This document shows positions 1 to 64,000 of a stretch of 64,000 bases of DNA, piece by piece. This DNA is from Lachnospiraceae bacterium (GTDB taxonomy: Bacteria > Bacillota > Clostridia > Lachnospirales > Lachnospiraceae). The notes below the pieces were generated by a model. The model worked only from the letters and a program-made list of their open reading frames with translations. It ran no database searches and had not been told where the DNA came from. Numbering within the stretch: the first letter of the stretch is position 1; each line of letters starts with the position of its first letter. Both the position numbers and the translations under genes were made by a program. The stretch lies in the NCBI GenBank assembly GCA_017936885.1, contig JAGBEO010000003.1, positions 1-64,000 of the forward strand, in the 5' to 3' direction.

Positions 1-45
1 GGACTGAAAATCCTCGTGTCACTGGTTCGATTCCGGTTCTGGGCA
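1..45 (+). tRNA. tRNA-Phe (GAA), 3' part
   Basis: The window opens inside a tRNA. The anticodon stem-loop with GAA, a T-arm with TTCGATT and the acceptor 3' strand ending in discriminator A at base 45 are all visible; the 5' half lies outside the window. It sits 29 bases before tRNA-Gly, so the two probably belong to one tRNA cluster. Confidence 0.9.
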
Positions 46-74
46 TTGTCCAATCATATAATATATTGTTTTAT

Positions 75-145
75 GCGGGTGTAGTTCAATGGTAGAACAC
101 CAGCCTTCCAAGCTGGATACGTGGGTTCGATTCCCATCACCCGCT
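75..145 (+). tRNA. tRNA-Gly (TCC)
   Basis: This is a complete 71-base cloverleaf. The acceptor GCGGGTG pairs with the 3' strand ending at 144, the discriminator is T, the anticodon loop CTTCCAA reads TCC, and the T-loop is TTCGATT. A run of T residues follows at once (145-151), a plausible transcript end for the tRNA cluster. Confidence 0.95.
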
Positions 146-183
146 TTTTTTATGTTAAGAAATAAACAGAAAGGAATTACAAC

Positions 184-513
184 ATGGTCCCCTCGTTAGC
201 AAGACAAGCAGTTATCATCAAGTGTAATAATGACACAAGTGTTATAACCGGAAATTACGAATTAGCATATTCCCTTGGATTGATGGTGAACCAGACGGGA
301 ATCTTATTTCCCGGCGATTATACAAATATGATAGATCTGCATGAAAAGGTTATGCGGGCGCTGGATGGCAAAGAACTTGAGGATGAGCGGATTAAGCGTC
401 TATACCATATGCTGAAATATTACCATCCCACGGACGATTTTGATGAACAGATGGGTGAACTGATTAATATGGGACTGGGTGAGAAATATCCGTGGGATAT
501 GTTTCGCACATGA
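184..513 (+). CDS. Hypothetical protein, 109 aa
   Basis: I do not recognise this small, probably cytoplasmic protein. It has no signal peptide, membrane segment or cysteine motif. The sequence is mixed alpha/beta in character, with a Tyr/Met-rich C-terminal third (around residues 75-105). The ATG at 184 follows a purine-rich AAAGGAATT site at proper spacing, and the frame runs uninterrupted to 513, so it is very probably a real gene. It stands alone: the tRNA cluster is upstream, and the receiver gene downstream starts 170 bases later behind an AT-rich gap that could hold a promoter. Confidence 0.75.
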   Translation: MVPSLARQAVIIKCNNDTSVITGNYELAYSLGLMVNQTGILFPGDYTNMIDLHEKVMRALDGKELEDERIKRLYHMLKYYHPTDDFDEQMGELINMGLGEKYPWDMFRT

Positions 514-683
514 CTTTTGTGACAAAATTTGTCCTGGAGCTGTTGAAATGTTATATAAAATATGGAAACAGAATCTGTTTAATGATACAATAATATTTAT
601 TAAGACGGTACAATTCGATAGTAAACAGAGAGAAGGCTGAATAAATTCAGCTTGGAATTTGATGCTTCGGAATGGAGGAAATT

Positions 684-1103
684 ATGGAAAGTAAGAAACC
701 GGAGATTATTTTGGAACAAAGCCATGATATGTCAAACAGAAAACATATATTGATCGTAGATGATGATCCGGAGATATTAAAGACACTGCGTTATTATTTA
801 CAGGAACATTATAAGGTAACGGTAGTAAATTCCGGTAAAGTAGCGGTGGAATTTCTGCTTAAGTTCACACCGGATCTGATTTTGTTAGACTATATGATGC
901 CTATGTATAACGGGGCTGCGGTACTTAAGATTATCAAAAGCAGAGAAGCGACGAAGGATATACCGGTGTTCTTCCTAACAGGACAGACTGACAAATCAAC
1001 TGTTATGGAATGTCTTGCTCTCAATCCGGCAGGTTATATTGTGAAACCGGTGGCCAGGGATGCGCTGTTAGCAAAGCTGGAAAATGTGTTTATGGAACAG
1101 TAG
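684..1103 (+). CDS. Single-domain response regulator (CheY-like receiver)
   Basis: The protein is a stand-alone receiver domain with no output domain. It shows the acidic pocket (DDD near the N-terminus), the phospho-acceptor Asp in LLDYMMP, the Thr/Ser position in FFLTGQ and the conserved Lys in VKPV. An ATG at 672 is in frame, but GGAGGAA lies between it and the ATG at 684 at ideal spacing, so 684 is preferred (139 aa). It precedes the hybrid kinase gene by about 50 bases and probably shares its transcript, so it may take phosphate from that kinase's HPt domain. The partner assignment is an inference from position. Confidence 0.85.
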   Translation: MESKKPEIILEQSHDMSNRKHILIVDDDPEILKTLRYYLQEHYKVTVVNSGKVAVEFLLKFTPDLILLDYMMPMYNGAAVLKIIKSREATKDIPVFFLTGQTDKSTVMECLALNPAGYIVKPVARDALLAKLENVFMEQ

Positions 1104-1156
1104 CCGGATAGTTCGGAACGGATATTTATAAATCATTAGAAACAGAGGGTATTGTT

Positions 1157-3586
1157 ATGTTGGAGGCATACAACAGGAAAGTACCCAAGTACCTGTTTGG
1201 GGCTTTTTGCATTTATCTATTGTATTATGCGTTTATTATTATGTATCTGCGGGTTGATTCCCGATGGTTTATCGTGCCGGGGGTCAGCTTGGCGGCGATT
1301 GTTATGATTTTGCGGTTTCGGCGGGAATCCATAGCAGTACACGCATATACAATCACAATTTTTACTTTTATCAACATAATGGGCTACAGTGTGATGCTTC
1401 ATGAGTTTACGGAAGTGTTTACGGTATTTTGCGCGGCTGTATGCCTGATCTCTTTTTATCACATGCTGCAAGTGAATTATCTGATGCTTGGTTTCAGTAC
1501 CGTATTTGTCCTGTATTGGTTTATCTGGCAGGATGAGTGGCAGGCGTTTCTCTATCGTGACAGTTCCATTGCGATTACCATACGGGTATTCAGTCTGTAT
1601 CTGGTACAAGTGCTTCTGATCATACTGATCAAAAAGCAGAAAGAGATGCAGCGTCTGGTAGAGCAGAAGATACAGGAAGCGGAAACGGCAGGGCAGGCGA
1701 AGGAAGATTTCTTAGCGAATATGAGCCATGAGATCAGAACACCGATGAATGCCATTACGGGTATGGTGGAACTGGCTCTGCGTAACGAACATCTGCCGGA
1801 ACAGGAGAGGGAATATCTGTATAATATCCAGTCGGCAGGAGAGAATCTGCTGTCTATTATTGATGATATTTTAGATGTTACTAAGATTGATTCCGGTAAT
1901 CTGGAAATAACGGAAGAACCGTATGAGATTACGTCCATCGTACATGATGTGATGAATGTGATACAGGTCATGCTGGGGGAAAAGGAAGTAGAGCTTCTGG
2001 TAGATATCGACCCGAATATTCCGGCGCGTCTGAAAGGTGACGGCGTCCGTATCAAGCAGATCATGATGAATCTGATGGGCAATGCGGTAAAATATACGGA
2101 ACAGGGAAAGATTCATCTCAAGTTAGAAACTGGGCCGGCGGAAGGTCAGGATGGTAAAATCAATCTGAAAGTCAGCGTTGCTGATACGGGGATCGGTATT
2201 TCGCAAGAACAGATGAATGACCTGTTTACGGTATTTAAACAGGCGAACAGCCGTAGAAACCGTTCTGCCGGCGGCAGCGGACTGGGACTTGCTATTTCGA
2301 AGAAGCTGATTGAATTAATGCACGGTACGCTGCATGCAGAGAGTGAATTGGGGAAAGGTTCCACTTTCACATTTACGATAGTACAGGAAGTAATCGATGC
2401 AAAGCCGTGTATTGATGTGGATTCCCAGGTGACGCTGCAGTCGACGATGAAGAGGGAGGCTGTTAAGAAAGAGAAGGAAAGACGCAAAAAAGCAGGCAGA
2501 CAGATTACCTTTACCGCACCGGATGCGAAAATTCTGATTGTAGATGACAATAAAGTAAATTTGAAAGTAGCGGAAGGACTGCTTCGCCCTTATCATATGA
2601 ATGTAGAAACGGCGGACAGCGGAAGCCGCGCGATTGAAATGGTACAAAACGAACATTTTGATCTGGTATTTATGGATCACATGATGCCGGTTATGGATGG
2701 TGTGGATGCGACTAAGATCATTCGGGAACTGCAGGGGGAATATTTTCAGAAAGTGGCTATCGTAGCGTTGTCTGCGAATGCGGTACGCGGTGCCAGGGAG
2801 ATGTTTTTAGAGGCAGGTATGAATGATTTTGTGGCGAAACCTATCGAGATGCGCAGTATGGACAGAACGCTGCGCAGATGGCTGCCGGAGGAGAAGATTA
2901 TCTCCAATAAAAATGCAGAGGAAGCAGTGAACAGGGAGGATGACAGTATGAAAATGAATCCCTGTCTCTGGCAGATGGAAGGAATTGACGTAGCGGCAGC
3001 TATGGAATATGCATGTGGAGATGCAGAGTTGTACCGGGAAGTATTATCTGACTATCGGGACAGTATTTATGAGAAGGCAGATGTGATAGAACGTGCCGTA
3101 ACAGATAAGGATCTTGACATGTATACGATAGAGGTACATTCCCTTAAGAGTACATCCAAATCCATCGGAGCCATGGAATTATCGAAGCTGGCACAGGAAC
3201 TGGAAGAGTGCGGCAAGAGCGGCAACTGGGAAATAATTATTGACAGAACGCCGGAATTATTGCGTGGCTACAGAGAACTTTACAATATTATAGCACCCTA
3301 TTGCAGAGTGAAAGAACAGCCGATTACAGAGAAGAAGCCCTTTGATAAGGAGGAGCTGTTAAATCTGTTAGGGCAGTTGTCAGACAGTATGGATGAATAT
3401 GATTCCATGGGCGGAGAGGAAACCGTGAAGGCACTGTCTGAATATGCTTATCAGGCACCCTGGGACAGTTATATGGAACAGATTTCCAGGGCGATAGGCA
3501 GATTTGATTATGATATCTGTAAGGAAGTGGCTTTAAAATGGCAGAGGGAATTGGCAGAAAATCCTGATGAGACGGAAGGCAATTAA
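1157..3586 (+). CDS. Hybrid sensor histidine kinase with receiver and HPt domains
   Basis: This 809-residue membrane kinase carries a whole phosphorelay. Residues 10-160 form several hydrophobic helices with no large extracellular loop. The HisKA box [12 protein letters not shown] places the phosphorylated His at 191. The ATPase domain shows the N box (around 309), DTGIG (343-347) and GSGLGL (374-379). A receiver follows with Asp507 in MDHMMP, then an HPt domain with His661 in EVHSLKS. It lies between a single-domain receiver and an AraC regulator that starts 2 bases after its stop, which suggests one signalling operon. The signal is unknown; the membrane-embedded N-terminus resembles sensors that read the membrane itself. 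Confidence 0.93.
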
Positions 3587-3588
3587 GT

Positions 3589-4521
3589 ATGGAGAAAGCA
3601 TATAAACTGGAATTTGCCGGAGAGCAGACAGGAAGTCTGTATGTGAACTGCTGCGGATTGTCGAGAACTGAACCCCTGCACAGCTTCGGGCCGGCATTAA
3701 AACCTCATTATTTGATCCATTATATCTTAAGCGGTAAAGGTAAATTTTCCATCGGAGAGAAAGAATATCCGCTGGAAGCGGGATACGGGTTTTTGATTAC
3801 GCCGGATGAATTGGCGTTTTATCAGGCGGATGAGGAAGATCCGTGGACTTATGTCTGGGTAGGATTCAGCGGGACTCAGGCAGCGGAATATATTAGTAAT
3901 ATCGGGCTGTCCGTGCGGCAGCCTGTCTTTAAATCCGAGGCATCGGAAGAGCTATATGAGATTGTAAAAGACATGATGAAGCATAACACGTTTGGCTTAT
4001 CCCATGATCTGCGCCGTAACGGCCAGTTGGGTATCTTTCTGTCCATCATAGCAGAGGGAAGCAAGGTGACGGACAAAAGTGAGACAGACCGTGCGAATAC
4101 CTATGTGCGTAAGGCGGTATCTTTTATTCAGAGTAATTACTGCAATCCGATTAAAGTGACGGATGTGGCAGATTATGTGTGTATTAACAGAAGTTATCTC
4201 TATACGCTTTTTCAGGCTTCCATGGGAATGTCGCCGCAGCAGTTTCTCACCACATTCCGTATTACCAAGGCGACGGAGCTTCTGCAGCTTACCTCTTTGC
4301 CGATCGAGAGTATTGCACTGTCCTGCGGATATCATGATCCGCTTGTGTTTACCAAGGCTTTCCGGCAGATGAAGAAGATGTCTCCCACAAGCTACCGCAA
4401 GGAGATACAGAAGGGTGAGACAAGGCGTAATAAGGAGCACTTACAGCAGGTGGAGGATTTTATCAATCAGATTAACAGCCTAAACCAAAGCGGAATGGTA
4501 TCAGGGGAAAATAACAGATAA
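3589..4521 (+). CDS. AraC family transcriptional regulator with cupin sensor domain
   Basis: This 310-residue regulator has an N-terminal cupin (roughly residues 30-110, with HYLIHYILSGKG and GYGFLITPDE) that usually binds a sugar or similar ligand. Two C-terminal helix-turn-helix motifs follow (about 165-270), ending in the AraC signature around GYHDPLVFTKAFRQ. It starts two bases after the hybrid kinase stop. The next genes downstream are galK and galT, so control of galactose use is a reasonable guess, but the link rests on position only. The basic, charged tail after residue 270 is longer than usual. Confidence 0.9.
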   Translation: MEKAYKLEFAGEQTGSLYVNCCGLSRTEPLHSFGPALKPHYLIHYILSGKGKFSIGEKEYPLEAGYGFLITPDELAFYQADEEDPWTYVWVGFSGTQAAEYISNIGLSVRQPVFKSEASEELYEIVKDMMKHNTFGLSHDLRRNGQLGIFLSIIAEGSKVTDKSETDRANTYVRKAVSFIQSNYCNPIKVTDVADYVCINRSYLYTLFQASMGMSPQQFLTTFRITKATELLQLTSLPIESIALSCGYHDPLVFTKAFRQMKKMSPTSYRKEIQKGETRRNKEHLQQVEDFINQINSLNQSGMVSGENNR

Positions 4522-4719
4522 CATTTTGACAGATTTATATAACAAAGAGATCTTTCGGGACAGGAAAATATTTATTATGATAATGATAGAAAAATAAATA
4601 AGCGCACCCGGTTGCGCAAAGTTGGGGAAGCGATTCGGACTGCAAAAGAGAAGTGACAACATAAAGTAAAAAGTATTGGGTAACAGCAAACAAAGCAATC
4701 AAAGAGAAGGAGACAGGGT

Positions 4720-5883
4720 ATGAAGGAACTGGTATTAAACAAATTTGAAGAGTTATTTGGTGATGTAAACGGAGTGAATGTTTATTTTGCCCCGGGACGT
4801 GTGAACATGATCGGTGAGCACACAGACTATAACGGCGGACATGTATTTCCATGTGCGCTGACTATCGGCACATATGCGGCAGTCAGAAAGAGAGCTGACA
4901 GAAAATTGAATTTCTATTCTATGAACTTTGAAGGGCTTGGTGTGATCGAGACAAGTCTTGATGACCTGACACCATCCGATGCGGCAGGCTGGACAAACTA
5001 CCCGAAGGGAGTTATGTGGGCATTTGCCGAGCGCGGTATGAAGATGGACTGCGGACTGGATATCGTATTAAACGGCAATATCCCGAACGGTTCAGGACTT
5101 TCCTCTTCCGCATCTTTGGAAGTGTTGACTGGTTATTATCTGAAAGATTTATACGGCTTTGATGTAACAAATATTGATCTGGCTAAGATCGGTCAGTATT
5201 CCGAGAATAATTTTAACGGTATGAACTGCGGTATTATGGATCAGTTCGCATCTGCCATGGGTAAGAAGGATCACGCAATATTCTTAGATACGGCGGATCT
5301 TTCCTATGAGTATGCCCCGCTTGTGCTGGATGGCGCTAAGATTGTGGTAACCAACAGCAATGTAAAACATTCGCTGGTTAATTCCGAGTACAACGTAAGA
5401 AGAAGCGAATGTGAGAAAGCGTTGGAAGAATTGCAGACTGTTGTAAAGATCAACGGGCTGGGTGATTTGACGGAGGAACAGTTCGAGGCGAATAAATCCG
5501 CTATCAAGGATGAGGTTCGTGTAAGACGTGCGAAACATGCGGTTTATGAGAACCAGAGAACGATCCGTGCGGTAGAGGCATTAAAGAACAATGATCTGAA
5601 ATTGTTCGGCGAGCTGATGAATGCTTCCCATGTATCCCTGCGGGATGATTATCAGGTATCCTGTGATGAGATTGATGTGTTAGTTGAGGAAGCATGGAAA
5701 GTGGAAGGTGTAATCGGTTCCCGTATTACGGGTGGTGGATTCGGCGGCTGTACTGTCAGCATTGTAAAGGATGAGGCGGTAGAGACTTTCAAGGAAAAAG
5801 TCGGTGCAGCATACAAAGAGCGTGTGGGCAAGCAGGCTGACTTCTATGTGGTTGAGATTGGTGACGGACCGAGCAGAGTGTAA
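4720..5883 (+). CDS. galK: Galactokinase
   Basis: The enzyme phosphorylates alpha-D-galactose with ATP to galactose-1-phosphate, the first committed Leloir step. The galactokinase signature GRVNMIGEHTDYNGG lies at about residues 27-41, the GHMP ATP-loop GSGLSSSAS at about 123-131, and the third GHMP motif GGGFGGC near the C-terminus. The 387-aa length is normal. AAGGAG sits just before the ATG. The 200-base leader contains a small GCGCA/TGCGC hairpin. galT follows in the same direction 170 bases later, so the pair likely works and is expressed together. Confidence 0.97.
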   Translation: MKELVLNKFEELFGDVNGVNVYFAPGRVNMIGEHTDYNGGHVFPCALTIGTYAAVRKRADRKLNFYSMNFEGLGVIETSLDDLTPSDAAGWTNYPKGVMWAFAERGMKMDCGLDIVLNGNIPNGSGLSSSASLEVLTGYYLKDLYGFDVTNIDLAKIGQYSENNFNGMNCGIMDQFASAMGKKDHAIFLDTADLSYEYAPLVLDGAKIVVTNSNVKHSLVNSEYNVRRSECEKALEELQTVVKINGLGDLTEEQFEANKSAIKDEVRVRRAKHAVYENQRTIRAVEALKNNDLKLFGELMNASHVSLRDDYQVSCDEIDVLVEEAWKVEGVIGSRITGGGFGGCTVSIVKDEAVETFKEKVGAAYKERVGKQADFYVVEIGDGPSRV

Positions 5884-5974
5884 GAAGGGAATGAAGGAGC
5901 GGCGTTCTTCCTATAGAGTTATTCGTATTTGGAAGTGTTTATGGCACTGAGGACGGCATGGCTGGGAAATTGAA

Positions 5975-6013
5975 GGAATCATTAAGAGCGAAAGCAACTT
6001 GCTAAATGATTCC
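5975..6013 (+). other. Hairpin in the galK-galT spacer
   Basis: A perfect 9-bp inverted repeat (5975-5983 with 6005-6013) encloses 21 bases and lies about 30-40 bases before the galT start. No T-run follows, so it is not a typical terminator. A role in mRNA processing or stability between galK and galT is possible but not shown. Confidence 0.45.
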
Positions 6014-6053
6014 GGGCATGAACGGAAGTTGTTAGAAAGGTATGGGGATAGAT

Positions 6054-7559
6054 ATGATTCAGAGAAATATCAGAAAGCTGGTACAGTATGGTTTAAACAC
6101 CGGGTTGATTGAGCCGGAAGATACGATTTATACAACGAACAGATTATTGGAGTTGTTTCAGTTAGATGAGCTGGAAGATAGTGATGAACAGATCACTATG
6201 GCAGAAGATGAGTTAGAGGCTGTTTTAGGTGAGATGATGGATTACGCTTATGAGAAAGGCATCATGACAGAGAATAGCATCGTGTACCGTGATCTGTTTG
6301 ACACGAAGATTATGAGTATGCTGGTGCCGAGACCGAGCGAGGTTATCGGTAAATTCCATGGTCTGTATGCAAAGAGTCCGAAGGAAGCTACGGATTTCTT
6401 CTATAAATTAAGTCAGGATACAGATTATATCAGAAGATACCGTATTAAGAAGGACCAGAAATGGGTTGCGCCGACTAAGTACGGTGATCTGGATATTACC
6501 ATTAACTTATCCAAACCGGAGAAGGACCCGAAGGCGATTGCGGCAGCTAAGAATGCGAAGCAGAGCGGTTATCCTAAGTGTCTGCTCTGTATTGAGAATG
6601 AGGGGTATGCGGGGCGTGTCAATCACCCGGCAAGACAGAATCACAGAATTATTCCGGTTACCATCAATGGCAGTCAGTGGGGATTCCAGTATTCTCCTTA
6701 TGTATATTATAATGAGCATTGTATCGTGTTTAACTCTCGGCATATTCCAATGAAGATTGAGCATGATACGTTCTGTAAGTTATTTGATTTTGTAAAGCAG
6801 TTCCCGCATTACTTTGTAGGTTCCAATGCGGATCTGCCGATTGTGGGCGGTTCTATTTTAAGCCATGATCATTTCCAGGGTGGGCATTACGAGTTTGCCA
6901 TGGCGAAAGCGCCTGTTGAGAGAACCTTTACAGTTAAGGGATTCGAGGATGTAGAAGCAGGTATCGTTAACTGGCCAATGTCTGTCATCCGCGTTGCATC
7001 AGAAGATACGGACAGAATCATCGCTCTTGCAGACGTGATTCTGAATGCTTGGAGAGGTTACACTGATGAAGCAGCATTTATCTTTGCTGAGACAGACGGG
7101 GAACCTCACAATACGATCACCCCGATTGCCAGAAAGCGCGGCGATAAGTATGAACTGGATTTAGTGCTTCGCAACAACATTACGACGGAGGAGCATCCTT
7201 TAGGCGTATATCATCCCCATGCGAAGCTGCATCATATTAAGAAAGAAAACATCGGTCTGATTGAAGTTATGGGTCTTGCAGTGCTTCCTGCCAGATTAAA
7301 GGGCGAGATGGAGCAGCTTGCGGAGGCGATTCTCTCCGGCGCGGATCTGCGCAAGGATGAAGCATTAGAGAAACATGCTGACTGGGTAGAAGAATTCTTA
7401 CCCAATTATAAAGATGTCAAGAAAGACAACATTATGGATATTCTGCATAAAGAGATTGGTGATGTCTTCATGCAGGTACTGGAGGATGCAGGAGTCTACA
7501 AGAGAACTGCGGAAGGTCAGGCAGCATTCGATAAGTTTGTAGCATCACTGAACAGCTAA
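6054..7559 (+). CDS. galT: Galactose-1-phosphate uridylyltransferase, class II
   Basis: GalT exchanges UMP between UDP-glucose and galactose-1-phosphate. The Gram-positive class II signature DLPIVGGSILSHDHFQGG is present almost exactly (near residues 260-280), and the length of about 500 aa fits this class rather than the roughly 350-aa class I enzymes. Two in-frame starts compete: ATG 6042 has AAAGG only one base away, while ATG 6054 has GGGG at a better distance; 6054 is chosen with modest confidence. No galE is visible nearby, so the epimerase must be encoded elsewhere. Confidence 0.96.
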   Translation: MIQRNIRKLVQYGLNTGLIEPEDTIYTTNRLLELFQLDELEDSDEQITMAEDELEAVLGEMMDYAYEKGIMTENSIVYRDLFDTKIMSMLVPRPSEVIGKFHGLYAKSPKEATDFFYKLSQDTDYIRRYRIKKDQKWVAPTKYGDLDITINLSKPEKDPKAIAAAKNAKQSGYPKCLLCIENEGYAGRVNHPARQNHRIIPVTINGSQWGFQYSPYVYYNEHCIVFNSRHIPMKIEHDTFCKLFDFVKQFPHYFVGSNADLPIVGGSILSHDHFQGGHYEFAMAKAPVERTFTVKGFEDVEAGIVNWPMSVIRVASEDTDRIIALADVILNAWRGYTDEAAFIFAETDGEPHNTITPIARKRGDKYELDLVLRNNITTEEHPLGVYHPHAKLHHIKKENIGLIEVMGLAVLPARLKGEMEQLAEAILSGADLRKDEALEKHADWVEEFLPNYKDVKKDNIMDILHKEIGDVFMQVLEDAGVYKRTAEGQAAFDKFVASLNS

Positions 7560-7637
7560 AGCGGCAGCCACCGGAAGAAATTAAGGGAAACCGGTCAGGT
7601 TTCACAGGTTAAGTCATAGTGATATGATAAAGAAATG

Positions 7638-7664
7638 AGGCGGAATCGTAAGATTCCGCCTTTA
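7638..7664 (+). terminator. Terminator after galT
   Basis: A perfect 10-bp stem (7638-7647 with 7652-7661) with a GTAA tetraloop is followed by only TTT. It lies about 80 bases after the galT stop, with a second small stem (68-74/77-83 of the same hundred) just beyond. The short T-run makes it a weak-looking but plausible intrinsic terminator; its symmetry would also let it serve the opposing XRE gene. Confidence 0.6.
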
Positions 7665-7805
7665 GACGCGTTACGGGTAACGCTTAGACCGGACAGAACA
7701 GTAATGATAGTCGTTTTATGGTTGTATTTGGGGTACTGCTCATCCGATAGAAATGCGATATATGTAGTCTGTAGATCAAAGAAACGGTGCGTATATAACA
7801 ACAGA

Positions 7806-8153
7806 TTATTTGTCAACTTTTTCATCCAGCATACTGCAAAGGAAGTTATAGCAATCTCCCTGCTGTTTGTAATTCATTTTCTGATATATGGCAATAAGAT
7901 GCTGATATTTTTTAAGATAATGCATATTGTCTGCTAAGAAATAATCTGCGTTCAGACGTGCTTCAGATTGACAAAGAATGTAATCGACAGAGACATGAAA
8001 AAAACGAGACAGATTAATTAAAAGCGCAGCATCCGGGACGCTGGATTCTCTTTCCAGCTTGCTTAAGGTAGTCTGATTAATGCCCAGATGTTTGGCTAAG
8101 GCTTGTTGTGTTAAGTTCTTTTCTAATCGAAGTTCCCTAATCCTTGTTTTCAT
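7806..8153 (-). CDS. XRE family HTH regulator, 115 aa
   Basis: An N-terminal lambda-Cro type helix-turn-helix fills residues 1-60 (IRELRLEKNLTQQALAKHLG, then TTLSKLERESSVPD). A 50-residue tail rich in Tyr and Lys follows, probably for dimerisation or ligand sensing. An AAAAGGA site precedes the start on the minus strand. It lies alone between convergent galT and the divergent radical SAM gene. Repeats of ATATTCC in its upstream region are candidate operators, which would fit autoregulation. Confidence 0.88.
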   Translation of the reverse strand: MKTRIRELRLEKNLTQQALAKHLGINQTTLSKLERESSVPDAALLINLSRFFHVSVDYILCQSEARLNADYFLADNMHYLKKYQHLIAIYQKMNYKQQGDCYNFLCSMLDEKVDK

Positions 8154-8506
8154 TCGCGTATCCTTTTTATTATTGTAGGTTATATCTGATAGAAAAATAT
8201 TCCGATTTTTAATAAGGATATTCCGTATAGAATATTTGTTTCTTCATTTTTTACGAGCGGCATGTAAAACACAATATATAGTGTTTAAAATAATTCAAAT
8301 ACATATATATAGTATATTATGTGATTCGTTAATTACAGAGACAAATGAGAGATGATATTTCACGATTCATAAAATGATATTATAGCATTGATGCGGGGAT
8401 GACAATGTTAAATATTTCATATGAAAAATAAATTCCGGTAAGGGAATTATGTTATACTGATGGAAATATCAGATGAAATTTGCGATATTTTGGAACGGAG
8501 TAAGAC
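8154..8506. promoter_or_regulatory. Divergent AT-rich spacer with candidate XRE operator repeats
   Basis: This 353-base spacer separates the XRE gene from the radical SAM gene. It holds ATATTCC twice (from 8197 and 8218); the second copy is the left half of an inverted repeat, ATATTC (8218-8223) with GAATAT (8230-8235). These lie 45-80 bases before the XRE start, where an autoregulatory operator would be expected. Near 8452 a TTATACT could be the -10 of the rightward gene; no clear -35 is visible. Nothing else was recognised here. Confidence 0.4.
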
Positions 8507-10270
8507 ATGAAAATATTACTGACAGCAATCAATGCGAAATACATTCACTCGAACCCGGCGCTTTACAGCCTGCGTGCCTATGCAGGCGAAATGCTGGGGC
8601 GGGAGATTCGGATAGCGGAATATACCATCAACCACAGAAGAGAGGATATTCTGGCTGATTTATACCGACACAGCCCCGATATGATTGCCATTTCCTGCTA
8701 TATCTGGAACTGGGATATGGTGTCACTGCTTTTGCCGGAAATTCCCAAAATCCTGCCGAATGCACAGATCTGGCTCGGAGGGCCGGAAGTCACTTATGAT
8801 GCTGAAAAGATACTGACAAAGTTTCCGATGGTCACGGGAATCATGATCGGAGAAGGCGAGGAAACCTTTAAGGAGTTGGCAGATGGCATAAAGCCATTGC
8901 GGGATATAAAAGGGATCGTGTACAGACAAGGTGGAATTGTCAGGACAGACGAGCGGGAGCTGACGGACTTATCCAAGCTGCCTTTTCTCTATCATAATTT
9001 AGAACAGTTTGAGAACAGGATTATCTACTATGAGAGCAGCAGAGGTTGTCCTTACCGATGCAGCTATTGTCTGTCTTCTATTGATAAAAAGGTGCGTTTG
9101 CGTTCTCTTGATATTGTGAAGCAGGAACTGCAGTTTTTTCTGGATCATCGGGTAAAACAGGTGAAATTCGTGGACAGAACTTTTAATTGTAACCATGAAC
9201 ATGCCATGGGAATATGGCAGTACCTTCTGGGGCATGACAATGGGGTAACGAATTTTCACTTTGAGATAGAAGCGGATATCATATCGGAAGAGGAACTGCA
9301 ATTGTTGTCTCAGATGCGCCCGGGACTGATGCAGATGGAGATCGGGGTGCAGACCGCGAATCCCGATACATTACGGGAAATCCGCCGCAGTACCAATATG
9401 GACAGGCTTCGGTATGTGGTAGAGCGTATCAGACAGGGGCATAATATTCATGTACATTTAGATTTGATTGCGGGACTGCCTTACGAAGATTATGAAAGTT
9501 TCAGATATTCTTTTAATGCCGTATATGCCATGAAGCCGGAACAGCTCCAGTTGGGCTTTTTAAAAGTATTAAAGGGAGCTTACATGCATGAAATGGCGTC
9601 AGCCTATGAGATACAATACCTGAATACGCCGCCCTATGAGGTGTTGTCCACGAAATGGCTTCCGTATGATAAGGTGCTGCTGTTAAAAGAAGTGGAAGAA
9701 ATGGTGGAGACTTATTATAACAGCAGTCAGTTTGACCACACGATGCGGCTGCTGGAACAAGTTTTTCCGGATGCTTTTAGCCTGTATTTGTCGTTGGCAC
9801 AGTTTTACCGCGAGAAAGGCTACTTTACGCAGATGCCCGCCCGCAGTTACCGTTATCAGGTGTTGTTTGAGTTTGGTATGACCACATCTCTTAGCGGAAC
9901 AGAGGCGCTTTGGCGGGAAGTGCTGACTTATGATCTGTATTTAAGAGAAAATGTGAAAAGCAGACCGGACTTTACACCGCAGATGAATGAGGAAGAAAAA
10001 GAGTGGTATAAGAAGCGGGTGCGGGCATTCTATGAGAAGGAAGAAGCAGAGAGAACCTGTCTTGCGGACTATGCGGCATATGACAGCAGACAGATGAGCA
10101 AGATGACCCATATGGAATCATACCGCTATCCGGTGTGGCAGGAGGGGATCACACCGCAGACGGGGGCTTTAGAAAATGCTGCTGCGGTGTTGTTTGATTA
10201 TCAAATAAGAGATCCGCTGACTTACGAGGCAAGAACCATAGTGCTTCATGATTTTATGAAAGAAATGTAG
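8507..10270 (+). CDS. B12-binding-domain radical SAM protein with DUF4080-like C-terminus
   Basis: This 587-residue iron-sulfur enzyme begins with a cobalamin-binding Rossmann-type domain (residues 1-135, including DMIAISCYIWNW and IWLGGPEVTYD). A radical SAM domain follows, with CPYRCSYC (Cys181, Cys185, Cys188) as the [4Fe-4S] ligands. The C-terminal 200 residues match the DUF4080-type extension often fused to this subfamily. Substrate unknown; members of the class act in methyl transfers or rearrangements. CGGAG precedes the ATG at 8507. It appears monocistronic. Confidence 0.9.
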   Translation: MKILLTAINAKYIHSNPALYSLRAYAGEMLGREIRIAEYTINHRREDILADLYRHSPDMIAISCYIWNWDMVSLLLPEIPKILPNAQIWLGGPEVTYDAEKILTKFPMVTGIMIGEGEETFKELADGIKPLRDIKGIVYRQGGIVRTDERELTDLSKLPFLYHNLEQFENRIIYYESSRGCPYRCSYCLSSIDKKVRLRSLDIVKQELQFFLDHRVKQVKFVDRTFNCNHEHAMGIWQYLLGHDNGVTNFHFEIEADIISEEELQLLSQMRPGLMQMEIGVQTANPDTLREIRRSTNMDRLRYVVERIRQGHNIHVHLDLIAGLPYEDYESFRYSFNAVYAMKPEQLQLGFLKVLKGAYMHEMASAYEIQYLNTPPYEVLSTKWLPYDKVLLLKEVEEMVETYYNSSQFDHTMRLLEQVFPDAFSLYLSLAQFYREKGYFTQMPARSYRYQVLFEFGMTTSLSGTEALWREVLTYDLYLRENVKSRPDFTPQMNEEEKEWYKKRVRAFYEKEEAERTCLADYAAYDSRQMSKMTHMESYRYPVWQEGITPQTGALENAAAVLFDYQIRDPLTYEARTIVLHDFMKEM

Positions 10271-10562
10271 ACAGATTACTGTTCAGATTGTATCATGCAC
10301 TTGCTGTATAATGTTCAAGCCGGTGCCTGTGCGCAAATTTGTTTGACTTGGACAACCTTTGAGACGATGTCATAAATATGTCTTTGCCGCAATGTAATAT
10401 CTGAGATTTCCGACCAAACATCCCAGAGTTGTGCCAAAGAATTTGCCTGTTGGTCAATTATAAAAATTTTTAGATCAAAGAAATAATTTGGAGGGCTTTT
10501 ACAATATTTGCCAGTGCAGTTATGTGGGCAAGTCTGCGCTATGTGAGGGTATAGGTATAGAA

Positions 10563-11285
10563 ATGAGTATAACGGATTGTTATGTATGTATTGATTTAGA
10601 GACTACAGGGCTAGACCCTAAAAGGGATAAAATCATAGAGATCGGTGCAGTGAAAGTAGAACATAATATAATCGTGGAAGAATGGGAGACCTTCGTCAAT
10701 CCGGGCAGAAAGCTGGAAGAGCGTATTGTGGAGCTTACGGGGATACATGACGAACAGCTTACAGACGCACCGCAGATCAAGGATATATTGCCGGAACTTC
10801 TGACATTTATCGGAGATCATGTCCTTCTCGGACACAGCGTGTTATTTGACTATTCTTTTGTCAAAAAAGCGGCGGTCAATGAAAGACTTACCTTTGAGAG
10901 ACAGGGAATTGATACGTTAAAAATCGCCCGGAAATATCTGACGGAGTTAGAAAGCCGCAGTCTGGGTTACTTATGCCAATATTATGAAATACCGCATAAT
11001 GCGCACAGAGCATTGGAGGACGCCAAAGCTACTGTTGCATTATATCGTAAATTGACGGAATGCTTCTATGAAAAAGAAGAAGCGGAAGGAGCAAAGAGTC
11101 TGTTTAGGCCCAAACCTCTTATTTATCAGGTGAAGAGGGATACGCCGATCACAATTCCACAAAAAGAACAGTTATATAAATTGGCGGACAAGCATAAACT
11201 GATATTAGATTATGAAATTGACAGACTGACCCGGAGCGAGGCTAGCAGGAAGATTGATCAGCTTCTTGCAGAATACGGACGATAG
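10563..11285 (+). CDS. DEDDh 3'-5' exonuclease (DnaQ/PolC proofreading-like)
   Basis: The exonuclease fold is clear. ExoI motif DLETTGLDP contributes the first Asp and Glu, ExoII is in LLGHSVLFDYSF, and ExoIII is the HRALEDAKAT element supplying His and Asp. A C-terminal tail of about 65 residues follows, ending in a helical stretch like those appended to DNA polymerase III epsilon homologues. A TTG start at 10488 extends the frame, but that sequence is unlike the family; ATG 10563 begins right at the domain. Its last 44 bases overlap the convergent gene on the minus strand. Confidence 0.85.
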   Translation: MSITDCYVCIDLETTGLDPKRDKIIEIGAVKVEHNIIVEEWETFVNPGRKLEERIVELTGIHDEQLTDAPQIKDILPELLTFIGDHVLLGHSVLFDYSFVKKAAVNERLTFERQGIDTLKIARKYLTELESRSLGYLCQYYEIPHNAHRALEDAKATVALYRKLTECFYEKEEAEGAKSLFRPKPLIYQVKRDTPITIPQKEQLYKLADKHKLILDYEIDRLTRSEASRKIDQLLAEYGR

Positions 11286-11859
11286 TTTTCTGCATGGCTG
11301 AGTTTAATGTTTCTGCAATGGGATAAAGACTGCCGATTTTCTCGGGAGTATTTTGTTTTTTATATATTTCACAGAGCAGTCGGTAGGTGCCGCTTACATC
11401 GGTGCCTGTGGAAACTGAGAATTCCAGAAGCTGACAAGCTTCTGTGGTGTAACCGGCATCGTAGAGCGCCTGTGCCCATTGCTGCAGCGTTCTCACTAAA
11501 AGTGTATAGTTCTGGTCGTATGTGGTAAGAAGTTCAATATTGGGGGCACCGTAGCGAAGTTTAAGTTCCGTGTTATTAATACCGGTAAAATTTACAATGG
11601 GACATTCGCTGAGTGACTGTATAATCTGTTTATAGTCATCTACCTTGGGAACTTCGGTTAAAAGTTCCATGGGAAATATCTCCAAAGGGATCTTAATATA
11701 GTTTAGATCATCTAAAGGCTTGCGTCTGGTATTGTTGGCTTCTTTCTCTCTTGCCCAGTAGTTTTGCTGTATTGCGGCTTCTTCTTTTTTGGTTCTGGCA
11801 AGGGTTACGGCGATTACCAGGGAAAGGATGAGAACGCTTGCAAAAATAATCAAATTCAT
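11242..11859 (-). CDS. Membrane-anchored hypothetical protein, 205 aa
   Basis: I do not recognise the family. Residues 2-21 form one hydrophobic helix that is probably an uncleaved anchor. A charged linker follows, then a soluble domain whose C-terminal half (about 115-200) is helical with a TPR-like flavour (WAQALYDAGYTTEACQLLEFSV). The protein would face the cytoplasm or the cell exterior; the sequence does not settle which. Its 3' end overlaps the convergent exonuclease gene by 44 bases. The upstream spacer is shared with a divergent 31-residue membrane peptide gene. Confidence 0.75.
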   Translation of the reverse strand: MNLIIFASVLILSLVIAVTLARTKKEEAAIQQNYWAREKEANNTRRKPLDDLNYIKIPLEIFPMELLTEVPKVDDYKQIIQSLSECPIVNFTGINNTELKLRYGAPNIELLTTYDQNYTLLVRTLQQWAQALYDAGYTTEACQLLEFSVSTGTDVSGTYRLLCEIYKKQNTPEKIGSLYPIAETLNSAMQKTIVRILQEADQSSC

Positions 11860-11897
11860 ATATAATATCCTTTCAGTAAGTGAGGAGGATTCACTTT

Positions 11898-11993
11898 ATG
11901 TTTAATAGGAAAACAAGAAAAATTATTTCTTCTGTTATCATTATTATTGTTGTATTGGCAATGGTTATTCCTCTTGTCGTTACGGCACTGTAA
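11898..11993 (+). CDS. Small single-pass membrane protein, 31 aa
   Basis: A short frame begins MFNRKTRK and continues with about 22 hydrophobic residues (IISSVIIIIVVLAMVIP and onwards) before the stop at 11993. A strong GAGGAGG ribosome binding site lies 8-13 bases before the ATG, which is hard to explain unless the peptide is made. The positive-inside rule places the N-terminus in the cytoplasm. It resembles the very short DUF4044-like membrane peptides of Firmicutes in layout, without certain homology. It precedes the vanW-type gene by about 70 bases and could be co-transcribed. Confidence 0.65.
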   Translation: MFNRKTRKIISSVIIIIVVLAMVIPLVVTAL

Positions 11994-12061
11994 CCAGAAC
12001 CATTTGTATTCTATCATAAATTCTCCGGATGGGCAATTTGACACGGAGAGAGAGGAAACTT

Positions 12062-13603
12062 ATGCGAAGATTGTCTATGGTATTTCCGGCGGCGATATTG
12101 ACTGCCATGCTTATGGCTGTGCCGGTATGTGCGAAAGAAACTACAATTGAATCAGGTATCTACGTAAACGATATCAATCTTTCCGGCATGACGGCAGAAG
12201 AGGCTAGGGACAAGATTGAGGCATATGTGGAATCTTTCCGGGATATGGAGATTACTCTGTACGCGGTTGATGGGGAAGCTATCGTTACCACGGCAGCGGA
12301 TCTGGGCCTTACATGGGGAAATGAGGAAATTCTGGATGAGGCTGTCAGCTTCGGCAGAGACGGTGATATCCTTCAGTGCTACAAAGAGCTGAAAGATTTG
12401 GAATATAAGAATAAAGTATACAGAGTAAGTTTTGACTTTGATAAAAATAAGATTAAAACTCTGATCGAAGAAAATGCTGAACAGTATAATCAGGAAGCGG
12501 TAAATGCCACGCTGACCAAAACCGATGCGGGATTTGAAATTACGGAAGGTCAGGCGGGTATTGTGATCGATACACAGGCTTCTGTGGATGCGGTATATAA
12601 TCATCTGACGGAAAACTTCAACGGTACGTCTTGTGATGTGGAACTGGTAGTGGTTGTAGACGAGCCGGAGGGTAATGCCGAGGATCTGGCGAAGATTAAA
12701 GATGTATTGGGTACTTTTACGACCAGTTATTCCACTTCCGGCGGTTCCAGAAGCGCCAATGTGGCCAACGGCTGCAGTCTGATTAACGGTACTACTTTAT
12801 ACCCGGGAGAAGAATTCTCTGCATATGAGGCGGTATCTCCTTTTACAGAGGCAAACGGGTATTATATGGCGGGTTCTTACCTGAACGGTCAGGTGGTAGA
12901 CAGCCTTGGCGGCGGTATCTGTCAGGTGTCCACTACTTTATATAATGCGGTTCTTTTGTCGGAGCTTGAGGTGACGGAGCGTTATAATCATTCCATGATC
13001 GTCACCTATGTAGATCCTTCAGCGGATGCGGCTATTGCAGAATCCTCAGGCAAGGATTTTAAGTTTAAGAATAATACGGATTATCCAATTTATATTGAAG
13101 GTTACACAACACCGGATAAACACATTACCTTTACGATTTATGGCGTGGAGACCAGAGACAGTAACCGTCAGATCAAGTATGAAAGTGTAGTATTAGAGAA
13201 GATTGCACCGGATACAGAAGTGATTTATACGGATGCTTCCCAGCCGGTAGGATATTGTGCGGTACAGTCTGCCCACATCGGATATAAAGCCCAGCTTTGG
13301 AAGGTTGTTACAGAGAATGGGGTAGAGGTCAGCAGGGAGCAGGTTAACAGCAGTACCTATATGAAGGCGCCCAGAAGTGCCACGGTTGGTATTGCAACCG
13401 AAGATCCGGCGGCATATGAGGCTATTATGGCAGCCGTGGCGACCAACAGCGTAGATCAGGTTAAGGCGGTTGCGGGCAGCTACAAGGCGGCAGCGGATGC
13501 GGCGGCGGCCCAGGCAGCGGCAGAAGCGGCTGCAGCACAGGAAGGGGCAGCACCTTTGCCTCAAGAGACTCCGCCGGCACAGGAGATACCTCCGGCAGAA
13601 TAG
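12062..13603 (+). CDS. VanW family protein with peptidoglycan-binding-like domain
   Basis: This is a secreted or surface protein of the VanW type. From ATG 12062 (AGAGGAAAC ahead) a signal peptide runs to about VCA-KE near residue 24. The next region (to about 220) resembles the tandem domains found before VanW domains in YoaR-like proteins. The VanW core shows GGGICQVSTTLYNAVLLSELEV and RYNHSM. A basic G5-like segment follows, and the tail is an Ala/Gln/Pro-rich low-complexity stretch. The family occurs in glycopeptide-resistance clusters but is common in susceptible Clostridia, so an envelope role is likelier than resistance. Confidence 0.9.
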   Translation: MRRLSMVFPAAILTAMLMAVPVCAKETTIESGIYVNDINLSGMTAEEARDKIEAYVESFRDMEITLYAVDGEAIVTTAADLGLTWGNEEILDEAVSFGRDGDILQCYKELKDLEYKNKVYRVSFDFDKNKIKTLIEENAEQYNQEAVNATLTKTDAGFEITEGQAGIVIDTQASVDAVYNHLTENFNGTSCDVELVVVVDEPEGNAEDLAKIKDVLGTFTTSYSTSGGSRSANVANGCSLINGTTLYPGEEFSAYEAVSPFTEANGYYMAGSYLNGQVVDSLGGGICQVSTTLYNAVLLSELEVTERYNHSMIVTYVDPSADAAIAESSGKDFKFKNNTDYPIYIEGYTTPDKHITFTIYGVETRDSNRQIKYESVVLEKIAPDTEVIYTDASQPVGYCAVQSAHIGYKAQLWKVVTENGVEVSREQVNSSTYMKAPRSATVGIATEDPAAYEAIMAAVATNSVDQVKAVAGSYKAAADAAAAQAAAEAAAAQEGAAPLPQETPPAQEIPPAE

Positions 13604-13630
13604 AGAGATAAATACAGTTAGGCATATAGT

Positions 13631-14614
13631 ATGAGACAAGGCAAAATATCGGAGAACGTGCTCAAACGTTCCGTATTAAAGAAGATAAAAACACATAGGA
13701 AAGAAATCGTAAGTGGCGCAGGTATAGGGAAAGACTGCGCCATTTTAGCGTCTTTAGAAGGAGAAGAAATTGCTTTGTCTGTTACGCCTGTGACAGCACC
13801 GCTTACGGAGCTTGGCAGCTATGCTATTCCTATGGCGCTTAATAATGTGGCGGCTGCAGGAGCAGAACCTGTCGGTGTGATGCTTAGCATTTTGCTGCCG
13901 GAGCAGACGGAGGAAACGGAAATCCAGCAGTTTATGGAGCAGGCAGAGGAAGTATGCGCTGCCTGTCATGTGGAAATCGCGGGAGGACATACGGAGGTTA
14001 CGGCGGCGGTGGATCAGCCTATTATGACCGTGACCGGTATCGGAAAGAAAGAGGCCGCACGAGCGGGTTACCCGCAAGGGATAAAAGCAAATCAGGATAT
14101 TGTAGTGAGTAAATGGATCGGTCTGGAAGGTACGGTGCGTCTGGCGAAGGAGCATAAAAATGAGTTATGTACCAGATATCCGGTGCGTATGATAGAAGAA
14201 GCGGCGGCATATAATAAATATCTGTCGATCATACCGGAGGCCGCAACCGCCATGAAGTCCGGCGTTTGTGGGATGCACGATGTGTCTCGCGGAGGGATTT
14301 TCGGAGCACTCTGGGAGATGGCATCGGGAGCAGGCGTTGGACTGGAAATAGACCTTAAGAAACTGCCGGTGAAACAGGAAACCATAGAGATTTGTGAGTT
14401 TTTCGAGCTCAATCCCTATGAACTGCTTTCGGGCGGATGTCTGATCATGGTGACGGAAGACGGCAATGGTCTTGTGGCGGCACTGGCACGGGAAGAGATT
14501 CCGGCAGTGATTGTCGGTAAGACTACGGACAGTAACGACAGGGTGCTTTATAATGACGACGAGAAGCGTTACCTGGATATGCCGAAGACAGATCAGATGT
14601 ATCATATGATGTGA
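13631..14614 (+). CDS. AIR synthase-related protein (HypE/ThiL-like fold)
   Basis: The 327-residue protein has the two-lobed AIR synthase fold. The N-lobe contains AGIGKDCAIL and NNVAAAGAEPVGVML; GGHTEV marks the nucleotide site; the C-lobe carries GMHDVSRGGIFGALWEMA. HypE proper ends in a conserved Pro-Arg-Ile-Cys that is thiocarbamoylated; this protein ends without it and no other hyp genes are near, so hydrogenase maturation is doubtful. It probably binds or phosphorylates a small substrate with ATP. It follows the vanW-type gene by 27 bases and may be its operon partner. Confidence 0.8.
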   Translation: MRQGKISENVLKRSVLKKIKTHRKEIVSGAGIGKDCAILASLEGEEIALSVTPVTAPLTELGSYAIPMALNNVAAAGAEPVGVMLSILLPEQTEETEIQQFMEQAEEVCAACHVEIAGGHTEVTAAVDQPIMTVTGIGKKEAARAGYPQGIKANQDIVVSKWIGLEGTVRLAKEHKNELCTRYPVRMIEEAAAYNKYLSIIPEAATAMKSGVCGMHDVSRGGIFGALWEMASGAGVGLEIDLKKLPVKQETIEICEFFELNPYELLSGGCLIMVTEDGNGLVAALAREEIPAVIVGKTTDSNDRVLYNDDEKRYLDMPKTDQMYHMM

Positions 14615-14714
14615 AGGAGAAAATAGAAATAAGCCTTTGGCGGACGGATAAGTGTTTTACACAATGTGCGTACGGCATATAGAATATTTGCGGGCTAAAT
14701 AAGAATGGAGGATT

Positions 14715-15200
14715 ATGATGAGAGAAGAACTATTAGCGATTGTTGAAAGAAACAGCCGTATTGATTTAAAGGAATTAGCAGTGATCTTAGGAGTGGAAGA
14801 GATCGATGTAGTCAATGAACTGGCTGCAATGGAAAGCGAAGGTATCATTTGCGGTTATCATACGATGATTGACTGGGAGAAGACTTCGATCGAGAAGGTT
14901 TCCGCATTGATTGAAGTGCGCGTGACCCCCCAGAGAGGACAGGGATTTGATAATATTGCAGAGAGAATCTATAAATATCCGGAAGTGACTTCTGTATATC
15001 TGATTTCCGGCGGTTTTGACCTGTTGGTAACCTTGGAAGGAAAGTCTTTAAAGGAGATTTCGGGCTTTGTTTCCGATAAACTGTCTACTCTGGATTCCGT
15101 GCTCAGCACAGCAACCCATTTTATTCTGAAAAAATACAAGGATCATGGTACGATCTTAGCTAAGAAGTACGAAGATACCAGAGAGAAGGTGACACCGTGA
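14715..15200 (+). CDS. Lrp/AsnC family transcriptional regulator
   Basis: An N-terminal winged helix-turn-helix (residues 1-60, RIDLKELAVILGVEEIDVVNEL) is followed by an RAM ligand domain with the GGFDLLVTLEG core. The family senses amino acids and forms octamers on DNA. GGAGG lies before a double ATG (14715, 14718). Its stop overlaps the GTG start of the aminotransferase gene by four bases, so translation of the two is coupled and the enzyme's substrate is the best guess for the regulator's ligand. Confidence 0.93.
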   Translation: MMREELLAIVERNSRIDLKELAVILGVEEIDVVNELAAMESEGIICGYHTMIDWEKTSIEKVSALIEVRVTPQRGQGFDNIAERIYKYPEVTSVYLISGGFDLLVTLEGKSLKEISGFVSDKLSTLDSVLSTATHFILKKYKDHGTILAKKYEDTREKVTP

Positions 15201-16369
15201 GAAATCCGTTAGCAGATAAAGTAGTAGAGATCAAACCATCCGGCATTCGTAAGTTTTTCGATATTGTCAATGAGATGCAGGATGCAATTTCCCTTGGTGT
15301 AGGTGAGCCGGATTTTGACACACCGTGGCATATCAGAGACGAGGGAATATATTCTTTGGAAAAGGGGCGCACCTTCTATACTTCCAACGCGGGATTAATG
15401 GAGTTAAGAGAAGAAATTACCCGTTATATTAAGAGAAAACAAGGCGTTACATATAATGCTGCCAAGGAAGTGCTGGTGACAGTAGGCGGTTCTGAGGCTA
15501 TTGATATCGGACTGCGTGCCATGTTAAACCCCGGAGAAGAAGTATTGATTCCCCAGCCAAGCTATGTATCTTATGAACCATGTACGATACTGGCAGGCGG
15601 TGTACCTGTAATTATAGAGTTAAAAGCAGAGAATGAGTTCCGCTTGACGGCACAGGAACTGGAGGACGCGATCACCGACAAGACGAAGGTTCTGATTCTG
15701 CCTTTTCCGAACAATCCCACTGGCGCCATCATGGAGCGGAAGGATTTAGAAGCCATCGCAGAGGTGATCAAGAAACATGACATCTTTGTCATGTCTGATG
15801 AGATTTATTCGGAGCTGACTTATACAGAGAAGCATGTATCCATCGTAGAGATAGAGGGTATGCGGGAGAGAACGATTCTGATCAACGGCTTCTCCAAGTC
15901 ATACGCTATGACCGGATGGAGATTAGGATATGCCTGTGGACCGGAGAATATTATTGCACAGATGACGAAAATTCACCAGTTTGCCATCATGTGCGGACCG
16001 ACAACCAGCCAGTATGCGGCAGTAGAGGCATTAAGGAACGGCGATGCAGATGTAGAGGAGATGCGTACAGCCTACAATCAGAGAAGACGTTTCCTGCTGA
16101 ATGCCTTTAAGGAAATGGGGCTGGAATGTTTCGAGCCGTTCGGTGCTTTCTATGTATTCCCCTGCATCAAGGAATTCGGCATGACCAGTGAAGAGTTTGC
16201 CAACAGATTCCTGCAGGAAGAGAAGGTAGCTGTTGTGCCGGGCACAGCGTTTGGTGACTGCGGTGAGGGCTTCCTTAGAATTTCTTATGCATATTCCATA
16301 GAGAATCTGAAAGTAGCAATCGGCAGACTGGCAGATTTCGTAGCAAGGCTTAGAGCGGAGAAACAGTAA
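15197..16369 (+). CDS. Class I/II PLP-dependent aminotransferase
   Basis: This fold-type I enzyme of 390 aa resembles the aspartate/PatA group. The substrate-binding VGEPDFDTPWHIRD, the cofactor-pocket PNNPTGA, SDEIYSELTY (Asp pairing with the PLP nitrogen) and the Schiff-base Lys in GFSKSYAMTGWRLGY are all visible, as is the conserved Arg in GFLRISYA. The GTG start sits inside the end of the Lrp gene (GTGA overlap). The trmL ATG overlaps the stop by one base, giving a tightly coupled three-gene operon. The exact amino acid substrate cannot be read from sequence. Confidence 0.94.
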   Translation: MRNPLADKVVEIKPSGIRKFFDIVNEMQDAISLGVGEPDFDTPWHIRDEGIYSLEKGRTFYTSNAGLMELREEITRYIKRKQGVTYNAAKEVLVTVGGSEAIDIGLRAMLNPGEEVLIPQPSYVSYEPCTILAGGVPVIIELKAENEFRLTAQELEDAITDKTKVLILPFPNNPTGAIMERKDLEAIAEVIKKHDIFVMSDEIYSELTYTEKHVSIVEIEGMRERTILINGFSKSYAMTGWRLGYACGPENIIAQMTKIHQFAIMCGPTTSQYAAVEALRNGDADVEEMRTAYNQRRRFLLNAFKEMGLECFEPFGAFYVFPCIKEFGMTSEEFANRFLQEEKVAVVPGTAFGDCGEGFLRISYAYSIENLKVAIGRLADFVARLRAEKQ

Positions 16370-16866
16370 TGCACATTATTTTACATCAGCCGGAGATTCC
16401 GGCGAATACGGGAAATATCGGCCGTACCTGTGTAGCCACAGGTACGAGCCTGCATTTAATAGAGCCATTGGGATTTCGGTTGGATGAGAAGTCTATTAAG
16501 CGAGCCGGAATGGATTATTGGGTGCATCTGGATGTGACCCGTTACGTAAATTACCGGGAATTTAAGGAGAAGCATCCTGAGGCAAAAATCTGGATGGCGA
16601 CCACGAAGGCGAAGCAGGTCTATACGGAGGTGTCCTTCAAACCGGACGATTATATTATGTTCGGTAAAGAGAGCGGGGGTATTCCGGAAGAGATTCTTGT
16701 GGAAAACGAAGAGACCTGTATCCGAATCCCTATGCTGGATCAGATCAGATCTCTTAATTTATCGAATTCTGTGGCGATTGTGCTGTATGAAGCACTGCGG
16801 CAGAATCATTTTTCCGATATGCAGTTGGAGGGTGAGCTGCATCGTTTACAGTGGAGTAAGGACTAG
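16369..16866 (+). CDS. trmL: tRNA (cytidine/uridine-34 2'-O)-methyltransferase TrmL
   Basis: TrmL methylates the ribose at the wobble base of leucine tRNAs with SAM. The SPOUT fold is recognisable by the N-terminal PEIPANTGNIGRTC, the mid-protein FGKESGGIPEEIL and the knot element RIPMLDQIRSLNLSNSVAIVLYEALRQ. The length of 165 aa is typical of this compact group. The start codon overlaps the aminotransferase stop (TAATG). Confidence 0.95.
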   Translation: MHIILHQPEIPANTGNIGRTCVATGTSLHLIEPLGFRLDEKSIKRAGMDYWVHLDVTRYVNYREFKEKHPEAKIWMATTKAKQVYTEVSFKPDDYIMFGKESGGIPEEILVENEETCIRIPMLDQIRSLNLSNSVAIVLYEALRQNHFSDMQLEGELHRLQWSKD

Positions 16867-16961
16867 GTTTATATTGCATATATTTGGTATAGAGAATGAT
16901 TTCAAAAACGTTCTATAGTAATATATGGTATGGCAGCCATTTAGGAAGAATCATACAATAC

Positions 16962-18386
16962 TTAATCTTCATCCTCCATACCCGATTTGGGAAGGGAGAA
17001 GATAAATTCCGTGCCAACGCCTTCCGTACTGATAACATTGATATGTTCCCCATGGGACTGGATGATCTCTTTTGTAATGGAGAGACCAAGGCCAGTCCCT
17101 TTTTTATCTTTGCCCCGGGAGAGATCCGATTTATAGAACCGGTCCCAGATCAATTTCAAGTCGTCTTTGGGAATACCGATGCCGCTGTCTTTCACACTGA
17201 TGAAGATTTTGCTGTGCTTCTCTGTGGTTTCCAGTTTGATGACGGAATTATGGTGGCTGAATTTGATGGCATTGTCTAACAGGTTATAGAGCACCTGCTG
17301 AATCTTATCCATATCTGCCTCCACATACATTTCGTCACCGGTTAAAACTAATTCAATAGCGATCATTTTCTTGCGGCAGGTTCCCTCGAAGGATGCGGCC
17401 ACATTACGGATTGTGGTGTTGATATCAAAATCGGTCTTATTTAACATCATGCCTTTGGTATTCAGATTGTTCAGTGTCAGCAGACTGTTGGTCAGTTTGG
17501 TCAGCCGCTCTGTTTCATTCAGGACGATAGTCAGATATTTCTCGTGCATTTCCGGCGGTATGGTGCCGTCGATCATGGCTTCCAGATAACCTTTGATGGA
17601 AGTAAGAGGAGAGCGGAAATCATGAGATACATTAGCCACGAATTTCTTCTGGTCGTCTTCCGAACGGGCGATCTCGCTTGCCATATAGGATAGGGTAGCT
17701 GCCAGATAGCCCATCTCATCTTCACTTTCCACCGTGAACTCATAGTGCATATTACCGCTGGCATACTGTTCTGTCGCTTCCGTGATTTTGCGAAGGGGGA
17801 TATAGACGATCTCCGTAAAGAAAATCAGGATGATCAGCGACAACAGGAACAAAATAAGCAGCATCACGTAGGAAATGTTTAACAGCTTATCGGTTTCCGA
17901 CTGTATACTGCTTATGGACGTATGGATCACTACATAGCCTTTGACCTTGTAGTCGGAAGTAATGGGAGCGAATACGCTTAACATATCTTCATCAAAGGTA
18001 TGAAAAAAGTCACCTATTGTATAGTAAGAACCCGCAGTAACGGTGGGGTCAAAGTTCTCTACTACGACCTCGTTTTCCACATCCACCGGAGCGGATGAGT
18101 CCAAGACCATACGGCCGGAGGGATTGATAATCCAGATGGTAGCATTAAGGTAGGTGTCCAGCGCATCTAATTGTGCTTTGACCGCTTCCAGCGATGCTTC
18201 ATTATTATACAGGTCCGTTGCGTAGGTGTTGGCGACGAGAGTCGCTTCCTTATAGAGTGCATCGGCTTTTTCTTTTTTCAAATGATCCATCGTCATGTTG
18301 GATACGAAGGTAGCCACTACTACGAAGCCAAACAGTCCGAAGATGATATAGGCAAGTATTAGTTTGAGATATAGGGTTTTTCTCAT
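16962..18386 (-). CDS. Sensor histidine kinase with extracytoplasmic domain
   Basis: This 474-residue kinase has a first membrane helix at residues 8-30, an extracytoplasmic sensor of about 140 residues, a second helix at 171-192, a HAMP linker, HisKA with His255 in ANVSHDFRSPL, and a catalytic domain with NLLDNAIKFS, DSGIGI and GTGLGL. It lies 115 bases after its response regulator gene on the same strand, in an order usual for WalRK/PhoPR-like pairs. The signal is unknown. The C-terminus runs close to the convergent trmL gene without overlap. Confidence 0.93.
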   Translation of the reverse strand: MRKTLYLKLILAYIIFGLFGFVVVATFVSNMTMDHLKKEKADALYKEATLVANTYATDLYNNEASLEAVKAQLDALDTYLNATIWIINPSGRMVLDSSAPVDVENEVVVENFDPTVTAGSYYTIGDFFHTFDEDMLSVFAPITSDYKVKGYVVIHTSISSIQSETDKLLNISYVMLLILFLLSLIILIFFTEIVYIPLRKITEATEQYASGNMHYEFTVESEDEMGYLAATLSYMASEIARSEDDQKKFVANVSHDFRSPLTSIKGYLEAMIDGTIPPEMHEKYLTIVLNETERLTKLTNSLLTLNNLNTKGMMLNKTDFDINTTIRNVAASFEGTCRKKMIAIELVLTGDEMYVEADMDKIQQVLYNLLDNAIKFSHHNSVIKLETTEKHSKIFISVKDSGIGIPKDDLKLIWDRFYKSDLSRGKDKKGTGLGLSITKEIIQSHGEHINVISTEGVGTEFIFSLPKSGMEDED

Positions 18387-18501
18387 AGGGTCAGGAACTC
18401 TTTTCTATCATAATATTTCCAGATAATTGTGAAACTTATTCACAGATATTAAAATGATGCAAACAGCATAACGATCGTACGAGATCGCAATTGTGATACA
18501 A

Positions 18502-19200
18502 TTACTTGGACTCAAACTTATATCCGATTCCCCAGATAGTAGCGATGCGCCACTTCTCATGATCGTTAATTTTTTCTCGCAGACGCTTGATATGTACGTC
18601 CACGGTTCTGGTATCACCGATATACTCATATCCCCAGATCTGATCTAATAACTGCTCTCTCGTAAATACATGGTTTGGCGAAGAGGCCAGAAAATAGAGA
18701 AGCTCCAGTTCTTTGGGTGGCATTTCAATGGTTTTACCCATATATATGACAGAGTAGTTAGTCTGATTAATAATGAGATCCGGGTACTCAACGCATTTTA
18801 CATCGGAGGATTTGGATTCTGATGCTGTCGGTTTATAGCGGCGCAGCACCGCCTTGACACGGGCGACCAGTTCTTTGGAGTCAAAAGGCTTTTCCATATA
18901 GTCATCGGCACCCAGTTCTAAGCCCAGTACTTTGTCAAAAACTTCTCCTTTGGCAGAGAGCATGATGATAGGAAGACTTGACTTGGAACGAACCTCACGG
19001 CAGACCTGATAGCCGTCAATGCCCGGCAGCATCAGATCAAGCAGCATCAGGTTCGGTTCGAAGCTGTCAACTGCGGTCAGGGCGGATTCTCCGTCATTGA
19101 CGATCATGGTCTCGAAACACTCCTTGGTCAGGTAGAGGGAGATCAGTTCCGCAATATTGTTGTCATCATCTACAATTAAGATTTTCTGTTTGCTTACCAT
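18502..19200 (-). CDS. OmpR family response regulator
   Basis: A receiver domain (residues 4-120, phospho-acceptor Asp55 in LLDLMLPG, conserved Lys in YMEKPF) is joined to a winged-helix effector domain ending in TRTVDVHIKRLREKI and IWGIGYKFE. It is the first gene of the two-component operon with the kinase that follows, and the pair points away from mutS2, which is transcribed toward it from upstream. The length of 232 aa is standard. Confidence 0.95.
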   Translation of the reverse strand: MVSKQKILIVDDDNNIAELISLYLTKECFETMIVNDGESALTAVDSFEPNLMLLDLMLPGIDGYQVCREVRSKSSLPIIMLSAKGEVFDKVLGLELGADDYMEKPFDSKELVARVKAVLRRYKPTASESKSSDVKCVEYPDLIINQTNYSVIYMGKTIEMPPKELELLYFLASSPNHVFTREQLLDQIWGYEYIGDTRTVDVHIKRLREKINDHEKWRIATIWGIGYKFESK

Positions 19201-19299
19201 AGTTAATCATACCTTTCTGTTATTTTGGACAATTGTGACATTCATTACAACGCTGCACAATTTCAACAAGTCAAAATGGTTTCGAAATCGTCGATTCGG

Positions 19300-21678
19300 T
19301 TAGTCCTTAAACTCTGCAATGGTTACGCCTGCATCACCCTCGCCAAACTCGCCTTGCCTGTAGCTTTTCACAACTTTGTTTTTGCGCAGGTAATTCTGTA
19401 CGGCGCTTCGCAGGGCGCCGGTGCCTTTGCCGTGCACAATGCGGACGCTGGGAAGATGTGCCAGGTAGGCATCGTCCAGATATTTATCCAGCTCGGACAG
19501 CGCCTCATCTACCGTCTTGCCAAGCAGATTGATCTCCGTGGAGACAGAATAGGATTTAGACATCTTGAGTTTGCCAGAGGATGTGCGTCTCATCCGGTTG
19601 TCGGTGCCGACGGTTTCTTCGTCTATCAGTACAAGGTCATCTAATGAAACCTGAGAACGGATAATACCGCACTGGACGAAAAGCTTACCGCTTTTATCCG
19701 GAAGAGAGCTGACAGTACCTTTCAGTCCCATGGAGACTACTTTTACGCTGTCGCCCAATTTAATCTGGCTTGGTTTCAGCAGCTTATGGGTTGGTTTGTT
19801 ATTTTTCAGAGATAGCTTTTCATTTTTCTCAGAGATCTTGTCGCGAACCTTTTGGCGGGATTTCTCTAAGTCTTTGATCGAAGCGGAAGCGCCTGCCTTC
19901 TGGAAGGTGCGGATGGTCTCATCTGCCACATCCTTAGCATTCTGCAGGATCTCGCGGGCTTCTTCATTGGCTTCCCGCAGAATCCGTTCGCGGGACTGGT
20001 CGATTTTTTCCTGTTTGGATTCCAGACGTTCTTTTAAGGTTTTGATTTCCTGTTTGTAGGATTCGATTTCCAGACGCTCTTTTTCAATCGTCAGTCTGCT
20101 GTTTTCCAGGTCTGTTAACAGGTCTTCGAAGCTCTCTTTATCTTCTGTAATATGCCGTTTCGCATCTTCTATGATATAATCCGGCAGTCCCAGTTTGGAA
20201 GAGATGGCAAAAGCGTTGCTCTTTCCGGGGATGCCGATCAAAAGCCTGTAGGTAGGGCGTAAGGTTTCCACATCAAACTCGCAGCAGGCATTTTCCACAA
20301 AATCGGTGGAAAGAGCATAAACCTTCAATTCACTGTAGTGTGTAGTTGCCATAGTGCGGATACCGCGGTTGTGCAGATAATCTAATACTGAGGTGGCAAG
20401 TGCCGCGCCTTCTGTGGGGTCTGTTCCGGCTCCCAATTCGTCGAAGAGGCAGAGGGAATCCGTATCTGCTTCTTTTAAAATAGATACAATATTTACCATA
20501 TGGGAAGAAAAGGTACTGAGACTCTGCTCGATACTCTGTTCATCGCCGATGTCTGCGTATACTTCCCGGAAAATAGACAGCTCCGAGCGGTCTAATGCAG
20601 GAATATGGAGCCCTGCCTGCCCCATAAGAGTCAGTAAGCCTACGGTCTTAAGAGATACGGTTTTACCGCCTGTGTTTGGTCCGGTGATGACTAACAGATC
20701 GAAGTCGATTCCGAGCTGGATATCGATAGGAACGACCTTTTTCTTATCCAAAAGAGGATGACGCCCCTGTCTGATCCGCACCTGATGATCCGGATTAAAG
20801 ATCGGCATGGTTGCGTTCTGCTCCATGGCGAGGGAAGCCTTGGCAAAGATAAAATCCAGCATAGTCATAGCCTTCTGGTTATCAGCCAGTGTCTCTGTAT
20901 GGGAAGCAGTCTGGGCACTTAAATCAGCCAGTATCACTTCAATTTCTTCCTGTTCCCGTAAAGCCAGCTCTTTTAACTCATTATTCAGATTCACGATAGC
21001 TGCCGGTTCAATGAAAAAGGTGGACCCAGTGGAGGACTGGTCGTGGACCATACCGGGAATCTGTCCCTTGTATTCGGATTTGACCGGGATACAGTAGCGG
21101 TTATTGCGCATGGTGACAACTGCATCCTGCAGATAAGTGCGGTAAGAACCGTTGATCATGGAGGTCAGTTGGGAATGGATCCTGTCGTTGGTGATCGTCA
21201 TGCTGCGGCGGATATGCTTTAAGGTCGGGCTGGCATCATCCGCAATCTCTTCTTCTGACAGAATGCATCTGCGGATCTCATTCGCTAACGGCGTAAGGGG
21301 CTCTAAGACATCAAAATAGACGTCTAGAGAATCGCCGGGCATATCTTCCCGCTCTTTGCGTCCGTATGCTTTAATGCGGTTTACATTTTCTAGAAATGCG
21401 GCGATACGCAGTAATTCCGGGATAGACAGTACACTGCCTACTTCCAGGGACTTGATGCATAATCCAAGATCCTTGTTGCTGCCGAAAGAAGTAGAGCCTT
21501 TGCGGAAAAGATATCCTAAGGCATCGGCAGTCTCGGTCTGCGCCTGCGTGATCGCTTCTAAATCGGTCATTGGCTTAAGAGCGGAAGTGAGCTTTTTGCC
21601 TTGTTCGGAGGTGGCTTTCTCCGTCAGTCTTTCAATTATTTTATTATATTCTAAAACCCTTAATACTTTGTTGTTCAT
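19300..21678 (-). CDS. mutS2: MutS2 endonuclease / ribosome rescue factor
   Basis: MutS2 proteins bind branched DNA, and in Bacillus the protein also splits collided ribosomes (RqcU). The 792-residue product has the MutS core and clamp, Walker A GPNTGGKT near residue 335, Walker B LCLFDELGAGTDP near 415, a long coiled coil of about 510-630, and a C-terminal Smr nuclease domain with VRIVHGKGTGALR. It lacks the N-terminal mismatch-recognition domain, as expected for MutS2. A Shine-Dalgarno AAGGA precedes the start. It is likely monocistronic. Confidence 0.97.
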   Translation of the reverse strand: MNNKVLRVLEYNKIIERLTEKATSEQGKKLTSALKPMTDLEAITQAQTETADALGYLFRKGSTSFGSNKDLGLCIKSLEVGSVLSIPELLRIAAFLENVNRIKAYGRKEREDMPGDSLDVYFDVLEPLTPLANEIRRCILSEEEIADDASPTLKHIRRSMTITNDRIHSQLTSMINGSYRTYLQDAVVTMRNNRYCIPVKSEYKGQIPGMVHDQSSTGSTFFIEPAAIVNLNNELKELALREQEEIEVILADLSAQTASHTETLADNQKAMTMLDFIFAKASLAMEQNATMPIFNPDHQVRIRQGRHPLLDKKKVVPIDIQLGIDFDLLVITGPNTGGKTVSLKTVGLLTLMGQAGLHIPALDRSELSIFREVYADIGDEQSIEQSLSTFSSHMVNIVSILKEADTDSLCLFDELGAGTDPTEGAALATSVLDYLHNRGIRTMATTHYSELKVYALSTDFVENACCEFDVETLRPTYRLLIGIPGKSNAFAISSKLGLPDYIIEDAKRHITEDKESFEDLLTDLENSRLTIEKERLEIESYKQEIKTLKERLESKQEKIDQSRERILREANEEAREILQNAKDVADETIRTFQKAGASASIKDLEKSRQKVRDKISEKNEKLSLKNNKPTHKLLKPSQIKLGDSVKVVSMGLKGTVSSLPDKSGKLFVQCGIIRSQVSLDDLVLIDEETVGTDNRMRRTSSGKLKMSKSYSVSTEINLLGKTVDEALSELDKYLDDAYLAHLPSVRIVHGKGTGALRSAVQNYLRKNKVVKSYRQGEFGEGDAGVTIAEFKD

Positions 21679-21939
21679 AATGGCCGGTTCCTTTTATACT
21701 ATAATGATTCTCAGTTGATTTGTGTTGCATAAAGGTTTGCGTCTTTGGTAATACAGAGTTATCTTACCATAAATAGGCGGGAATTACTATGAATTTTCTC
21801 TGCGGGAGTCTTTCTTCACCAAAGGCTTTTTGTGCGGCTTTCTTTATGAGAATCTTTCTTTACAAGGATTAGGAAAAAAGATATACTGAAAAGTAATATG
21901 GCTGTCTGAAAACCGGATAGCTGGAAAGGCGAACTCCCT

Positions 21940-23295
21940 ATGGCAGATCAGGAGAAAGAACAAAAGAGCGCGGGAACAGAACCGGTAAAGGAGCAGGCAG
22001 AATATACGCCTTCGATCCAGTCAGATTTTCTGCGGGAAACAATAAAACAAAAACCAGTCAATAAGAAGAAACTGCTGCGCAGAACATTGATTACCGTAGC
22101 AATGGCGGTGGTATTCGGTCTGGTGGCATGTTTTACTTTCTTAATATTGGAACCGGTCATCAGTAACAGACTGTATCCGGAGGAAGAAGCACAGGAGGTG
22201 CAGTTCCCGGAAGAGACGGTAACGGAGGAAATGAAGCCTGAGGACATGCTGGTACAGGATGAGGTCGCAGAAGAACCGGTGCAGGCAGAATTAGAGGATG
22301 AGCAGATCGAAGAACTGCTTTCACAGGTACAGTTTAATCTGGAGGATTATCAGGCACTTTATTCTGAACTGACACAGCTTGCTACGTCAGCGGGCCGGTC
22401 GGTGGTGACTGTGACGGGAGTCACTTCTGATGTGGACTGGTTTAATAATATCTATGAAAATATGGCATCGGCTTCCGGTGTGATCGTGGCCAATAACGGC
22501 AAATCGATTCTGATACTGGTCAGTGCCGGGGCCTTGTATGAAGTGGACAGTATTGTGGTGACCTTCTGTGATCAGACACAGGTGCAGGCAGAGGTAGTGC
22601 AGCGGGATCAGACTACGGGGCTTGCTATCTTATCAGTACCGCTTCTGTCTATAGAAGAAGAGACGATGGATGTGATTGATATTGCTACGTTGGGAAGTTC
22701 TAACGGCGGTAATCTCCTGGGAACTCCTATTATCGCCTTAGGAAGTCCGTTGGGGACAAGCGGTTCTGTATGCTATGGTGTGGTGACTTCCACGGGTACT
22801 GTGATAGATCAGCCGGATTCTGCTTATAAACTGATCACCACTGATATATACGGCAGTCATAATGCAAGCGGGGTGCTGGTAAACTTGAAAGGCATGGTGA
22901 TCGGTATTATTGATACTACCAATACAAGCAATGACATGGGGAATCTGCTGAGGGCGTACGGAATCTCTGAGCTGAAAAAGACGATAGAAAAAATGTCGAA
23001 CAATCAGGAACGGGCATATATGGGGATTCATGGTGCCGATGTACCGCAGGAGGCGATTCTTGAGTCAGATATTCCGGCAGGTGCATATATTAAGGAGATT
23101 GAGATGGATTCTCCGGCGATGGCGGCAGGCATTCAGAGCGGTGATGTGGTGACACAGGTGAATGGAGTGCCGATCACTACCTATAATGAGCTGCTTAATA
23201 TGTTGTATAATGCCGATCCGGAAGACGTGATGACGGTCACACTGGCAAGACAGGGTCGGGAGATGAGCGTAGAGGTGATACTGGGGACACGCTGA
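21940..23295 (+). CDS. Membrane-anchored HtrA-like protein with PDZ domain; protease triad lost
   Basis: The layout is that of a DegP/HtrA protease: cytoplasmic N-terminus, one membrane helix (49-70), an acidic Glu-rich linker (80-130), a trypsin-like domain (150-330) and a PDZ domain (355-450, with AAGIQSGDVVTQVNGVPI). The active-site positions are changed. Where active relatives have the NHV histidine this protein has Ser195, the TDLAVL aspartate is Gly227 in TTGLAIL, and the GNSGG serine falls on Ala309 in HNASG. By sequence it should be a pseudoprotease acting as a binding or scaffold protein at the outer membrane face. These alignments were made by eye. Confidence 0.88.
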   Translation: MADQEKEQKSAGTEPVKEQAEYTPSIQSDFLRETIKQKPVNKKKLLRRTLITVAMAVVFGLVACFTFLILEPVISNRLYPEEEAQEVQFPEETVTEEMKPEDMLVQDEVAEEPVQAELEDEQIEELLSQVQFNLEDYQALYSELTQLATSAGRSVVTVTGVTSDVDWFNNIYENMASASGVIVANNGKSILILVSAGALYEVDSIVVTFCDQTQVQAEVVQRDQTTGLAILSVPLLSIEEETMDVIDIATLGSSNGGNLLGTPIIALGSPLGTSGSVCYGVVTSTGTVIDQPDSAYKLITTDIYGSHNASGVLVNLKGMVIGIIDTTNTSNDMGNLLRAYGISELKKTIEKMSNNQERAYMGIHGADVPQEAILESDIPAGAYIKEIEMDSPAMAAGIQSGDVVTQVNGVPITTYNELLNMLYNADPEDVMTVTLARQGREMSVEVILGTR

Positions 23296-23562
23296 TGTAT
23301 CAGGTAATGAAGCGATGATTATATAGATATGCGGGCAGTAGAGTTAGTCTGCGGTTAGGAGCAGAATGCAGGAGTCTCTTTGTTGGGGTAGCTTTAGCTG
23401 TGATTTGCCTGATTCTCACAGACATTGGAGTCTGTGGCTTCGGTGTGCAGGCGGAGAGAAAGAAATAGGAAATCAAAATTAGATAATGAGTAATAAAATA
23501 GAGAACCGTAAGTGTAAGAATCGGCAGATTTGGAATAAATGGCGCTTCGGAATGGAGGAAAT

Positions 23563-24507
23563 ATGAAATTTATCAAGGATTATAAAGAGGGCGACAGAGT
23601 ATTTGATATTTATCTGTGCAAGCATAAACAATCGGCGGTAACCAAAAACGGGAAACCCTATGATAATGTGATTTTACAGGATAAGACGGGCACTGTGGAT
23701 GCTAAGGTTTGGGACCCGAATAGTGCAGGGATCGATGATTTTGACACATTGGATTATATAGAAGTGTACGGTGAGGTGACAAGCTTTCAGGGCGCGTTGC
23801 AGGTTAATGTGAAACGAATTCGCAAGTGTTGTGAGGGCGAATATGACCCGGCGGATTATCTGCCGGTCAGCAAATTTCCCATTGAAGATATGATGAAGGA
23901 GCTGCTTGGATATATTGACAGTATTGAGAATTCTCATCTGAAAAAATTGCTGCAGTTGTTCTTCGTAGAGGATCAGGAGTTTGTGAAAGTTTTTAAGCAG
24001 TCCTCGGCAGCTAAGACGGTACATCACGGATTTGTGGGAGGGCTTTTGCAGCATACGCTGGCGGTAACCAGATTGTGTGATTATTATTGTACGCAGTATC
24101 CGATTTTGAAGAGGGATCTTTTATTGACGGCAGCGATCTGCCATGACATCGGTAAGACGGAAGAGTTGTCCCTTTTCCCGGAAAATGATTATACGGATGA
24201 CGGACAGTTTCTGGGTCATATCGTGATCGGAAGTGAGATGGTCGGAGAGAAGATCAGGACGATTCCGGGATTTCCGAAGGTGCTGGCTAATGAGTTGAAG
24301 CACTGTATTTTGGCACATCACGGGGAATTGGAGTTCGGCTCTCCGAAGAAGCCTGCGATCATAGAGGCAGTGGCGCTTACTTTTGCAGATAATACGGATG
24401 CCAAGATGCAGACTTTTACGGAATTGATGGAGAATACTACGGAGACGGGATGGCTTGGGTATAACCGGCTGTTTGAGTCTAATGTGATTGGGACGAAGAT
24501 GGAGTAA
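23563..24507 (+). CDS. 3'-5' exoribonuclease YhaM-like (OB fold plus HD domain)
   Basis: The first 95 residues form an OB-fold nucleic-acid binding domain (KHKQSAVTKNGKPYDNVILQDKTGTVDAKVWD). An HD phosphohydrolase domain follows, with HHGFVGGLLQHTL, the HD pair in AICHDIGKTEEL, and a distal DNTDAKM aspartate. This order and the 314-aa length match the YhaM/Cbf1 family of RNA/DNA 3' exonucleases. An ATG at 23539 lies in frame, but GGAGGAA directly precedes ATG 23563. The 19 bases before the start are identical to those before the receiver gene at 684. Confidence 0.92.
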   Translation: MKFIKDYKEGDRVFDIYLCKHKQSAVTKNGKPYDNVILQDKTGTVDAKVWDPNSAGIDDFDTLDYIEVYGEVTSFQGALQVNVKRIRKCCEGEYDPADYLPVSKFPIEDMMKELLGYIDSIENSHLKKLLQLFFVEDQEFVKVFKQSSAAKTVHHGFVGGLLQHTLAVTRLCDYYCTQYPILKRDLLLTAAICHDIGKTEELSLFPENDYTDDGQFLGHIVIGSEMVGEKIRTIPGFPKVLANELKHCILAHHGELEFGSPKKPAIIEAVALTFADNTDAKMQTFTELMENTTETGWLGYNRLFESNVIGTKME

Positions 24508-24596
24508 TGGTGTTATCCGGGAAACAGCAATTAGGATGCCAATGAGTAAATTGGCGCTTAAAAAGCAGAAATGTGTTGTGATATAAAGAGGTATGC

Positions 24597-26135
24597 ATGG
24601 AATTTAAAAAGAATGATTTGGTGCAGGTAGAGATTGAGGATATCGGACATGATGGGGAAGGGATCGGCAAAGTAGAAGGGTATACTTTGTTTGTGAAAGA
24701 TGCCGTGATCGGTGATTGTGTTCTTGCCAGGATTACCAAGACAAAAAAGAATTATGGGTATGCGAGAGTAGAGAAGGTGGTGACACCTTCTTCTTTTCGT
24801 GTGGAGCCGAAGTGCCGTTTCCACAGGCAGTGCGGCGGATGCCAGATTCAGGCTATGAGTTATGACAGGCAGCTCGTTTTTAAACTGGATAAAGTGCGGA
24901 ATAATCTGTTGCGGATCGGCGGATTTACGCCGGAACAGATCGATGCCGTGATGGAACCCATTGTGGGGATGGAGGAGCCATGGCATTATCGGAATAAAGC
25001 GCAGTATCCGGTTGGATATGATAAGAACGGTAATCTGATTACCGGGTTTTATGCAGGCAGGACACATGATATTGTTGCGAATACAGATTGTGCCTTGGGG
25101 GCGGCAGAAAATAAGTGGATTTTGGAAGCGGTGCTTTCTTATATGAAGGAAAATAAAGTGACTGCTTATGACGAAAAGAGCGGAAAAGGGTTGATTCGTC
25201 ATATTTTGATTCGGACCGGCTTTGCATCTAGGGAGATCATGGTCTGTCTGGTTATCAACGGGAAGAAACTGCCGGCTGAGGAAAAGTTGATTGAGAAGCT
25301 GCTGCAGATTGATTTTGCAAAACAAGAAGCGCTGGACAAGAGAATTGTCAGCATTTCCGTCAGTATCAATACCGAGCAGACGAATGTGATCATGGGAAAA
25401 GAGATTCGTACCTTGTGGGGGAAGGATTCGATAGAGGATAGTATCAGGATTCTGGAAGTGGTTCAGGAAACGGCTCACGAAGCGGGAAAGACAAATGATC
25501 AAGGCGTTGATTTTGTATTTACCGGAGAGGCGGTTACGTTTCGGATCTCACCGCTTTCCTTTTATCAGGTCAATCCCAGACAGACGGAAAAGCTGTATAG
25601 TCTTGCCTTGGAGTATGCGGGGCTTACAGGAGAAGAGACGGTGTGGGATTTGTATTGCGGTATCGGAACGATTTCTCTTTTCATGGCGAAGAGGGCGAAA
25701 CAGGTATACGGGGTAGAGGTGATTCCGCAGGCGATTGAAGACGCTAGAGAGAATGCCCGGCTTAATGGTATAACAAATGCGGAATTTTATGTGGGTAAGG
25801 CAGAGGAAGTGCTGCCGGAATTTTATGAGAAGGCGGCAGAATTGCAAGATGATAACGGAGATAGGCGCGAAGATAGTCGGGGTAAATTGCACCCGGATGT
25901 GATCGTAGTTGATCCGCCGCGCAAGGGGTGCGATGAGAAGTGCCTGGATACTATGCTGAAAATGCAGCCGAAGAGAATTGTGTATGTGAGCTGTGATTCG
26001 GCTACTTTGGCACGGGATTTGAGGATTTTGTGCGATGGTGGGTATGAGATCAGGCAGGTTAGGTGCGTTGATCAGTTTAGTCAAGGCGTGCATGTAGAAA
26101 CTGTAATTTTGTTGTCTGAAAAACGCTGGATGTAG
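24597..26135 (+). CDS. rlmD: 23S rRNA (uracil-C5)-methyltransferase, RlmD/RlmCD-type
   Basis: The protein methylates C5 of uracil in 23S rRNA using SAM; in Firmicutes one enzyme of this type often serves two sites. An N-terminal TRAM domain (about 1-65) is followed by iron-sulfur cysteines including CGGC in RQCGGCQIQ, then the SAM-binding DLYCGIGTISLF, DPPRKGCDEK, the catalytic Cys motif YVSCDSATLARDL and the terminal Glu in HVETVILL. At 512 aa it is somewhat long, with a polar insert (QDDNGDRREDSRG) between motifs. It marks the end of the core-like stretch: base composition shifts to more AT right after it. Confidence 0.95.
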   Translation: MEFKKNDLVQVEIEDIGHDGEGIGKVEGYTLFVKDAVIGDCVLARITKTKKNYGYARVEKVVTPSSFRVEPKCRFHRQCGGCQIQAMSYDRQLVFKLDKVRNNLLRIGGFTPEQIDAVMEPIVGMEEPWHYRNKAQYPVGYDKNGNLITGFYAGRTHDIVANTDCALGAAENKWILEAVLSYMKENKVTAYDEKSGKGLIRHILIRTGFASREIMVCLVINGKKLPAEEKLIEKLLQIDFAKQEALDKRIVSISVSINTEQTNVIMGKEIRTLWGKDSIEDSIRILEVVQETAHEAGKTNDQGVDFVFTGEAVTFRISPLSFYQVNPRQTEKLYSLALEYAGLTGEETVWDLYCGIGTISLFMAKRAKQVYGVEVIPQAIEDARENARLNGITNAEFYVGKAEEVLPEFYEKAAELQDDNGDRREDSRGKLHPDVIVVDPPRKGCDEKCLDTMLKMQPKRIVYVSCDSATLARDLRILCDGGYEIRQVRCVDQFSQGVHVETVILLSEKRWM

Positions 26136-26253
26136 CTATCAATGTAAATTGAGATATGTCTGAACTGGAACTTATAACAAGTGCAGAAAGCAAAGCAACC
26201 TACAGGATAATGCGGTAAAATTTGAAAAGGAAATACTATTAGGAGCCATACAG

Positions 26254-27000
26254 ATGAACAAAGTTTCTTTTTATGTAGATGGAAATATTGAAATAATTGC
26301 AGGTGTTGGGATGCATAAGTTTCCGTACCATACTCATAATAGTTTTTTGGTAGGAGCTGTTCTTGAGGGATATGGTGAATTTCGTATTGGTGATAAACTC
26401 TCAACATTACATAAAGGAGAATGTTACATTGTGCCTTCAGACGTGGGGATTGCAATTAAACCCATAAGTGATTTTTCCTATATTACAATATGCTTAAAAA
26501 ATGAACTGGCAGCAATTATGAAAGATTACAAATCTGATAGTTATTTTTATTCCGGTCTAAGCAATAAACTTCTTGAATTAACAACTAGCTTGCGAATGCA
26601 TAATGTTGACGAACAATTTCTGGCTGTACATATAGCAGATATGTTTGAACTTTATAAGGTTTATAATTCAACTAGATTAAAGTGTACAGAAAAGGCTGTG
26701 CAGTATATAAATAATCATTTTCAAAGTAAATTTTCCCTCGATGAGTTGGCAAAAAACTGTTTTATGTCAAAATACCATTTGATAAGAACTTTCAAAAAAG
26801 AAATGGGAATTACACCTAAACAGTATCATCAACAGTGTAAAGTCAGAAAACTTAAAGACATGATATTTGATGACTCTCAAAGCAATATTGCATATATGCT
26901 TAATTTCAGCACACAAAGTCATATGGACAGCATCTTTAAAAAGTATATGGGGATTACCCTAGGCAGCTACATATCCGCAGTGGAAATTATTAAGCAATAA
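26254..27000 (+). CDS. AraC family transcriptional regulator with cupin domain
   Basis: The 248-residue regulator has an N-terminal cupin with a conserved His pair (KFPYHTHNSF) and HKGECYIVPSD, and a C-terminal double helix-turn-helix (about 145-245, FSLDELAKNCFMSKYHLIRTFKKE). AGGAG precedes its ATG. It is AT-rich compared with the genes to its left. A PPC-domain gene follows 66 bases downstream behind a long hairpin, so the two may form a regulator-target pair. The small size puts it among AraC proteins that read small aromatic or metabolite signals, but the ligand is unknown. Confidence 0.9.
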   Translation: MNKVSFYVDGNIEIIAGVGMHKFPYHTHNSFLVGAVLEGYGEFRIGDKLSTLHKGECYIVPSDVGIAIKPISDFSYITICLKNELAAIMKDYKSDSYFYSGLSNKLLELTTSLRMHNVDEQFLAVHIADMFELYKVYNSTRLKCTEKAVQYINNHFQSKFSLDELAKNCFMSKYHLIRTFKKEMGITPKQYHQQCKVRKLKDMIFDDSQSNIAYMLNFSTQSHMDSIFKKYMGITLGSYISAVEIIKQ

Positions 27001-27014
27001 TTTGATATACTTTA

Positions 27015-27061
27015 TTTCTCCTTTGCATTATCTTAAGTTTAAAGATCATGCAAAGGAGAAA
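27015..27061 (+). promoter_or_regulatory. Long hairpin that sequesters the Shine-Dalgarno of the PPC gene
   Basis: Two perfectly complementary 14-base arms (27015-27028 and 27048-27061) flank a further 5-bp inner stem (27030-27034 with 27042-27046) and a 7-base loop. The 3' arm includes AAAGGAG (27052-27058), the ribosome binding site for ATG 27067. No T-run follows, so it does not look like a terminator. The mRNA would be poorly translated unless the stem opens; as DNA the repeat could be a regulator site. Function is inferred. Confidence 0.7.
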
Positions 27062-27066
27062 AGTAC

Positions 27067-27510
27067 ATGAAATATTTTATTGCTAAAGAAACGGGAAGAA
27101 CATTCATTTTACGAATGGAAAGAGGCGATTTGCTTCGTGAAAAAATTACTGAACTGTGCCAAAATGAAAAAATTCATGAGGCTGTCATTTCATCTGGTAT
27201 AGCGACATTTGATATTGTAAATATTCAAATGTCTAATACGACAGGGTTTCCAATGGGCTATGATGTACACAATTTAAATGAGCCGTTGGAATTAGCTTCA
27301 CTTGACGGAACAATCATTAATGGTGAACCACATGTTCATGGTGTAATAGGAAATGGAAACAAGACATGGGCAGGACATTTGCTAAATGGATGTCGAATTC
27401 TCTATTTAGGGGAAATCGTAATGCAGGAATTGCTGATCGAATCACTAATCAGAACTGCAGATAAAGATAATGTGTTTTTGATTGATAGAAAAGAAAATCC
27501 AATTGATTGA
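27067..27510 (+). CDS. PPC (DUF296) domain-containing protein
   Basis: The 147-residue protein is a single PPC/DUF296 domain, recognised by the opening FILRMERGDLLREKITELC, the HEAVISSGIATFD core and the GEPHVHGVIG metal-type His pair. Bacterial stand-alone PPC proteins form trimers; some are annotated as DNA-binding after plant AT-hook relatives, but the bacterial role is unclear. It sits between an AraC regulator and a Nudix hydrolase. Its ribosome binding site is buried in a strong hairpin, which suggests tight translational control. Confidence 0.88.
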   Translation: MKYFIAKETGRTFILRMERGDLLREKITELCQNEKIHEAVISSGIATFDIVNIQMSNTTGFPMGYDVHNLNEPLELASLDGTIINGEPHVHGVIGNGNKTWAGHLLNGCRILYLGEIVMQELLIESLIRTADKDNVFLIDRKENPID

Positions 27511-27548
27511 TAGTTTTTAAGACTTATTCATAAACGGAGAAAAAATAC

Positions 27549-28058
27549 ATGCACTACAAATATTGTCCCGAATGTGGAAATAAGTTAATAGATAAACAAG
27601 CAGGAGATGATGGCAATGTTCCTTATTGCGAACAGTGTCAGCAGTTTTGGTTCGACTCCTTTGGCAGTTGTGTTATTGTTTTGGTTGCCAATGAATACAA
27701 TGAAATTGCGTTGTTGCAACAAAATTACATGTCCACAGAGCATATGACTTTTGTGTCAGGTTACATTACCCCAGGTGAAAATGCAGAAGAAACTGTGATG
27801 CGAGAAGTAGAAGAAGAAATCGGAATTAAGCTAGAATGCCTAGAATATGCAGGAACTCATTGGTTTGCAAAGAAGGATTTGTTGATGCATGGATTTATTG
27901 GTTACGCAAAGAAGAAGGAGTTTGTATTATCCAGTGAAGTGGATGATGCAATTTGGGTTCCAGCATTGGATATTGTAGATAAGATTTTTCCAGAGAGACC
28001 AGGCAATACCATGTTTGCACTGTATCGACAGTATTTGGAGAAGCTGAATATTGTATAG
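27549..28058 (+). CDS. Nudix hydrolase with N-terminal zinc ribbon
   Basis: A four-cysteine zinc ribbon (CPEC and CEQC within the first 30 residues) precedes a Nudix domain whose box reads G-YITPG-E-NAEETVM-REVEEEIG, a full match to the GX5EX7REUXEEXGU consensus. The ribbon plus Nudix order resembles NudC-type NAD(H)/RNA-cap pyrophosphatases, but the protein is shorter (169 aa) and the exact nucleotide substrate cannot be read. It follows the PPC gene by 38 bases with its own GGAGAAAA site, so a short AraC-linked operon is likely. Confidence 0.9.
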   Translation: MHYKYCPECGNKLIDKQAGDDGNVPYCEQCQQFWFDSFGSCVIVLVANEYNEIALLQQNYMSTEHMTFVSGYITPGENAEETVMREVEEEIGIKLECLEYAGTHWFAKKDLLMHGFIGYAKKKEFVLSSEVDDAIWVPALDIVDKIFPERPGNTMFALYRQYLEKLNIV

Positions 28059-28195
28059 CAAATGGAACAGGTGATATTATAGTTTTAGGTGCTATAATCT
28101 TGCCATGGCAAAAGTCAGCAATGAGGGAAATGAGCCTGCTCTTCTGAATGGCACTCTTGAGGTGGAATTTGACGGAGAATTCGAGGTGACGAACA

Positions 28196-28855
28196 ATGTC
28201 TATCAAGTTATTTATAAATGCATTAACCAAATTTACACTTGGTGTAGTGTTAATAGGAGCTCTCTTATTTTTGCCTGCGTGGACAATATATTATCCAAAT
28301 GGGTGGTTGTTTATGGGAATTCTGTTTATTGCAGGAATTATAATGATGATAAAAAATCCGGAGCTGCTCCGTAAACGGCTCAATGCAAAAGAAAAGCAGA
28401 ATGAGCAAAACCTTGTTATCAAACTCAGCGGACTGATGTTTATTATAGGCTTTGTGCTGGCTGGATTGGATTTTCGTTTTAAATGGCTGTCACTTCCGAA
28501 CATTATATCCTATATAGCGGCAGGCGTGTTTTTATTTGCATATTTGTTATATGCAGAGGTGTTAAGAGAGAATACATATTTATCTCGTACTATTGAGATA
28601 CAGGAAAATCAAAAGGTAGTTGATACAGGACTTTACGGAATAGTCAGGCATCCGATGTATAGCGTGACGATTCTGCTTTTTCTTGCAATGCCATTGGTAC
28701 TTGGGTCATTGATTTCGTTTGCTGTTTTCCTGTGTTATCCGTTGATAATAACAAAAAGAATAAAGAACGAAGAGCAGGTGCTTGAAGCAGAGCTTGATGG
28801 ATATTCAGATTACAAGAAAAAAGTTAAATACAAACTAATTCCATTTATTTGGTAA
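28196..28855 (+). CDS. Isoprenylcysteine carboxyl methyltransferase-like membrane protein
   Basis: The 219-residue integral membrane protein has about five hydrophobic helices. The ICMT/PEMT-type motif lies near residues 140-215: GLYGIVRHPMYS, then the acidic RIKNEEQVLEAELDGYSDYKKKVKYKLIPFIW. Relatives use SAM to methylate small or lipid-like substrates; the bacterial substrate is mostly unknown. GAGGTGA precedes ATG 28196. The weak ORF upstream in another frame (from 28105) is not convincing. A second, longer protein of the same class lies at 54117-55271. Confidence 0.88.
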   Translation: MSIKLFINALTKFTLGVVLIGALLFLPAWTIYYPNGWLFMGILFIAGIIMMIKNPELLRKRLNAKEKQNEQNLVIKLSGLMFIIGFVLAGLDFRFKWLSLPNIISYIAAGVFLFAYLLYAEVLRENTYLSRTIEIQENQKVVDTGLYGIVRHPMYSVTILLFLAMPLVLGSLISFAVFLCYPLIITKRIKNEEQVLEAELDGYSDYKKKVKYKLIPFIW

Positions 28856-29249
28856 GATATCATTTCACAGTCAAAAATAAAATACATAGGCTTTTACCTT
28901 ATATTTCTTTTATGGAATCGGAAACTTTTTGCAATATTGTTGTTGGCAGAGGAAATGAGTAAATTGAAGTTGGATATGCGCAATATGCTCGCTCTGTTAT
29001 GCCAAACAACCAAATTTGCAAAAAATAATACCAAATTCGCAAAGAGCCAAAATATCTGAAAGGTAATTGATAAAATACAAAAGGTTATGGCAAATTGCGA
29101 CAAATTTGAAGGCAGCCAAACCAATCCTCGATTTATTGATAGCGGCGGAAAATGACGGGTGATAGAATTTGCCGACCGGTGCGATCTGAGTTTTCGTTCC
29201 ATTGAAAGAAATAAAAATGTTTAAGATGTAAGAAGAAGGGGAAAAGGCT
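28856..29249. other. Non-coding spacer before the chemoreceptor gene
   Basis: This 394-base AT-rich spacer holds no frame with a credible ribosome binding site on either strand. It has several near-repeats of CAAATTTGCAAA/CCAAATTCGCAAA type around 29012-29045, which could be regulator sites, and otherwise nothing I can assign. The promoter of the chemoreceptor gene presumably lies here. Confidence 0.35.
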
Positions 29250-31124
29250 ATGAAGAAAATGTTTGCAAAGAGACTGTTGGGTTATATGGTTGTTGCGCTT
29301 TTGATAACTATCCAATTTATTTTTGTGTTGCAGACTTTTGTTGCGCAACGTAACAATACCAATTCAGCAATAGAAAAACTGGAGATGGTAAAGGAAAAAC
29401 TTGTAAGCAATGATCAGGAAATAGAGAAGCTGACGAATAGCTTAAGTGAAAATAATCTGGCAAAAACTCGTGCCTTTGCAGAAATTCTTGCTTCAGATAA
29501 AACCGTGCTTACGGATGATCAAAGATTGAAGGAAATCTGTGATGAACTGATGGTAAATGAGTTACATGTTATTGATGAAACAGGCATTATTACACACAGT
29601 ACCATCAGTGCTTATGTTGGGTTTGATATGAATAGCGGGGAACAGTCTGCGGCATTTATGGTTATTGTGGACGATCCGTCCATTGAGATTGTGCAGGAAC
29701 CGCAGCAAAACGTGATTGAAGGTACCGTAATCCAGTATATTGGCGTGGCAAGAACTGATGCAAAGGGATTAGTACAGGTGGGGATCTGCCCTGAAATATT
29801 GGAAGAAACACTTGCCAATACGGAAATAAGTGTAGTCCTGCAGGACATGGATTATGGGGATAAAGGTTATGTGTATGCAATAGATGCGGAAAGCGGCACT
29901 GTTTTGGCGCATCCTGATACCGAGTTGATTGGAAAGGATGCATCGGAAGTTGGTTTGTCTGTTGAAGCAGGAAAAGGAAAAGCCACAGTAGATGGCACAA
30001 CAGGATATTATGTGTCAGAAGAATATGAAGATATGGTAATCGGAACCTTTCTTCCGTCTGGTGAGTATTATGAAGCCAGAACAAACCAGACATTAGTCGT
30101 ATCGCTGAGCATGCTGGTAATTTTTATGCTGTTACTCTTTATTATCAGCAAAACGGTGGATAAAAATATTGTCAGCGGAATCAACAATCTTGCCGAGGCT
30201 ATGAAAAAAATAGCAGGCGGGGATCTTGAGATTGTCGTGCAGGAAAACAGTAGTCCGGAATTTGCCCAGTTTTCTCAGGATATCAATACGATGGTGGATA
30301 GCATACGCACCAGCATTCAGGAGAATGATCAGCTATTAGTTCAACAAAAATCCGATATGGAACACACGCTTTCTGTTTTTGAAAATATCAAGGGTGTATG
30401 TGGTGAACTTGGCACGGTATCTCAGCAGACCTTATCCAGTGCAGACGATATTTTACATGGTACGGAACAGCAGAAACATTCGGTAGATGATTTAGAGCAG
30501 GTAATGGGAACCTTGGCAAAAGAGCTTAATCGCAGTGCAGATGCTTCTGTTGATGTAACGAAGACAACTGAGGGAGCGGTAGCTGTAATTTCAGATACGC
30601 AGAAGCAGATGAACATATTGCAGAATGCCATTGAAAATATCAGTGAAATGTCCAGAGAGATTGAAAAAATCATTGTGGAAATTGATGAGATTGCAAGTCA
30701 GACAAATTTATTGGCACTGAATGCATCTATTGAAGCAGGAAGGGCAGGGGAAATGGGCAAAGGATTCGCAGTAGTAGCAACAGAGGTCGGAAATTTAGCA
30801 GCAAGAAGTTCAGAAGCGGCAAGGGAGACCAACGAACTGATTACCAATTCGCTTCATGCAATCAGTGAGGGAATGACGCTGACGCAGGATACAGCAGCTA
30901 TATTTGGAAATGTTGTGCAAGAAATCGAGCGTGCAAACACTGAAGTCGGAAATATTGCAGATATGGTTCGTAGAAATGCGGAAGTTGTAGGACAGGCTGT
31001 AACAGAAATTGATAACATTACGTGTGTTGTAAACGCCAATATAGAGATTTCAGAGAGCAGTAAACAAATATCGGCTAATATGGCGGCTATTACAGAACGC
31101 TTGTTGGATATCGTAGGGGAATAA
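29250..31124 (+). CDS. Methyl-accepting chemotaxis protein
   Basis: The 624-residue transmembrane chemoreceptor has a first helix at residues 10-30, an extracellular Cache-like sensor (about 35-275, including GYVYAIDAESGTVLAHPDTELIG), a second helix at 281-300, a HAMP domain, and a cytoplasmic signalling rod. The highly conserved hairpin tip IDEIASQTNLLALNASIEAGRAGE with FAVVATEV lies near 475-510. It signals to CheA/CheW, none of which are in this window, so it is an orphan receptor relying on a distant che cluster. GAAGAAGGGG lies before the ATG. Confidence 0.95.
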   Translation: MKKMFAKRLLGYMVVALLITIQFIFVLQTFVAQRNNTNSAIEKLEMVKEKLVSNDQEIEKLTNSLSENNLAKTRAFAEILASDKTVLTDDQRLKEICDELMVNELHVIDETGIITHSTISAYVGFDMNSGEQSAAFMVIVDDPSIEIVQEPQQNVIEGTVIQYIGVARTDAKGLVQVGICPEILEETLANTEISVVLQDMDYGDKGYVYAIDAESGTVLAHPDTELIGKDASEVGLSVEAGKGKATVDGTTGYYVSEEYEDMVIGTFLPSGEYYEARTNQTLVVSLSMLVIFMLLLFIISKTVDKNIVSGINNLAEAMKKIAGGDLEIVVQENSSPEFAQFSQDINTMVDSIRTSIQENDQLLVQQKSDMEHTLSVFENIKGVCGELGTVSQQTLSSADDILHGTEQQKHSVDDLEQVMGTLAKELNRSADASVDVTKTTEGAVAVISDTQKQMNILQNAIENISEMSREIEKIIVEIDEIASQTNLLALNASIEAGRAGEMGKGFAVVATEVGNLAARSSEAARETNELITNSLHAISEGMTLTQDTAAIFGNVVQEIERANTEVGNIADMVRRNAEVVGQAVTEIDNITCVVNANIEISESSKQISANMAAITERLLDIVGE

Positions 31125-31186
31125 ATGGTTAATTGCATATGATATTCCGGAGTTAATTAGTGAAATATATTGAAGATATAAAAGGT

Positions 31187-31248
31187 AAATGGTCAGTATG
31201 ATGCCTTCAGGTCTAAATAGATTTGGGGGCGTTCTTCTGACCATTTTT
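31187..31248 (+). terminator. Terminator after the chemoreceptor gene
   Basis: The repeat AAATGGTCAG (31187-31196) pairs with CTGACCATTT (31237-31246), and the element ends in TTTTT. The interior contains a second short GCC/GGC pairing separated by a symmetric internal loop, making a long imperfect stem. It begins about 60 bases after the stop codon. Confidence 0.7.
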
Positions 31249-31380
31249 CTGATTGGGGAAATGGTAAATTATTGTATGTTTTTTGTGTGGAAAATGATAA
31301 AATAAAATTATTAATAAACAAATAAATATTTATTATCTAAACATATTATCTTAGGAATAGAGAAAACACAAGGATTTGTA

Positions 31381-32787
31381 ATGAGATTAGAACAGTTGAT
31401 TGGTGAAGCAACCGAATATGATAAAAAGGTAATGCTGGAAGCAAAAAAGCCGAAGAGTTGGTTAAAAAGTGTAAGTGCTTTTGCCAATGGCGTTGGCGGT
31501 GTGCTCATTTTTGGTGTTGCTGATGATGATTCAGTGGTAGGGATTGTTGATGTAAAGAAAGCTATGGAAGTTATCAGTGAGCAGATAAAAGTAAAAATGG
31601 ATCCATCTCCGGAAGTTCTGTTAAAAGCGCATCTTGTAGATGGTAAGGAAATCGTAACTTTGGAAGTATATCAGGGAGAAGAGACACCTTATTATTATGT
31701 AGGAGAAGGAAATTATACTGCTTATGTCAGAATTGGCAATGAAAGCGTAATTGCTACTGCTACAGATTTGAAGAGATTGGTTTTACGAGGGAAAAACAGG
31801 ACATACGACAGTCTCGTAACGGATTATAATTTTGAGGATTATTCTTTTTCTAAATTAAAGGCAGCATATTATAAAAAAACAAAGAAAAGCATGGAAATGA
31901 AGGATTTTGAATCGTTTGGTATTATTGACAAAAATGGGATGTTAACAAATGCAGGAGCTTTGCTTGCTGATGAATCTCCCATTTTTTGTTCAAGACTATT
32001 TTGTACCAGATGGAATGGTATAGATAAAGCATCAGGAGTCATAGATGCTTTGGATGATGAGGAATATACAGGAAGTCTTATACTGCTTTTGGAAGAAGGT
32101 ATGAATTTTGTACGAAGAAATTCGAAGAAGATGTGGAAAAAAGAATCTGATAGAAGAGTAGAATATCCGGAGTATCCGGAGAGAAGCATTTTTGAAGGTT
32201 TGGTTAATGGATTAGTGCATCGTGATTATTTAGATATGGGAAGTGAAGTCCATATTGATATTTTTGATGATCGTTTGGAAATATATTCACCAGGAGGAAT
32301 GTATGATGGGTCGTTAATTCAAGACAGAGACATTGACAATGTTCCGTCAAAACGTAGAAATCCAGTAGTTGCAGATATTTTTAGCAGGCTTGATTACATG
32401 GAACGAAGGGGCAGTGGTTTCAAAAAGATCATGCAGGCATATGAAGTGGAACCAAATTATACAGAAGATAAAAAGCCGACTTTTTATTCAAATGCGACAG
32501 AATTCAGAGTTATATTGAAAAATCTTAATTTTACCAATGAAGTTTTGAATGATAAAAATGAAGTTTTGGATGAAGTTTTGAATGAAGTTTTGAATTCTGG
32601 CAGAACAGAAATGGAGATTAAAGTAATAAAAGCAATATTGCTTTTACCAAGAATTAAGCAGAAGGAATTGGCTGAACAAGTGGGAATGTCTGTAAGTACC
32701 ATTCAACGAACTATTAAAAAATTGGTTAAAGAGGGCAAGATAGTTCGAGTGAATGGAAAGAGAGATGGTTATTGGAAAGTTTTATAA
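31381..32787 (+). CDS. AlbA_2 (Schlafen-like) ATP-binding protein with C-terminal winged helix
   Basis: The 468-residue protein begins with an AlbA_2/Schlafen domain (residues 10-140, with AFANGVGGVLIFGVADDDSVVG). A middle region with an ATPase-like element (EGLVNGLVHRDYLDMGSEVHIDIFDDRLEIYSPGG) leads to a GSGFKKIMQAYE stretch. A C-terminal winged helix (RIKQKELAEQVGMSVSTIQRTI) follows a repeated NEVL/DEVL linker encoded by near-identical 12-base units. Such proteins are annotated as transcriptional regulators or ATP-dependent helicase-like proteins and are common in defence islands. It lies about 310 bases before the Wadjet operon, same strand. AAGGA precedes the ATG. Confidence 0.85.
   Translation: MRLEQLIGEATEYDKKVMLEAKKPKSWLKSVSAFANGVGGVLIFGVADDDSVVGIVDVKKAMEVISEQIKVKMDPSPEVLLKAHLVDGKEIVTLEVYQGEETPYYYVGEGNYTAYVRIGNESVIATATDLKRLVLRGKNRTYDSLVTDYNFEDYSFSKLKAAYYKKTKKSMEMKDFESFGIIDKNGMLTNAGALLADESPIFCSRLFCTRWNGIDKASGVIDALDDEEYTGSLILLLEEGMNFVRRNSKKMWKKESDRRVEYPEYPERSIFEGLVNGLVHRDYLDMGSEVHIDIFDDRLEIYSPGGMYDGSLIQDRDIDNVPSKRRNPVVADIFSRLDYMERRGSGFKKIMQAYEVEPNYTEDKKPTFYSNATEFRVILKNLNFTNEVLNDKNEVLDEVLNEVLNSGRTEMEIKVIKAILLLPRIKQKELAEQVGMSVSTIQRTIKKLVKEGKIVRVNGKRDGYWKVL
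32536..32592 (+). repeat. 12-base tandem repeat inside the AlbA_2 gene
   Basis: Four copies of a 12-base unit, (A/G)ATGAAGTTTTG, lie at 32536-32547, 32557-32568, 32569-32580 and 32581-32592, with a 9-base spacer after the first. In frame they encode repeated Asn/Asp-Glu-Val-Leu units. Copy-number change by slippage would keep the frame and only alter linker length. Confidence 0.85.
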
Positions 32788-33098
32788 ATCTTAAGTTGGC
32801 GGAAAGGTTACGGATTAAGTGGATCAGGCTTGTTTGTGTTGCTAAACACAAAGATTTATGAGAAAACAAAGTGGTCATTTATATTGAACAATGATCACTT
32901 AAAGGTGATGGATTAAATAGTGTAAGAGGTACGGAGCATCTGTTCCAAAATTGATATGGCAAAAATAGATAACCTGATGGATGTACTACGTTTTTGCTGC
33001 CATACAGCAGGAGTTTTATCAGATTATGTTGTGGGAGAGAAAGGCAAAGATATTGGATTATAGTATGGAGAAGTTGATGAAAATGGAAAGGGGTAAAA
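32788..33098. other. Spacer with two hairpins before the Wadjet operon
   Basis: This 311-base spacer has a perfect 8-bp hairpin at 32833-32852 (loop GCTA), then an 11-bp hairpin at 32869-32900 (one G-U pair, 10-base loop); neither has a good T-run. A 35-codon frame at 32956-33063 has no ribosome binding site and is probably a gene remnant or noise. The operon's promoter should lie within this region. Confidence 0.4.
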
Positions 33099-34523
33099 AT
33101 GATACTTTTTGATAATGCAGAGTATAATAGCTTTTTTAATCCGCTTTGTTGTAAGAATAAAAGGATATATTACGAGTGTATTTTGCTGCTTATTGAAAAG
33201 TCAAAGTCTGTACCTCTTCTCTATGAAACAGATGCCAAAGATGCTCTGATTCTTTATTTCATAAACTGTGCATATGCTGTAGAAGATGAAGCGGCATCTG
33301 GTAATGCGGATGAGAATATCAGCAGTAAGAAAACAGAAAATGAGAATGCGAGTGCAATCCTCAGGTACTTTAGACATTGTGGATGGATTTCTGAAAAAGA
33401 GATTGGTAGAAACGGTGATAATATCGCGACAGTTATGCCTTATTGCCGAAAAGTAATAGAAGCCATTGAGAGAATATTTAATCGTGATAACAGAGCCGCA
33501 TTGACGAATCATATTTTTTCGATTTATGACATATTGAGTTCAGCATATATCGCTGATCATGGAAGAACTCACAGACCGTATTCTAATATTTTGGTTCCAA
33601 TGATGGATAATGTGGCTGATTTGAAGAATGAACTTTTGATTCTTAAAGATAGTATTCGTTCTATAATGCGTATGATTATTAAGATGACAGAAACGAATGC
33701 GCTGGGACAATTCTTGATTAGAGATGAGATGTTGGAACATTTTTTCAATGATTATTTTTTCATTAAAAAAGATGGTTTGATTCCTGGATATATTGAAGAA
33801 ATTGAGAAGATGCTTCGAAAAATTGTGAAAACAGAAGCTTACGAGAATATGATAAAGGAGTATCAAAGCTTTTACAACACAGACGAGATTGCGGCTCATG
33901 AGATGGTGGATGGTCAGTTGGCAGAAGTTAAGAGTTTTATAAGTTATGACTATGTTAAAGAAATGGACTATATTGATAATAAAATTAATAATTATTACAG
34001 TCTATATTCTACCAGAATTCTCATGGTGTTAAGCAATAGCGTTAATATGCAAACTTACTTAAATGACCTGTTGATGACGATTAAGGATTTCGATGCAAAA
34101 GAAAAAGAGGAAATACTTGAAGCTGTTTCCCAGTGTTATGCATTGCAATCTTATAAGTATGTTGGAAGAAAGTCTATAGAACGTAGAAAGAAATGTAAAC
34201 CCAATATTAAGAGTGGAGCGATTATTAAAAGCTCATTATCGGATGAGGATAAGGCAAGGCTTACAAGAGAACTTTTATATGAATATCCAGATCGTTATGG
34301 AGTGAAACAGGCTGCGAGTTATTTTGAGAAAGTATTGACAGGTAAAGATAGTGTGGTACCGGATGAAACGATGATTAAGACGAGAGACGATGCCATGATG
34401 GTAGCTGCCAGCATAATCTATTGTGGCAGTTTAGAGTTCCCATATGAGGTAGAATTCTTGGAAGGAACTATTGATACGGAAGTTGCAACGATTAGTAATG
34501 TACGGATAAAGAGGAAGATGTGA
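33099..34523 (+). CDS. jetA: Wadjet anti-plasmid system subunit JetA
   Basis: This is the first gene of a four-gene SMC defence operon. JetA is the kleisin-like subunit (MukF/MksF counterpart) that bridges the SMC heads. The 474-residue sequence is mostly helical with a long central helical region and a basic C-terminal third (around RRKKCKPNIKSG); no enzyme motif is present. The identification rests on operon order, size and the unmistakable neighbours JetC and JetD, more than on motifs. GGAAAGGGG precedes the ATG. Its stop codon abuts the jetB ATG with no gap. Confidence 0.85.
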   Translation: MILFDNAEYNSFFNPLCCKNKRIYYECILLLIEKSKSVPLLYETDAKDALILYFINCAYAVEDEAASGNADENISSKKTENENASAILRYFRHCGWISEKEIGRNGDNIATVMPYCRKVIEAIERIFNRDNRAALTNHIFSIYDILSSAYIADHGRTHRPYSNILVPMMDNVADLKNELLILKDSIRSIMRMIIKMTETNALGQFLIRDEMLEHFFNDYFFIKKDGLIPGYIEEIEKMLRKIVKTEAYENMIKEYQSFYNTDEIAAHEMVDGQLAEVKSFISYDYVKEMDYIDNKINNYYSLYSTRILMVLSNSVNMQTYLNDLLMTIKDFDAKEKEEILEAVSQCYALQSYKYVGRKSIERRKKCKPNIKSGAIIKSSLSDEDKARLTRELLYEYPDRYGVKQAASYFEKVLTGKDSVVPDETMIKTRDDAMMVAASIIYCGSLEFPYEVEFLEGTIDTEVATISNVRIKRKM

Positions 34524-35168
34524 ATGGGCGATATTAAACTAAGCATTTCGATAAAAGAGGAAAACAATATACTATTTAAGCGTTGCATTCGTAAATTGCT
34601 GGATTCAACATTTATTGTGGGTGATAAGGATGAGAAGCTATATTCTTTTGTCTCACGGGAATCCAACAGACAAGACATTTCTGATTATCTTCGTATGATT
34701 GGTTTTGATGTACTTGTTGATACGAATGTGAAAATCGCGATGCTTAAGCCCCATGAAGCAGAAGAGGAAGCAGTAGGATTAAAACGTGCAAATGTGGTTT
34801 CGTTCACAGGCGAACAATACCATCTGCTTCTTGTGTTGTGGGAAGTTTATCTTGAGAATTTGGGCTATAATGATGAGAATGTTGTAATGCGAGGAGATCT
34901 GATTGATAAAATTAAGGCCTATGAAGTTGGTGTGGACAAGCCCGGCTTGTCTGCTGCAATGAAACTATTTAAGAAATATAATTTGATTGATTATGACGTA
35001 AAAGATGAATCGGAAGACGCAATTATTACCTTATATCCGTCATTGCAGTTTGGATGGGATATTGCGCAATTCAAAACTGTAACAGCAGAATATATGAAGA
35101 ACAGCGCGGTCATGGATGACGCAGACACAATGGATTCAGCGAGTGTTGAAGAGGAGGAGGCGGAATGA
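34524..35168 (+). CDS. jetB: Wadjet anti-plasmid system subunit JetB
   Basis: JetB is the small winged-helix (MukE/MksE-like, KITE-type) subunit that binds the JetA kleisin. The 214-residue protein has two candidate winged-helix segments (around 10-75 and 90-175) and a strongly acidic tail (MDDADTMDSASVEEEEAE). Its ATG directly follows the jetA stop and its end overlaps jetC by four bases (ATGA), so the subunits are translationally coupled and likely made in fixed ratio. Assignment is by position, size and fold impression. Confidence 0.82.
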   Translation: MGDIKLSISIKEENNILFKRCIRKLLDSTFIVGDKDEKLYSFVSRESNRQDISDYLRMIGFDVLVDTNVKIAMLKPHEAEEEAVGLKRANVVSFTGEQYHLLLVLWEVYLENLGYNDENVVMRGDLIDKIKAYEVGVDKPGLSAAMKLFKKYNLIDYDVKDESEDAIITLYPSLQFGWDIAQFKTVTAEYMKNSAVMDDADTMDSASVEEEEAE

Positions 35169-38100
35169 TTAAACTGAAACACATTCGGTTAGTCAATTGG
35201 TATGGATTTAATCAGATTACTGTTCCTATTGGTCTCTTTACGTTAATCGCCGGTAAGAATGGAAATGGTAAGTCGGTATTACTTGATGCGATTAAATATG
35301 CATTGTATGGAGATACCGTATTTAATAAGTCAACTGAAAATAAAGGAAGCAGAACTGTGTCGTCATATACGAGAGGATTACTTGATGCAACAGCTGGTAC
35401 ATTTATGAGGCCGGCTGATAAGATGCCGAATGTGTATACACACATTGTTCTTGAGATGGAAGAAGTGGAACTTGCGAGAAAGTTTATTCTGGGTACCGCT
35501 ATTGATACCGATTCTGGCAATGGGTTTAAAACGCAGAGATATGTTATTGAAAATAAGACATTAAGTGATGTGAATCATACGTATGAGCAAGAAGGTTTGA
35601 TATTTTCTTACAGTACATCTGAACTGCAAAAATTTTACGGTCTTAAAATGATGGATGTAAAGGAAGGTCTTGATAAGTTTATGCAAAGGACAGGATTGCG
35701 TCTTAATGAACAGCAGTTAGCTGCATTCAGACGCAAACTTAGAAGCATTATGTCGTATGATCCAAATGCAAAGATAGATCAGTTTATTCGAGAGAGCGTA
35801 TTAGAAGAAAAGAAAGTTGACTTTTCTAAGCTTGTCGCTGCAAAGAATAATATTGATACATTGAATTCTAATTTTGCAATCATTGATGCCGAAATTAAAG
35901 AATTAGAGGGTATCATTGCACTGTTTGATGAACTCACACGTGCAAAAAATATAATTCTGGCAGATGATGTGAAAATTGCATATAAGCGATTTCTAAGATG
36001 TCAAAAGATATTGGAAGAAGCTTCTCGCAATATGGAAATTGCGACAAGGCAGATTGAAGAAGATGAGAAAAAACTCGAAACAATATCTATTCGCGAGAAA
36101 GAGATAAGAACAGCTTATAATTCCGCTAAGGATAACCGGGATTCTATGGATTGTGCCAAAGCAATTGTAGAAGCGGAGGAAACTTTGCAAAAAGCGCAAG
36201 CAGAAAAAGACCGTTTGAAGAAAGAGAAAGAAGAACTCTGCGATTTCCAATCTAAAGTAAGTGAATTGATTGCGTGGTTTGATGAAGAGCAGCACAAAGT
36301 AGAGGAGCAGTGTGTTTTATCGTCTTTAACATTAGATAGTGTTGCTAAAGTACAAAAGGAGAGTAGTGTTGTAGCGTTTTTAGCGCAAATCAAAGAATAT
36401 AGAGATGAAATTTTAGGAAATGTAACAAGAATTGGTGACTCGTTTAAGGCAAACCAGGAGGAACAAGCCAAGTGTCAACAGACTATTGACGATTGCAATG
36501 CGAAGAAAACTACTTTTTCAGAGATACCGGATTATGTGGCTTTGAAAAATGAAATTAATCGGGAATTTGAAAAGCAAGGTATACAATCAGAAGCAAGGTT
36601 TGCTTGCGAATATGTTTTGGGGCTTAAAGATGAAGCTTGGCGTGATGTAATTGAAGGGTATTTGGGTGGACGAAGATATACGATTCTTGTGGAGCCAGAA
36701 TACTATGATATCGCAGATGACGTATTGAATGCATCTAAATATAAGTATGCACATTTGTTCAATACAAAATTATTAATGAGAAAAAAAATCTCTTTGGAAG
36801 ACGATTCGGTAGTTCATTTTATTGAAGTAAAAAACTTGGTTGCGAAACAGTATTTTGATTATCAGTTGGGAAGGTTTCATGCAACTACAATAGAAAAGGT
36901 GAGAAATTTTGAAAATGCTATGTCCAAAGAGGGCAGAGTGGCTGTAGCTATGGATAGTTATTTTATTCGTTTTGATAGGATTAGATTTTATTGTTTAGGA
37001 CAGGAAACAATCGAATTGAATCGAATTAAGGCAGTTAAAAAGCTGGAGATATTAAAGAAGGCATATATCGAATTTCAGGAGCAGCTTATTACGGAAAAAT
37101 CTAAGATGTCATATCTTGATATGGAAATGCAGTTTTTTGGCGGATATAATTATGATGCATGTAAGGAATACGACGAAGCATTACTGGATTGTTCCAAAAA
37201 GGAACAAGAACTTAATGCATTGAGAGAAGCCCAAAAAAATAATATGGAATACATGGAGCTCGCTCAAAGAGTAGGAGAACTTGCACAAGAGCTTGAGCTT
37301 ATAGAAGATGAGCGAAAAGATGTTTATAATGATAAGTCAGATATGCAGACGCTGTATAATACGAATTATGGTGAGCATATAAAAGTCAGTGGGGAAATTG
37401 TGAATATACAAGAAAATCTTGGAAATTTACAGTTTGCAAATAATGTTGTCTATGAAAAAGCAATTGAGGATTATGATAAGTTTGTTGCTAATGGTAAGAC
37501 TGGTCAAGGTGGAACTTTAGTAGACAGAAGGCGCGCAGAAAATAGATTAAAGGAAGCTGGGGAAAATTTAAGAGGTGGACAGGCTGCTTATAACGCATCC
37601 AGAACAGGTAATAATCAGCTGCCAATGACAGACAGTTCTATAGCTGTTTATCAAGCAAGAAAAAATCGAATTTGGATGGACGACAGGCAGGAGATTCAAG
37701 CTAAGTTAAAGGAACAGACAAAGCGTTATGAAGAAATTTTCAAAAATGAATTTGTGCTTACGGTCTTGAAATCCTGTGAGACTGCAAGGGATGATTTGAA
37801 ACTGATTAATGCAGAATTAGCACGGCTGAAATTCAAAGCCAAATATGAGTTCGATGTTAAGTATGTGAAGGATGGTTCTGATTACGAAAAGATATTAGAG
37901 TATGCAAAGTATTTAAAAGAACGCGAAGAACTTGGAACGGTATCCGGACAAATGATATTAGATTCTATGACAGCATATTCTGATGATAAAGGTAAAGAAC
38001 TGGAAAAGGATATCGAGAAGATTATCAATCGCATTGTGGAGAGTAAAGATAAAGATCAGATTGAACATTATGCGGATTATCGCAATTATATGACATATGA

Positions 38101-38461
38101 GATTCTTCTGACAAATGATGTTCTTACTAAAGCAAAGTTGTCAAAACAATCTGGCTATAATTCCGGTGCAGAGGTTCAAATACCATATATGCTTATTTTG
38201 CTTTCAGCACTGCTTATGATTTATAATGCTAAAAGTAATTCTACGAGATTGGTTTTTATTGATGAACCATTTGCGAAAATGGATCCGACCAATGTAAAAA
38301 TTATGCTGGGCTTCATGAAGGAACAGAATTTGCAAATGATTTTCTGTGCACCGGATAAAACAGAACTTATTGGAAATGAGAGTGAGGTTATATTACCGGT
38401 ACTCCGAACACAACCTGATCTTATGGAGATAGGAATCATAGAGATGCATAAAGGGGTGTAG
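35165..38461 (+). CDS. jetC: Wadjet anti-plasmid system SMC ATPase JetC
   Basis: JetC is the SMC-like motor that extrudes plasmid DNA loops so that JetD can cut small circles. In 1,098 residues it has an N-terminal Walker A (GKNGNGKS, 30-37), two long coiled-coil arms around a hinge-like middle (about 440-620, including the GYLGGRRYTILVEPEYYDIADDV region), and a C-terminal head with Walker B LVFIDEPFAKMD. The ABC signature loop reads NSGAEVQIPY instead of the classic LSGGQ, as is common for MukB-like and Wadjet SMCs. The ATG overlaps the jetB stop. Confidence 0.93.
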   Translation: MIKLKHIRLVNWYGFNQITVPIGLFTLIAGKNGNGKSVLLDAIKYALYGDTVFNKSTENKGSRTVSSYTRGLLDATAGTFMRPADKMPNVYTHIVLEMEEVELARKFILGTAIDTDSGNGFKTQRYVIENKTLSDVNHTYEQEGLIFSYSTSELQKFYGLKMMDVKEGLDKFMQRTGLRLNEQQLAAFRRKLRSIMSYDPNAKIDQFIRESVLEEKKVDFSKLVAAKNNIDTLNSNFAIIDAEIKELEGIIALFDELTRAKNIILADDVKIAYKRFLRCQKILEEASRNMEIATRQIEEDEKKLETISIREKEIRTAYNSAKDNRDSMDCAKAIVEAEETLQKAQAEKDRLKKEKEELCDFQSKVSELIAWFDEEQHKVEEQCVLSSLTLDSVAKVQKESSVVAFLAQIKEYRDEILGNVTRIGDSFKANQEEQAKCQQTIDDCNAKKTTFSEIPDYVALKNEINREFEKQGIQSEARFACEYVLGLKDEAWRDVIEGYLGGRRYTILVEPEYYDIADDVLNASKYKYAHLFNTKLLMRKKISLEDDSVVHFIEVKNLVAKQYFDYQLGRFHATTIEKVRNFENAMSKEGRVAVAMDSYFIRFDRIRFYCLGQETIELNRIKAVKKLEILKKAYIEFQEQLITEKSKMSYLDMEMQFFGGYNYDACKEYDEALLDCSKKEQELNALREAQKNNMEYMELAQRVGELAQELELIEDERKDVYNDKSDMQTLYNTNYGEHIKVSGEIVNIQENLGNLQFANNVVYEKAIEDYDKFVANGKTGQGGTLVDRRRAENRLKEAGENLRGGQAAYNASRTGNNQLPMTDSSIAVYQARKNRIWMDDRQEIQAKLKEQTKRYEEIFKNEFVLTVLKSCETARDDLKLINAELARLKFKAKYEFDVKYVKDGSDYEKILEYAKYLKEREELGTVSGQMILDSMTAYSDDKGKELEKDIEKIINRIVESKDKDQIEHYADYRNYMTYEILLTNDVLTKAKLSKQSGYNSGAEVQIPYMLILLSALLMIYNAKSNSTRLVFIDEPFAKMDPTNVKIMLGFMKEQNLQMIFCAPDKTELIGNESEVILPVLRTQPDLMEIGIIEMHKGV

Positions 38462-38464
38462 CTT

Positions 38465-39679
38465 TTGGAATACGAAGAGAAAATATTGACATATTTAGTG
38501 GAAAATTATCGCGAGAGTAAAAAGGACTTCGGGGATAATAAGATTAACAGAAGAACTCAAGTAAAACCTGAAAAGTTATATAAAAAGTATAATGCAAATG
38601 ATGGTGATTTTGAAGAGATTACAAAATTTAATCATGCCGTGGAATATTTATCTGAATTAGGTTTTATCAGTAGTAAAAAGGAAACTTTTGGAACACAAAT
38701 TCAATGTATTTATTTGGCAGATCAGAGAATACAGGAAATTGAACGATATTTAGGGGAGACATACGGTTATGTATCAAAGGATATGCAGATTGAAAAACTG
38801 CAGAGTTTAGTTAATAAATATCAAAATGCTTCACCTATATGTGAAAAAGAATGTACCAAACTGCAAGAATATATTGAAAAACGGAAAGTCCCAAAGAATA
38901 TTGATGAATTGGATGACACACTAAGGGCAGTTGCTTTTATCGAGAAGAACCAGAAAGATTTATATATCCGGGAAGTATCAATGAAAGTATACGGTGATTC
39001 AAAATATTTTGAAGATACAACTTTGCAGTCGGTTTGCAATATGCTTCGTAAACATGCAAATAGGATTTTTAAAGATGATGAAATGTTAGATGAAATCCTA
39101 TTAGGCTATCATATAGCAAAAGAACCACAAAAGCTTTGTATCAAGGGTAAGGCGATAATCAACATTTCCGGAAAAGAAGTAGATATTAGTGGATTTTCAG
39201 GAGGTGTGGAGTTTTTGGCCTCTGATTTGGCTAATATTCAATCGATTAAGCTTATGGTTCCGGAGTTTATGACGATAGAAAATAGAAATTCATACCTTAG
39301 GTATTATAAAGATGGAGTGGTTACGTTTTATCTTGGAGGCTATGCAAATAGGTATCAGCGCAACTTCATAAAAATGGTGTATGCGTCTAATGACTATGTC
39401 CGTTATTTGCATTTTGGAGATATTGATGCGGGAGGATTTTGGATTCATCATAATCTGTGCGAAGTAACGGGAGTAAACTTTGAATTATTTAGTATGTCAA
39501 CGAATGAATTAAAAAATAGTAAGTACGATTCTTGTTTGCATAGACTTACCGATCATGATAGAACAAGACTTCAGGAATTGAAAACGATGGGAATGTATAC
39601 TGATGTAGTTCAATATATGCTGAATTATAATGTAAAGCTTGAACAGGAGATAATTAGCTTGGAATTGATGAATCATTGA
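38465..39679 (+). CDS. jetD: Wadjet anti-plasmid system nuclease JetD
   Basis: JetD is the topoisomerase VI-like nuclease that cleaves plasmid DNA held by the SMC complex. The N-terminal half (1-220) is an arm and winged-helix region. The C-terminal Toprim domain (about 260-400) shows its metal ligands: Glu272 in MTIENRNSYL and the Asp pair (319, 321) in LHFGDIDAGGFWIHHNL. The DUF2220-type signature is intact, so the operon looks functional. It starts at TTG 38465, three bases after the jetC stop, behind AAAGGGG. Confidence 0.93.
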   Translation: MEYEEKILTYLVENYRESKKDFGDNKINRRTQVKPEKLYKKYNANDGDFEEITKFNHAVEYLSELGFISSKKETFGTQIQCIYLADQRIQEIERYLGETYGYVSKDMQIEKLQSLVNKYQNASPICEKECTKLQEYIEKRKVPKNIDELDDTLRAVAFIEKNQKDLYIREVSMKVYGDSKYFEDTTLQSVCNMLRKHANRIFKDDEMLDEILLGYHIAKEPQKLCIKGKAIINISGKEVDISGFSGGVEFLASDLANIQSIKLMVPEFMTIENRNSYLRYYKDGVVTFYLGGYANRYQRNFIKMVYASNDYVRYLHFGDIDAGGFWIHHNLCEVTGVNFELFSMSTNELKNSKYDSCLHRLTDHDRTRLQELKTMGMYTDVVQYMLNYNVKLEQEIISLELMNH

Positions 39680-39790
39680 AAAGGAGCATAGGAAGTGAGA
39701 TGAGTACTTGAATAATCTGAATGAGAAAATAGGTATTTATCAAGAATGGATAATCGTAAGCGGGAAAGGATGATAGTTTGCGGAGAGATG

Positions 39791-40162
39791 ATGCTAAAGA
39801 GTGTGATTTTAGAATGTAAAAACAAGGAACAGTTAATCGATTTTTACTCAAAGCTTTTAAATTGGCCTGTCGTATTAAACAAGGATGAATTTGTTAGAAT
39901 AGAATCGCCTGAAACAGGAATGGGGATTGAAGCTCATTATGCGGAGGATTATATCGCTCCTGTCTGGCCATCGGAAGCAGGAAAACAGCAGATGATGGCC
40001 CATTTGGACTTTGGTGTTAATGACAGAGCCGAATTGCAGGAAATGGTTGATAAGGCAGTTAAGTTGGGCGCAAGAATTGCTGAGATGCAGTATGGGAACG
40101 GAAAATGGATTACTTTGCTTGATCCGGCAGGCCACCCATTTTGCATTGTGATTTGGGACTGA
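39791..40162 (+). CDS. VOC family (glyoxalase-like) protein
   Basis: The compact protein (about 123 aa from ATG 39791) has the paired beta-alpha-beta-beta-beta units of the vicinal oxygen chelate fold, with LECKNKEQLIDFYSKLLNWPV at the start and MQYGNGKWITLLDPAGHPFCIVIWD at the end. Possible metal ligands are His and Glu in these halves. GCGGAGAG sits just before ATG 39788/39791; longer upstream starts lack a ribosome site. VOC proteins include antibiotic-binding and glyoxalase enzymes; the substrate here cannot be told. Confidence 0.82.
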   Translation: MLKSVILECKNKEQLIDFYSKLLNWPVVLNKDEFVRIESPETGMGIEAHYAEDYIAPVWPSEAGKQQMMAHLDFGVNDRAELQEMVDKAVKLGARIAEMQYGNGKWITLLDPAGHPFCIVIWD

Positions 40163-40270
40163 TAAATGCCAGTTTGTCGATTTGTTTTCCCAAACAAAGT
40201 ACACTAAATGAAAGAACAATAAATCAGAATGGTGCCTATCAGTGAAAATATCGTGGATCTAGAGAAAGGA

Positions 40271-41128
40271 ATGGTTATCAGTTTGGAAATTGCGGTACTG
40301 TCAGATATACATGGAAATTATGTTGCATTAGAAAAATGTATTCAGTTTGCAGAAGTTAAACATATTAAAACGTTTATCTTTCTCGGTGATTATGTTGGAG
40401 AATTAGCATATCCCCAAAAGACTATGGAAATTATATATTCATTAAAAGAGAAACATGAATGTTATTTTATAAAAGGGAATAAGGAAGACTATTGGTTGCA
40501 TTATGATAATACCTGGAAAGAAAAGGATTCTACAACAGGATGTTTGTATTATACATATCATAATTTGACAAGACGTGATCTGGATTTTTTTGAAACACTG
40601 CCCATAAAGAGAAGCATCTGCTTTACAGGATATCCGGTAATTACAGTGTGTCATGGTTCGCCTCGGAAAGTAAATGAGAAAATGCTTCCGGACAATGAAA
40701 ATACGTATGCCATAATGGAAAACGATAATGCAAATTATATTATATGCGGGCATACACATGTACAGAATACAATTGAGTATAGCGGGAAAACTGTTTGGAA
40801 TCCAGGATCAGTAGGTGTTTCTTTACATAGTGGTGGAAAAGCACAGTTTTTAATTTTGAAGGGTGAAGATTCATCGTGGAAAAAAGAGTTTGTTTCTTTA
40901 GATTATGATGTAGAACAGGTAATAGAGGATTTATATGATTCTGGTCTATATGATAAAGCGCCAAGTTGGTGCAGGGTATCAGAGAATTTGTTAAAGACAG
41001 GTGAAATATCACATGGAAGTGTTTTAAACAAGGCAATGTCTTTGTGCCATGAGAGAAACGGAAATTGTATTTGGCCTGATATTCCGGAGAAATATTGGCA
41101 ACAGGCAATAAAGGAAATGATTGGATAG
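40271..41128 (+). CDS. Metallophosphoesterase, YfcE/MJ0936-like
   Basis: A calcineurin-like phosphoesterase with the usual motif series: SDIHGNYVALEKC (Asp/His), FLGDYVG, GNKED, VCHGSP and ICGHTHVQ. The C-terminal 90 residues extend beyond the core and lack a known motif. The start is uncertain: ATG 40229, ATG 40271 and TTG 40283 are in frame. AAAGGA (40265-40270) touches ATG 40271 and best serves TTG 40283, which would begin right at the conserved EIAVLSDIHGN. The likely substrates are phosphodiesters or phosphoproteins. Confidence 0.85.
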   Translation: MVISLEIAVLSDIHGNYVALEKCIQFAEVKHIKTFIFLGDYVGELAYPQKTMEIIYSLKEKHECYFIKGNKEDYWLHYDNTWKEKDSTTGCLYYTYHNLTRRDLDFFETLPIKRSICFTGYPVITVCHGSPRKVNEKMLPDNENTYAIMENDNANYIICGHTHVQNTIEYSGKTVWNPGSVGVSLHSGGKAQFLILKGEDSSWKKEFVSLDYDVEQVIEDLYDSGLYDKAPSWCRVSENLLKTGEISHGSVLNKAMSLCHERNGNCIWPDIPEKYWQQAIKEMIG

Positions 41129-41315
41129 ATAACATGATGAAAGAAATAGAACATCAGAGGATGATTATCACTATATATATCTGAGTTGTTCTAAGTTTTA
41201 TATTGAAGCATATCGAGAGATGTGGGAAGATAAAGATAGTTGCTCGGCAGATTTTTCTCGACAGGAGTAGAGGATAAAAGCTTTAAGAAAGTTTGTGTTG
41301 ATTATAGGAGAGGCA

Positions 41316-42170
41316 ATGGGGAAGATAGTTAAAGACACAATTCATGCAAATGGAATTGATATTGGAATTTATACGCAGGACTTTGAAAATGAATTTATTT
41401 CATTGACAGACATAGCTCGGTACAAAAGTGACGATCCGACAGCTGTTATACAGAATTGGATGAGAAATCGTGATGTTATAGAATTTTTGGGATTATGGGA
41501 AAGAATGCATAATCCAGATTTTAAACCCCTCGAATTCGAGGGGTTTAAAAAGCAGGCAGGAGCAAATGCATTTACAATGTCGCCAAAGAAGTGGATAGAA
41601 GCCACAGACGCAATTGGTATTGTTTCAAAAGCGGGACGCTATGGCGGAACATATGCCCATAGTGATATTGCTATGTCTTTTGCAACTTGGGTTTCTCCCG
41701 AATTTCAGTTATATATTATGAAAGATTATAGGCGACTAAAAACAGATGAGAATAGCCGATTATCTTTGAATTGGAATTTGAACAGAGAGATCTCTAAGTT
41801 AAATTACAGGATACATACAGATGCAATTAAAGAAAATTTGATACCACCAGAATTAACGCCTGCACAGGTAGCTTATACATATGCCAATGAAGCAGATATG
41901 TTGAATGTTGTTTTGTTTGGAAAAACAGCGAAACAGTGGAAAGATGAAAATCCTGTGGAAAAGGGTAATATGCGGGATGCAGCAACATTAAACCAGTTAT
42001 TAGTACTTGCCAATTTGGAAAGCTATAATGCTGTTTTGATTAATCAGGAAAAGAATCAAAAAGAACGGATGGAATTGCTTCGGCAGTTGGCAGTACAGCA
42101 GTTACAGACATTGGAAATGGTAAGTTTAAATAATTTGCCCAAAATAGGAGTCAATCCACAGAAGAATTGA
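41316..42170 (+). CDS. KilA-N domain protein
   Basis: The KilA-N DNA-binding domain occupies about residues 5-130 (SLTDIARYKSDDPTAVIQNWMRNRDVIEFLGLWE, then QAGANAFTMSPKKWIEATDAIGIVSKAGRYGGTYAHSDIAMSFATWVSPEFQLYIMKDY). A helical C-terminal part with a repeated-Gln end follows. The domain comes from phage and poxvirus proteins, and stand-alone copies are frequent in Firmicutes accessory regions. TAGGAGAGG precedes ATG 41316, preferred over 41295. A perfect 32-base palindrome lies in the frame without breaking it. No phage genes adjoin it. Confidence 0.9.
   Translation: MGKIVKDTIHANGIDIGIYTQDFENEFISLTDIARYKSDDPTAVIQNWMRNRDVIEFLGLWERMHNPDFKPLEFEGFKKQAGANAFTMSPKKWIEATDAIGIVSKAGRYGGTYAHSDIAMSFATWVSPEFQLYIMKDYRRLKTDENSRLSLNWNLNREISKLNYRIHTDAIKENLIPPELTPAQVAYTYANEADMLNVVLFGKTAKQWKDENPVEKGNMRDAATLNQLLVLANLESYNAVLINQEKNQKERMELLRQLAVQQLQTLEMVSLNNLPKIGVNPQKN
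41519..41550. repeat. Perfect 32-base palindrome inside the KilA-N gene
   Basis: The sequence reads identically on both strands from 41519 to 41550, centred on GAATTC at 41532-41537. Each 16-base arm includes AAACCCCTCGAA. In frame it encodes FKPLEFEGFK, a stretch also expected in KilA-N relatives, so the palindrome has been fitted into normal coding sequence. As RNA it can form a stem of about 14 bp. Confidence 0.97.
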
Positions 42171-42409
42171 AATGTTTGAATATATTCTTGAAAAAGTATA
42201 CAACATGAAAAGGAACGATAGGAATTATTGAAGACGAAAGAGATAAGATTTAAAGAATTAGAGAAAATAGCGCAAAAACAACCAGCAGCATTTTTATGTG
42301 GGAACGGATTTCTACCACAAGTAGAATGACAACTTCATTTTTCTGTGCTAAAGTACGATATAGTAAAGAGAAAAGCGGTGGATAGTCCATCGGGAAAGGA
42401 AATAAGATC
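42171..42409. other. Spacer after the KilA-N gene
   Basis: No credible gene was seen in this AT-rich stretch. It has a short GGTGGAT/ATCGG-type imperfect repeat near 42376-42393. With the small ORF that follows, the KilA-N stop and the tRNA-like gene are separated by 466 bases. Confidence 0.35.
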
Positions 42410-42541
42410 ATGTTTAGAAATAATTTTGTAAACAATTGTATAAGTGAACGATATGTATCCGCCCTGTCCAAAGAGAAAAACGAACAGAGTTTTATTATCG
42501 TACGCTCATATAAAGTAAGCCGAATGCATAAACGAACATGA
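42410..42541 (+). CDS. Possible small ORF, 43 aa, upstream of the tRNA-rtcB unit
   Basis: A frame of 43 codons begins MFRNNFVNNCISERYVSALS and ends at 42541. AAAGGA lies about 10 bases before the ATG, an acceptable ribosome site. The peptide is basic and polar and matches nothing I know. A strong terminator begins 49 bases after its stop, and the tRNA-like gene follows. It may be a real small gene, a leader peptide, or a gene remnant. Confidence 0.3.
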   Translation: MFRNNFVNNCISERYVSALSKEKNEQSFIIVRSYKVSRMHKRT

Positions 42542-42577
42542 TTTTTATAGCCAGAATAAATTTTGGCAATATATACA

Positions 42578-42606
42578 TGGACTTTTACGAACCGCTTATC
42601 TTATAT
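42578..42606 (+). promoter_or_regulatory. Candidate promoter overlapping the terminator before the tRNA-like gene
   Basis: TGGACT (42578-42583) and TTATAT (42601-42606) are 17 bases apart and would place the transcript start near 42613, some 25 bases before the tRNA. The -10 lies in the terminator's loop. There is no room for a promoter between the T-run and the tRNA. Weak matches, so only a candidate. Confidence 0.35.
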
Positions 42607-42623
42607 GGGATAGGCGGTTTTTT
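42590..42623 (+). terminator. Intrinsic terminator just upstream of the tRNA-like gene
   Basis: An 11-bp stem (42590-42600 with 42609-42619, one G-U pair) with an 8-base loop ends in a run of six T residues (42618-42623). It is a textbook rho-independent terminator. Only 13 bases separate the T-run from the tRNA-like gene, so read-through or an overlapping promoter must supply tRNA transcription. Confidence 0.85.
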
Positions 42624-42636
42624 CATGCAAAGTTTT

Positions 42637-42708
42637 GCTCCATTAACTCAATGGCAGAGTAACCGGCCTTTAACCGGTAGGTTGTGGGTTCAAATCCCAT
42701 GTGGAGCA
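42637..42708 (+). tRNA. tRNA-Lys(TTT)-like gene with C33
   Basis: This is a full 72-base cloverleaf. Acceptor GCTCCAT pairs with GTGGAGC, the D-stem is ACTC/GAGT with a 7-base loop containing GG, the anticodon stem ACCGG/CCGGT is perfect, and the T-loop is TTCAAAT. The anticodon loop is CCTTTAA, so bases 34-36 are TTT (Lys) but base 33 is C where nearly all elongator tRNAs have U. CCA is not encoded. It lies 35 bases before rtcB. It could be a tRNA-like decoy, a ligase substrate or a decaying tRNA-Lys. Confidence 0.85.
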
Positions 42709-42743
42709 TTCCACATCAAAAATAATAAAGGAAGGAAAAAGAT

Positions 42744-43946
42744 ATGATTGAAATTAAGGGAAAAGTAAACACCGCGCTCTGCTATGCAAAGATAGTAGAG
42801 AGCGAGGCAATAGAGCAGATCAGAAGAATGTGCGATTATGATTTCACGCAAGGCAGCAAGATTCGTATTATGCCGGATGTACATGCCGGTAAAGGCTGTA
42901 CCATTGGAACAACCATGACAGTCACTGATAAGGCAGTACCGAATATTGTCGGCGTTGATATTGGCTGTGGAATGTACACCGTCAATTTAGGCAAAGCAGA
43001 TATCGATTTCGCAAGATTAGATGAGGCGGCTCATTATATACCCTCCGGGATGCATGTATGGGAAGGGCGGATGGAGCGCTTTGATCTGACGGAATTGAAA
43101 TGCTATAGAAGTCTTAAAAATACCAAATATCTGGAGAGAAGTCTCGGAACGCTGGGCGGCGGAAACCATTTTATTGAGGTAGATCAGGCAGAGGATGGAA
43201 CGAAATATCTTGTAATCCATTCCGGCAGCCGTAACCTTGGAAAACAGGTGGCAGATATCTATCAGCGACTGGCAATCGAGCTGCATTCCGGTAAAGAGGA
43301 ATATTTTAAGAAAAGGGATGCACTGATTGCGGAGTATAAGGCAGCAGGCCGCAGGAATGGGATCCAGGCTGCTTTAAAGGAACTTGTGTGGGAGCATAAG
43401 GATTGCATGATTCCGGACGATTTATGTTATCTGTACGGAACTTATTTTGAGGATTATTTACATGATGTGGAAATTTGCCAGTGTTTTGCAAAGCGCAACC
43501 GTGAAAAAATCGCGGAGGTAATCTTTGAGCGCACCGGTATGACAGCGGGCGAGGCATTTCATACCATTCATAATTATATTGATACGGATGAAATGATTTT
43601 AAGAAAGGGTGCGATTGCAGCTCATAAAGGAGAAAAAGTGCTGATTCCAATTAATATGAGGGATGGAAGCGTACTTGCTGTCGGAAAAGGAAACCCGGAC
43701 TGGAACTATTCAGCGCCGCATGGTGCGGGCAGATTGATGTCACGTTCCAAGGCGAAGGAGATTTTAAGTCTGGAGGAGTACGAGAATGTAATGGCAGGAG
43801 TTTACACGACTTCTGTAAATGAAGCGACATTAGACGAAGCACCAATGGCATACAAGTCATTGGAGGACATCATTGATGTGATTCGTGAGTCCGTGGACGT
43901 GATTGATGTTATGAAACCAATATATAATTTTAAAGCTTCTGAGTAG
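42744..43946 (+). CDS. rtcB: RNA ligase RtcB
   Basis: RtcB joins RNA 2',3'-cyclic phosphate or 3'-phosphate ends to 5'-OH ends using GTP and Mn2+, repairing or splicing broken tRNAs and other RNAs. Visible motifs are PDVHAGKGCTIG, the metal-binding Cys75 in GVDIGCGM, LGTLGGGNHFIE, and the guanylylated His326 in SAPHGAGRLMSR. At 400 aa it belongs to the shorter bacterial group. AAGGAAGG precedes the ATG. There is no rtcA or archease beside it. The immediate upstream gene is a tRNA-like RNA, which suggests co-transcription and a shared job. Confidence 0.97.
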   Translation: MIEIKGKVNTALCYAKIVESEAIEQIRRMCDYDFTQGSKIRIMPDVHAGKGCTIGTTMTVTDKAVPNIVGVDIGCGMYTVNLGKADIDFARLDEAAHYIPSGMHVWEGRMERFDLTELKCYRSLKNTKYLERSLGTLGGGNHFIEVDQAEDGTKYLVIHSGSRNLGKQVADIYQRLAIELHSGKEEYFKKRDALIAEYKAAGRRNGIQAALKELVWEHKDCMIPDDLCYLYGTYFEDYLHDVEICQCFAKRNREKIAEVIFERTGMTAGEAFHTIHNYIDTDEMILRKGAIAAHKGEKVLIPINMRDGSVLAVGKGNPDWNYSAPHGAGRLMSRSKAKEILSLEEYENVMAGVYTTSVNEATLDEAPMAYKSLEDIIDVIRESVDVIDVMKPIYNFKASE

Positions 43947-43967
43947 TGTAAAGCAAGGGATGGGATA

Positions 43968-43996
43968 GACTGTCTGTTGTTTGCACACAGGCAGTC
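43968..43996 (+). terminator. Hairpin after rtcB
   Basis: A 10-bp stem (43968-43977 with 43987-43996, one G-U pair) with a 9-base loop starts 22 bases after the rtcB stop. Only a broken T-rich tail (ATATTCTATTTTA) follows, so termination is likely but not certain. Confidence 0.55.
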
Positions 43997-44237
43997 ATAT
44001 TCTATTTTATGTGATAGAAAGTGTGTAGGTAGTGGTGTCAGCCAGCGTGAACCGATGAAAGAGAATTTTGCTGTGTAAATCGCAGACATGACGCATGAAC
44101 TGACTGAATCTGATTTTCTATTATATAAGTTAAAATGTCTATGGAATGAGAGGCAATAATCGAGCGAAAGTGTAGGGCAAAGCGTATGGCACTTTATAGA
44201 ATATGATTCCTCCAGAGGCTGGAAGGAGGAAGACAAA

Positions 44238-44492
44238 ATGTTTACAATGCCGGTCATAGATATGACGGGAACAGGAAAGAGAATTGCGGATCTGCGTCAG
44301 AATGCAGGACTGTCTGTTAAGGATTTGCAGGATATCTTTGGATTTGCGACGCCGAATGCAATATACAAGTGGCAGCACGGAACGGCAATGCCAACATTAG
44401 ATAACCTGGTTATTCTGGCAGCAGTCTTCGGTGTGGCAATAGATAATATTATCGTAACCGATGTAAATGTGAATGTGCAGATTAGCGCATGA
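44238..44492 (+). CDS. Small XRE-family HTH regulator, 84 aa
   Basis: The 84-residue protein is little more than one helix-turn-helix: GTGKRIADLRQNAGLSVKDLQDIFGFATPNAIYKWQHGTAMPTLDNLVILAAVFG. It ends with an unusual Val/Asn-rich strand (IIVTDVNVNVQISA). GGAAGGAGG gives a very strong ribosome site. It lies between rtcB and the Glu-Glu-Ser tRNA cluster and about 290 bases after rtcB; it could regulate the rtcB unit, but nothing in the sequence proves that. Confidence 0.88.
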   Translation: MFTMPVIDMTGTGKRIADLRQNAGLSVKDLQDIFGFATPNAIYKWQHGTAMPTLDNLVILAAVFGVAIDNIIVTDVNVNVQISA

Positions 44493-44536
44493 AAACAAAA
44501 AATAGATCAGGCTCATAAATGATTATGGGTCTGTAT

Positions 44537-44609
44537 GGTCCCCTAGTCTAAAGGTCAGGACGTCGCCCTTTCAAGGCGAAGATGCTGGGTTCAAGTCCCG
44601 TGGGGATCA
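44537..44609 (+). tRNA. tRNA-Glu (TTC)
   Basis: This 73-base cloverleaf has anticodon loop CTTTCAA (TTC), T-loop TTCAAGT, acceptor GGTCCCC pairing with GGGGATC and discriminator A. CCA is not encoded. Confidence 0.95.
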
Positions 44610-44613
44610 GTAG

Positions 44614-44686
44614 GGCTCCTTAGTCTAAAGGCAAGGACGCCAGCCTCTCAAGCTGGAGATGCCGGGTTCGAGTCCCGCAGGAGCTA
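44614..44686 (+). tRNA. tRNA-Glu (CTC)
   Basis: This 73-base cloverleaf starts 5 bases after the preceding tRNA. The anticodon stem CCAGC/GCTGG encloses CTCTCAA (CTC), and the T-loop is TTCGAGT. The first acceptor pair is G-U. It adds a second glutamate isoacceptor beside the TTC tRNA. Confidence 0.93.
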
Positions 44687-44706
44687 TTCCTACCCCGCCC
44701 ACTTAT

Positions 44707-44794
44707 GTTTGCGTGTCCGAGATGGTTTATGGTGCCACTCTGCTAAGGTGGTGTGCATGTAATTGCACCGAAGGTTCGAATCCTTCCGCAAACG
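44707..44794 (+). tRNA. tRNA-Ser (GCT)
   Basis: The 88-base type II tRNA has acceptor GTTTGCG with CGCAAAC, discriminator G, anticodon loop CTGCTAA (GCT) and a long variable arm (GTGCATGTAATTGCAC). CCA is not encoded. Confidence 0.95.
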
Positions 44795-44983
44795 CTAAGA
44801 TTTTCGGATTTATCAGTGTTTCTTGACAGTGAAATCTATGACGTGATAAGCTGACGAAGTATATGAATGGTTATGATGCAGCGGGGATAAAACCATTCTG
44901 TGTCAATGCATTGAAATAGATGGAGTTGGAGCCTGATTATAGCCGGATACTGATAGGACAATTTATTCGAGAGAGGATATCAT

Positions 44984-45553
44984 ATGTTGCCGACAAGAGA
45001 AGAAGCAGAAAAATTACTAATAGAAGCCGAGAGTTGTAACCCGGGACCATGGGGCAATCACAGCAGGGTTGCCGCCCATTGCGCAGAGAAAATAGCGCAG
45101 CGATGCGAAGAATTAGACAGCAATAAGGCGTACATATTAGGGCTTTTGCATGATATCGGAAGAAAATTCGGAACCAGGCATTTGGGGCATGTGTATGATG
45201 GCTATGCATATATGTTATCGTTAGGATATGACGAAGTAGCAAGAATTTGCCTCACCCATTCTTTTAATAATAAAACAATAGACGAATATATTGGTAAGTT
45301 CGACACGACAGAAGAAGAAACAGAGGTTATTCGTAATGCGCTGGAAAATATTGAGTTGGATGAATATGACAGACTGATTCAGTTATGTGATTCCCTTGCG
45401 GGAGCAGGGGGAGTTTTAACCATTGAGGAACGGATGAATGATGTAAAGAGTCGGTATGGTTCTTATCCGGAAGCTAAATGGAACCGTAATCTTGCTTTGA
45501 AAAAACATTTTGAAGATAAAATCGGTAAAAATATATACGAAGTAGTTTTTTGA
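44984..45553 (+). CDS. HD-domain phosphohydrolase
   Basis: The 189-residue protein has the HD metal site: His26 in WGNHSRVAAHCA, the His56-Asp57 pair in LGLLHDIGRKFG, a distal His in CLTHSFNN and an Asp in LIQLCDSLAGAGG. HD enzymes cleave nucleotides, cyclic nucleotides or phosphate esters; the substrate is unknown here. The metal ligands are all present, so it should be active. GAGAGAGG precedes ATG 44984. A possible transcript partner is the hydrolase gene 59 bases downstream. Confidence 0.88.
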   Translation: MLPTREEAEKLLIEAESCNPGPWGNHSRVAAHCAEKIAQRCEELDSNKAYILGLLHDIGRKFGTRHLGHVYDGYAYMLSLGYDEVARICLTHSFNNKTIDEYIGKFDTTEEETEVIRNALENIELDEYDRLIQLCDSLAGAGGVLTIEERMNDVKSRYGSYPEAKWNRNLALKKHFEDKIGKNIYEVVF

Positions 45554-45612
45554 ACAGCGAAGGTTAACAAAAATTATTCTGTATTTCCGGTTTAGATGGG
45601 GAGGAAGATTTT

Positions 45613-46419
45613 GTGAAAGAATCCATTATTGAAACAGAATACGGTCATGTATATTATTGGGTCTCGGATATGATAAGAGAACGAAGAACCATAGTATTTC
45701 TCCATGGACTGACTGCAAACCACACAATGTTTGATCGTCAGAGTGCTTTTTTTGCTAAACGGTATAATATTATTACTTGGGACGCACCGGCACATGGAAA
45801 ATCAAGACCATACAGTAACTTTACATACCCAAATACAGTTGAAGCGTTATATAAGATATTGCAGAACGAGTCTATTGAAAAGGCAGTTCTGGTAGGTCAA
45901 TCGATGGGAGGATATATTGCACAGTCTTTCATTATGCGGCATCCCGATTTAGTTGAGGCGTTTGTTTCAATAGATTCCACGCCTTTTGGAAACTATTATT
46001 CTAAATCAGATACATGGTGGCTGCGGCAAATTGAGTGGATGTCAAAACTTGTTCCGGCAAAATGTTTGAAAAAATCGATAGCGCAGCAAAATGCCATAAC
46101 AGAACAAGGACAGGAAAATATGAGGGACATGCTTGCAGCATATAGCAAATCCGAGCTTTGTCATCTGATGGGAATAGGGTATGCATCGTTTCTTGACGAA
46201 AATTGTGAACTGCATATAACATGCCCTGTATTGCTTCTTCTTGGCGAGAAGGATAGAACAGGGAAGGTTCAAAATTATAACAGACGCTGGTCCGGTCAAA
46301 CGGGATTTCCGCTGGAAATCATACCTGATGCAGCACACAATTCAAATGTGGACAATCCGGATGCAGTTAATAAATGTATAGAAGAGTTTATAATGACATC
46401 TGTTTTAAATACTCAGTAA
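45613..46419 (+). CDS. Alpha/beta hydrolase
   Basis: The 268-residue enzyme has the alpha/beta-hydrolase core: oxyanion region FLHGLTANHTMFD, nucleophile Ser in VGQSMGGYIAQSF, acid Asp in LLLGEKDRTGKV and general-base His in PDAAHNSNVDNP. It has a helical cap between the nucleophile and acid strands. The GTG start follows GGGGAGGAAGA, a strong site. The ester or amide substrate cannot be determined. Confidence 0.9.
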   Translation: MKESIIETEYGHVYYWVSDMIRERRTIVFLHGLTANHTMFDRQSAFFAKRYNIITWDAPAHGKSRPYSNFTYPNTVEALYKILQNESIEKAVLVGQSMGGYIAQSFIMRHPDLVEAFVSIDSTPFGNYYSKSDTWWLRQIEWMSKLVPAKCLKKSIAQQNAITEQGQENMRDMLAAYSKSELCHLMGIGYASFLDENCELHITCPVLLLLGEKDRTGKVQNYNRRWSGQTGFPLEIIPDAAHNSNVDNPDAVNKCIEEFIMTSVLNTQ

Positions 46420-46448
46420 AATAGATCAAGAAGAGAACAGCAAAACGT

Positions 46449-47195
46449 TTACCCTCCAATCATCACCCCAACATTCCCATACAATGTGACCCGAATCAAA
46501 CCGCAAATAATAAGGTGGGCAGGATAATAAATATAAAAGCACCATTTCATACCATGGAACTTTCCGCGCTCACCGTTGTAAGCCTTTAACAGCGGAATTA
46601 CCAACGCAACAAATAGTTGGATTACGCCATATATAGGGTTAATGAAAACAGCATATACAATAGCATACGCCAAGATCCAAAACATCATACCCGTCATCTG
46701 TTTTCTGAAATTTCCCCTGTTTGCGCCAATGTGCAAAATTGCCAGTACCGCAATACAACTCCAATCCGAACAAAATGTAATGACAGTAATTCCGAAAATT
46801 AAGATGGTTTTCTGCCATTGTTTCATTTTTTCGTTGTCGTTAATCATAAGTGCCATAAGTCCCCAGAACAATGCCCATAGGACACTTGTCTGATCGAAGA
46901 CAGATGTTTGAAATGGAATAAACGGTATTCCGAATGCAAAGTTATATGCAAAATGACCTACTATTGCAAAGATAAGTAACCTGCCCGCATATTTCTTCAA
47001 ATTATGTGTGTAATGATAACCCTCAGTGATAAAGAACCAAAAAATAGGAGCAGCCAATCTCCCGATAATGTGCAATACAATGATCCACCATTCAGTCGGA
47101 TAGTCAGGAAACAGGACCCATGCAAGATGATCCACTGTCATAGCAGACATTGCGATCATCTTTAATTGATTTGTATTTAATCCCTTTTCTTTCAT
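46449..47195 (-). CDS. TraX family membrane protein
   Basis: The 248-residue integral membrane protein has about eight hydrophobic helices. TraX features are the opening LNTNQLKMIAMSAMTVDHLAWVLFP, the mid RLAAPIFWFFITEGYHYTHNLKKY and the end HGMKWCFYIYYPAHLIICGLIR, the latter carrying the conserved YPxH. TraX in F plasmid acetylates pilin; chromosomal relatives in Firmicutes are acetyltransferase-like and their substrates unknown. Its start overlaps the end of the DUF3021 gene by four bases, so it is co-translated with that LytTR-controlled unit. No conjugation genes are near. Confidence 0.9.
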   Translation of the reverse strand: MKEKGLNTNQLKMIAMSAMTVDHLAWVLFPDYPTEWWIIVLHIIGRLAAPIFWFFITEGYHYTHNLKKYAGRLLIFAIVGHFAYNFAFGIPFIPFQTSVFDQTSVLWALFWGLMALMINDNEKMKQWQKTILIFGITVITFCSDWSCIAVLAILHIGANRGNFRKQMTGMMFWILAYAIVYAVFINPIYGVIQLFVALVIPLLKAYNGERGKFHGMKWCFYIYYPAHLIICGLIRVTLYGNVGVMIGG

Positions 47196-47626
47196 TCTCT
47201 TTTCCCCTCTTTTCCGGCATTTCTTTTGTGCAATGCCTGATTTAGTTCTTCGGTTTGTTTCTTATCCATAGTATAGGTTAAAAAGAAAGCAATCACATAT
47301 ACGCCAGCCACAGACAGCATCATCGTTATAACACCTGCAACGTCAAAATCTATCCAGCCAAACCACACACCGCAGCCTGTCATAATCATACAGAGACAAC
47401 AATAATGAAGAAGTAAACCGAGAATAATGCGGTTCTTTTTATTTGTATTTCTTGGAAACAGAAAGACCGTAGCTGCTGTGGTCAGAAAGCTTGAACAAAG
47501 AATTTGCCACAAAGCGTATCGAGGGATATTTCCGTCATTAAATAAAGAAAAATTGACTGCACATATCATCACAGTGCCGGTAGTAATATAAGCAAAGTAT
47601 TGACAATAAGCAAAAAACTTTTTCAT
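47192..47626 (-). CDS. DUF3021 family membrane protein
   Basis: This four-helix membrane protein of 144 aa has helices near residues 10-27, 42-57, 65-85 and 97-117, then a polar tail. It matches the DUF3021 type that regularly partners a LytTR regulator and is thought to hold or sense for it at the membrane. AGGAGG precedes the ATG. It follows the LytTR gene by 19 bases. Confidence 0.85.
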   Translation of the reverse strand: MKKFFAYCQYFAYITTGTVMICAVNFSLFNDGNIPRYALWQILCSSFLTTAATVFLFPRNTNKKNRIILGLLLHYCCLCMIMTGCGVWFGWIDFDVAGVITMMLSVAGVYVIAFFLTYTMDKKQTEELNQALHKRNAGKEGKRE

Positions 47627-47645
47627 GTATATACCTCCTGCATAA

Positions 47646-48083
47646 TCATAGTCCTAACTTTCTTCGTAAATCGCCCATATATTGCCGTGAGATAATAATT
47701 TTCTCGCCATTTTTCAGTTCTCCTTCAAAGCGTCCGTAAAGCAACGGACGCAGATGAACGATTTTGGATATATTAAGAATTATAGATTTTGAAATGCGAA
47801 GAAAATTGGTATTTGCATAATCCATTTCAAGTTCATATAACTTTTTTTTAACTTCAAAGACGGATTTTTCCATGTAAACAAATGTCTTATTATCAACCGA
47901 TTCAAAATAGAAAACGTCTTGAGGGGATAGCATTGTAATCCCGGTTTCTGAATGAGCCGGTATTTTATTTGTGCCGTTTTTCAGTGACTCAAGGAAAGCC
48001 ATCAATTCGTCATCTATGTTGGCGCATTTAATGATAATTTCATCTTCCTGTCCTTCATCTGGGGGCTCTATGGTAATTCTCAT
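47646..48083 (-). CDS. LytTR-domain transcriptional regulator
   Basis: The regulator, 145 aa from ATG 48083, is a LytTR DNA-binding domain (about 50-145: LSPQDVFYFESVDNKTFVYMEKSVFEVKKKLYELE, FLRISKSIILNISKIVHLRP) after a short acidic N-terminus, without a receiver. A longer start at 48113 exists, but GCAGGAGTG lies right before ATG 48083. Such LytTR genes are typically paired with DUF3021, which is the next gene. The divergent GNAT gene begins about 200 bases away. Confidence 0.9.
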   Translation of the reverse strand: MRITIEPPDEGQEDEIIIKCANIDDELMAFLESLKNGTNKIPAHSETGITMLSPQDVFYFESVDNKTFVYMEKSVFEVKKKLYELEMDYANTNFLRISKSIILNISKIVHLRPLLYGRFEGELKNGEKIIISRQYMGDLRRKLGL

Positions 48084-48290
48084 GCTTTCACTCCTGCGTT
48101 CTTGTTCAAACATTGTGTTGATAGTATTATAATCTTATATAACTGCGCAGAACAAATCAATAAAAGAGAGGTAAGATGCATTTTTTGGCAGATGAAATGC
48201 AGTGTATATTTTTGCGCAAGTAAAATCAAGCAATACTTATTCTGTTCCTTTATAATGCATACAGAGTGATCGAAACGGAGATAAAAATTT

Positions 48291-48779
48291 ATGGAAATCA
48301 TAAAAGCAGATATACGTGATGCAGATGTAGTAGGATACGTTCATTCAACAGCATGGAAACAGGCTTATGCAGATGTGTTTGCTGAAGAATATTTGAAGGA
48401 GGATACACCTGAAAAAAGAACACAAGAATTTTTACAAGCATGTAATGATAAAGATATTTACTACTATATGATACGCGAACAAGAGAAAACAGTTGGAATT
48501 ATTAAAGTAGTGGTTTCTTGTGATGTATGCGAAATATCAAGTTTTTATCTATTGGAAGAGTATCGAAATAAAGGATATGGTAAACAAGTCATAATGCTCT
48601 TAAAGACGATATTTAACAGTATGAAAATACAGTTGTGGGTACTAAAAGACAATATAAAAGCAAGACGCTTTTATGAGAAAAACGGATTTAAAAGTACAGG
48701 AAGGGAAAGGTACATTGATCGGGGAAATTATCATACACAGATTCAATACGAACTTGTGCGGGAAGATTGGGCAGAATAA
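48291..48779 (+). CDS. GNAT family N-acetyltransferase
   Basis: The 162-residue protein has the GNAT core: ISSFYLLEEYRNKGYGKQVIMLL holds the acetyl-CoA pyrophosphate loop (R/Q-x-x-G-x-G/A type), and NIKARRFYEKNGFKSTGRERYID is the C-terminal signature. It is a soluble enzyme that would acetylate an amine on a small molecule or protein; the acceptor is unknown. CGGAG lies before ATG 48291. It stands alone between the LytTR unit and an APH-like gene. Confidence 0.9.
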   Translation: MEIIKADIRDADVVGYVHSTAWKQAYADVFAEEYLKEDTPEKRTQEFLQACNDKDIYYYMIREQEKTVGIIKVVVSCDVCEISSFYLLEEYRNKGYGKQVIMLLKTIFNSMKIQLWVLKDNIKARRFYEKNGFKSTGRERYIDRGNYHTQIQYELVREDWAE

Positions 48780-48888
48780 TGATTCAGAAATTATGCTACA
48801 TGTTGCAGAGGGAAACGAAGAGGTGCTGAGATGATATGAAAATTGAGGGCTTTTAATTAGGAATATAAAAAGGTAAGGTAAATAATGG

Positions 48889-49788
48889 ATGGATGAAAAA
48901 ATCATTTCACAGATATGTTTAGATTATCTGTTTGAAAAGCCAAGTGCAATAAAACGTTGTATTGTAGGGCAGGGCAATTATGTATATATTGTAGAATGCG
49001 CTGGAGTAAAATATGTTTTCAGATGCAGTAAAGAAAGTAATGCTTACGATAATACTATTTATTGGTTGGAAAAATTATTATCAATAAATATACCGGTTCC
49101 TAGAGTCATTAGGAAAGGAAACTTTGCAAAATATGAATTCCTGATTTTATCTTACTTTGAAGGGGAAGATATTGGTCTTGTATATCCGCAACTTAAGGAT
49201 GGCGATAAAAAGGAAATTGCAAAGGAGATTGTACATATCCAGAATCAGGTTTCAACATTGAAATTAGAAAATATAGAGCCGCATTGGTCATGGAGAGCAT
49301 TCATAAATTACATGCTTGAACGTTCGACGGATCGTATTGTTCAAAATGGCTATTTTGATGTTGAAAAGATAAATCGTCTTCGGGGACAAATGGGGCGGTT
49401 GGAGGAGTATTTTGACAGTATAAAACCTGTTGCGTATTTAGATGATATCAGCAGTAAAAATCTCTTGATTTATAGAGGAAGGATATCCGGCATCATAGAT
49501 ATAGACTGGATGGGAATGGGAGACAAGTTGACCTATGTGGCATTAACCAATATGGCATTGCTCAATCTTGGATATGATACAGACTATGTTAAGTATATTT
49601 TAGAAGAAATGCAGGTGAGCGATGTTCAGCGGAAAGCTTTTTTGTTCTATACAATAATGTATTGTGTGGATTTTATGGGGGAGCGTGGTATGCAATTCAT
49701 GGACAAGACGATAGAAGTCAACGGGCAGATAGTAGATAGGTTAAATAAGATCTATGATACATTATGGTATGAGTGGTGTAATACGTAA
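48889..49788 (+). CDS. Aminoglycoside phosphotransferase (APH) family kinase
   Basis: A protein-kinase-like fold of 299 aa: a nucleotide-binding N-lobe (GQGNYVYIVECAGVKYVFRCS), the catalytic loop YLDDISSKNLLIY and the metal-binding IDIDWMGMGD. The loop has LDD where resistance enzymes have HGD, so the catalytic Asp is kept. Family members include aminoglycoside kinases and many kinases for other metabolites. The divergent catalytic loop argues against calling it a resistance gene. Three overlapping ATGs occur at the start; only 48889 is in frame with the domain. Confidence 0.82.
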   Translation: MDEKIISQICLDYLFEKPSAIKRCIVGQGNYVYIVECAGVKYVFRCSKESNAYDNTIYWLEKLLSINIPVPRVIRKGNFAKYEFLILSYFEGEDIGLVYPQLKDGDKKEIAKEIVHIQNQVSTLKLENIEPHWSWRAFINYMLERSTDRIVQNGYFDVEKINRLRGQMGRLEEYFDSIKPVAYLDDISSKNLLIYRGRISGIIDIDWMGMGDKLTYVALTNMALLNLGYDTDYVKYILEEMQVSDVQRKAFLFYTIMYCVDFMGERGMQFMDKTIEVNGQIVDRLNKIYDTLWYEWCNT

Positions 49789-49861
49789 TGAGGACAGGTT
49801 TTAGCATAAGAGAATGCAATAGAAAAGAAAAATAGAGTGATTGAAACGAGGTAACAGACAA

Positions 49862-50836
49862 ATGTACGAGTGGCAGAAGCAGATTCAAATCATTGTTGAC
49901 GAGATCGACGAATGCATCAAAAATCATAATGACGAAGCATTAACATTACGTATTCTTTCCTGCAAACTGGGATATTCCGAATTTTATACTACGAGGAAAT
50001 TCAAAGAAATATCGGGTATGCAGTTTAAGGAATATCTGCGGCGCAGAAAATTAGCCTTTGCATTAAAAGAGGTGCGGGACAGTGAAAGAAGCATTTTAGA
50101 TATTGCCTTTGATTATGGCTTTTCCTCCCATGAAGCTTTTACACGGGCTTTTAAGAAAACATACGGCATTACTCCAAGTAAATACCGTAAAAATCCTGTG
50201 CCAGTCATTCTTCGCACCAAAATAAACCCGTTTGATCGCTACTTTTTAGGAATAGGAGAGATTGGTATGATGAAATCAACAGAAGACATTAAGATTTATT
50301 TTGTAACGATTCCTGCGCACAAATTTTTGCACATTAAAAATTATGAGAGCAACGGTTATTGGGATTTCTGGCAAAAGCAAAGCTTGATTCCGGGGCAGGA
50401 CTGTGAGACAATCTGCGGTTTGCTCGACAGTATTAAGGGTAAATTGGATGATGAGGGCGGCAGTGAACCGAACAGCGGCAGCGGTCAGATCATGGCGTAT
50501 ATCAATGACCCGGAGGGCAGGCTTTGCGATTGGGGCATTCCCCGTACAGAGTGCTATGGTGTACGACTCCCTTTCGACTATAAAGGTGAAGTACCGCCGC
50601 AAATGCTAATGGCTGATATTCCTGAAGCTGAGTATATTGTTTTTGAACACGGACCATTCGATTATGAGCAGGAAAACTGCAGCGTGGAGGAAAAGATTGA
50701 GAAAGCAATGGCAACGTTTGATTATGCAGATGCGGGTTATTGTCTGGACACTTCTCCCGGCAGGATTGTATACTTTTATCATGATCCTGAGCGGTTTTTT
50801 AAGTATATTAGACCGGTTAAAAGGTTGGTATTGTAA
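49862..50836 (+). CDS. AraC family regulator with GyrI-like effector domain
   Basis: This regulator has its two helix-turn-helix motifs at the N-terminus (about 10-110: ALTLRILSCKLGYSEFYTTRKFKE and SILDIAFDYGFSSHEAFTRAFKKTYGITPSKYR). A C-terminal GyrI-like/SOUL-type ligand domain (about 130-320) ends in VYFYHDPERFFKYIRPVKRL. The order is that of Rob/BmrR-like drug-sensing activators. ATG 49862 has GAGGTAACAG ahead; a TTG at 49841 is less likely. A second regulator of the same architecture lies at 51706, with a DUF5131 gene between. Confidence 0.88.
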   Translation: MYEWQKQIQIIVDEIDECIKNHNDEALTLRILSCKLGYSEFYTTRKFKEISGMQFKEYLRRRKLAFALKEVRDSERSILDIAFDYGFSSHEAFTRAFKKTYGITPSKYRKNPVPVILRTKINPFDRYFLGIGEIGMMKSTEDIKIYFVTIPAHKFLHIKNYESNGYWDFWQKQSLIPGQDCETICGLLDSIKGKLDDEGGSEPNSGSGQIMAYINDPEGRLCDWGIPRTECYGVRLPFDYKGEVPPQMLMADIPEAEYIVFEHGPFDYEQENCSVEEKIEKAMATFDYADAGYCLDTSPGRIVYFYHDPERFFKYIRPVKRLVL

Positions 50837-50892
50837 ATATCAGTAATTTTTGCGAGAATATTAAAGAGATTCTAAAGTTAGGATGAGATAAA

Positions 50893-51600
50893 ATGGCTAG
50901 ATGGGACCCATGGAGAGGCTGTCATAAATATAGCGAAGGATGTAAATTCTGCTATACACATAAGGGTGACAGTAAAAGAGGAACAGACACAAATTTAATC
51001 ACAAAAACAGATAAGTTTTATGCTCCGATTACCAAAGATAAGAAAGGTGCGTACAAAATGAAAACAGGGCAATTAGTGTTTTTGTGTTTTTCATCCGATT
51101 TTCTGATTGAAGAAGCGGATGCGTGGCGCACAGAATGTTGGAAAATGATAAAAGAGCGTTCGGATTTAACCTTTCTGTTTTTGACAAAAAGGATTGAACG
51201 CTTCATGGAATGCGTCCCCTCTGACTGGGGATCGGGATATGACAATGTGGTTGTGAGCTGCACGGTGGAAAATCAGGACAGGGCAGATTATCGGCTGGGG
51301 ATATTTAGCAAGCTTCCGATTAAGCATAAGAATATCGTATGCCAGCCTTTGATAGAGAAAATAGATATTTCCCCCTATCTGAATGATATTGAGCTGGTCG
51401 TAGTGGGAGGCGAATCAGATAAAAATGCCCGTCCCCTTGATTATGATTGGGTTTTGTCGATTCGGGAACAATGTGTTGCGCATGATGTTCATTTTGAATT
51501 TCGGCAATGCGGAACGCATTTTATCAAGGAAGGTAAAGCATATACGCTGAATACACGTGACTTATGTAGTCAGGCAAAAAAGGCAAATATCAATTTTTGA
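50893..51600 (+). CDS. DUF5131 family protein (phage Gp37/Gp68-like)
   Basis: This 235-residue protein opens with CHKYSEGCKFCY, a three-Cys cluster (10, 17, 20) similar to a radical SAM iron-sulfur motif. It contains the LTFLFLTKRIERF and VVVGGESDKNARPLDYDWV stretches typical of phage Gp37/Gp68-type proteins. Function is unproven, but it may be an iron-sulfur SAM enzyme. AGGATGAGA precedes the ATG. It lies between two AraC/GyrI-like regulators in an accessory region. Confidence 0.88.
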   Translation: MARWDPWRGCHKYSEGCKFCYTHKGDSKRGTDTNLITKTDKFYAPITKDKKGAYKMKTGQLVFLCFSSDFLIEEADAWRTECWKMIKERSDLTFLFLTKRIERFMECVPSDWGSGYDNVVVSCTVENQDRADYRLGIFSKLPIKHKNIVCQPLIEKIDISPYLNDIELVVVGGESDKNARPLDYDWVLSIREQCVAHDVHFEFRQCGTHFIKEGKAYTLNTRDLCSQAKKANINF

Positions 51601-51705
51601 GCAAACATATAACCTCTCTTTTTTGTGCAAGCATAGAGAGGAAAATTATAAGTGCAAACCTTATAATGGTCAAGGTAAATGGATGAATGATAAAGGAGGT
51701 ATCCA

Positions 51706-52557
51706 ATGGAATGGGTTGAAAGGTTAAACCAAAGTATAAATTACATAGAGGAACATTTGACGGACGAGATTGACTATGAGCAGCTTGGGCGGATTGCCTG
51801 TTGTTCTACATATCATTATCAAAGAATGTTTACCTATATGGCAGGAATTACTTTGGCGGAGTATATACGAAGAAGAAAAATGTCTTTGGCGGCAGTCGAT
51901 TTACAGGGCGGAAACGAGAGAATTATTGATGTGGCAGAGAAATACGGCTACCGTTCACCAACGGCATTTAACAGGGCTTTTCAGGCTTTCCATGGGATTG
52001 CTCCCTCGTCAGTTAAAGGTGAGGGTGTATCCGTGAAGTCTTTTTCTCCCATTGTGTTTAGCATTGCTGTGAAAGGAGCAACAGAGATGAATTATCGAAT
52101 TGAAACAAAGGATGCTTTTCGTATTATTGGTGTATCTGCACCTCTTGATAAGGAAATCGAAAACAATTTTATGGTTGTACCGAAAATGTGGCAGGATGCC
52201 GCTGAAAATGGAACAGTACAAAAATTAGCAGGAATGATGGATACGCCGCCGATGGGACTTTTGGGCGTGAGTGCCTGCAATGACGAGGAACAGTGGAAAT
52301 ATTTTATTGCTGTTTCAAGTACAAAGGAAAACGAAGAGTTTGAGGAGTATATTGTGCCTGCGTCTACCTGGGCAATCTTTACTGGAGCCGGAACAAATCA
52401 GTCTATCCAGGAATTAGAGCAACGCATCATAACGGAATGGCTTCCGACTTCAGGATATGAATATGCCAATGCTCCGGATATAGAGGTTTATCTAAATCCA
52501 GACCCACAAAACGCACAGTATGAGGTTTGGATACCTGTAACAAAAAAACAGGTATGA
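51706..52557 (+). CDS. AraC family regulator with GyrI-like effector domain (second copy)
   Basis: The N-terminal double helix-turn-helix (about 1-105: DYEQLGRIACCSTYHYQRMFTY, IIDVAEKYGYRSPTAFNRAFQAFHGIAPS) is followed by an effector domain (130-283: MNYRIETKDAFRIIGVSAPL and an end of EVYLNPDPQNAQYEVWIPV). AAAGGAGG gives a strong start. Its ATGA stop overlaps the start of a small Cys-containing protein, so the two are coupled. It is probably a drug or metabolite sensor; the adjacent cat-like gene 60 bases beyond the small protein is a possible target. Confidence 0.88.
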   Translation: MEWVERLNQSINYIEEHLTDEIDYEQLGRIACCSTYHYQRMFTYMAGITLAEYIRRRKMSLAAVDLQGGNERIIDVAEKYGYRSPTAFNRAFQAFHGIAPSSVKGEGVSVKSFSPIVFSIAVKGATEMNYRIETKDAFRIIGVSAPLDKEIENNFMVVPKMWQDAAENGTVQKLAGMMDTPPMGLLGVSACNDEEQWKYFIAVSSTKENEEFEEYIVPASTWAIFTGAGTNQSIQELEQRIITEWLPTSGYEYANAPDIEVYLNPDPQNAQYEVWIPVTKKQV

Positions 52558-52784
52558 AGCTTCGCATTTATCCCGAACACATACAGGAGTATCAAATCTT
52601 TCTTGATTCTCTGCCGGAGAAAATGAAAAAAGAAATTAAAAAGGCATCTGTATGTAAGCGCTTGATCAATCCCAATGACTGCAATCCGAAATGTCGTTAC
52701 ATGGCGTTTCAGCCCACATTAAGTGAAGAAAACAACCCATTTATAAAACAGTTTTTGGAATATGAGTTGTCAAAGGGAGTTTAA
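52554..52784 (+). CDS. Small Cys-containing protein coupled to the AraC regulator, 76 aa
   Basis: I do not know this family. The protein has three Cys in the middle (VCKRL, NDCNPKC) and a soluble, helical outline (LDSLPEKMKKEIKK at the front, PFIKQFLEYELSKGV at the end). The spacing around NPKCRYMAFQP may mark a short deletion relative to longer relatives, which I could not check. Its ATG overlaps the regulator stop (ATGA), a hallmark of translational coupling. It might act as a partner or ligand carrier for the regulator; that is a guess. Confidence 0.6.
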   Translation: MKLRIYPEHIQEYQIFLDSLPEKMKKEIKKASVCKRLINPNDCNPKCRYMAFQPTLSEENNPFIKQFLEYELSKGV

Positions 52785-52845
52785 TGATGAGAAAACATGA
52801 AGCCGATTAGCGGAGCAACGGATCGGGATTTGGAGGATTAATTAT

Positions 52846-53475
52846 ATGGCTAATTCATATCAGATAATAGACGAGAAGACATGGGAGAGAGCAATGCACT
52901 GTATGATTTTCAGACACAGTGTTGAACCTGCATTTTGTGTTACATTTGAAGCAGACATTACAAACTTTAAACGTATGGTCAAGGAACAAGAATTGTCTTT
53001 CACCTTTGCCATGGTATATGCGGTGTGCAAATGCGCAAACAAAATAGAAGCATTTCGCTATCGTTTCATAGACGAACAGATTGTGCTTTATGACAGAATA
53101 GATACTGCTTTTACATATTTGAATAAGGACACTGATTTGTTTAAAGTAGTGAATGTTCCGATGATAGATGATTTAAAGAAATATTGCGAATTGGCATCCA
53201 AAACAGCAAATGAGCAGAAAGTATATTTTACGGGTCCATTGGGAAATGATGTTTTTCAATGTTCTCCTATGCCGTGGGTTACATATACCCATATTTCACA
53301 TACAAATTCAGGGAAAAAGGATAATGCAACACCCCTTTTTGATTGGGGTAAGTATTATGAAAAAGATGGAAAAGTTGTAATCCCGATTTCAGTGCAGGCA
53401 CATCATTCATTTGTGGACGGATTGCATATTGGACAGTTTGTAGAGGAATTGCAAGAATATTTTTATGGGTGCTAA
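52846..53475 (+). CDS. Chloramphenicol acetyltransferase-like enzyme
   Basis: The 209-residue protein is a type A CAT homologue: a trimer-forming acyltransferase fold with TGPLGNDVFQCSPMPWVTYTHISHT and the catalytic motif QAHHSFVDGLHIG (about 184-196) supplying the active-site His and the structural Asp. Length and motifs match the Clostridial CAT-like group. Several such chromosomal proteins do not confer resistance, so resistance is not assumed. A 9-bp inverted repeat covers its stop codon. It may be under the AraC/GyrI-like regulator upstream. Confidence 0.85.
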   Translation: MANSYQIIDEKTWERAMHCMIFRHSVEPAFCVTFEADITNFKRMVKEQELSFTFAMVYAVCKCANKIEAFRYRFIDEQIVLYDRIDTAFTYLNKDTDLFKVVNVPMIDDLKKYCELASKTANEQKVYFTGPLGNDVFQCSPMPWVTYTHISHTNSGKKDNATPLFDWGKYYEKDGKVVIPISVQAHHSFVDGLHIGQFVEELQEYFYGC

Positions 53476-53497
53476 CTTCCCATTTATCGGGAAGTTA
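53473..53497 (+). other. Hairpin overlapping the cat-like stop codon
   Basis: A perfect 9-bp stem (53473-53481 with 53489-53497) with a 7-base loop begins at the stop codon itself. No T-run follows. It may end or stabilise the cat-like mRNA. Confidence 0.5.
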
Positions 53498-53537
53498 CAT
53501 AGAAAAAAATCGGAAGTTATGGAAAAGGAGAGCAAAA

Positions 53538-53960
53538 ATTCAGATTGTATCTACGCTAAATTTGGGAGGAAATTGTCGGGAAGCGATTCATATGTATGAA
53601 AAGACGCTTAATGGAAAAATTAGTTGCCTAATTACATATGGAGAAGCGAATGATCCTGAATACAATCCATTGCTTAAAGAAAATTAAAAAGAGTATATAT
53701 ATCATTCGGAACTTGTATTGGACAATCAAAGAATTATTATGAGTGACCAGGTGGATATTGAATTTCAAACGTGTTATTCAAATTTCCTTACCATTATGTT
53801 TGATACGAAAGAGGAAGTCCAACCGGCATATGAAATCATGAAAGAAGGAAGCAAAACAATATATCAAATGGAAGCTACACCTTATAGTTCTTGTTGGGTA
53901 GTTTTTGTAGATAAATTTGGAATTCGTTGGGGAATTATGACTGAGCAGACAGAGCGGTAA
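53538..53960 (+). pseudogene. VOC/PhnB-like protein gene broken by an in-frame stop
   Basis: One frame encodes a complete PhnB-like VOC protein: STLNLGGNCREAIHMYEKTLNG, then TYGEANDPEYNPLLKEN, then EYIYHSELVLDNQRIIMSD and on to WGIMTEQTER. A TAA at 53685-53687 cuts it after residue 50. Upstream and downstream parts are in the same reading frame, so this is a nonsense mutation, not a frameshift. AAAGGAGAG is followed by ATT rather than ATG at the expected start, a second defect. Intact relatives bind metals and small substrates; the function here is most likely lost. Confidence 0.85.
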
Positions 53961-54116
53961 ATTTTAGTTTTTTAATTGCTTTGAGCAACGGTGCTTTAGC
54001 TGCTAAGAACAGAAAGAGAAAAGATGAAGATGGTAAAAAGAAATAAATATTATCACAGAGCCAGAAGCAGAGCCGATGAATTTGTGAGATAACTCACAGG
54101 TCATCGGCTCTAGTAA

Positions 54117-55271
54117 TCAATATACTGCTACGGGGATACCACGGTATTTGTAATTTTCGGGTATATCAAAAATTTGTGTGACAGTATGCTGTTCTAAGTC
54201 AACCCACACTTCAAGGAGCGGTTCTCTTTCGAGTATTTCAGTGAAGATTGCCGTTCCGGAAGCATCAGAGTTACCGTCACGCAGGATAGCTTTCGTAAGA
54301 ATAATTTTGTATTGTGTCTGGTCATAATCGTTTGGAGAAGCGTGCCCTGATCGATATTGAATGCCGTTCATGGGAATCTCGGCAGCGTACCAATTTGTTG
54401 GCAGTATATAGTTCAGATACATATTTTCTGTGTTATTTATATAGTCTGACGTTTGTTTGTTCTCAGAAACAATGGTCAGGATTTCGGAAATTGTAGATTC
54501 GTCCATATGGCAGACAGCAATAGTAGCAGAGTTTTCCGTATAAGAAGCGTACAGGCTGTTTATAGAATGATTATATATTAAAGTTGCCATACCATAGGCA
54601 AGAATCAGGGAAATGAGATACATTCCCGTGAGAATAAGAGCCTTTTTAGTCTTGTTATCTGGAAGAATGTTTGTGCATTTCCCCTTGTGAAAAGGGAAGA
54701 ACATGGAGGTTTCATTCTTATAATCGATGTAAGACTGACCGAATTTTGTTTCACACTCCCGTTCTTCTGCTTTGGCTAATAGATAATAAACAAAAAGCAT
54801 GGTGACAAACATAAACAGGTTAATATACCTGGGCCACATGATTAACAGTCCCAATCCGCAAGTGGCAAATGAGGTATATTGTGGATGTCGTATGAAACGG
54901 TATATTCCGCCAGTAACAGCTCCTTTGCGGGTGAATTTGCTGTAATAAATCTGGACTGCGCCAATCAAAAAGACAATAAAGCCGACGACTGCGATAAACG
55001 CTCCTACATACTCATGGATATTGATAAACGTAGAAGTTGTTGTCCTTGCAATATGCGGCAAAAAAAAACTGTTTAAGAATGACAATACAGGTGAGCCATT
55101 AAAAAATTTTAATATGGGATTGTAAATTCCGTAGAAGTAAATTGCAAATGGTCCTGCCATATAGACCATTTCAAAAGCAATCAGCAGGTAAAACAGAACT
55201 GTACCCCACAATGCTTTTATAGTGGTGGGTTTCCCTGCTCCCTTTGTTTTCGTGTTATGATTGTTTTGCAT
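54117..55271 (-). CDS. ICMT/PEMT-type membrane methyltransferase with C-terminal extension
   Basis: About six membrane helices fill the first 210 residues, including the methyltransferase motif GAVTGGIYRFIRHPQYTSFATCGLG and the acidic KAEERECETKFGQSYIDYK. A further helix (about 215-235) leads to a soluble extracellular tail of about 150 residues with unknown role. From the minus strand, GGAGGAAACATT precedes ATG 55271, preferred over 55313. It is divergent from a two-component system across a 19-bp perfect inverted repeat, so that system is its likely regulator. Confidence 0.85.
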   Translation of the reverse strand: MQNNHNTKTKGAGKPTTIKALWGTVLFYLLIAFEMVYMAGPFAIYFYGIYNPILKFFNGSPVLSFLNSFFLPHIARTTTSTFINIHEYVGAFIAVVGFIVFLIGAVQIYYSKFTRKGAVTGGIYRFIRHPQYTSFATCGLGLLIMWPRYINLFMFVTMLFVYYLLAKAEERECETKFGQSYIDYKNETSMFFPFHKGKCTNILPDNKTKKALILTGMYLISLILAYGMATLIYNHSINSLYASYTENSATIAVCHMDESTISEILTIVSENKQTSDYINNTENMYLNYILPTNWYAAEIPMNGIQYRSGHASPNDYDQTQYKIILTKAILRDGNSDASGTAIFTEILEREPLLEVWVDLEQHTVTQIFDIPENYKYRGIPVAVY

Positions 55272-55319
55272 AATGTTTCCTCCATTCATGTGTGTTTGAA
55301 TGGAGTATAACAATCCGTG

Positions 55320-55369
55320 CTTGGAATTTGCTTTGAAATACGTTATTATTTTTCAAAGCAAATTCCAAG
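55320..55369. promoter_or_regulatory. 19-bp perfect inverted repeat in a divergent promoter region
   Basis: Arms 55320-55338 and 55351-55369 are exact reverse complements, separated by 12 AT-rich bases. To the right, TATAAT (55380-55385) is a candidate -10 for the response regulator gene. On the minus strand a TTATACT (about 55302-55308) could be the -10 for the methyltransferase gene. The repeat therefore covers the -35 zones of both promoters, the usual place for a response-regulator operator. Confidence 0.75.
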
Positions 55370-55405
55370 GAACGGTATTTATAATAATGTAAGGTGGTGA
55401 TGTAA

Positions 55406-56092
55406 ATGAAAATACTGCTTGTAGAGGACGAACTGCGTCTTGCGGAAGCTCTGACACAAATATTGCGGAAGCAGGGTTATCAAGTGGATATGACAGGAGA
55501 TGGAATGGAAGCACAAGACTATGCAGAAACAGGTTTTTATGATGTTATCATCCTTGATCGTATGTTGCCTTACAAAGATGGTGTGGAAATATTGAAGAAT
55601 ATCCGAAGAAACGGTATTATGACACCTGTCATTTTCCTTACTGCAAAGGATGCTCTGCCAGACCGAATTGAAGGTCTTGATGCAGGAGCAGATGATTATC
55701 TTGTAAAGCCATTTTCCAAAGATGAGCTGCTTGCCAGAGTGCGTGCATTGGGGCGGCGTTCTGTAAATATGTTTCAAGAAGATAGAATATCAGTTGCTTC
55801 TTTGGAATTGGATATTAAAAATTGCGAAGTATCATGCTTGGGATCAAAAATCAAACTGACAGCAAAAGAAACGCAGCTTTTAGAATTTTTTATGAGGAAT
55901 AAAGGGTTAGTGCTTGGTAAGGAACAAATTTTTGACAGAGTGTGGGGATATGAAAAGGAAGTTGAAATCTCAAGCGTGGAGTTATATGTGTTCTATTTGA
56001 GGAAAAAGATTGACTTTCTTTCCTGCGGGGTAGTGCTTGATACGATAAGAGGAATTGGCTATTGTCTGAAGGAGGCTGCAAATGATACATAG
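55406..56092 (+). CDS. OmpR family response regulator
   Basis: The receiver (residues 1-115, phospho-acceptor Asp51 in IILDRMLPYKDG, conserved Lys in LVKPFSKDELLARV) is followed by a winged-helix domain (125-225) ending in SSVELYVFYLRKKI and DTIRGIGYCLKE. It overlaps the kinase gene by 11 bases. Position and the large symmetric repeat upstream suggest it regulates both its own operon and the divergent methyltransferase gene. Confidence 0.94.
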   Translation: MKILLVEDELRLAEALTQILRKQGYQVDMTGDGMEAQDYAETGFYDVIILDRMLPYKDGVEILKNIRRNGIMTPVIFLTAKDALPDRIEGLDAGADDYLVKPFSKDELLARVRALGRRSVNMFQEDRISVASLELDIKNCEVSCLGSKIKLTAKETQLLEFFMRNKGLVLGKEQIFDRVWGYEKEVEISSVELYVFYLRKKIDFLSCGVVLDTIRGIGYCLKEAANDT

Positions 56093-56966
56093 TTTGCGGA
56101 AACGTTTTATTTTATTTTGCGTGTTAGTTATCAGCATTATTTTAATTGTTATCAGTTCCTTTATTTTTCTTAATCCGGAGGGAGAACTTTCCATAAAGCG
56201 GTGGATAGTTACAATCATTGTGGGTATTACGATGGTGTTGATTGGGAGTTTGATTTTGTCTAAAATTGCCATTGCTCCCATAAAAAGGGCGTGGCAAAAG
56301 CAGCTCGATTTTACTGCGGATGCGTCCCATGAACTTCGAACACCTCTTGCGGTAATTCGAACAAATTTGGAGCTGATCATGGACTGTAAAGAGGAAAGTG
56401 TAGAGAGCCAGATGAAATGGCTGAAGAATATTGATGCAGAAAGTCAGAGAATGACAAAACTTATAGATGATTTACTTACCTTATCAAGAGCAGATACAAA
56501 TAGACAGGAATTTGAGCAGAACGAGTTTCCACTTGAGCAGGCAGTTAATGAAGCAGTAATGACATTTGAAGGAGTAGCGAAACAAAAAGGTATTTGTTTG
56601 CATATGCAAATGAATAAAAAAATTCTATTTTATGGTGATAGAAAAAGGATAAAGCAGATGCTGATAATTTTATTGGACAACGCCATTTGGTATAGTGGAG
56701 CTTCTGATATAACAGTTTCTGTGATACAGAATAAAAGACATATAGAAATCAATGTGCGCGATAATGGCTGCGGGATAGGAAAAGAACATTTGGAGCATTT
56801 GTTTGACCGTTTTTACCGAGTAGAGGAAACCAGAAATAGAAATCCAGATGGAGTTGGACTTGGCTTGCCTATTGCAAAATGGATTGTAGAAGGGCATGGG
56901 GGGAAAATCCTTGTAAAAAGTGCACTGGGGGAGGAAACAGAATTTAGAATTACATTTCCTGTTTAG
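56082..56966 (+). CDS. Sensor histidine kinase (short extracytoplasmic loop)
   Basis: The 294-residue kinase has two membrane helices (about 8-30 and 41-62) separated by only ten residues, so it has no real extracellular sensor. HisKA has His83 in DASHELRTPLAVI, and the ATPase part shows ILLDNAIWYS, DNGCGI and GVGLGLPIAKWI. Kinases of this build often sense membrane stress or pair with a membrane partner protein. The next gene is a CPBP-like membrane protein, a possible partner. Confidence 0.93.
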   Translation: MIHSLRKRFILFCVLVISIILIVISSFIFLNPEGELSIKRWIVTIIVGITMVLIGSLILSKIAIAPIKRAWQKQLDFTADASHELRTPLAVIRTNLELIMDCKEESVESQMKWLKNIDAESQRMTKLIDDLLTLSRADTNRQEFEQNEFPLEQAVNEAVMTFEGVAKQKGICLHMQMNKKILFYGDRKRIKQMLIILLDNAIWYSGASDITVSVIQNKRHIEINVRDNGCGIGKEHLEHLFDRFYRVEETRNRNPDGVGLGLPIAKWIVEGHGGKILVKSALGEETEFRITFPV

Positions 56967-57031
56967 GAAATGTAAGTTGATGAACCGTTATGAAATCAGA
57001 AGTTGGAAAATAAGTGCATAGGAGAAAAATA

Positions 57032-57703
57032 ATGATAAAGAATGAAGTAAAATGGACAACATATTTGCGGCTAAGTTTTATAATTTTTTGTGCCTTCTTG
57101 CTTGAATATTTTTCTTTGTTCGTGATAGAGATGCTAATTATGCGTATGGATATATTTAGTTACTCTGGTAGAGAACAGAGCCTGCATCATTTTATCATGG
57201 TAGTTATTTGGAGTATATATTTAGGCGTTATCTTGCTATATAGTCGAAAGAAATATGGATTTCCTATAAAAAGAATCCAATCTGATATTTCAAAAAAAGA
57301 TTTGATAATTGCATTGGTTTATCTGTTTGGCTGTAAGATAATGACGTTTATAGATTGGCACACGTTAAAAGTTGTTGGTGAGTTCCAAGGGAAAGCTACG
57401 GTACAATTTATAGCCCAATACTTGTATTATTTTATGGAAATTGGTATTGTTTTACTGATTGTGATATATGGACAAAAATCGATCGAAACATTTATCAAAA
57501 GAGAGAGTAATATACCTTTTGGCGGTTTTATCTTAGCAATAACATGGGGAGCTTTCCATTTTGTTTCAAGAGGGAAAGGAATTGAAATATGGAATGGGAT
57601 TTCGTGTATCATATTTTCTGTTTTATTTGGGATAAGTTATTTGAAATTAAAAAGAAATTGCTTTTATAGTTATATATTTGGAGCGATAGGATATTTGTTA
57701 TAA
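57032..57703 (+). CDS. CPBP-like (Abi family) membrane protein
   Basis: The protein has about seven hydrophobic helices in 223 residues. The C-terminal part (GGFILAITWGAFHFVSRGKGIEIWNGISCIIFSVLFGISYLK) resembles motifs 2 and 3 of CPBP/Abi membrane proteases, with the Phe-His pair; the first EE-x-x-x-R motif is not clear, so protease activity is doubtful. TAGGAG precedes ATG 57032, preferred over 57014. It follows the two-component system and may be regulated by it or protect against membrane-active peptides; this is inference. Confidence 0.75.
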   Translation: MIKNEVKWTTYLRLSFIIFCAFLLEYFSLFVIEMLIMRMDIFSYSGREQSLHHFIMVVIWSIYLGVILLYSRKKYGFPIKRIQSDISKKDLIIALVYLFGCKIMTFIDWHTLKVVGEFQGKATVQFIAQYLYYFMEIGIVLLIVIYGQKSIETFIKRESNIPFGGFILAITWGAFHFVSRGKGIEIWNGISCIIFSVLFGISYLKLKRNCFYSYIFGAIGYLL

Positions 57704-57761
57704 ATTGCGTAAGTCCGCTTACAGAGAAGTTAGTATTTATAAGAATTAGCGAGGTGAGAAA

Positions 57762-58331
57762 ATGGTTCTCCTGGTAGTTGATACTCAAACATTGATTACA
57801 AATAGTAAACTGTATGAATTTGAATTGTTTGAAAGTCGTGTGAAAGCGTTAATAAAGCAGGCTCGAAACAATGGCATTGAGGTCATTTATGTCAGGCATG
57901 ATGATGGTGATGGAAGTGAATTAACAAAGGGAACAGATGGTTTTGAAATATATGATGAATTTAGACCTGCAGACGGAGAACTCATTTTTGATAAAAATGT
58001 AAATAGTCCCTTCAAAGAAACAGGTATATTGGAATATCTGAGAAAAAAAGGAGAGGATACGATTATTGTTGTCGGTCTGCAAACAGATTATTGTATAGAT
58101 GCAACAGTAAAATGCGGCTTTGAACATGGTTTCAAAATGATAGTCCCGGCAAATACAAATAGTACATTTGATAACGATTTTATGTCTGCTGAGATGACTT
58201 ACAAATATTATAATGATTTCATGTGGAATAAAAGATATGCTGAATGCATTTCTTTTGAGAAAACACTTGAATTGATAAATAAACAGATTCCGGTTGAAAG
58301 GAGAAATAAAAATGGCTTTTCAGTTAGATAG
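57762..58331 (+). CDS. Isochorismatase-like cysteine hydrolase
   Basis: The fold and triad are visible: Asp in LLVVDTQ (about residue 7), Lys in FDKNVNSPF and the nucleophilic Cys in LQTDYCIDATVKCGFEHG. The 189-aa length is normal. GCGAGGTGAG precedes the ATG. Its substrate in this superfamily could be isochorismate, nicotinamide, or another amide. The 3' end overlaps the start of a truncated methyltransferase gene by 20 bases. Confidence 0.9.
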   Translation: MVLLVVDTQTLITNSKLYEFELFESRVKALIKQARNNGIEVIYVRHDDGDGSELTKGTDGFEIYDEFRPADGELIFDKNVNSPFKETGILEYLRKKGEDTIIVVGLQTDYCIDATVKCGFEHGFKMIVPANTNSTFDNDFMSAEMTYKYYNDFMWNKRYAECISFEKTLELINKQIPVERRNKNGFSVR

Positions 58332-58467
58332 CGTTGTACCCTGGGGCAGAAATTTGGATGAATATAAATTGATGTTTGGATTAGAGGATAGTGATGTTTC
58401 AAAGAAAATTGCAGGATTTGGTGATGGTCCCGCCAGTTTCAATTATGAAGCCAGACAAAGCAAGTGA
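58312..58467 (+). pseudogene. N-terminal remnant of a class I SAM methyltransferase
   Basis: The frame gives MAFQLDSVVPWGRNLDEYK and KKIAGFGDGPASFNYEA, which I recognise as the start of a SAM-dependent methyltransferase family common in Clostridia, then a stop after 51 residues. The rest of that protein is absent. AAAGGAG before ATG 58312 is intact. This is most likely a deletion remnant; a short functional peptide is the alternative. Confidence 0.65.
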
Positions 58468-58585
58468 TTTAGAGCGATGATATAATTCTTTTGCTGAAAT
58501 ATGGCGTAATAAGGAGATGGCGATAAAGACACTTCGTAGTGGAGAGAATGTTTTTATTGAAACTTCGGTAACGGAAGATTTATAG
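58445..58585 (+). pseudogene. Short frame with an in-frame TGA before the P-loop kinase gene
   Basis: Reading from ATG 58445 gives MKPDKASDLER, a TGA at 58478-58480, and then YNSFAEIWRNKEMAIK and onwards to ETSVTEDL with a stop at 58585, 13 bases before the kinase ATG. The second part looks like real coding sequence. It could be a broken small partner gene, for example a lost antitoxin-like or upstream-coupled protein, or chance. I do not recognise the family. Confidence 0.4.
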
Positions 58586-58598
58586 GAGGTAATGCATC

Positions 58599-59213
58599 AT
58601 GTATTGTATTTTGGTAACAGGTATTCCGGCAGCAGGCAAGAGCACGATGGCTGCGTCTCTGGCTGACAAATTAAAGCTTCCGGTTATTTCCAAAGACAGC
58701 ATCAAGGAACTTCTGTTTGACAATGTAGGATTCAAGTCCCGGCAGGAAAAGGTAAATCTCGGCACGGCGGCAATGGAGATCATGTATTATGTGACAGAGC
58801 AGCTTATGAGACAGGGCAAGCCTTTTATCTTGGAAAATAACTTTGAGAACGTGTCCAAGGAAGGACTGGATGCTTTATTGGCAAAGTATGGTTACTCCGC
58901 GCTTACAGTCACACTGACAGGTGATTACAGAGTAATTTACCAACGATTTTTGGAACGAAATGCCAGCCCCGACAGACATAGGGGGCATGTAGTAAATGAC
59001 TGTTACCCTGAAAAAGAGGTACACGGGAAAGATCAGCCACAGGTGAATTCTATCCGATATGAAGACTATTTGTATGGAATAGAGCATAGAGGATTTGACA
59101 CTTTCATAGCGAATGGCGGGCAGATTAAGGTTGATGTGGCAGATTTTTCAAAGGTAGATATGGATTTGTTGCTGAAGAAAATTATGCGGTGGTGTGAGGA
59201 TAATGCGGAATAA
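58599..59213 (+). CDS. P-loop kinase, AAA_33/zeta-toxin-like
   Basis: The 204-residue protein begins with Walker A GIPAAGKST (8-16), then PVISKDSIKELL, PFILENNF (a Walker B-like strand) and a lid region with an Arg/His pair (NASPDRHRGHVVNDCY). This is the organisation of zeta-toxin/AAA_33 kinases that phosphorylate small molecules, RNA or sugars. AGGAGG lies 8-13 bases before ATG 58599. No antitoxin is present beside it unless the broken short frame upstream was one. Confidence 0.85.
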   Translation: MYCILVTGIPAAGKSTMAASLADKLKLPVISKDSIKELLFDNVGFKSRQEKVNLGTAAMEIMYYVTEQLMRQGKPFILENNFENVSKEGLDALLAKYGYSALTVTLTGDYRVIYQRFLERNASPDRHRGHVVNDCYPEKEVHGKDQPQVNSIRYEDYLYGIEHRGFDTFIANGGQIKVDVADFSKVDMDLLLKKIMRWCEDNAE

Positions 59214-59677
59214 TAGTATGTTGATTTGGTGATATGAAATGTTTCATTTCCACCCTTGTGTTCCTGTTTACCTAAAATGACATATCCTTTTTGTTATCTT
59301 CAAAGGCAATATTACATCTGATATATTCATGTGTGATCCTGCATTATTTTTTCCAAATTTTAAGCCCCATATTTTTTGTTCAACGGCAACATAATCAAAA
59401 AAACATAAAGAAATAGTTGAATATATAGTGACTTTGTGCTACAATATTTCCAAAGCAAAAGATTTCTATAAGCAAAAGCTTATTTAGCGGCATCGCCGCA
59501 TCTCACAGTATGATCTGTTCTTAGCTTATTGAACTGCTAATGTGCAATAAGCATATAATCTTGAAATCCTGCTTTTAAAAATCCAATCAATATAGCAAAG
59601 GCAGGAAGATGAGAACCGACAAGGTTATTGAACTGTATATTTTTCCATACATTTTCCTGCAGTAAGGAGGAAAAGAT
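59214..59677. other. Spacer with several hairpins before the Rpn-type gene
   Basis: No credible gene lies in this 464-base stretch. It holds ATAAGC/GCTTAT (59468-59483, loop AAAA), GCGGC/GCCGC (59487-59499) and GCTTATTG/CAATAAGC (59522-59550) inverted repeats in series. On the minus strand, an open frame without a start (about 59270-59430) may be the tail of a lost gene. The 3' half of the region may belong to a mobile unit that carries the downstream gene. Confidence 0.4.
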
Positions 59678-60595
59678 ATGGAAAACAAAACAGTAACAAA
59701 GCTGGAAGACCTGAACCTTGTGGACAGATTTCTCTTTGATGAAACCATGGAGAGCAGGGAGGCATATGAAGCGGCAGTCAGCATCCTGCTGGAAAATGAA
59801 ACAAGACTTCTGGACAAATCGGAGACGGAGAAGGAGTTCCGGGTTTCACCACAACTCCGGGAGGTCAGGCTGGATGTGGTCAGCATGGACAGCGAAAAAA
59901 GGATATACTATACGGAAATGCAGCAAAAGAATACAGGAAACCTCAGAAAGAGGAGCCGCTATTATCAAGCCCACATAGATGTTTCGTTGCTGGAACCGGG
60001 TAGCAGGGATTTCAATGCACTGAATGACAGTTGTTTTATATTGATAGCGCCCTTTGACATTTTGGGGAAAGGTCTGTGTCGCTATACCTTTGAGGGAACC
60101 TGTAGAGAGTGCCCCGATTTAAAGCTTGGAGATGGAGCAATCAGGGTCTTCATTAATACAAAAGGGAAGAACAGGGAAGAGTTTTCGGAAGAATTCCTGG
60201 ATTTTATGGAATATGTAACAGATTCTTCTACAGAAATAGCGGACAGGACAAAGAGCGGGAAAATCAAGTTGATCCACAGGCAGGTACAGAAGATTAAAGA
60301 ATCGGAAAAGATGGGGGTGAAGTATATGCAAAGGTGGGAAGAACTGGCAGAGGCAAGAGACGAAGGACTTGCTGAAGGTCGTAGTGCAGGGCTTGCCGAA
60401 GGCCGCAGTGAAGGCGGAGAACGAAAGCTGATAAGTCTAATTTGTAAAAAACTTTGCAAGGGAAAAAGTGTGGAAGAGATTGCGGAGGATTTGGAAGAAG
60501 ATATAGAAGGAATTCAAAAAATCTGTGAAACGGCGAAGGAACTTGCGCCGGACTATGATTGTGACAGAATTTATGAAAGACTGCATGAGGAATAA
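59678..60595 (+). CDS. Rpn/PD-(D/E)XK nuclease family putative transposase
   Basis: The 305-residue protein has the Rpn/PDDEXK_2 core: REVRLDVVSMD supplies the Asp, and IYYTEMQQKN the Glu-x-Gln. A helical part follows, with the family's typical tail repeats (LAEGRSAGLAEGRSEG) and a C-terminal KLCKGKSVEEIAEDL helix-turn-helix-like segment. Such proteins are numerous in gut Clostridia and are linked to recombination, not classic transposition. GTAAGGAGG precedes the ATG. The gene looks intact. Confidence 0.9.
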   Translation: MENKTVTKLEDLNLVDRFLFDETMESREAYEAAVSILLENETRLLDKSETEKEFRVSPQLREVRLDVVSMDSEKRIYYTEMQQKNTGNLRKRSRYYQAHIDVSLLEPGSRDFNALNDSCFILIAPFDILGKGLCRYTFEGTCRECPDLKLGDGAIRVFINTKGKNREEFSEEFLDFMEYVTDSSTEIADRTKSGKIKLIHRQVQKIKESEKMGVKYMQRWEELAEARDEGLAEGRSAGLAEGRSEGGERKLISLICKKLCKGKSVEEIAEDLEEDIEGIQKICETAKELAPDYDCDRIYERLHEE

Positions 60596-60730
60596 ATTGG
60601 ATTTTGTCTGCTAAACTTAAACTAAAATTTGCGTGTTTGTAACTAATAGTCGGTATGATTCAATGTAATAATGGCGGTTAAGTATATCAGACTGGTTAGA
60701 AAACTGGTATTATAAAGGAAGAGGTATGCT

Positions 60731-60961
60731 ATGAACAGAATATGGAATGTAATCATTTTCATAGGAAGCTTGTTGGCTTTGATTATTTCAGTAAAACTTT
60801 TTTGGAATATGGGCATTTTTGTTGATGAATTTAATACTTCACCAGATGTGGTTTGCGGAGGAAACTTTTGGTCATACATGGATTGGCTTAGGCTGTTTGT
60901 TCTGGCAATCATTACAATAGTATCCGGAATCAATCTGTTTAAGAATAGTAAAGACCGATAA
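60731..60961 (+). CDS. Small two-helix membrane protein, 76 aa
   Basis: The product has two hydrophobic segments (about 4-25 and 52-70) separated by a 25-residue loop with Val-Val-Cys-Gly-Gly. No family is recognised. AAGGAAGAGG sits before ATG 60731. Both ends are likely in the cytoplasm, given the basic tail (KNSKDR). It stands alone between the Rpn-type gene and the convergent AraC gene. Confidence 0.65.
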   Translation: MNRIWNVIIFIGSLLALIISVKLFWNMGIFVDEFNTSPDVVCGGNFWSYMDWLRLFVLAIITIVSGINLFKNSKDR

Positions 60962-60997
60962 ATGCTTATTTATCAGCTAATACATATATTGTAAACA

Positions 60998-61891
60998 CTA
61001 TGTTTCATTAAAACAAAGTACCCGGTATTTTTTCGGAGTCACGCCCTTGTATTCCCGAAACTTCCGAATAAAGTAACTAAAATTATCAAACCCGACAGAA
61101 AGCGCGATCTGGGAAACCGGCATTTCCGTCTCTGTAAGCAGTTCGCAGGCTTTTTGAATCCGGTATTCATTGATAAAAGCAATCGGCGGCTGCCCAATCT
61201 CCTGTTTGAAATAATGGCAGAAATAATTAGGACTCATAAAGCATATCTCAGCCAGAGTTTGCAATGCCATGGGATTTCCGTAATTTTCATGGATATATTC
61301 AATAACCTGTTTTAACTTATTTAATGAATCTTTCTCTTTGGAAGAGACAGTATTTTCTATCAGGCAGTCCGCTTGAAAAAGTAATTCCAATATCTGCAAT
61401 ATATGAATTTTAATGCTTAAAAGAGCGCAGGCGGGGAGCGTATGATAAAGCTTCATGATTTCCTGCATATGAAAAATGATTGCCTTAGAATTCTCCGCTG
61501 ACAATGTAGAAGGAAAAGTCGGAAACATCAATTTCCCGCTGGTAACAGGGCGGATAAAATTATGCTGACAGGCATCATATGATTCGAAATTTAAAAAGTC
61601 AGGATTAAAAACAATGGCATGGTGCAGCGATTCTCCGATGGATTTGAGTTCATGTATCTCTCCGGAATTGATAAAACAGAATTGTCCCGGATGCAAGGTA
61701 ACGGCTTTGCCATGGATGGTCACATTCAGAACACCGTATTCTACATAGATCCATTCTAATTCTTCATGCCAATGCTGCGGCACAAAGTAGAATCCGTCTT
61801 TATCATGCTGGGAATATACCTGTAATGGAAAGATAGGGGTGCCATGGGCATGGTCTTCGTGATAAGCATGCATCATATGATTTGACTCCAA
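60998..61891 (-). CDS. AraC family regulator, likely controlling the glucosidase gene
   Basis: The regulator has an N-terminal cupin (about 20-110: FVPQHWHEELEWIYVEYG, HPGQFCFINSGEIHEL) with a conserved His set and a C-terminal double helix-turn-helix (about 195-292: ALQTLAEICFMSPNYFCHYFKQEIG, VSQIALSVGFDNFSYFIRKFREYKGVTPKKYR). It is divergent from the GH13 glucosidase with about 150 bases between, a standard arrangement for sugar-responsive control. The ligand is probably an alpha-glucoside product, by inference. Confidence 0.9.
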   Translation of the reverse strand: MESNHMMHAYHEDHAHGTPIFPLQVYSQHDKDGFYFVPQHWHEELEWIYVEYGVLNVTIHGKAVTLHPGQFCFINSGEIHELKSIGESLHHAIVFNPDFLNFESYDACQHNFIRPVTSGKLMFPTFPSTLSAENSKAIIFHMQEIMKLYHTLPACALLSIKIHILQILELLFQADCLIENTVSSKEKDSLNKLKQVIEYIHENYGNPMALQTLAEICFMSPNYFCHYFKQEIGQPPIAFINEYRIQKACELLTETEMPVSQIALSVGFDNFSYFIRKFREYKGVTPKKYRVLCFNET

Positions 61892-62039
61892 AATCGTAAA
61901 ATAGTGTTATTACTTCATAAGATTATGCAAGCGCCGGAGGCTTTCTTTTACTATACTAAGAATCACAGGGAAAAACAATAAGGAAAGGAAGATTGCATTG
62001 CCGGAAGTTTGTTTATGCAATCTAAAACAGGAGGCAGAC

Positions 62040-63713
62040 ATGGACAAAAAGTGGTGGAAGAGCAGTGTTGTATACCAGATATATCCGAGAAGTTTCTGTG
62101 ACAGTAATGCGGATGGAATCGGTGATATTAACGGAATCAGGTCAAAATTGTGGTATTTAAAAGAGCTGGGTATCGACGTGATCTGGCTAAGTCCGGTCTA
62201 TCAGTCGCCGAATGATGATATGGGATATGATATCAGTGATTACCGGGCAATTATGAAAGAATTCGGAACGATGGAAGATTATGATCACATGCTGGAAGAG
62301 GCTCATTCTCTGGGGATTAAGATTATGATGGATCTGGTCGTAAACCATACTTCCGATGAACACGCGTGGTTTGTGGAGAGCCGGAAATCTAAAGATAATC
62401 CATACCGCGATTTCTATATATGGAGGGACGGCAAAGAAGGAAAAGAACCGAATAACTGGGGTTCCTGTTTTGGCGGCTCAGCGTGGAAATACGATGAAGC
62501 AACAGATCAATATTATCTGCACCTGTTTTCACAAAAACAGCCGGATCTTAACTGGGAGAATGATTCTGTCAGAAAAAGTGTATTCGACATGATGACATGG
62601 TGGTGCGACAAAGGGATTGACGGATTTCGCATGGACGTGATCAGCCTGATTTCAAAAGTCCAGGAGTTTCCTGATGGAACGGTTGGAAAAAGCGGTTACG
62701 GGGATTTCGGACCGTATTGTGCCAATGGACCGAGAGTGCATGAATTTTTACGGGAGATGAACAGGGAAGTTCTTTCTAAATATGACCTGATCACGGTCGG
62801 GGAATGTTCCGGTGTTACGATAGAAGAGGCGAAGAAATATGCTTCATCTTCAGGCGATGAACTGAATATGGTGTTTCAGTTTGAGCACATGGATCTGGAC
62901 GGCGGTGAGTCGTTCAAGTGGAACCACAGGAAGATAAAGTTGTCTGAGTTAAAAGTTGTTATGAGCAAATGGCAGACAGAGCTTTCCGGAAAAGCTTGGA
63001 ACAGTCTGTACTGGTGCAACCATGACCAGCCAAGAATGCTTTCACGTATGGGAAATGACAGCCCGAAGTATCGCGAGGTGTCGGCTAAAATGTTGGCAAC
63101 CTGTCTGCATATGATGCAGGGAACGCCTTATATTTATCAGGGCGAAGAACTGGGTATGACCAATTATCCATTTACATCGCTGGAGGAATTCAGGGACATT
63201 GAGAGCATTAATGCGTATCATGAACTGACGGAAAAGGGAATTCTCTCTCCGGAAGAAATGTTTGATTATATCAGTTATAAAGGAAGAGATAACGCGCGCA
63301 CTCCTATGCAGTGGGATGACAGTGAGCAGGCAGGCTTCACCACAGGAACGCCATGGATCGCGGTGAATCCCAATTATAAGGAAATCAACGCGAAGGAACA
63401 GGTAGAGAGAGCGGATTCTGTATTTCATTACTATCAGAAGTTGATTGCCCTGCGCAAGCAGTACGATATTATTGTGTACGGCGATTATGAACTGCTTTTG
63501 CCGGACAGCGAAGAAATCTATTCTTATATACGTACTTACGGGGAACAAAAGCTTTTGGTTATCTGTAACTTTACGGAGAAGGAGATTTCCTATGAGATGC
63601 CGGAAGCATTGAAGGGCAGAAACGGCGAAATATTGATTTCTAATTATAGACGCGATGCGATACAAGATTCCATGGTACTTGCACCTTATGAGAGCATGGC
63701 GGTTTTGTATTGA
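62040..63713 (+). CDS. malL: Oligo-1,6-glucosidase/alpha-glucosidase (GH13_31)
   Basis: This cytoplasmic GH13 enzyme releases glucose from short alpha-glucosides. The (beta/alpha)8 motifs are clear: DLVVNHTSDEH, GFRMDV with nucleophile Asp199, acid/base Glu255 in VGECSG, and the transition-state Asp in WCNHDQPR. Val200 after the nucleophile is reported to favour alpha-1,6 linkages. The 557-aa length is typical. ACAGGAGG precedes ATG 62040; the longer TTG start at 61998 has none. No signal peptide is present, so substrates must be imported. Confidence 0.95.
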   Translation: MDKKWWKSSVVYQIYPRSFCDSNADGIGDINGIRSKLWYLKELGIDVIWLSPVYQSPNDDMGYDISDYRAIMKEFGTMEDYDHMLEEAHSLGIKIMMDLVVNHTSDEHAWFVESRKSKDNPYRDFYIWRDGKEGKEPNNWGSCFGGSAWKYDEATDQYYLHLFSQKQPDLNWENDSVRKSVFDMMTWWCDKGIDGFRMDVISLISKVQEFPDGTVGKSGYGDFGPYCANGPRVHEFLREMNREVLSKYDLITVGECSGVTIEEAKKYASSSGDELNMVFQFEHMDLDGGESFKWNHRKIKLSELKVVMSKWQTELSGKAWNSLYWCNHDQPRMLSRMGNDSPKYREVSAKMLATCLHMMQGTPYIYQGEELGMTNYPFTSLEEFRDIESINAYHELTEKGILSPEEMFDYISYKGRDNARTPMQWDDSEQAGFTTGTPWIAVNPNYKEINAKEQVERADSVFHYYQKLIALRKQYDIIVYGDYELLLPDSEEIYSYIRTYGEQKLLVICNFTEKEISYEMPEALKGRNGEILISNYRRDAIQDSMVLAPYESMAVLY

Positions 63714-63783
63714 GTAGATGGAAGTATCTGAAATTGAAAAGAGTTATGCCAAAGATTTTATCTGTGTACCAGAGTAAAAAGAA

Positions 63784-63830
63784 ACAGAGGGTTTCAGCAT
63801 GATAAATCATGGAAGAAATCCTCTGTATTT
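63784..63830. terminator. Bidirectional terminator between the glucosidase and MATE genes
   Basis: ACAGAGG (63784-63790) pairs with CCTCTGT (63820-63826), extended by a GTTTC/GAAAT-type inner pairing and ATGAT/ATCAT at the tip. It ends in TATTTT on the plus strand and is preceded by A-rich sequence, so it can serve both convergent genes. Confidence 0.65.
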
Positions 63831-63848
63831 TATACCCTTACGAGTTGC

Positions 63849-64000
63849 CTAATAGTGAAACCTTCCGCGTTTTCCTATCATAAACAGGATCGTCACGATG
63901 GCAGCCACGATTTCTGCAGCAACAACGGAAATCCAGATGCCGTCAACTCCCCAGATAAGCGGAAGAAGAAGTACCGCTGCCACCTGAAACAGCAGCGCAC
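63849..64000 (-). CDS. MATE family efflux transporter, C-terminal end
   Basis: The frame on the minus strand enters from the right edge and gives the last 50 residues: ALLFQVAAVLLLPLIWGVDG, then IWISVVAAEIVAAIVTILFM and a basic tail ending KRGRFHY. Two hydrophobic helices and the short basic end are those of MATE Na+/H+ drug antiporters. The rest lies outside the window. Confidence 0.75.
   Translation of the reverse strand, partial: ALLFQVAAVLLLPLIWGVDGIWISVVAAEIVAAIVTILFMIGKRGRFHY

What the first reader, a model, noticed from the sequence alone, without database searches (positions are those of the whole stretch)
42590..43946. tRNA-Lys-like gene with C33 locked between a terminator and rtcB
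A complete cloverleaf with TTT anticodon but C instead of U at position 33 lies 35 bases before an RtcB RNA ligase gene and 13 bases after a strong terminator. U33 is nearly universal because it makes the anticodon U-turn, so this RNA is unlikely to be an ordinary elongator tRNA. RtcB seals tRNA breaks with cyclic phosphate and 5'-OH ends, the products of anticodon nucleases that often attack tRNA-Lys. The tRNA-like RNA could be a decoy that is cut in place of the true tRNA-Lys, a sensor whose cleavage controls rtcB read-through, or a dedicated ligase substrate.
Basis: partly seen in the sequence, partly recalled or inferred. Interest (0 to 1): 0.75.

Follow-up and report, generated by a model that had tools for sequence, protein, structure and literature searches.

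The report
Attenuator-controlled spare tRNAs with RtcB ligase
In gut Lachnospiraceae a tRNA-repair gene and spare tRNA genes lie behind a genetic switch that looks built to open when ribosomes run short of those same tRNAs, and several of the spare tRNAs carry an otherwise very rare change next to the anticodon.

Summary
In detail: a full cloverleaf tRNA-Lys(UUU), 42637-42708, with C33 (42668) lies between a terminator and rtcB. Its context changes the meaning. The terminator is half of an attenuator: upstream lies a 43-codon leader ORF (42410-42541) that can pair with the terminator's 5' arm. Leader homologues occur in 80 of 133 rtcB upstream stretches; the pairing covaries (n=57, z=-7.7). 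Spare tRNAs flank rtcB: 109 in 79 loci, mostly Glu, Ser, Tyr, Leu, Lys. Leader codons match their own locus's tRNAs better than other loci's (17 loci, z=5.2). C33 recurs: 13 of 107 unique linked tRNAs against 0 of 139 others. The leader-attenuator-XRE-tRNA module, without rtcB, occurs in gut records classed as phage. Best reading: a tRNA-depletion-sensing operon that makes spare tRNAs and a ligase when ribosomes stall; C33 probably helps some spares escape anticodon nucleases (inferred). No experiment was possible.

The parts
42311..42330 (+). promoter/operator box TCTACCACAAGTAGAATGAC: inverted repeat TCTAC-N5-GTAGA overlapping a -10-like TAGAAT; probable start of the leader transcript and probable site of an XRE protein (inferred)
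   Evidence: Consensus TATACCACAAGTATAATGAC; found with up to 6 of 20 mismatches (loose) in 92 of 136 upstream stretches, about 100 nt before the leader ATG. An exact form gave 11 sites in 10 of 299 family genomes, 8 of them at rtcB.
42410..42541 (+). leader ORF, 43 aa: MFRNNFVNNCISERYVSALSKEKNEQSFIIVRSYKVSRMHKRT; ribosome-binding site GGGAAAGG at 42392-42399
   Evidence: Homologous leader ORF in 80 of 133 upstream stretches by iterated HMM; codon core around TAT-CTN-(A/T)AT-AGT-GAA-CGT.
42507..42520 (+). 5' strand of the predicted antiterminator, CATATAAAGTAAGC, inside the leader ORF (codons for SYKVS)
   Evidence: Pairs with 42594-42607 (duplex -9.7 kcal/mol, z 2.3 against shuffles); family-wide covariation.
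42590..42623 (+). intrinsic terminator AACCGCTTATCTT-ATAT-GGGATAGGCGGTT-TTTT; its 5' arm and loop (42594-42607) are the 3' strand of the antiterminator
42637..42708 (+). spare tRNA-Lys(UUU) with C33 at 42668, anticodon 42669-42671
   Evidence: 64% identical to the genome's other Lys(UUU) tRNA.
42744..43946 (+). rtcB, 400 aa, RNA ligase with intact-looking motifs (DVHAGKG, GGGNHF, HSGSRNLG, HGAGR)
44238..44492 (+). small XRE-type HTH protein (84 aa), conserved partner of rtcB and of the tRNA module
   Evidence: PF01381; same strand within 900 nt after rtcB in 66 of 81 loci; also beside tRNAs without rtcB in L268, L280, L283, L286, L302, L303.
44537..44609 (+). spare tRNA-Glu(UUC), U33
44614..44686 (+). 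spare tRNA-Glu(CUC), U33
44707..44794 (+). tRNA-Ser(GCU), U33; the only Ser(GCU) seen in this assembly (93.6% complete), so perhaps not a spare here

Best explanation
The tRNA is one member of a tRNA-damage-response operon: operator box, leader peptide, attenuator, spare tRNA(s), rtcB, XRE regulator, more spare tRNAs. In normal growth ribosomes run through the leader ORF, cover the antiterminator strand, the terminator forms and transcription stops. When tRNAs read in the leader are cut or scarce, the ribosome stalls upstream of that strand, the antiterminator forms and RNA polymerase reads on, making spare tRNAs and RtcB, which reseals tRNA halves with 2',3'-cyclic phosphate and 5'-OH ends. 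Each leader tends to use codons read by the tRNAs of its own operon. C33 in some spares probably weakens recognition or cutting by anticodon nucleases while leaving a usable tRNA. Shown by sequence: architecture, covarying antiterminator, codon/tRNA match, C33 excess. Inferred: stalling, induction, repair, nuclease escape.
For: Leader ORF in 80 of 133 stretches; none in the 15 stretches before distant rtcB genes (L168-L176, L178-L183). Terminator within 140 nt of the leader stop in 79 of 80; in L001 the search missed it, though one search shows a similar hairpin. Native leader-terminator duplex -13.9 vs -11.6 kcal/mol when partners are swapped, 0 of 20000 permutations, n=57; control segment upstream z=-1.1, n=61. 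Unrelated terminators in viral-class records keep the pairing (L283 z 5.2; L302/L303 z 4.1). Leader codons match the own array: 0.307 vs 0.254 swapped, n=17, 0 of 20000. Codon enrichment vs linked anticodons rho 0.52, p 2e-5; AGT 5.1-fold, the codon of Ser(GCU). C33 13 of 107 vs 0 of 139; other invariant sites little changed (TTCRA 96 vs 95%, GG 100 vs 99%). The spare Lys is 64% identical to the housekeeping Lys. Precedents: an RtcB-like gene (armZ) behind a leader peptide (PMC12057347, passages); phage tRNAs with anticodon-loop changes predicted to evade nucleases (PMC10264068, section 4).
Against: No expression or cleavage data. The window's own antiterminator has an A.C mismatch and is weak (-9.7; z 2.3; 47 of 61 leaders of other loci pair better with its terminator). 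Terminators are so alike that most swaps still pair: native was the single best partner in 1 of 61. Glu, the commonest linked isotype, is not enriched as an amino acid in leaders (x1.00), Lys is x0.89, Phe is x1.62 though rarely linked. The window's own match is modest (0.23). C33 is not conserved (L019 U33) and occurs in a minority. L286 pairing is not significant (z 0.5). Loci are related, so permutation counts overstate independence.
Confidence: 0.66

Rival explanations
1. C33 is drift: the linked tRNAs are redundant extra copies under weak selection, and U33C is a tolerated step on the way to loss. The operon can still be real.
For: Seven terminator-rtcB intervals hold broken tRNAs; L070 has an enlarged anticodon loop; C33 sits in copies whose genome has another isoacceptor in the 3 genomes examined; the L019 orthologue has U33.
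Against: Decay should hit all invariant sites; TTCRA (103/107 vs 132/139), GG (107/107 vs 138/139) and anticodon-stem pairing (96/107 vs 129/139) hardly differ while T33 falls from 139/139 to 94/107. All 13 changes are to C. The window tRNA and L019 differ by a compensated pair in the T stem, a sign of selection on structure. C33 appears in at least six isoacceptor types.
Confidence: 0.3
2. The leader senses general ribosome stress (antibiotics, slow elongation), as proposed for PA5471.1 upstream of armZ, not loss of particular tRNAs.
For: An RtcB-like gene under a leader peptide that responds to ribosome-targeting drugs is described (PMC12057347, passages).
Against: Leader codons track the tRNAs of the own operon and AGT is singled out among serine codons (0.49 of Ser against 0.17; TCT 0.10 and TCA 0.15 are not raised). 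tRNA arrays in the same unit point to tRNA supply.
Confidence: 0.2
3. The tRNA-like RNA is a decoy, a cleavage sensor or a dedicated RtcB substrate.
For: C33 is unusual for an elongator; position next to rtcB.
Against: Not conserved in sequence, isotype or presence; another sensor (leader ORF) is in place; many linked arrays are plain decoders; the module exists without rtcB.
Confidence: 0.07
4. The leader ORF is not translated; the attenuator answers to a protein or a ligand.
For: Part of the leader's conservation is imposed by RNA pairing; purifying selection on the peptide is mild.
Against: Start codon and ribosome-binding site kept; pS exceeds pN in 50 of 55 listed, overlapping pairs; codon/tRNA match.
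Confidence: 0.07

Closest known systems
P. aeruginosa armZ (PA5471, RtcB-like) and its leader peptide PA5471.1
   Same: An RtcB-family gene behind a short leader ORF proposed to act by transcription attenuation when ribosomes stall (PMC12057347, passages seen).
   Different: No tRNA genes in what I saw; its role there is to relieve MexZ repression of an efflux pump; homology of PA5471.1 to these leaders not tested.
trp/his-type ribosome-mediated attenuators (recalled)
   Same: Leader ORF with relevant codons, antiterminator and terminator that exclude each other.
   Different: Senses several tRNAs at once and controls spare tRNAs and an RNA ligase, not amino-acid synthesis.
Phage tRNA arrays predicted to evade anticodon nucleases
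   Same: Anticodon-loop changes in extra tRNAs for cleaved isotypes (PMC10264068, section 4 read); one gut phage record carries a Lys tRNA 92% identical to this one over 90% of its length.
   Different: The paper's passages that I saw name no position 33, no leader peptide and no RtcB; here the unit is also chromosomal and regulated.
RtcR-controlled rtcBA operons of Proteobacteria (recalled)
   Same: Damage-inducible RtcB.
   Different: There a sigma-54 activator senses RNA ends; here a leader attenuator plus a small XRE protein.
T4 Pnkp/Rnl1 repair of PrrC-cut tRNA-Lys
   Same: Repair of anticodon-cut tRNA-Lys; PrrC cuts 3' to U33 (PMC2610378, passages), the base changed here.
   Different: Different ligase chemistry; no C33 tRNA.

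Membership tests
Ribosome-mediated transcription attenuator | Short ORF with ribosome-binding site just upstream of an intrinsic terminator | tested here: met
   79 of 80 leaders have a terminator called within 140 nt of the stop.
Ribosome-mediated transcription attenuator | Antiterminator that excludes the terminator, kept by covariation | tested here: met
   (z -6.3 and -7.7). Family level; the window's own copy is weak.
Ribosome-mediated transcription attenuator | Control codons for what the operon supplies | tested here: met
   own 0.307 vs swapped 0.254, n=17; rho 0.52. Amino-acid level is weaker (rho 0.52, p 0.019) and Glu is not enriched.
Ribosome-mediated transcription attenuator | Stalling raises read-through | not testable with these tools
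   Needs a reporter assay.
RtcB RNA ligase | PF01139 with active-site motifs | tested here: met
   motifs read.
Elongator tRNA-Lys(UUU) | Cloverleaf with D- and T-loop signatures and UUU anticodon | tested here: met
Elongator tRNA-Lys(UUU) | U33 | tested here: not met
   C33 at 42668.
Elongator tRNA-Lys(UUU) | Charged and used in translation | not testable with these tools
   -
PA5471.1/armZ attenuator | Leader homologous to PA5471.1 and prfH beside the gene | not tested
   No comparison with PA5471.1 was run.
Phage-type tRNA array | Same module on phage genomes | tested here: inconclusive
   Module in records classed as phage or viral, but PF03237, PF04860, PF04466 and PF05065 matched in 0 of 7 of those records; one 253-kb record has an endolysin match.

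The most novel reading that the evidence does not exclude
A mobile, phage-shared tRNA-depletion response: each operon carries a leader peptide written in the codons of its own spare tRNAs, so that loss of exactly those tRNAs opens the attenuator and makes replacements, with a ligase where rtcB has joined; C33 is a repeated adaptive change that makes the spares poor substrates for anticodon nucleases. Bacteria would have recruited phage tRNA arrays, or the reverse, as a standing defence against tRNA-cutting toxins and immune systems.
Probability: 0.45. Interest if true: 0.92.

Novelty: new variant of a known kind. Interest (0 to 1): 0.85.

Why it matters
tRNA cleavage is a common weapon of toxins, colicins and antiphage systems, yet how cells outside the Proteobacteria sense it is little known to me. 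A leader that reads tRNA supply directly needs no dedicated damage sensor, and the match between leader codons and own tRNAs makes the specificity of each operon readable from sequence. C33 gives a testable rule for telling spare, nuclease-evading tRNAs from housekeeping ones, and bears on why phages carry tRNAs.

Tried and rejected
Rejected: (1) C33 as a conserved hallmark of this tRNA: L019 has T33. (2) A plain tRNA-rtcB pair: most intervals hold no tRNA. (3) General decay of linked tRNAs as the whole story: only position 33 stands out clearly, though N32 (105/107) and R37 (104/107) also miss a few; one Arg(ccg) call in L066 looks like a Ser(GCU) with C33 that ARAGORN misread, and I did not count it as C33. 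(4) RNAalifold on one MAFFT alignment of the antiterminator region gave no structure (energy 0), so I used swap tests. (5) Amino-acid level enrichment alone is weak. (6) Promoter box as a wide regulon: 8 of 11 exact sites are at rtcB. (7) Rfam gave tRNA hits only in the window. (8) A viral-contig scan with RtcB gave 5 loci and one with the single HTH protein gave 1; the HTH alignment gave 19; L281, L282 and L289-L291 carry rtcB plus HTH and may be bacterial. (9) Hallmark phage families gave nothing. (10) Prior report: library searches showed no paper on an attenuator or tRNA array at rtcB apart from the armZ review; the library holds open-licence papers only.

Rows dropped before counts: exact duplicates (L007, L034, L130, L134, L140), stretches under 150 nt, near-duplicates L132, L135, L136, L044 in some tests (results with it are); L001 and L074 were added by hand to the 78 intervals, and both scored. 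In one search, L302 was left out as near-identical to L303.

Full report
Observation. The tRNA is real and C33 is read correctly. The genome (3.57 Mb, 93.6% complete) has another Lys(UUU) tRNA sequence, seen on contigs C29 and C12, and a Lys(CUU), so the rtcB-linked one is extra. It is only 64% identical to that housekeeping Lys(UUU), so it is no recent copy. The closest orthologue, in L019, has T33 and differs from it in the T stem by a compensated pair.

Attenuator. Upstream of the terminator lies a leader ORF, 42410-42541, with a ribosome-binding site. Starting from 10 hand-picked seeds, an iterated HMM found homologues in 80 of 133 rtcB upstream stretches (some near-duplicates remain) and in none of the 15 stretches in front of distant rtcB genes. 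In 79 of 80 a terminator was called within 140 nt of the leader stop. The family's leader segment CATATAAGATAAGC is complementary to the terminator's 5' arm and loop, GCTTATCTTGTATG. With segments placed by the peptide alignment, native pairs are more stable than swapped ones: -13.9 against -11.6 kcal/mol, z -7.7, 0 of 20000, n=57; 48 of 57 lie in the better half and 17 of 57 in the best tenth. A first version with longer segments gave z -6.3 (n=61), and a control segment further upstream z -1.1. Against dinucleotide shuffles 32 of 57 exceed z 2; the window has 2.3. Clear compensated variants are L067, L042, L061, L142, L018 and L019. Predicted folds of a stalled leader show the antiterminator in several of the 15 loci tried. 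Weak points: the window's own helix holds an A.C mismatch, and native was the single best partner for only 1 of 61 terminators. The ORF looks translated: pS exceeds pN in 50 of 55 listed, overlapping pairs.

Operon. tRNA genes lie between terminator and rtcB and again after rtcB and a small XRE-type HTH gene. Within 700 nt before or 2200 nt after rtcB on the same strand, 79 loci hold 109 tRNAs: Glu 27, Ser 19, Tyr 17, Leu 12, Lys 11, His 5, Trp 4, others 14; none for Ala, Gly, Pro, Thr or Val. The HTH gene follows rtcB in 66 of 81 loci. An inverted-repeat box, TATAC-N5-GTATA, lies about 100 nt before the leader; the window has the symmetric variant TCTAC-N5-GTAGA. Its exact form occurs 11 times in 299 family genomes, 8 times at rtcB. 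One of the other sites, in L268, drives the same kind of leader, a terminator, tRNA-Lys, the HTH gene and tRNA-Tyr with no rtcB there; that genome has rtcB genes elsewhere.

Leader codons and tRNAs. The part of the leader before the antiterminator (59 leaders, 1674 codons) is rich in Ser (x1.82), Phe, Tyr, Asn, Leu and Arg; AGT makes 0.49 of its Ser codons against 0.17 in 351 background ORFs. Over 61 codons, enrichment follows the number of linked tRNAs that read the codon (rho 0.52, p 2e-5; 0.45, p 3e-4 after removing AT content), although Glu and Lys are not enriched as amino acids. Locus by locus the leader fits its own array better than those of others: 0.307 against 0.254, z 5.2, 0 of 20000 for 17 bacterial loci; 0.321 against 0.254 for 22 loci including five rtcB-less ones; the five alone give 376 of 20000. 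The window itself scores 0.23. Kinship among loci makes these p values optimistic.

C33. Among unique sequences, 13 of 107 rtcB-linked tRNAs have C33 and 0 of 139 unlinked ones do (Fisher 1.3e-5); the unlinked set comes from the window's genome, two further genomes (those of L052 and L066, chosen because they hold a linked C33 tRNA) and unlinked tRNAs near the loci. In those two genomes the only C33 tRNA called is the linked one (1 of 49 each). The 13 are Lys, Glu (2), His, Tyr and Ser (8: GCU 5, UGA 2, CGA 1), in 10 loci. Other invariant features of linked tRNAs are near normal. PrrC cuts 3' to U33 (PMC2610378, passages), and phage tRNAs are predicted to evade such nucleases by anticodon-loop changes (PMC10264068, section 4). 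That C33 can still decode, as in some eukaryotic initiators, is recalled.

Phage-class records. A gut record, MT835533.1, carries box, leader, terminator, HTH, then tRNA Phe-Lys-Glu-Asp, its Lys 92% identical to the window's and with U33. MT835946.1 has a leader, a quite different terminator that still pairs with it (z 5.2), HTH and Lys-Phe-Ser-Ser-His-Cys, the Cys with C33. Two viral contigs of 253 and 55 kb share a leader, MTTFRSLYLHSELSESLYSSLAFQFACADNGKI, a different terminator again pairing with it (z 4.1), Leu-Leu-Phe, HTH, Glu-His-Ser(C33)-Tyr-Ser; 16 of its 25 sensing codons are read by those tRNAs. Pairing is weaker in L268 (z 2.5), L280 (1.6) and L286 (0.5). In seven such records 8 of 78 tRNAs have C33 (two arrays near-identical). 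RtcB is absent from 7 of 7, and four hallmark families are too, so their phage nature rests on the source databases and, for the largest, an endolysin match.

Mechanism. I propose that stalling of ribosomes in the leader, caused by cut tRNAs, lets the antiterminator form and turns on spare tRNAs and RtcB. The armZ leader of P. aeruginosa, upstream of an RtcB-like gene, is the nearest precedent (PMC12057347, passages). Architecture, pairing and codon match are shown by sequence; induction, repair and the effect of C33 are inferred.

Noticed in passing
L268 (G173:C70): The leader-attenuator-tRNA-HTH-tRNA unit without rtcB on a bacterial contig.
   Followed up: partly
L266 and L274 (G004): Exact promoter boxes in a genome without an RtcB match: L266 holds a microbial-type PARG gene (PF10021) and L274 an alpha/beta hydrolase gene downstream; a wider regulon is possible.
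   Followed up: partly
L001, L030, L052, L062, L074, L129, L139: Broken tRNAs between terminator and rtcB: half tRNAs, and in L052 and L074 a hairpin-rich insert in the T arm.
   Followed up: partly
L070, 39-120 nt before rtcB: A Lys-like tRNA with an enlarged anticodon loop, called Leu(taa) by ARAGORN.
   Followed up: no
L141, terminator-rtcB interval: An Ile(UAU)-called tRNA with A33 and an odd loop (CATATTG).
   Followed up: no
L022, L029, L031, L035: The promoter box, with 3 to 5 mismatches, lies 75-80 nt before rtcB with no leader or terminator found.
   Followed up: no
L288 (10-kb viral contig): Thirteen tRNAs of which Ser(GCU), Pro and Asn have C33.
   Followed up: partly
L044: Eighteen tRNA genes in a row after rtcB and the HTH gene.
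   Followed up: partly
window 35165-39679: JetC-like ATPase and JetD-like genes (PF09983): Wadjet-type defence genes about 3 kb upstream.
   Followed up: no
window 41295-42170: KilA-N domain protein just upstream of the operon.
   Followed up: no
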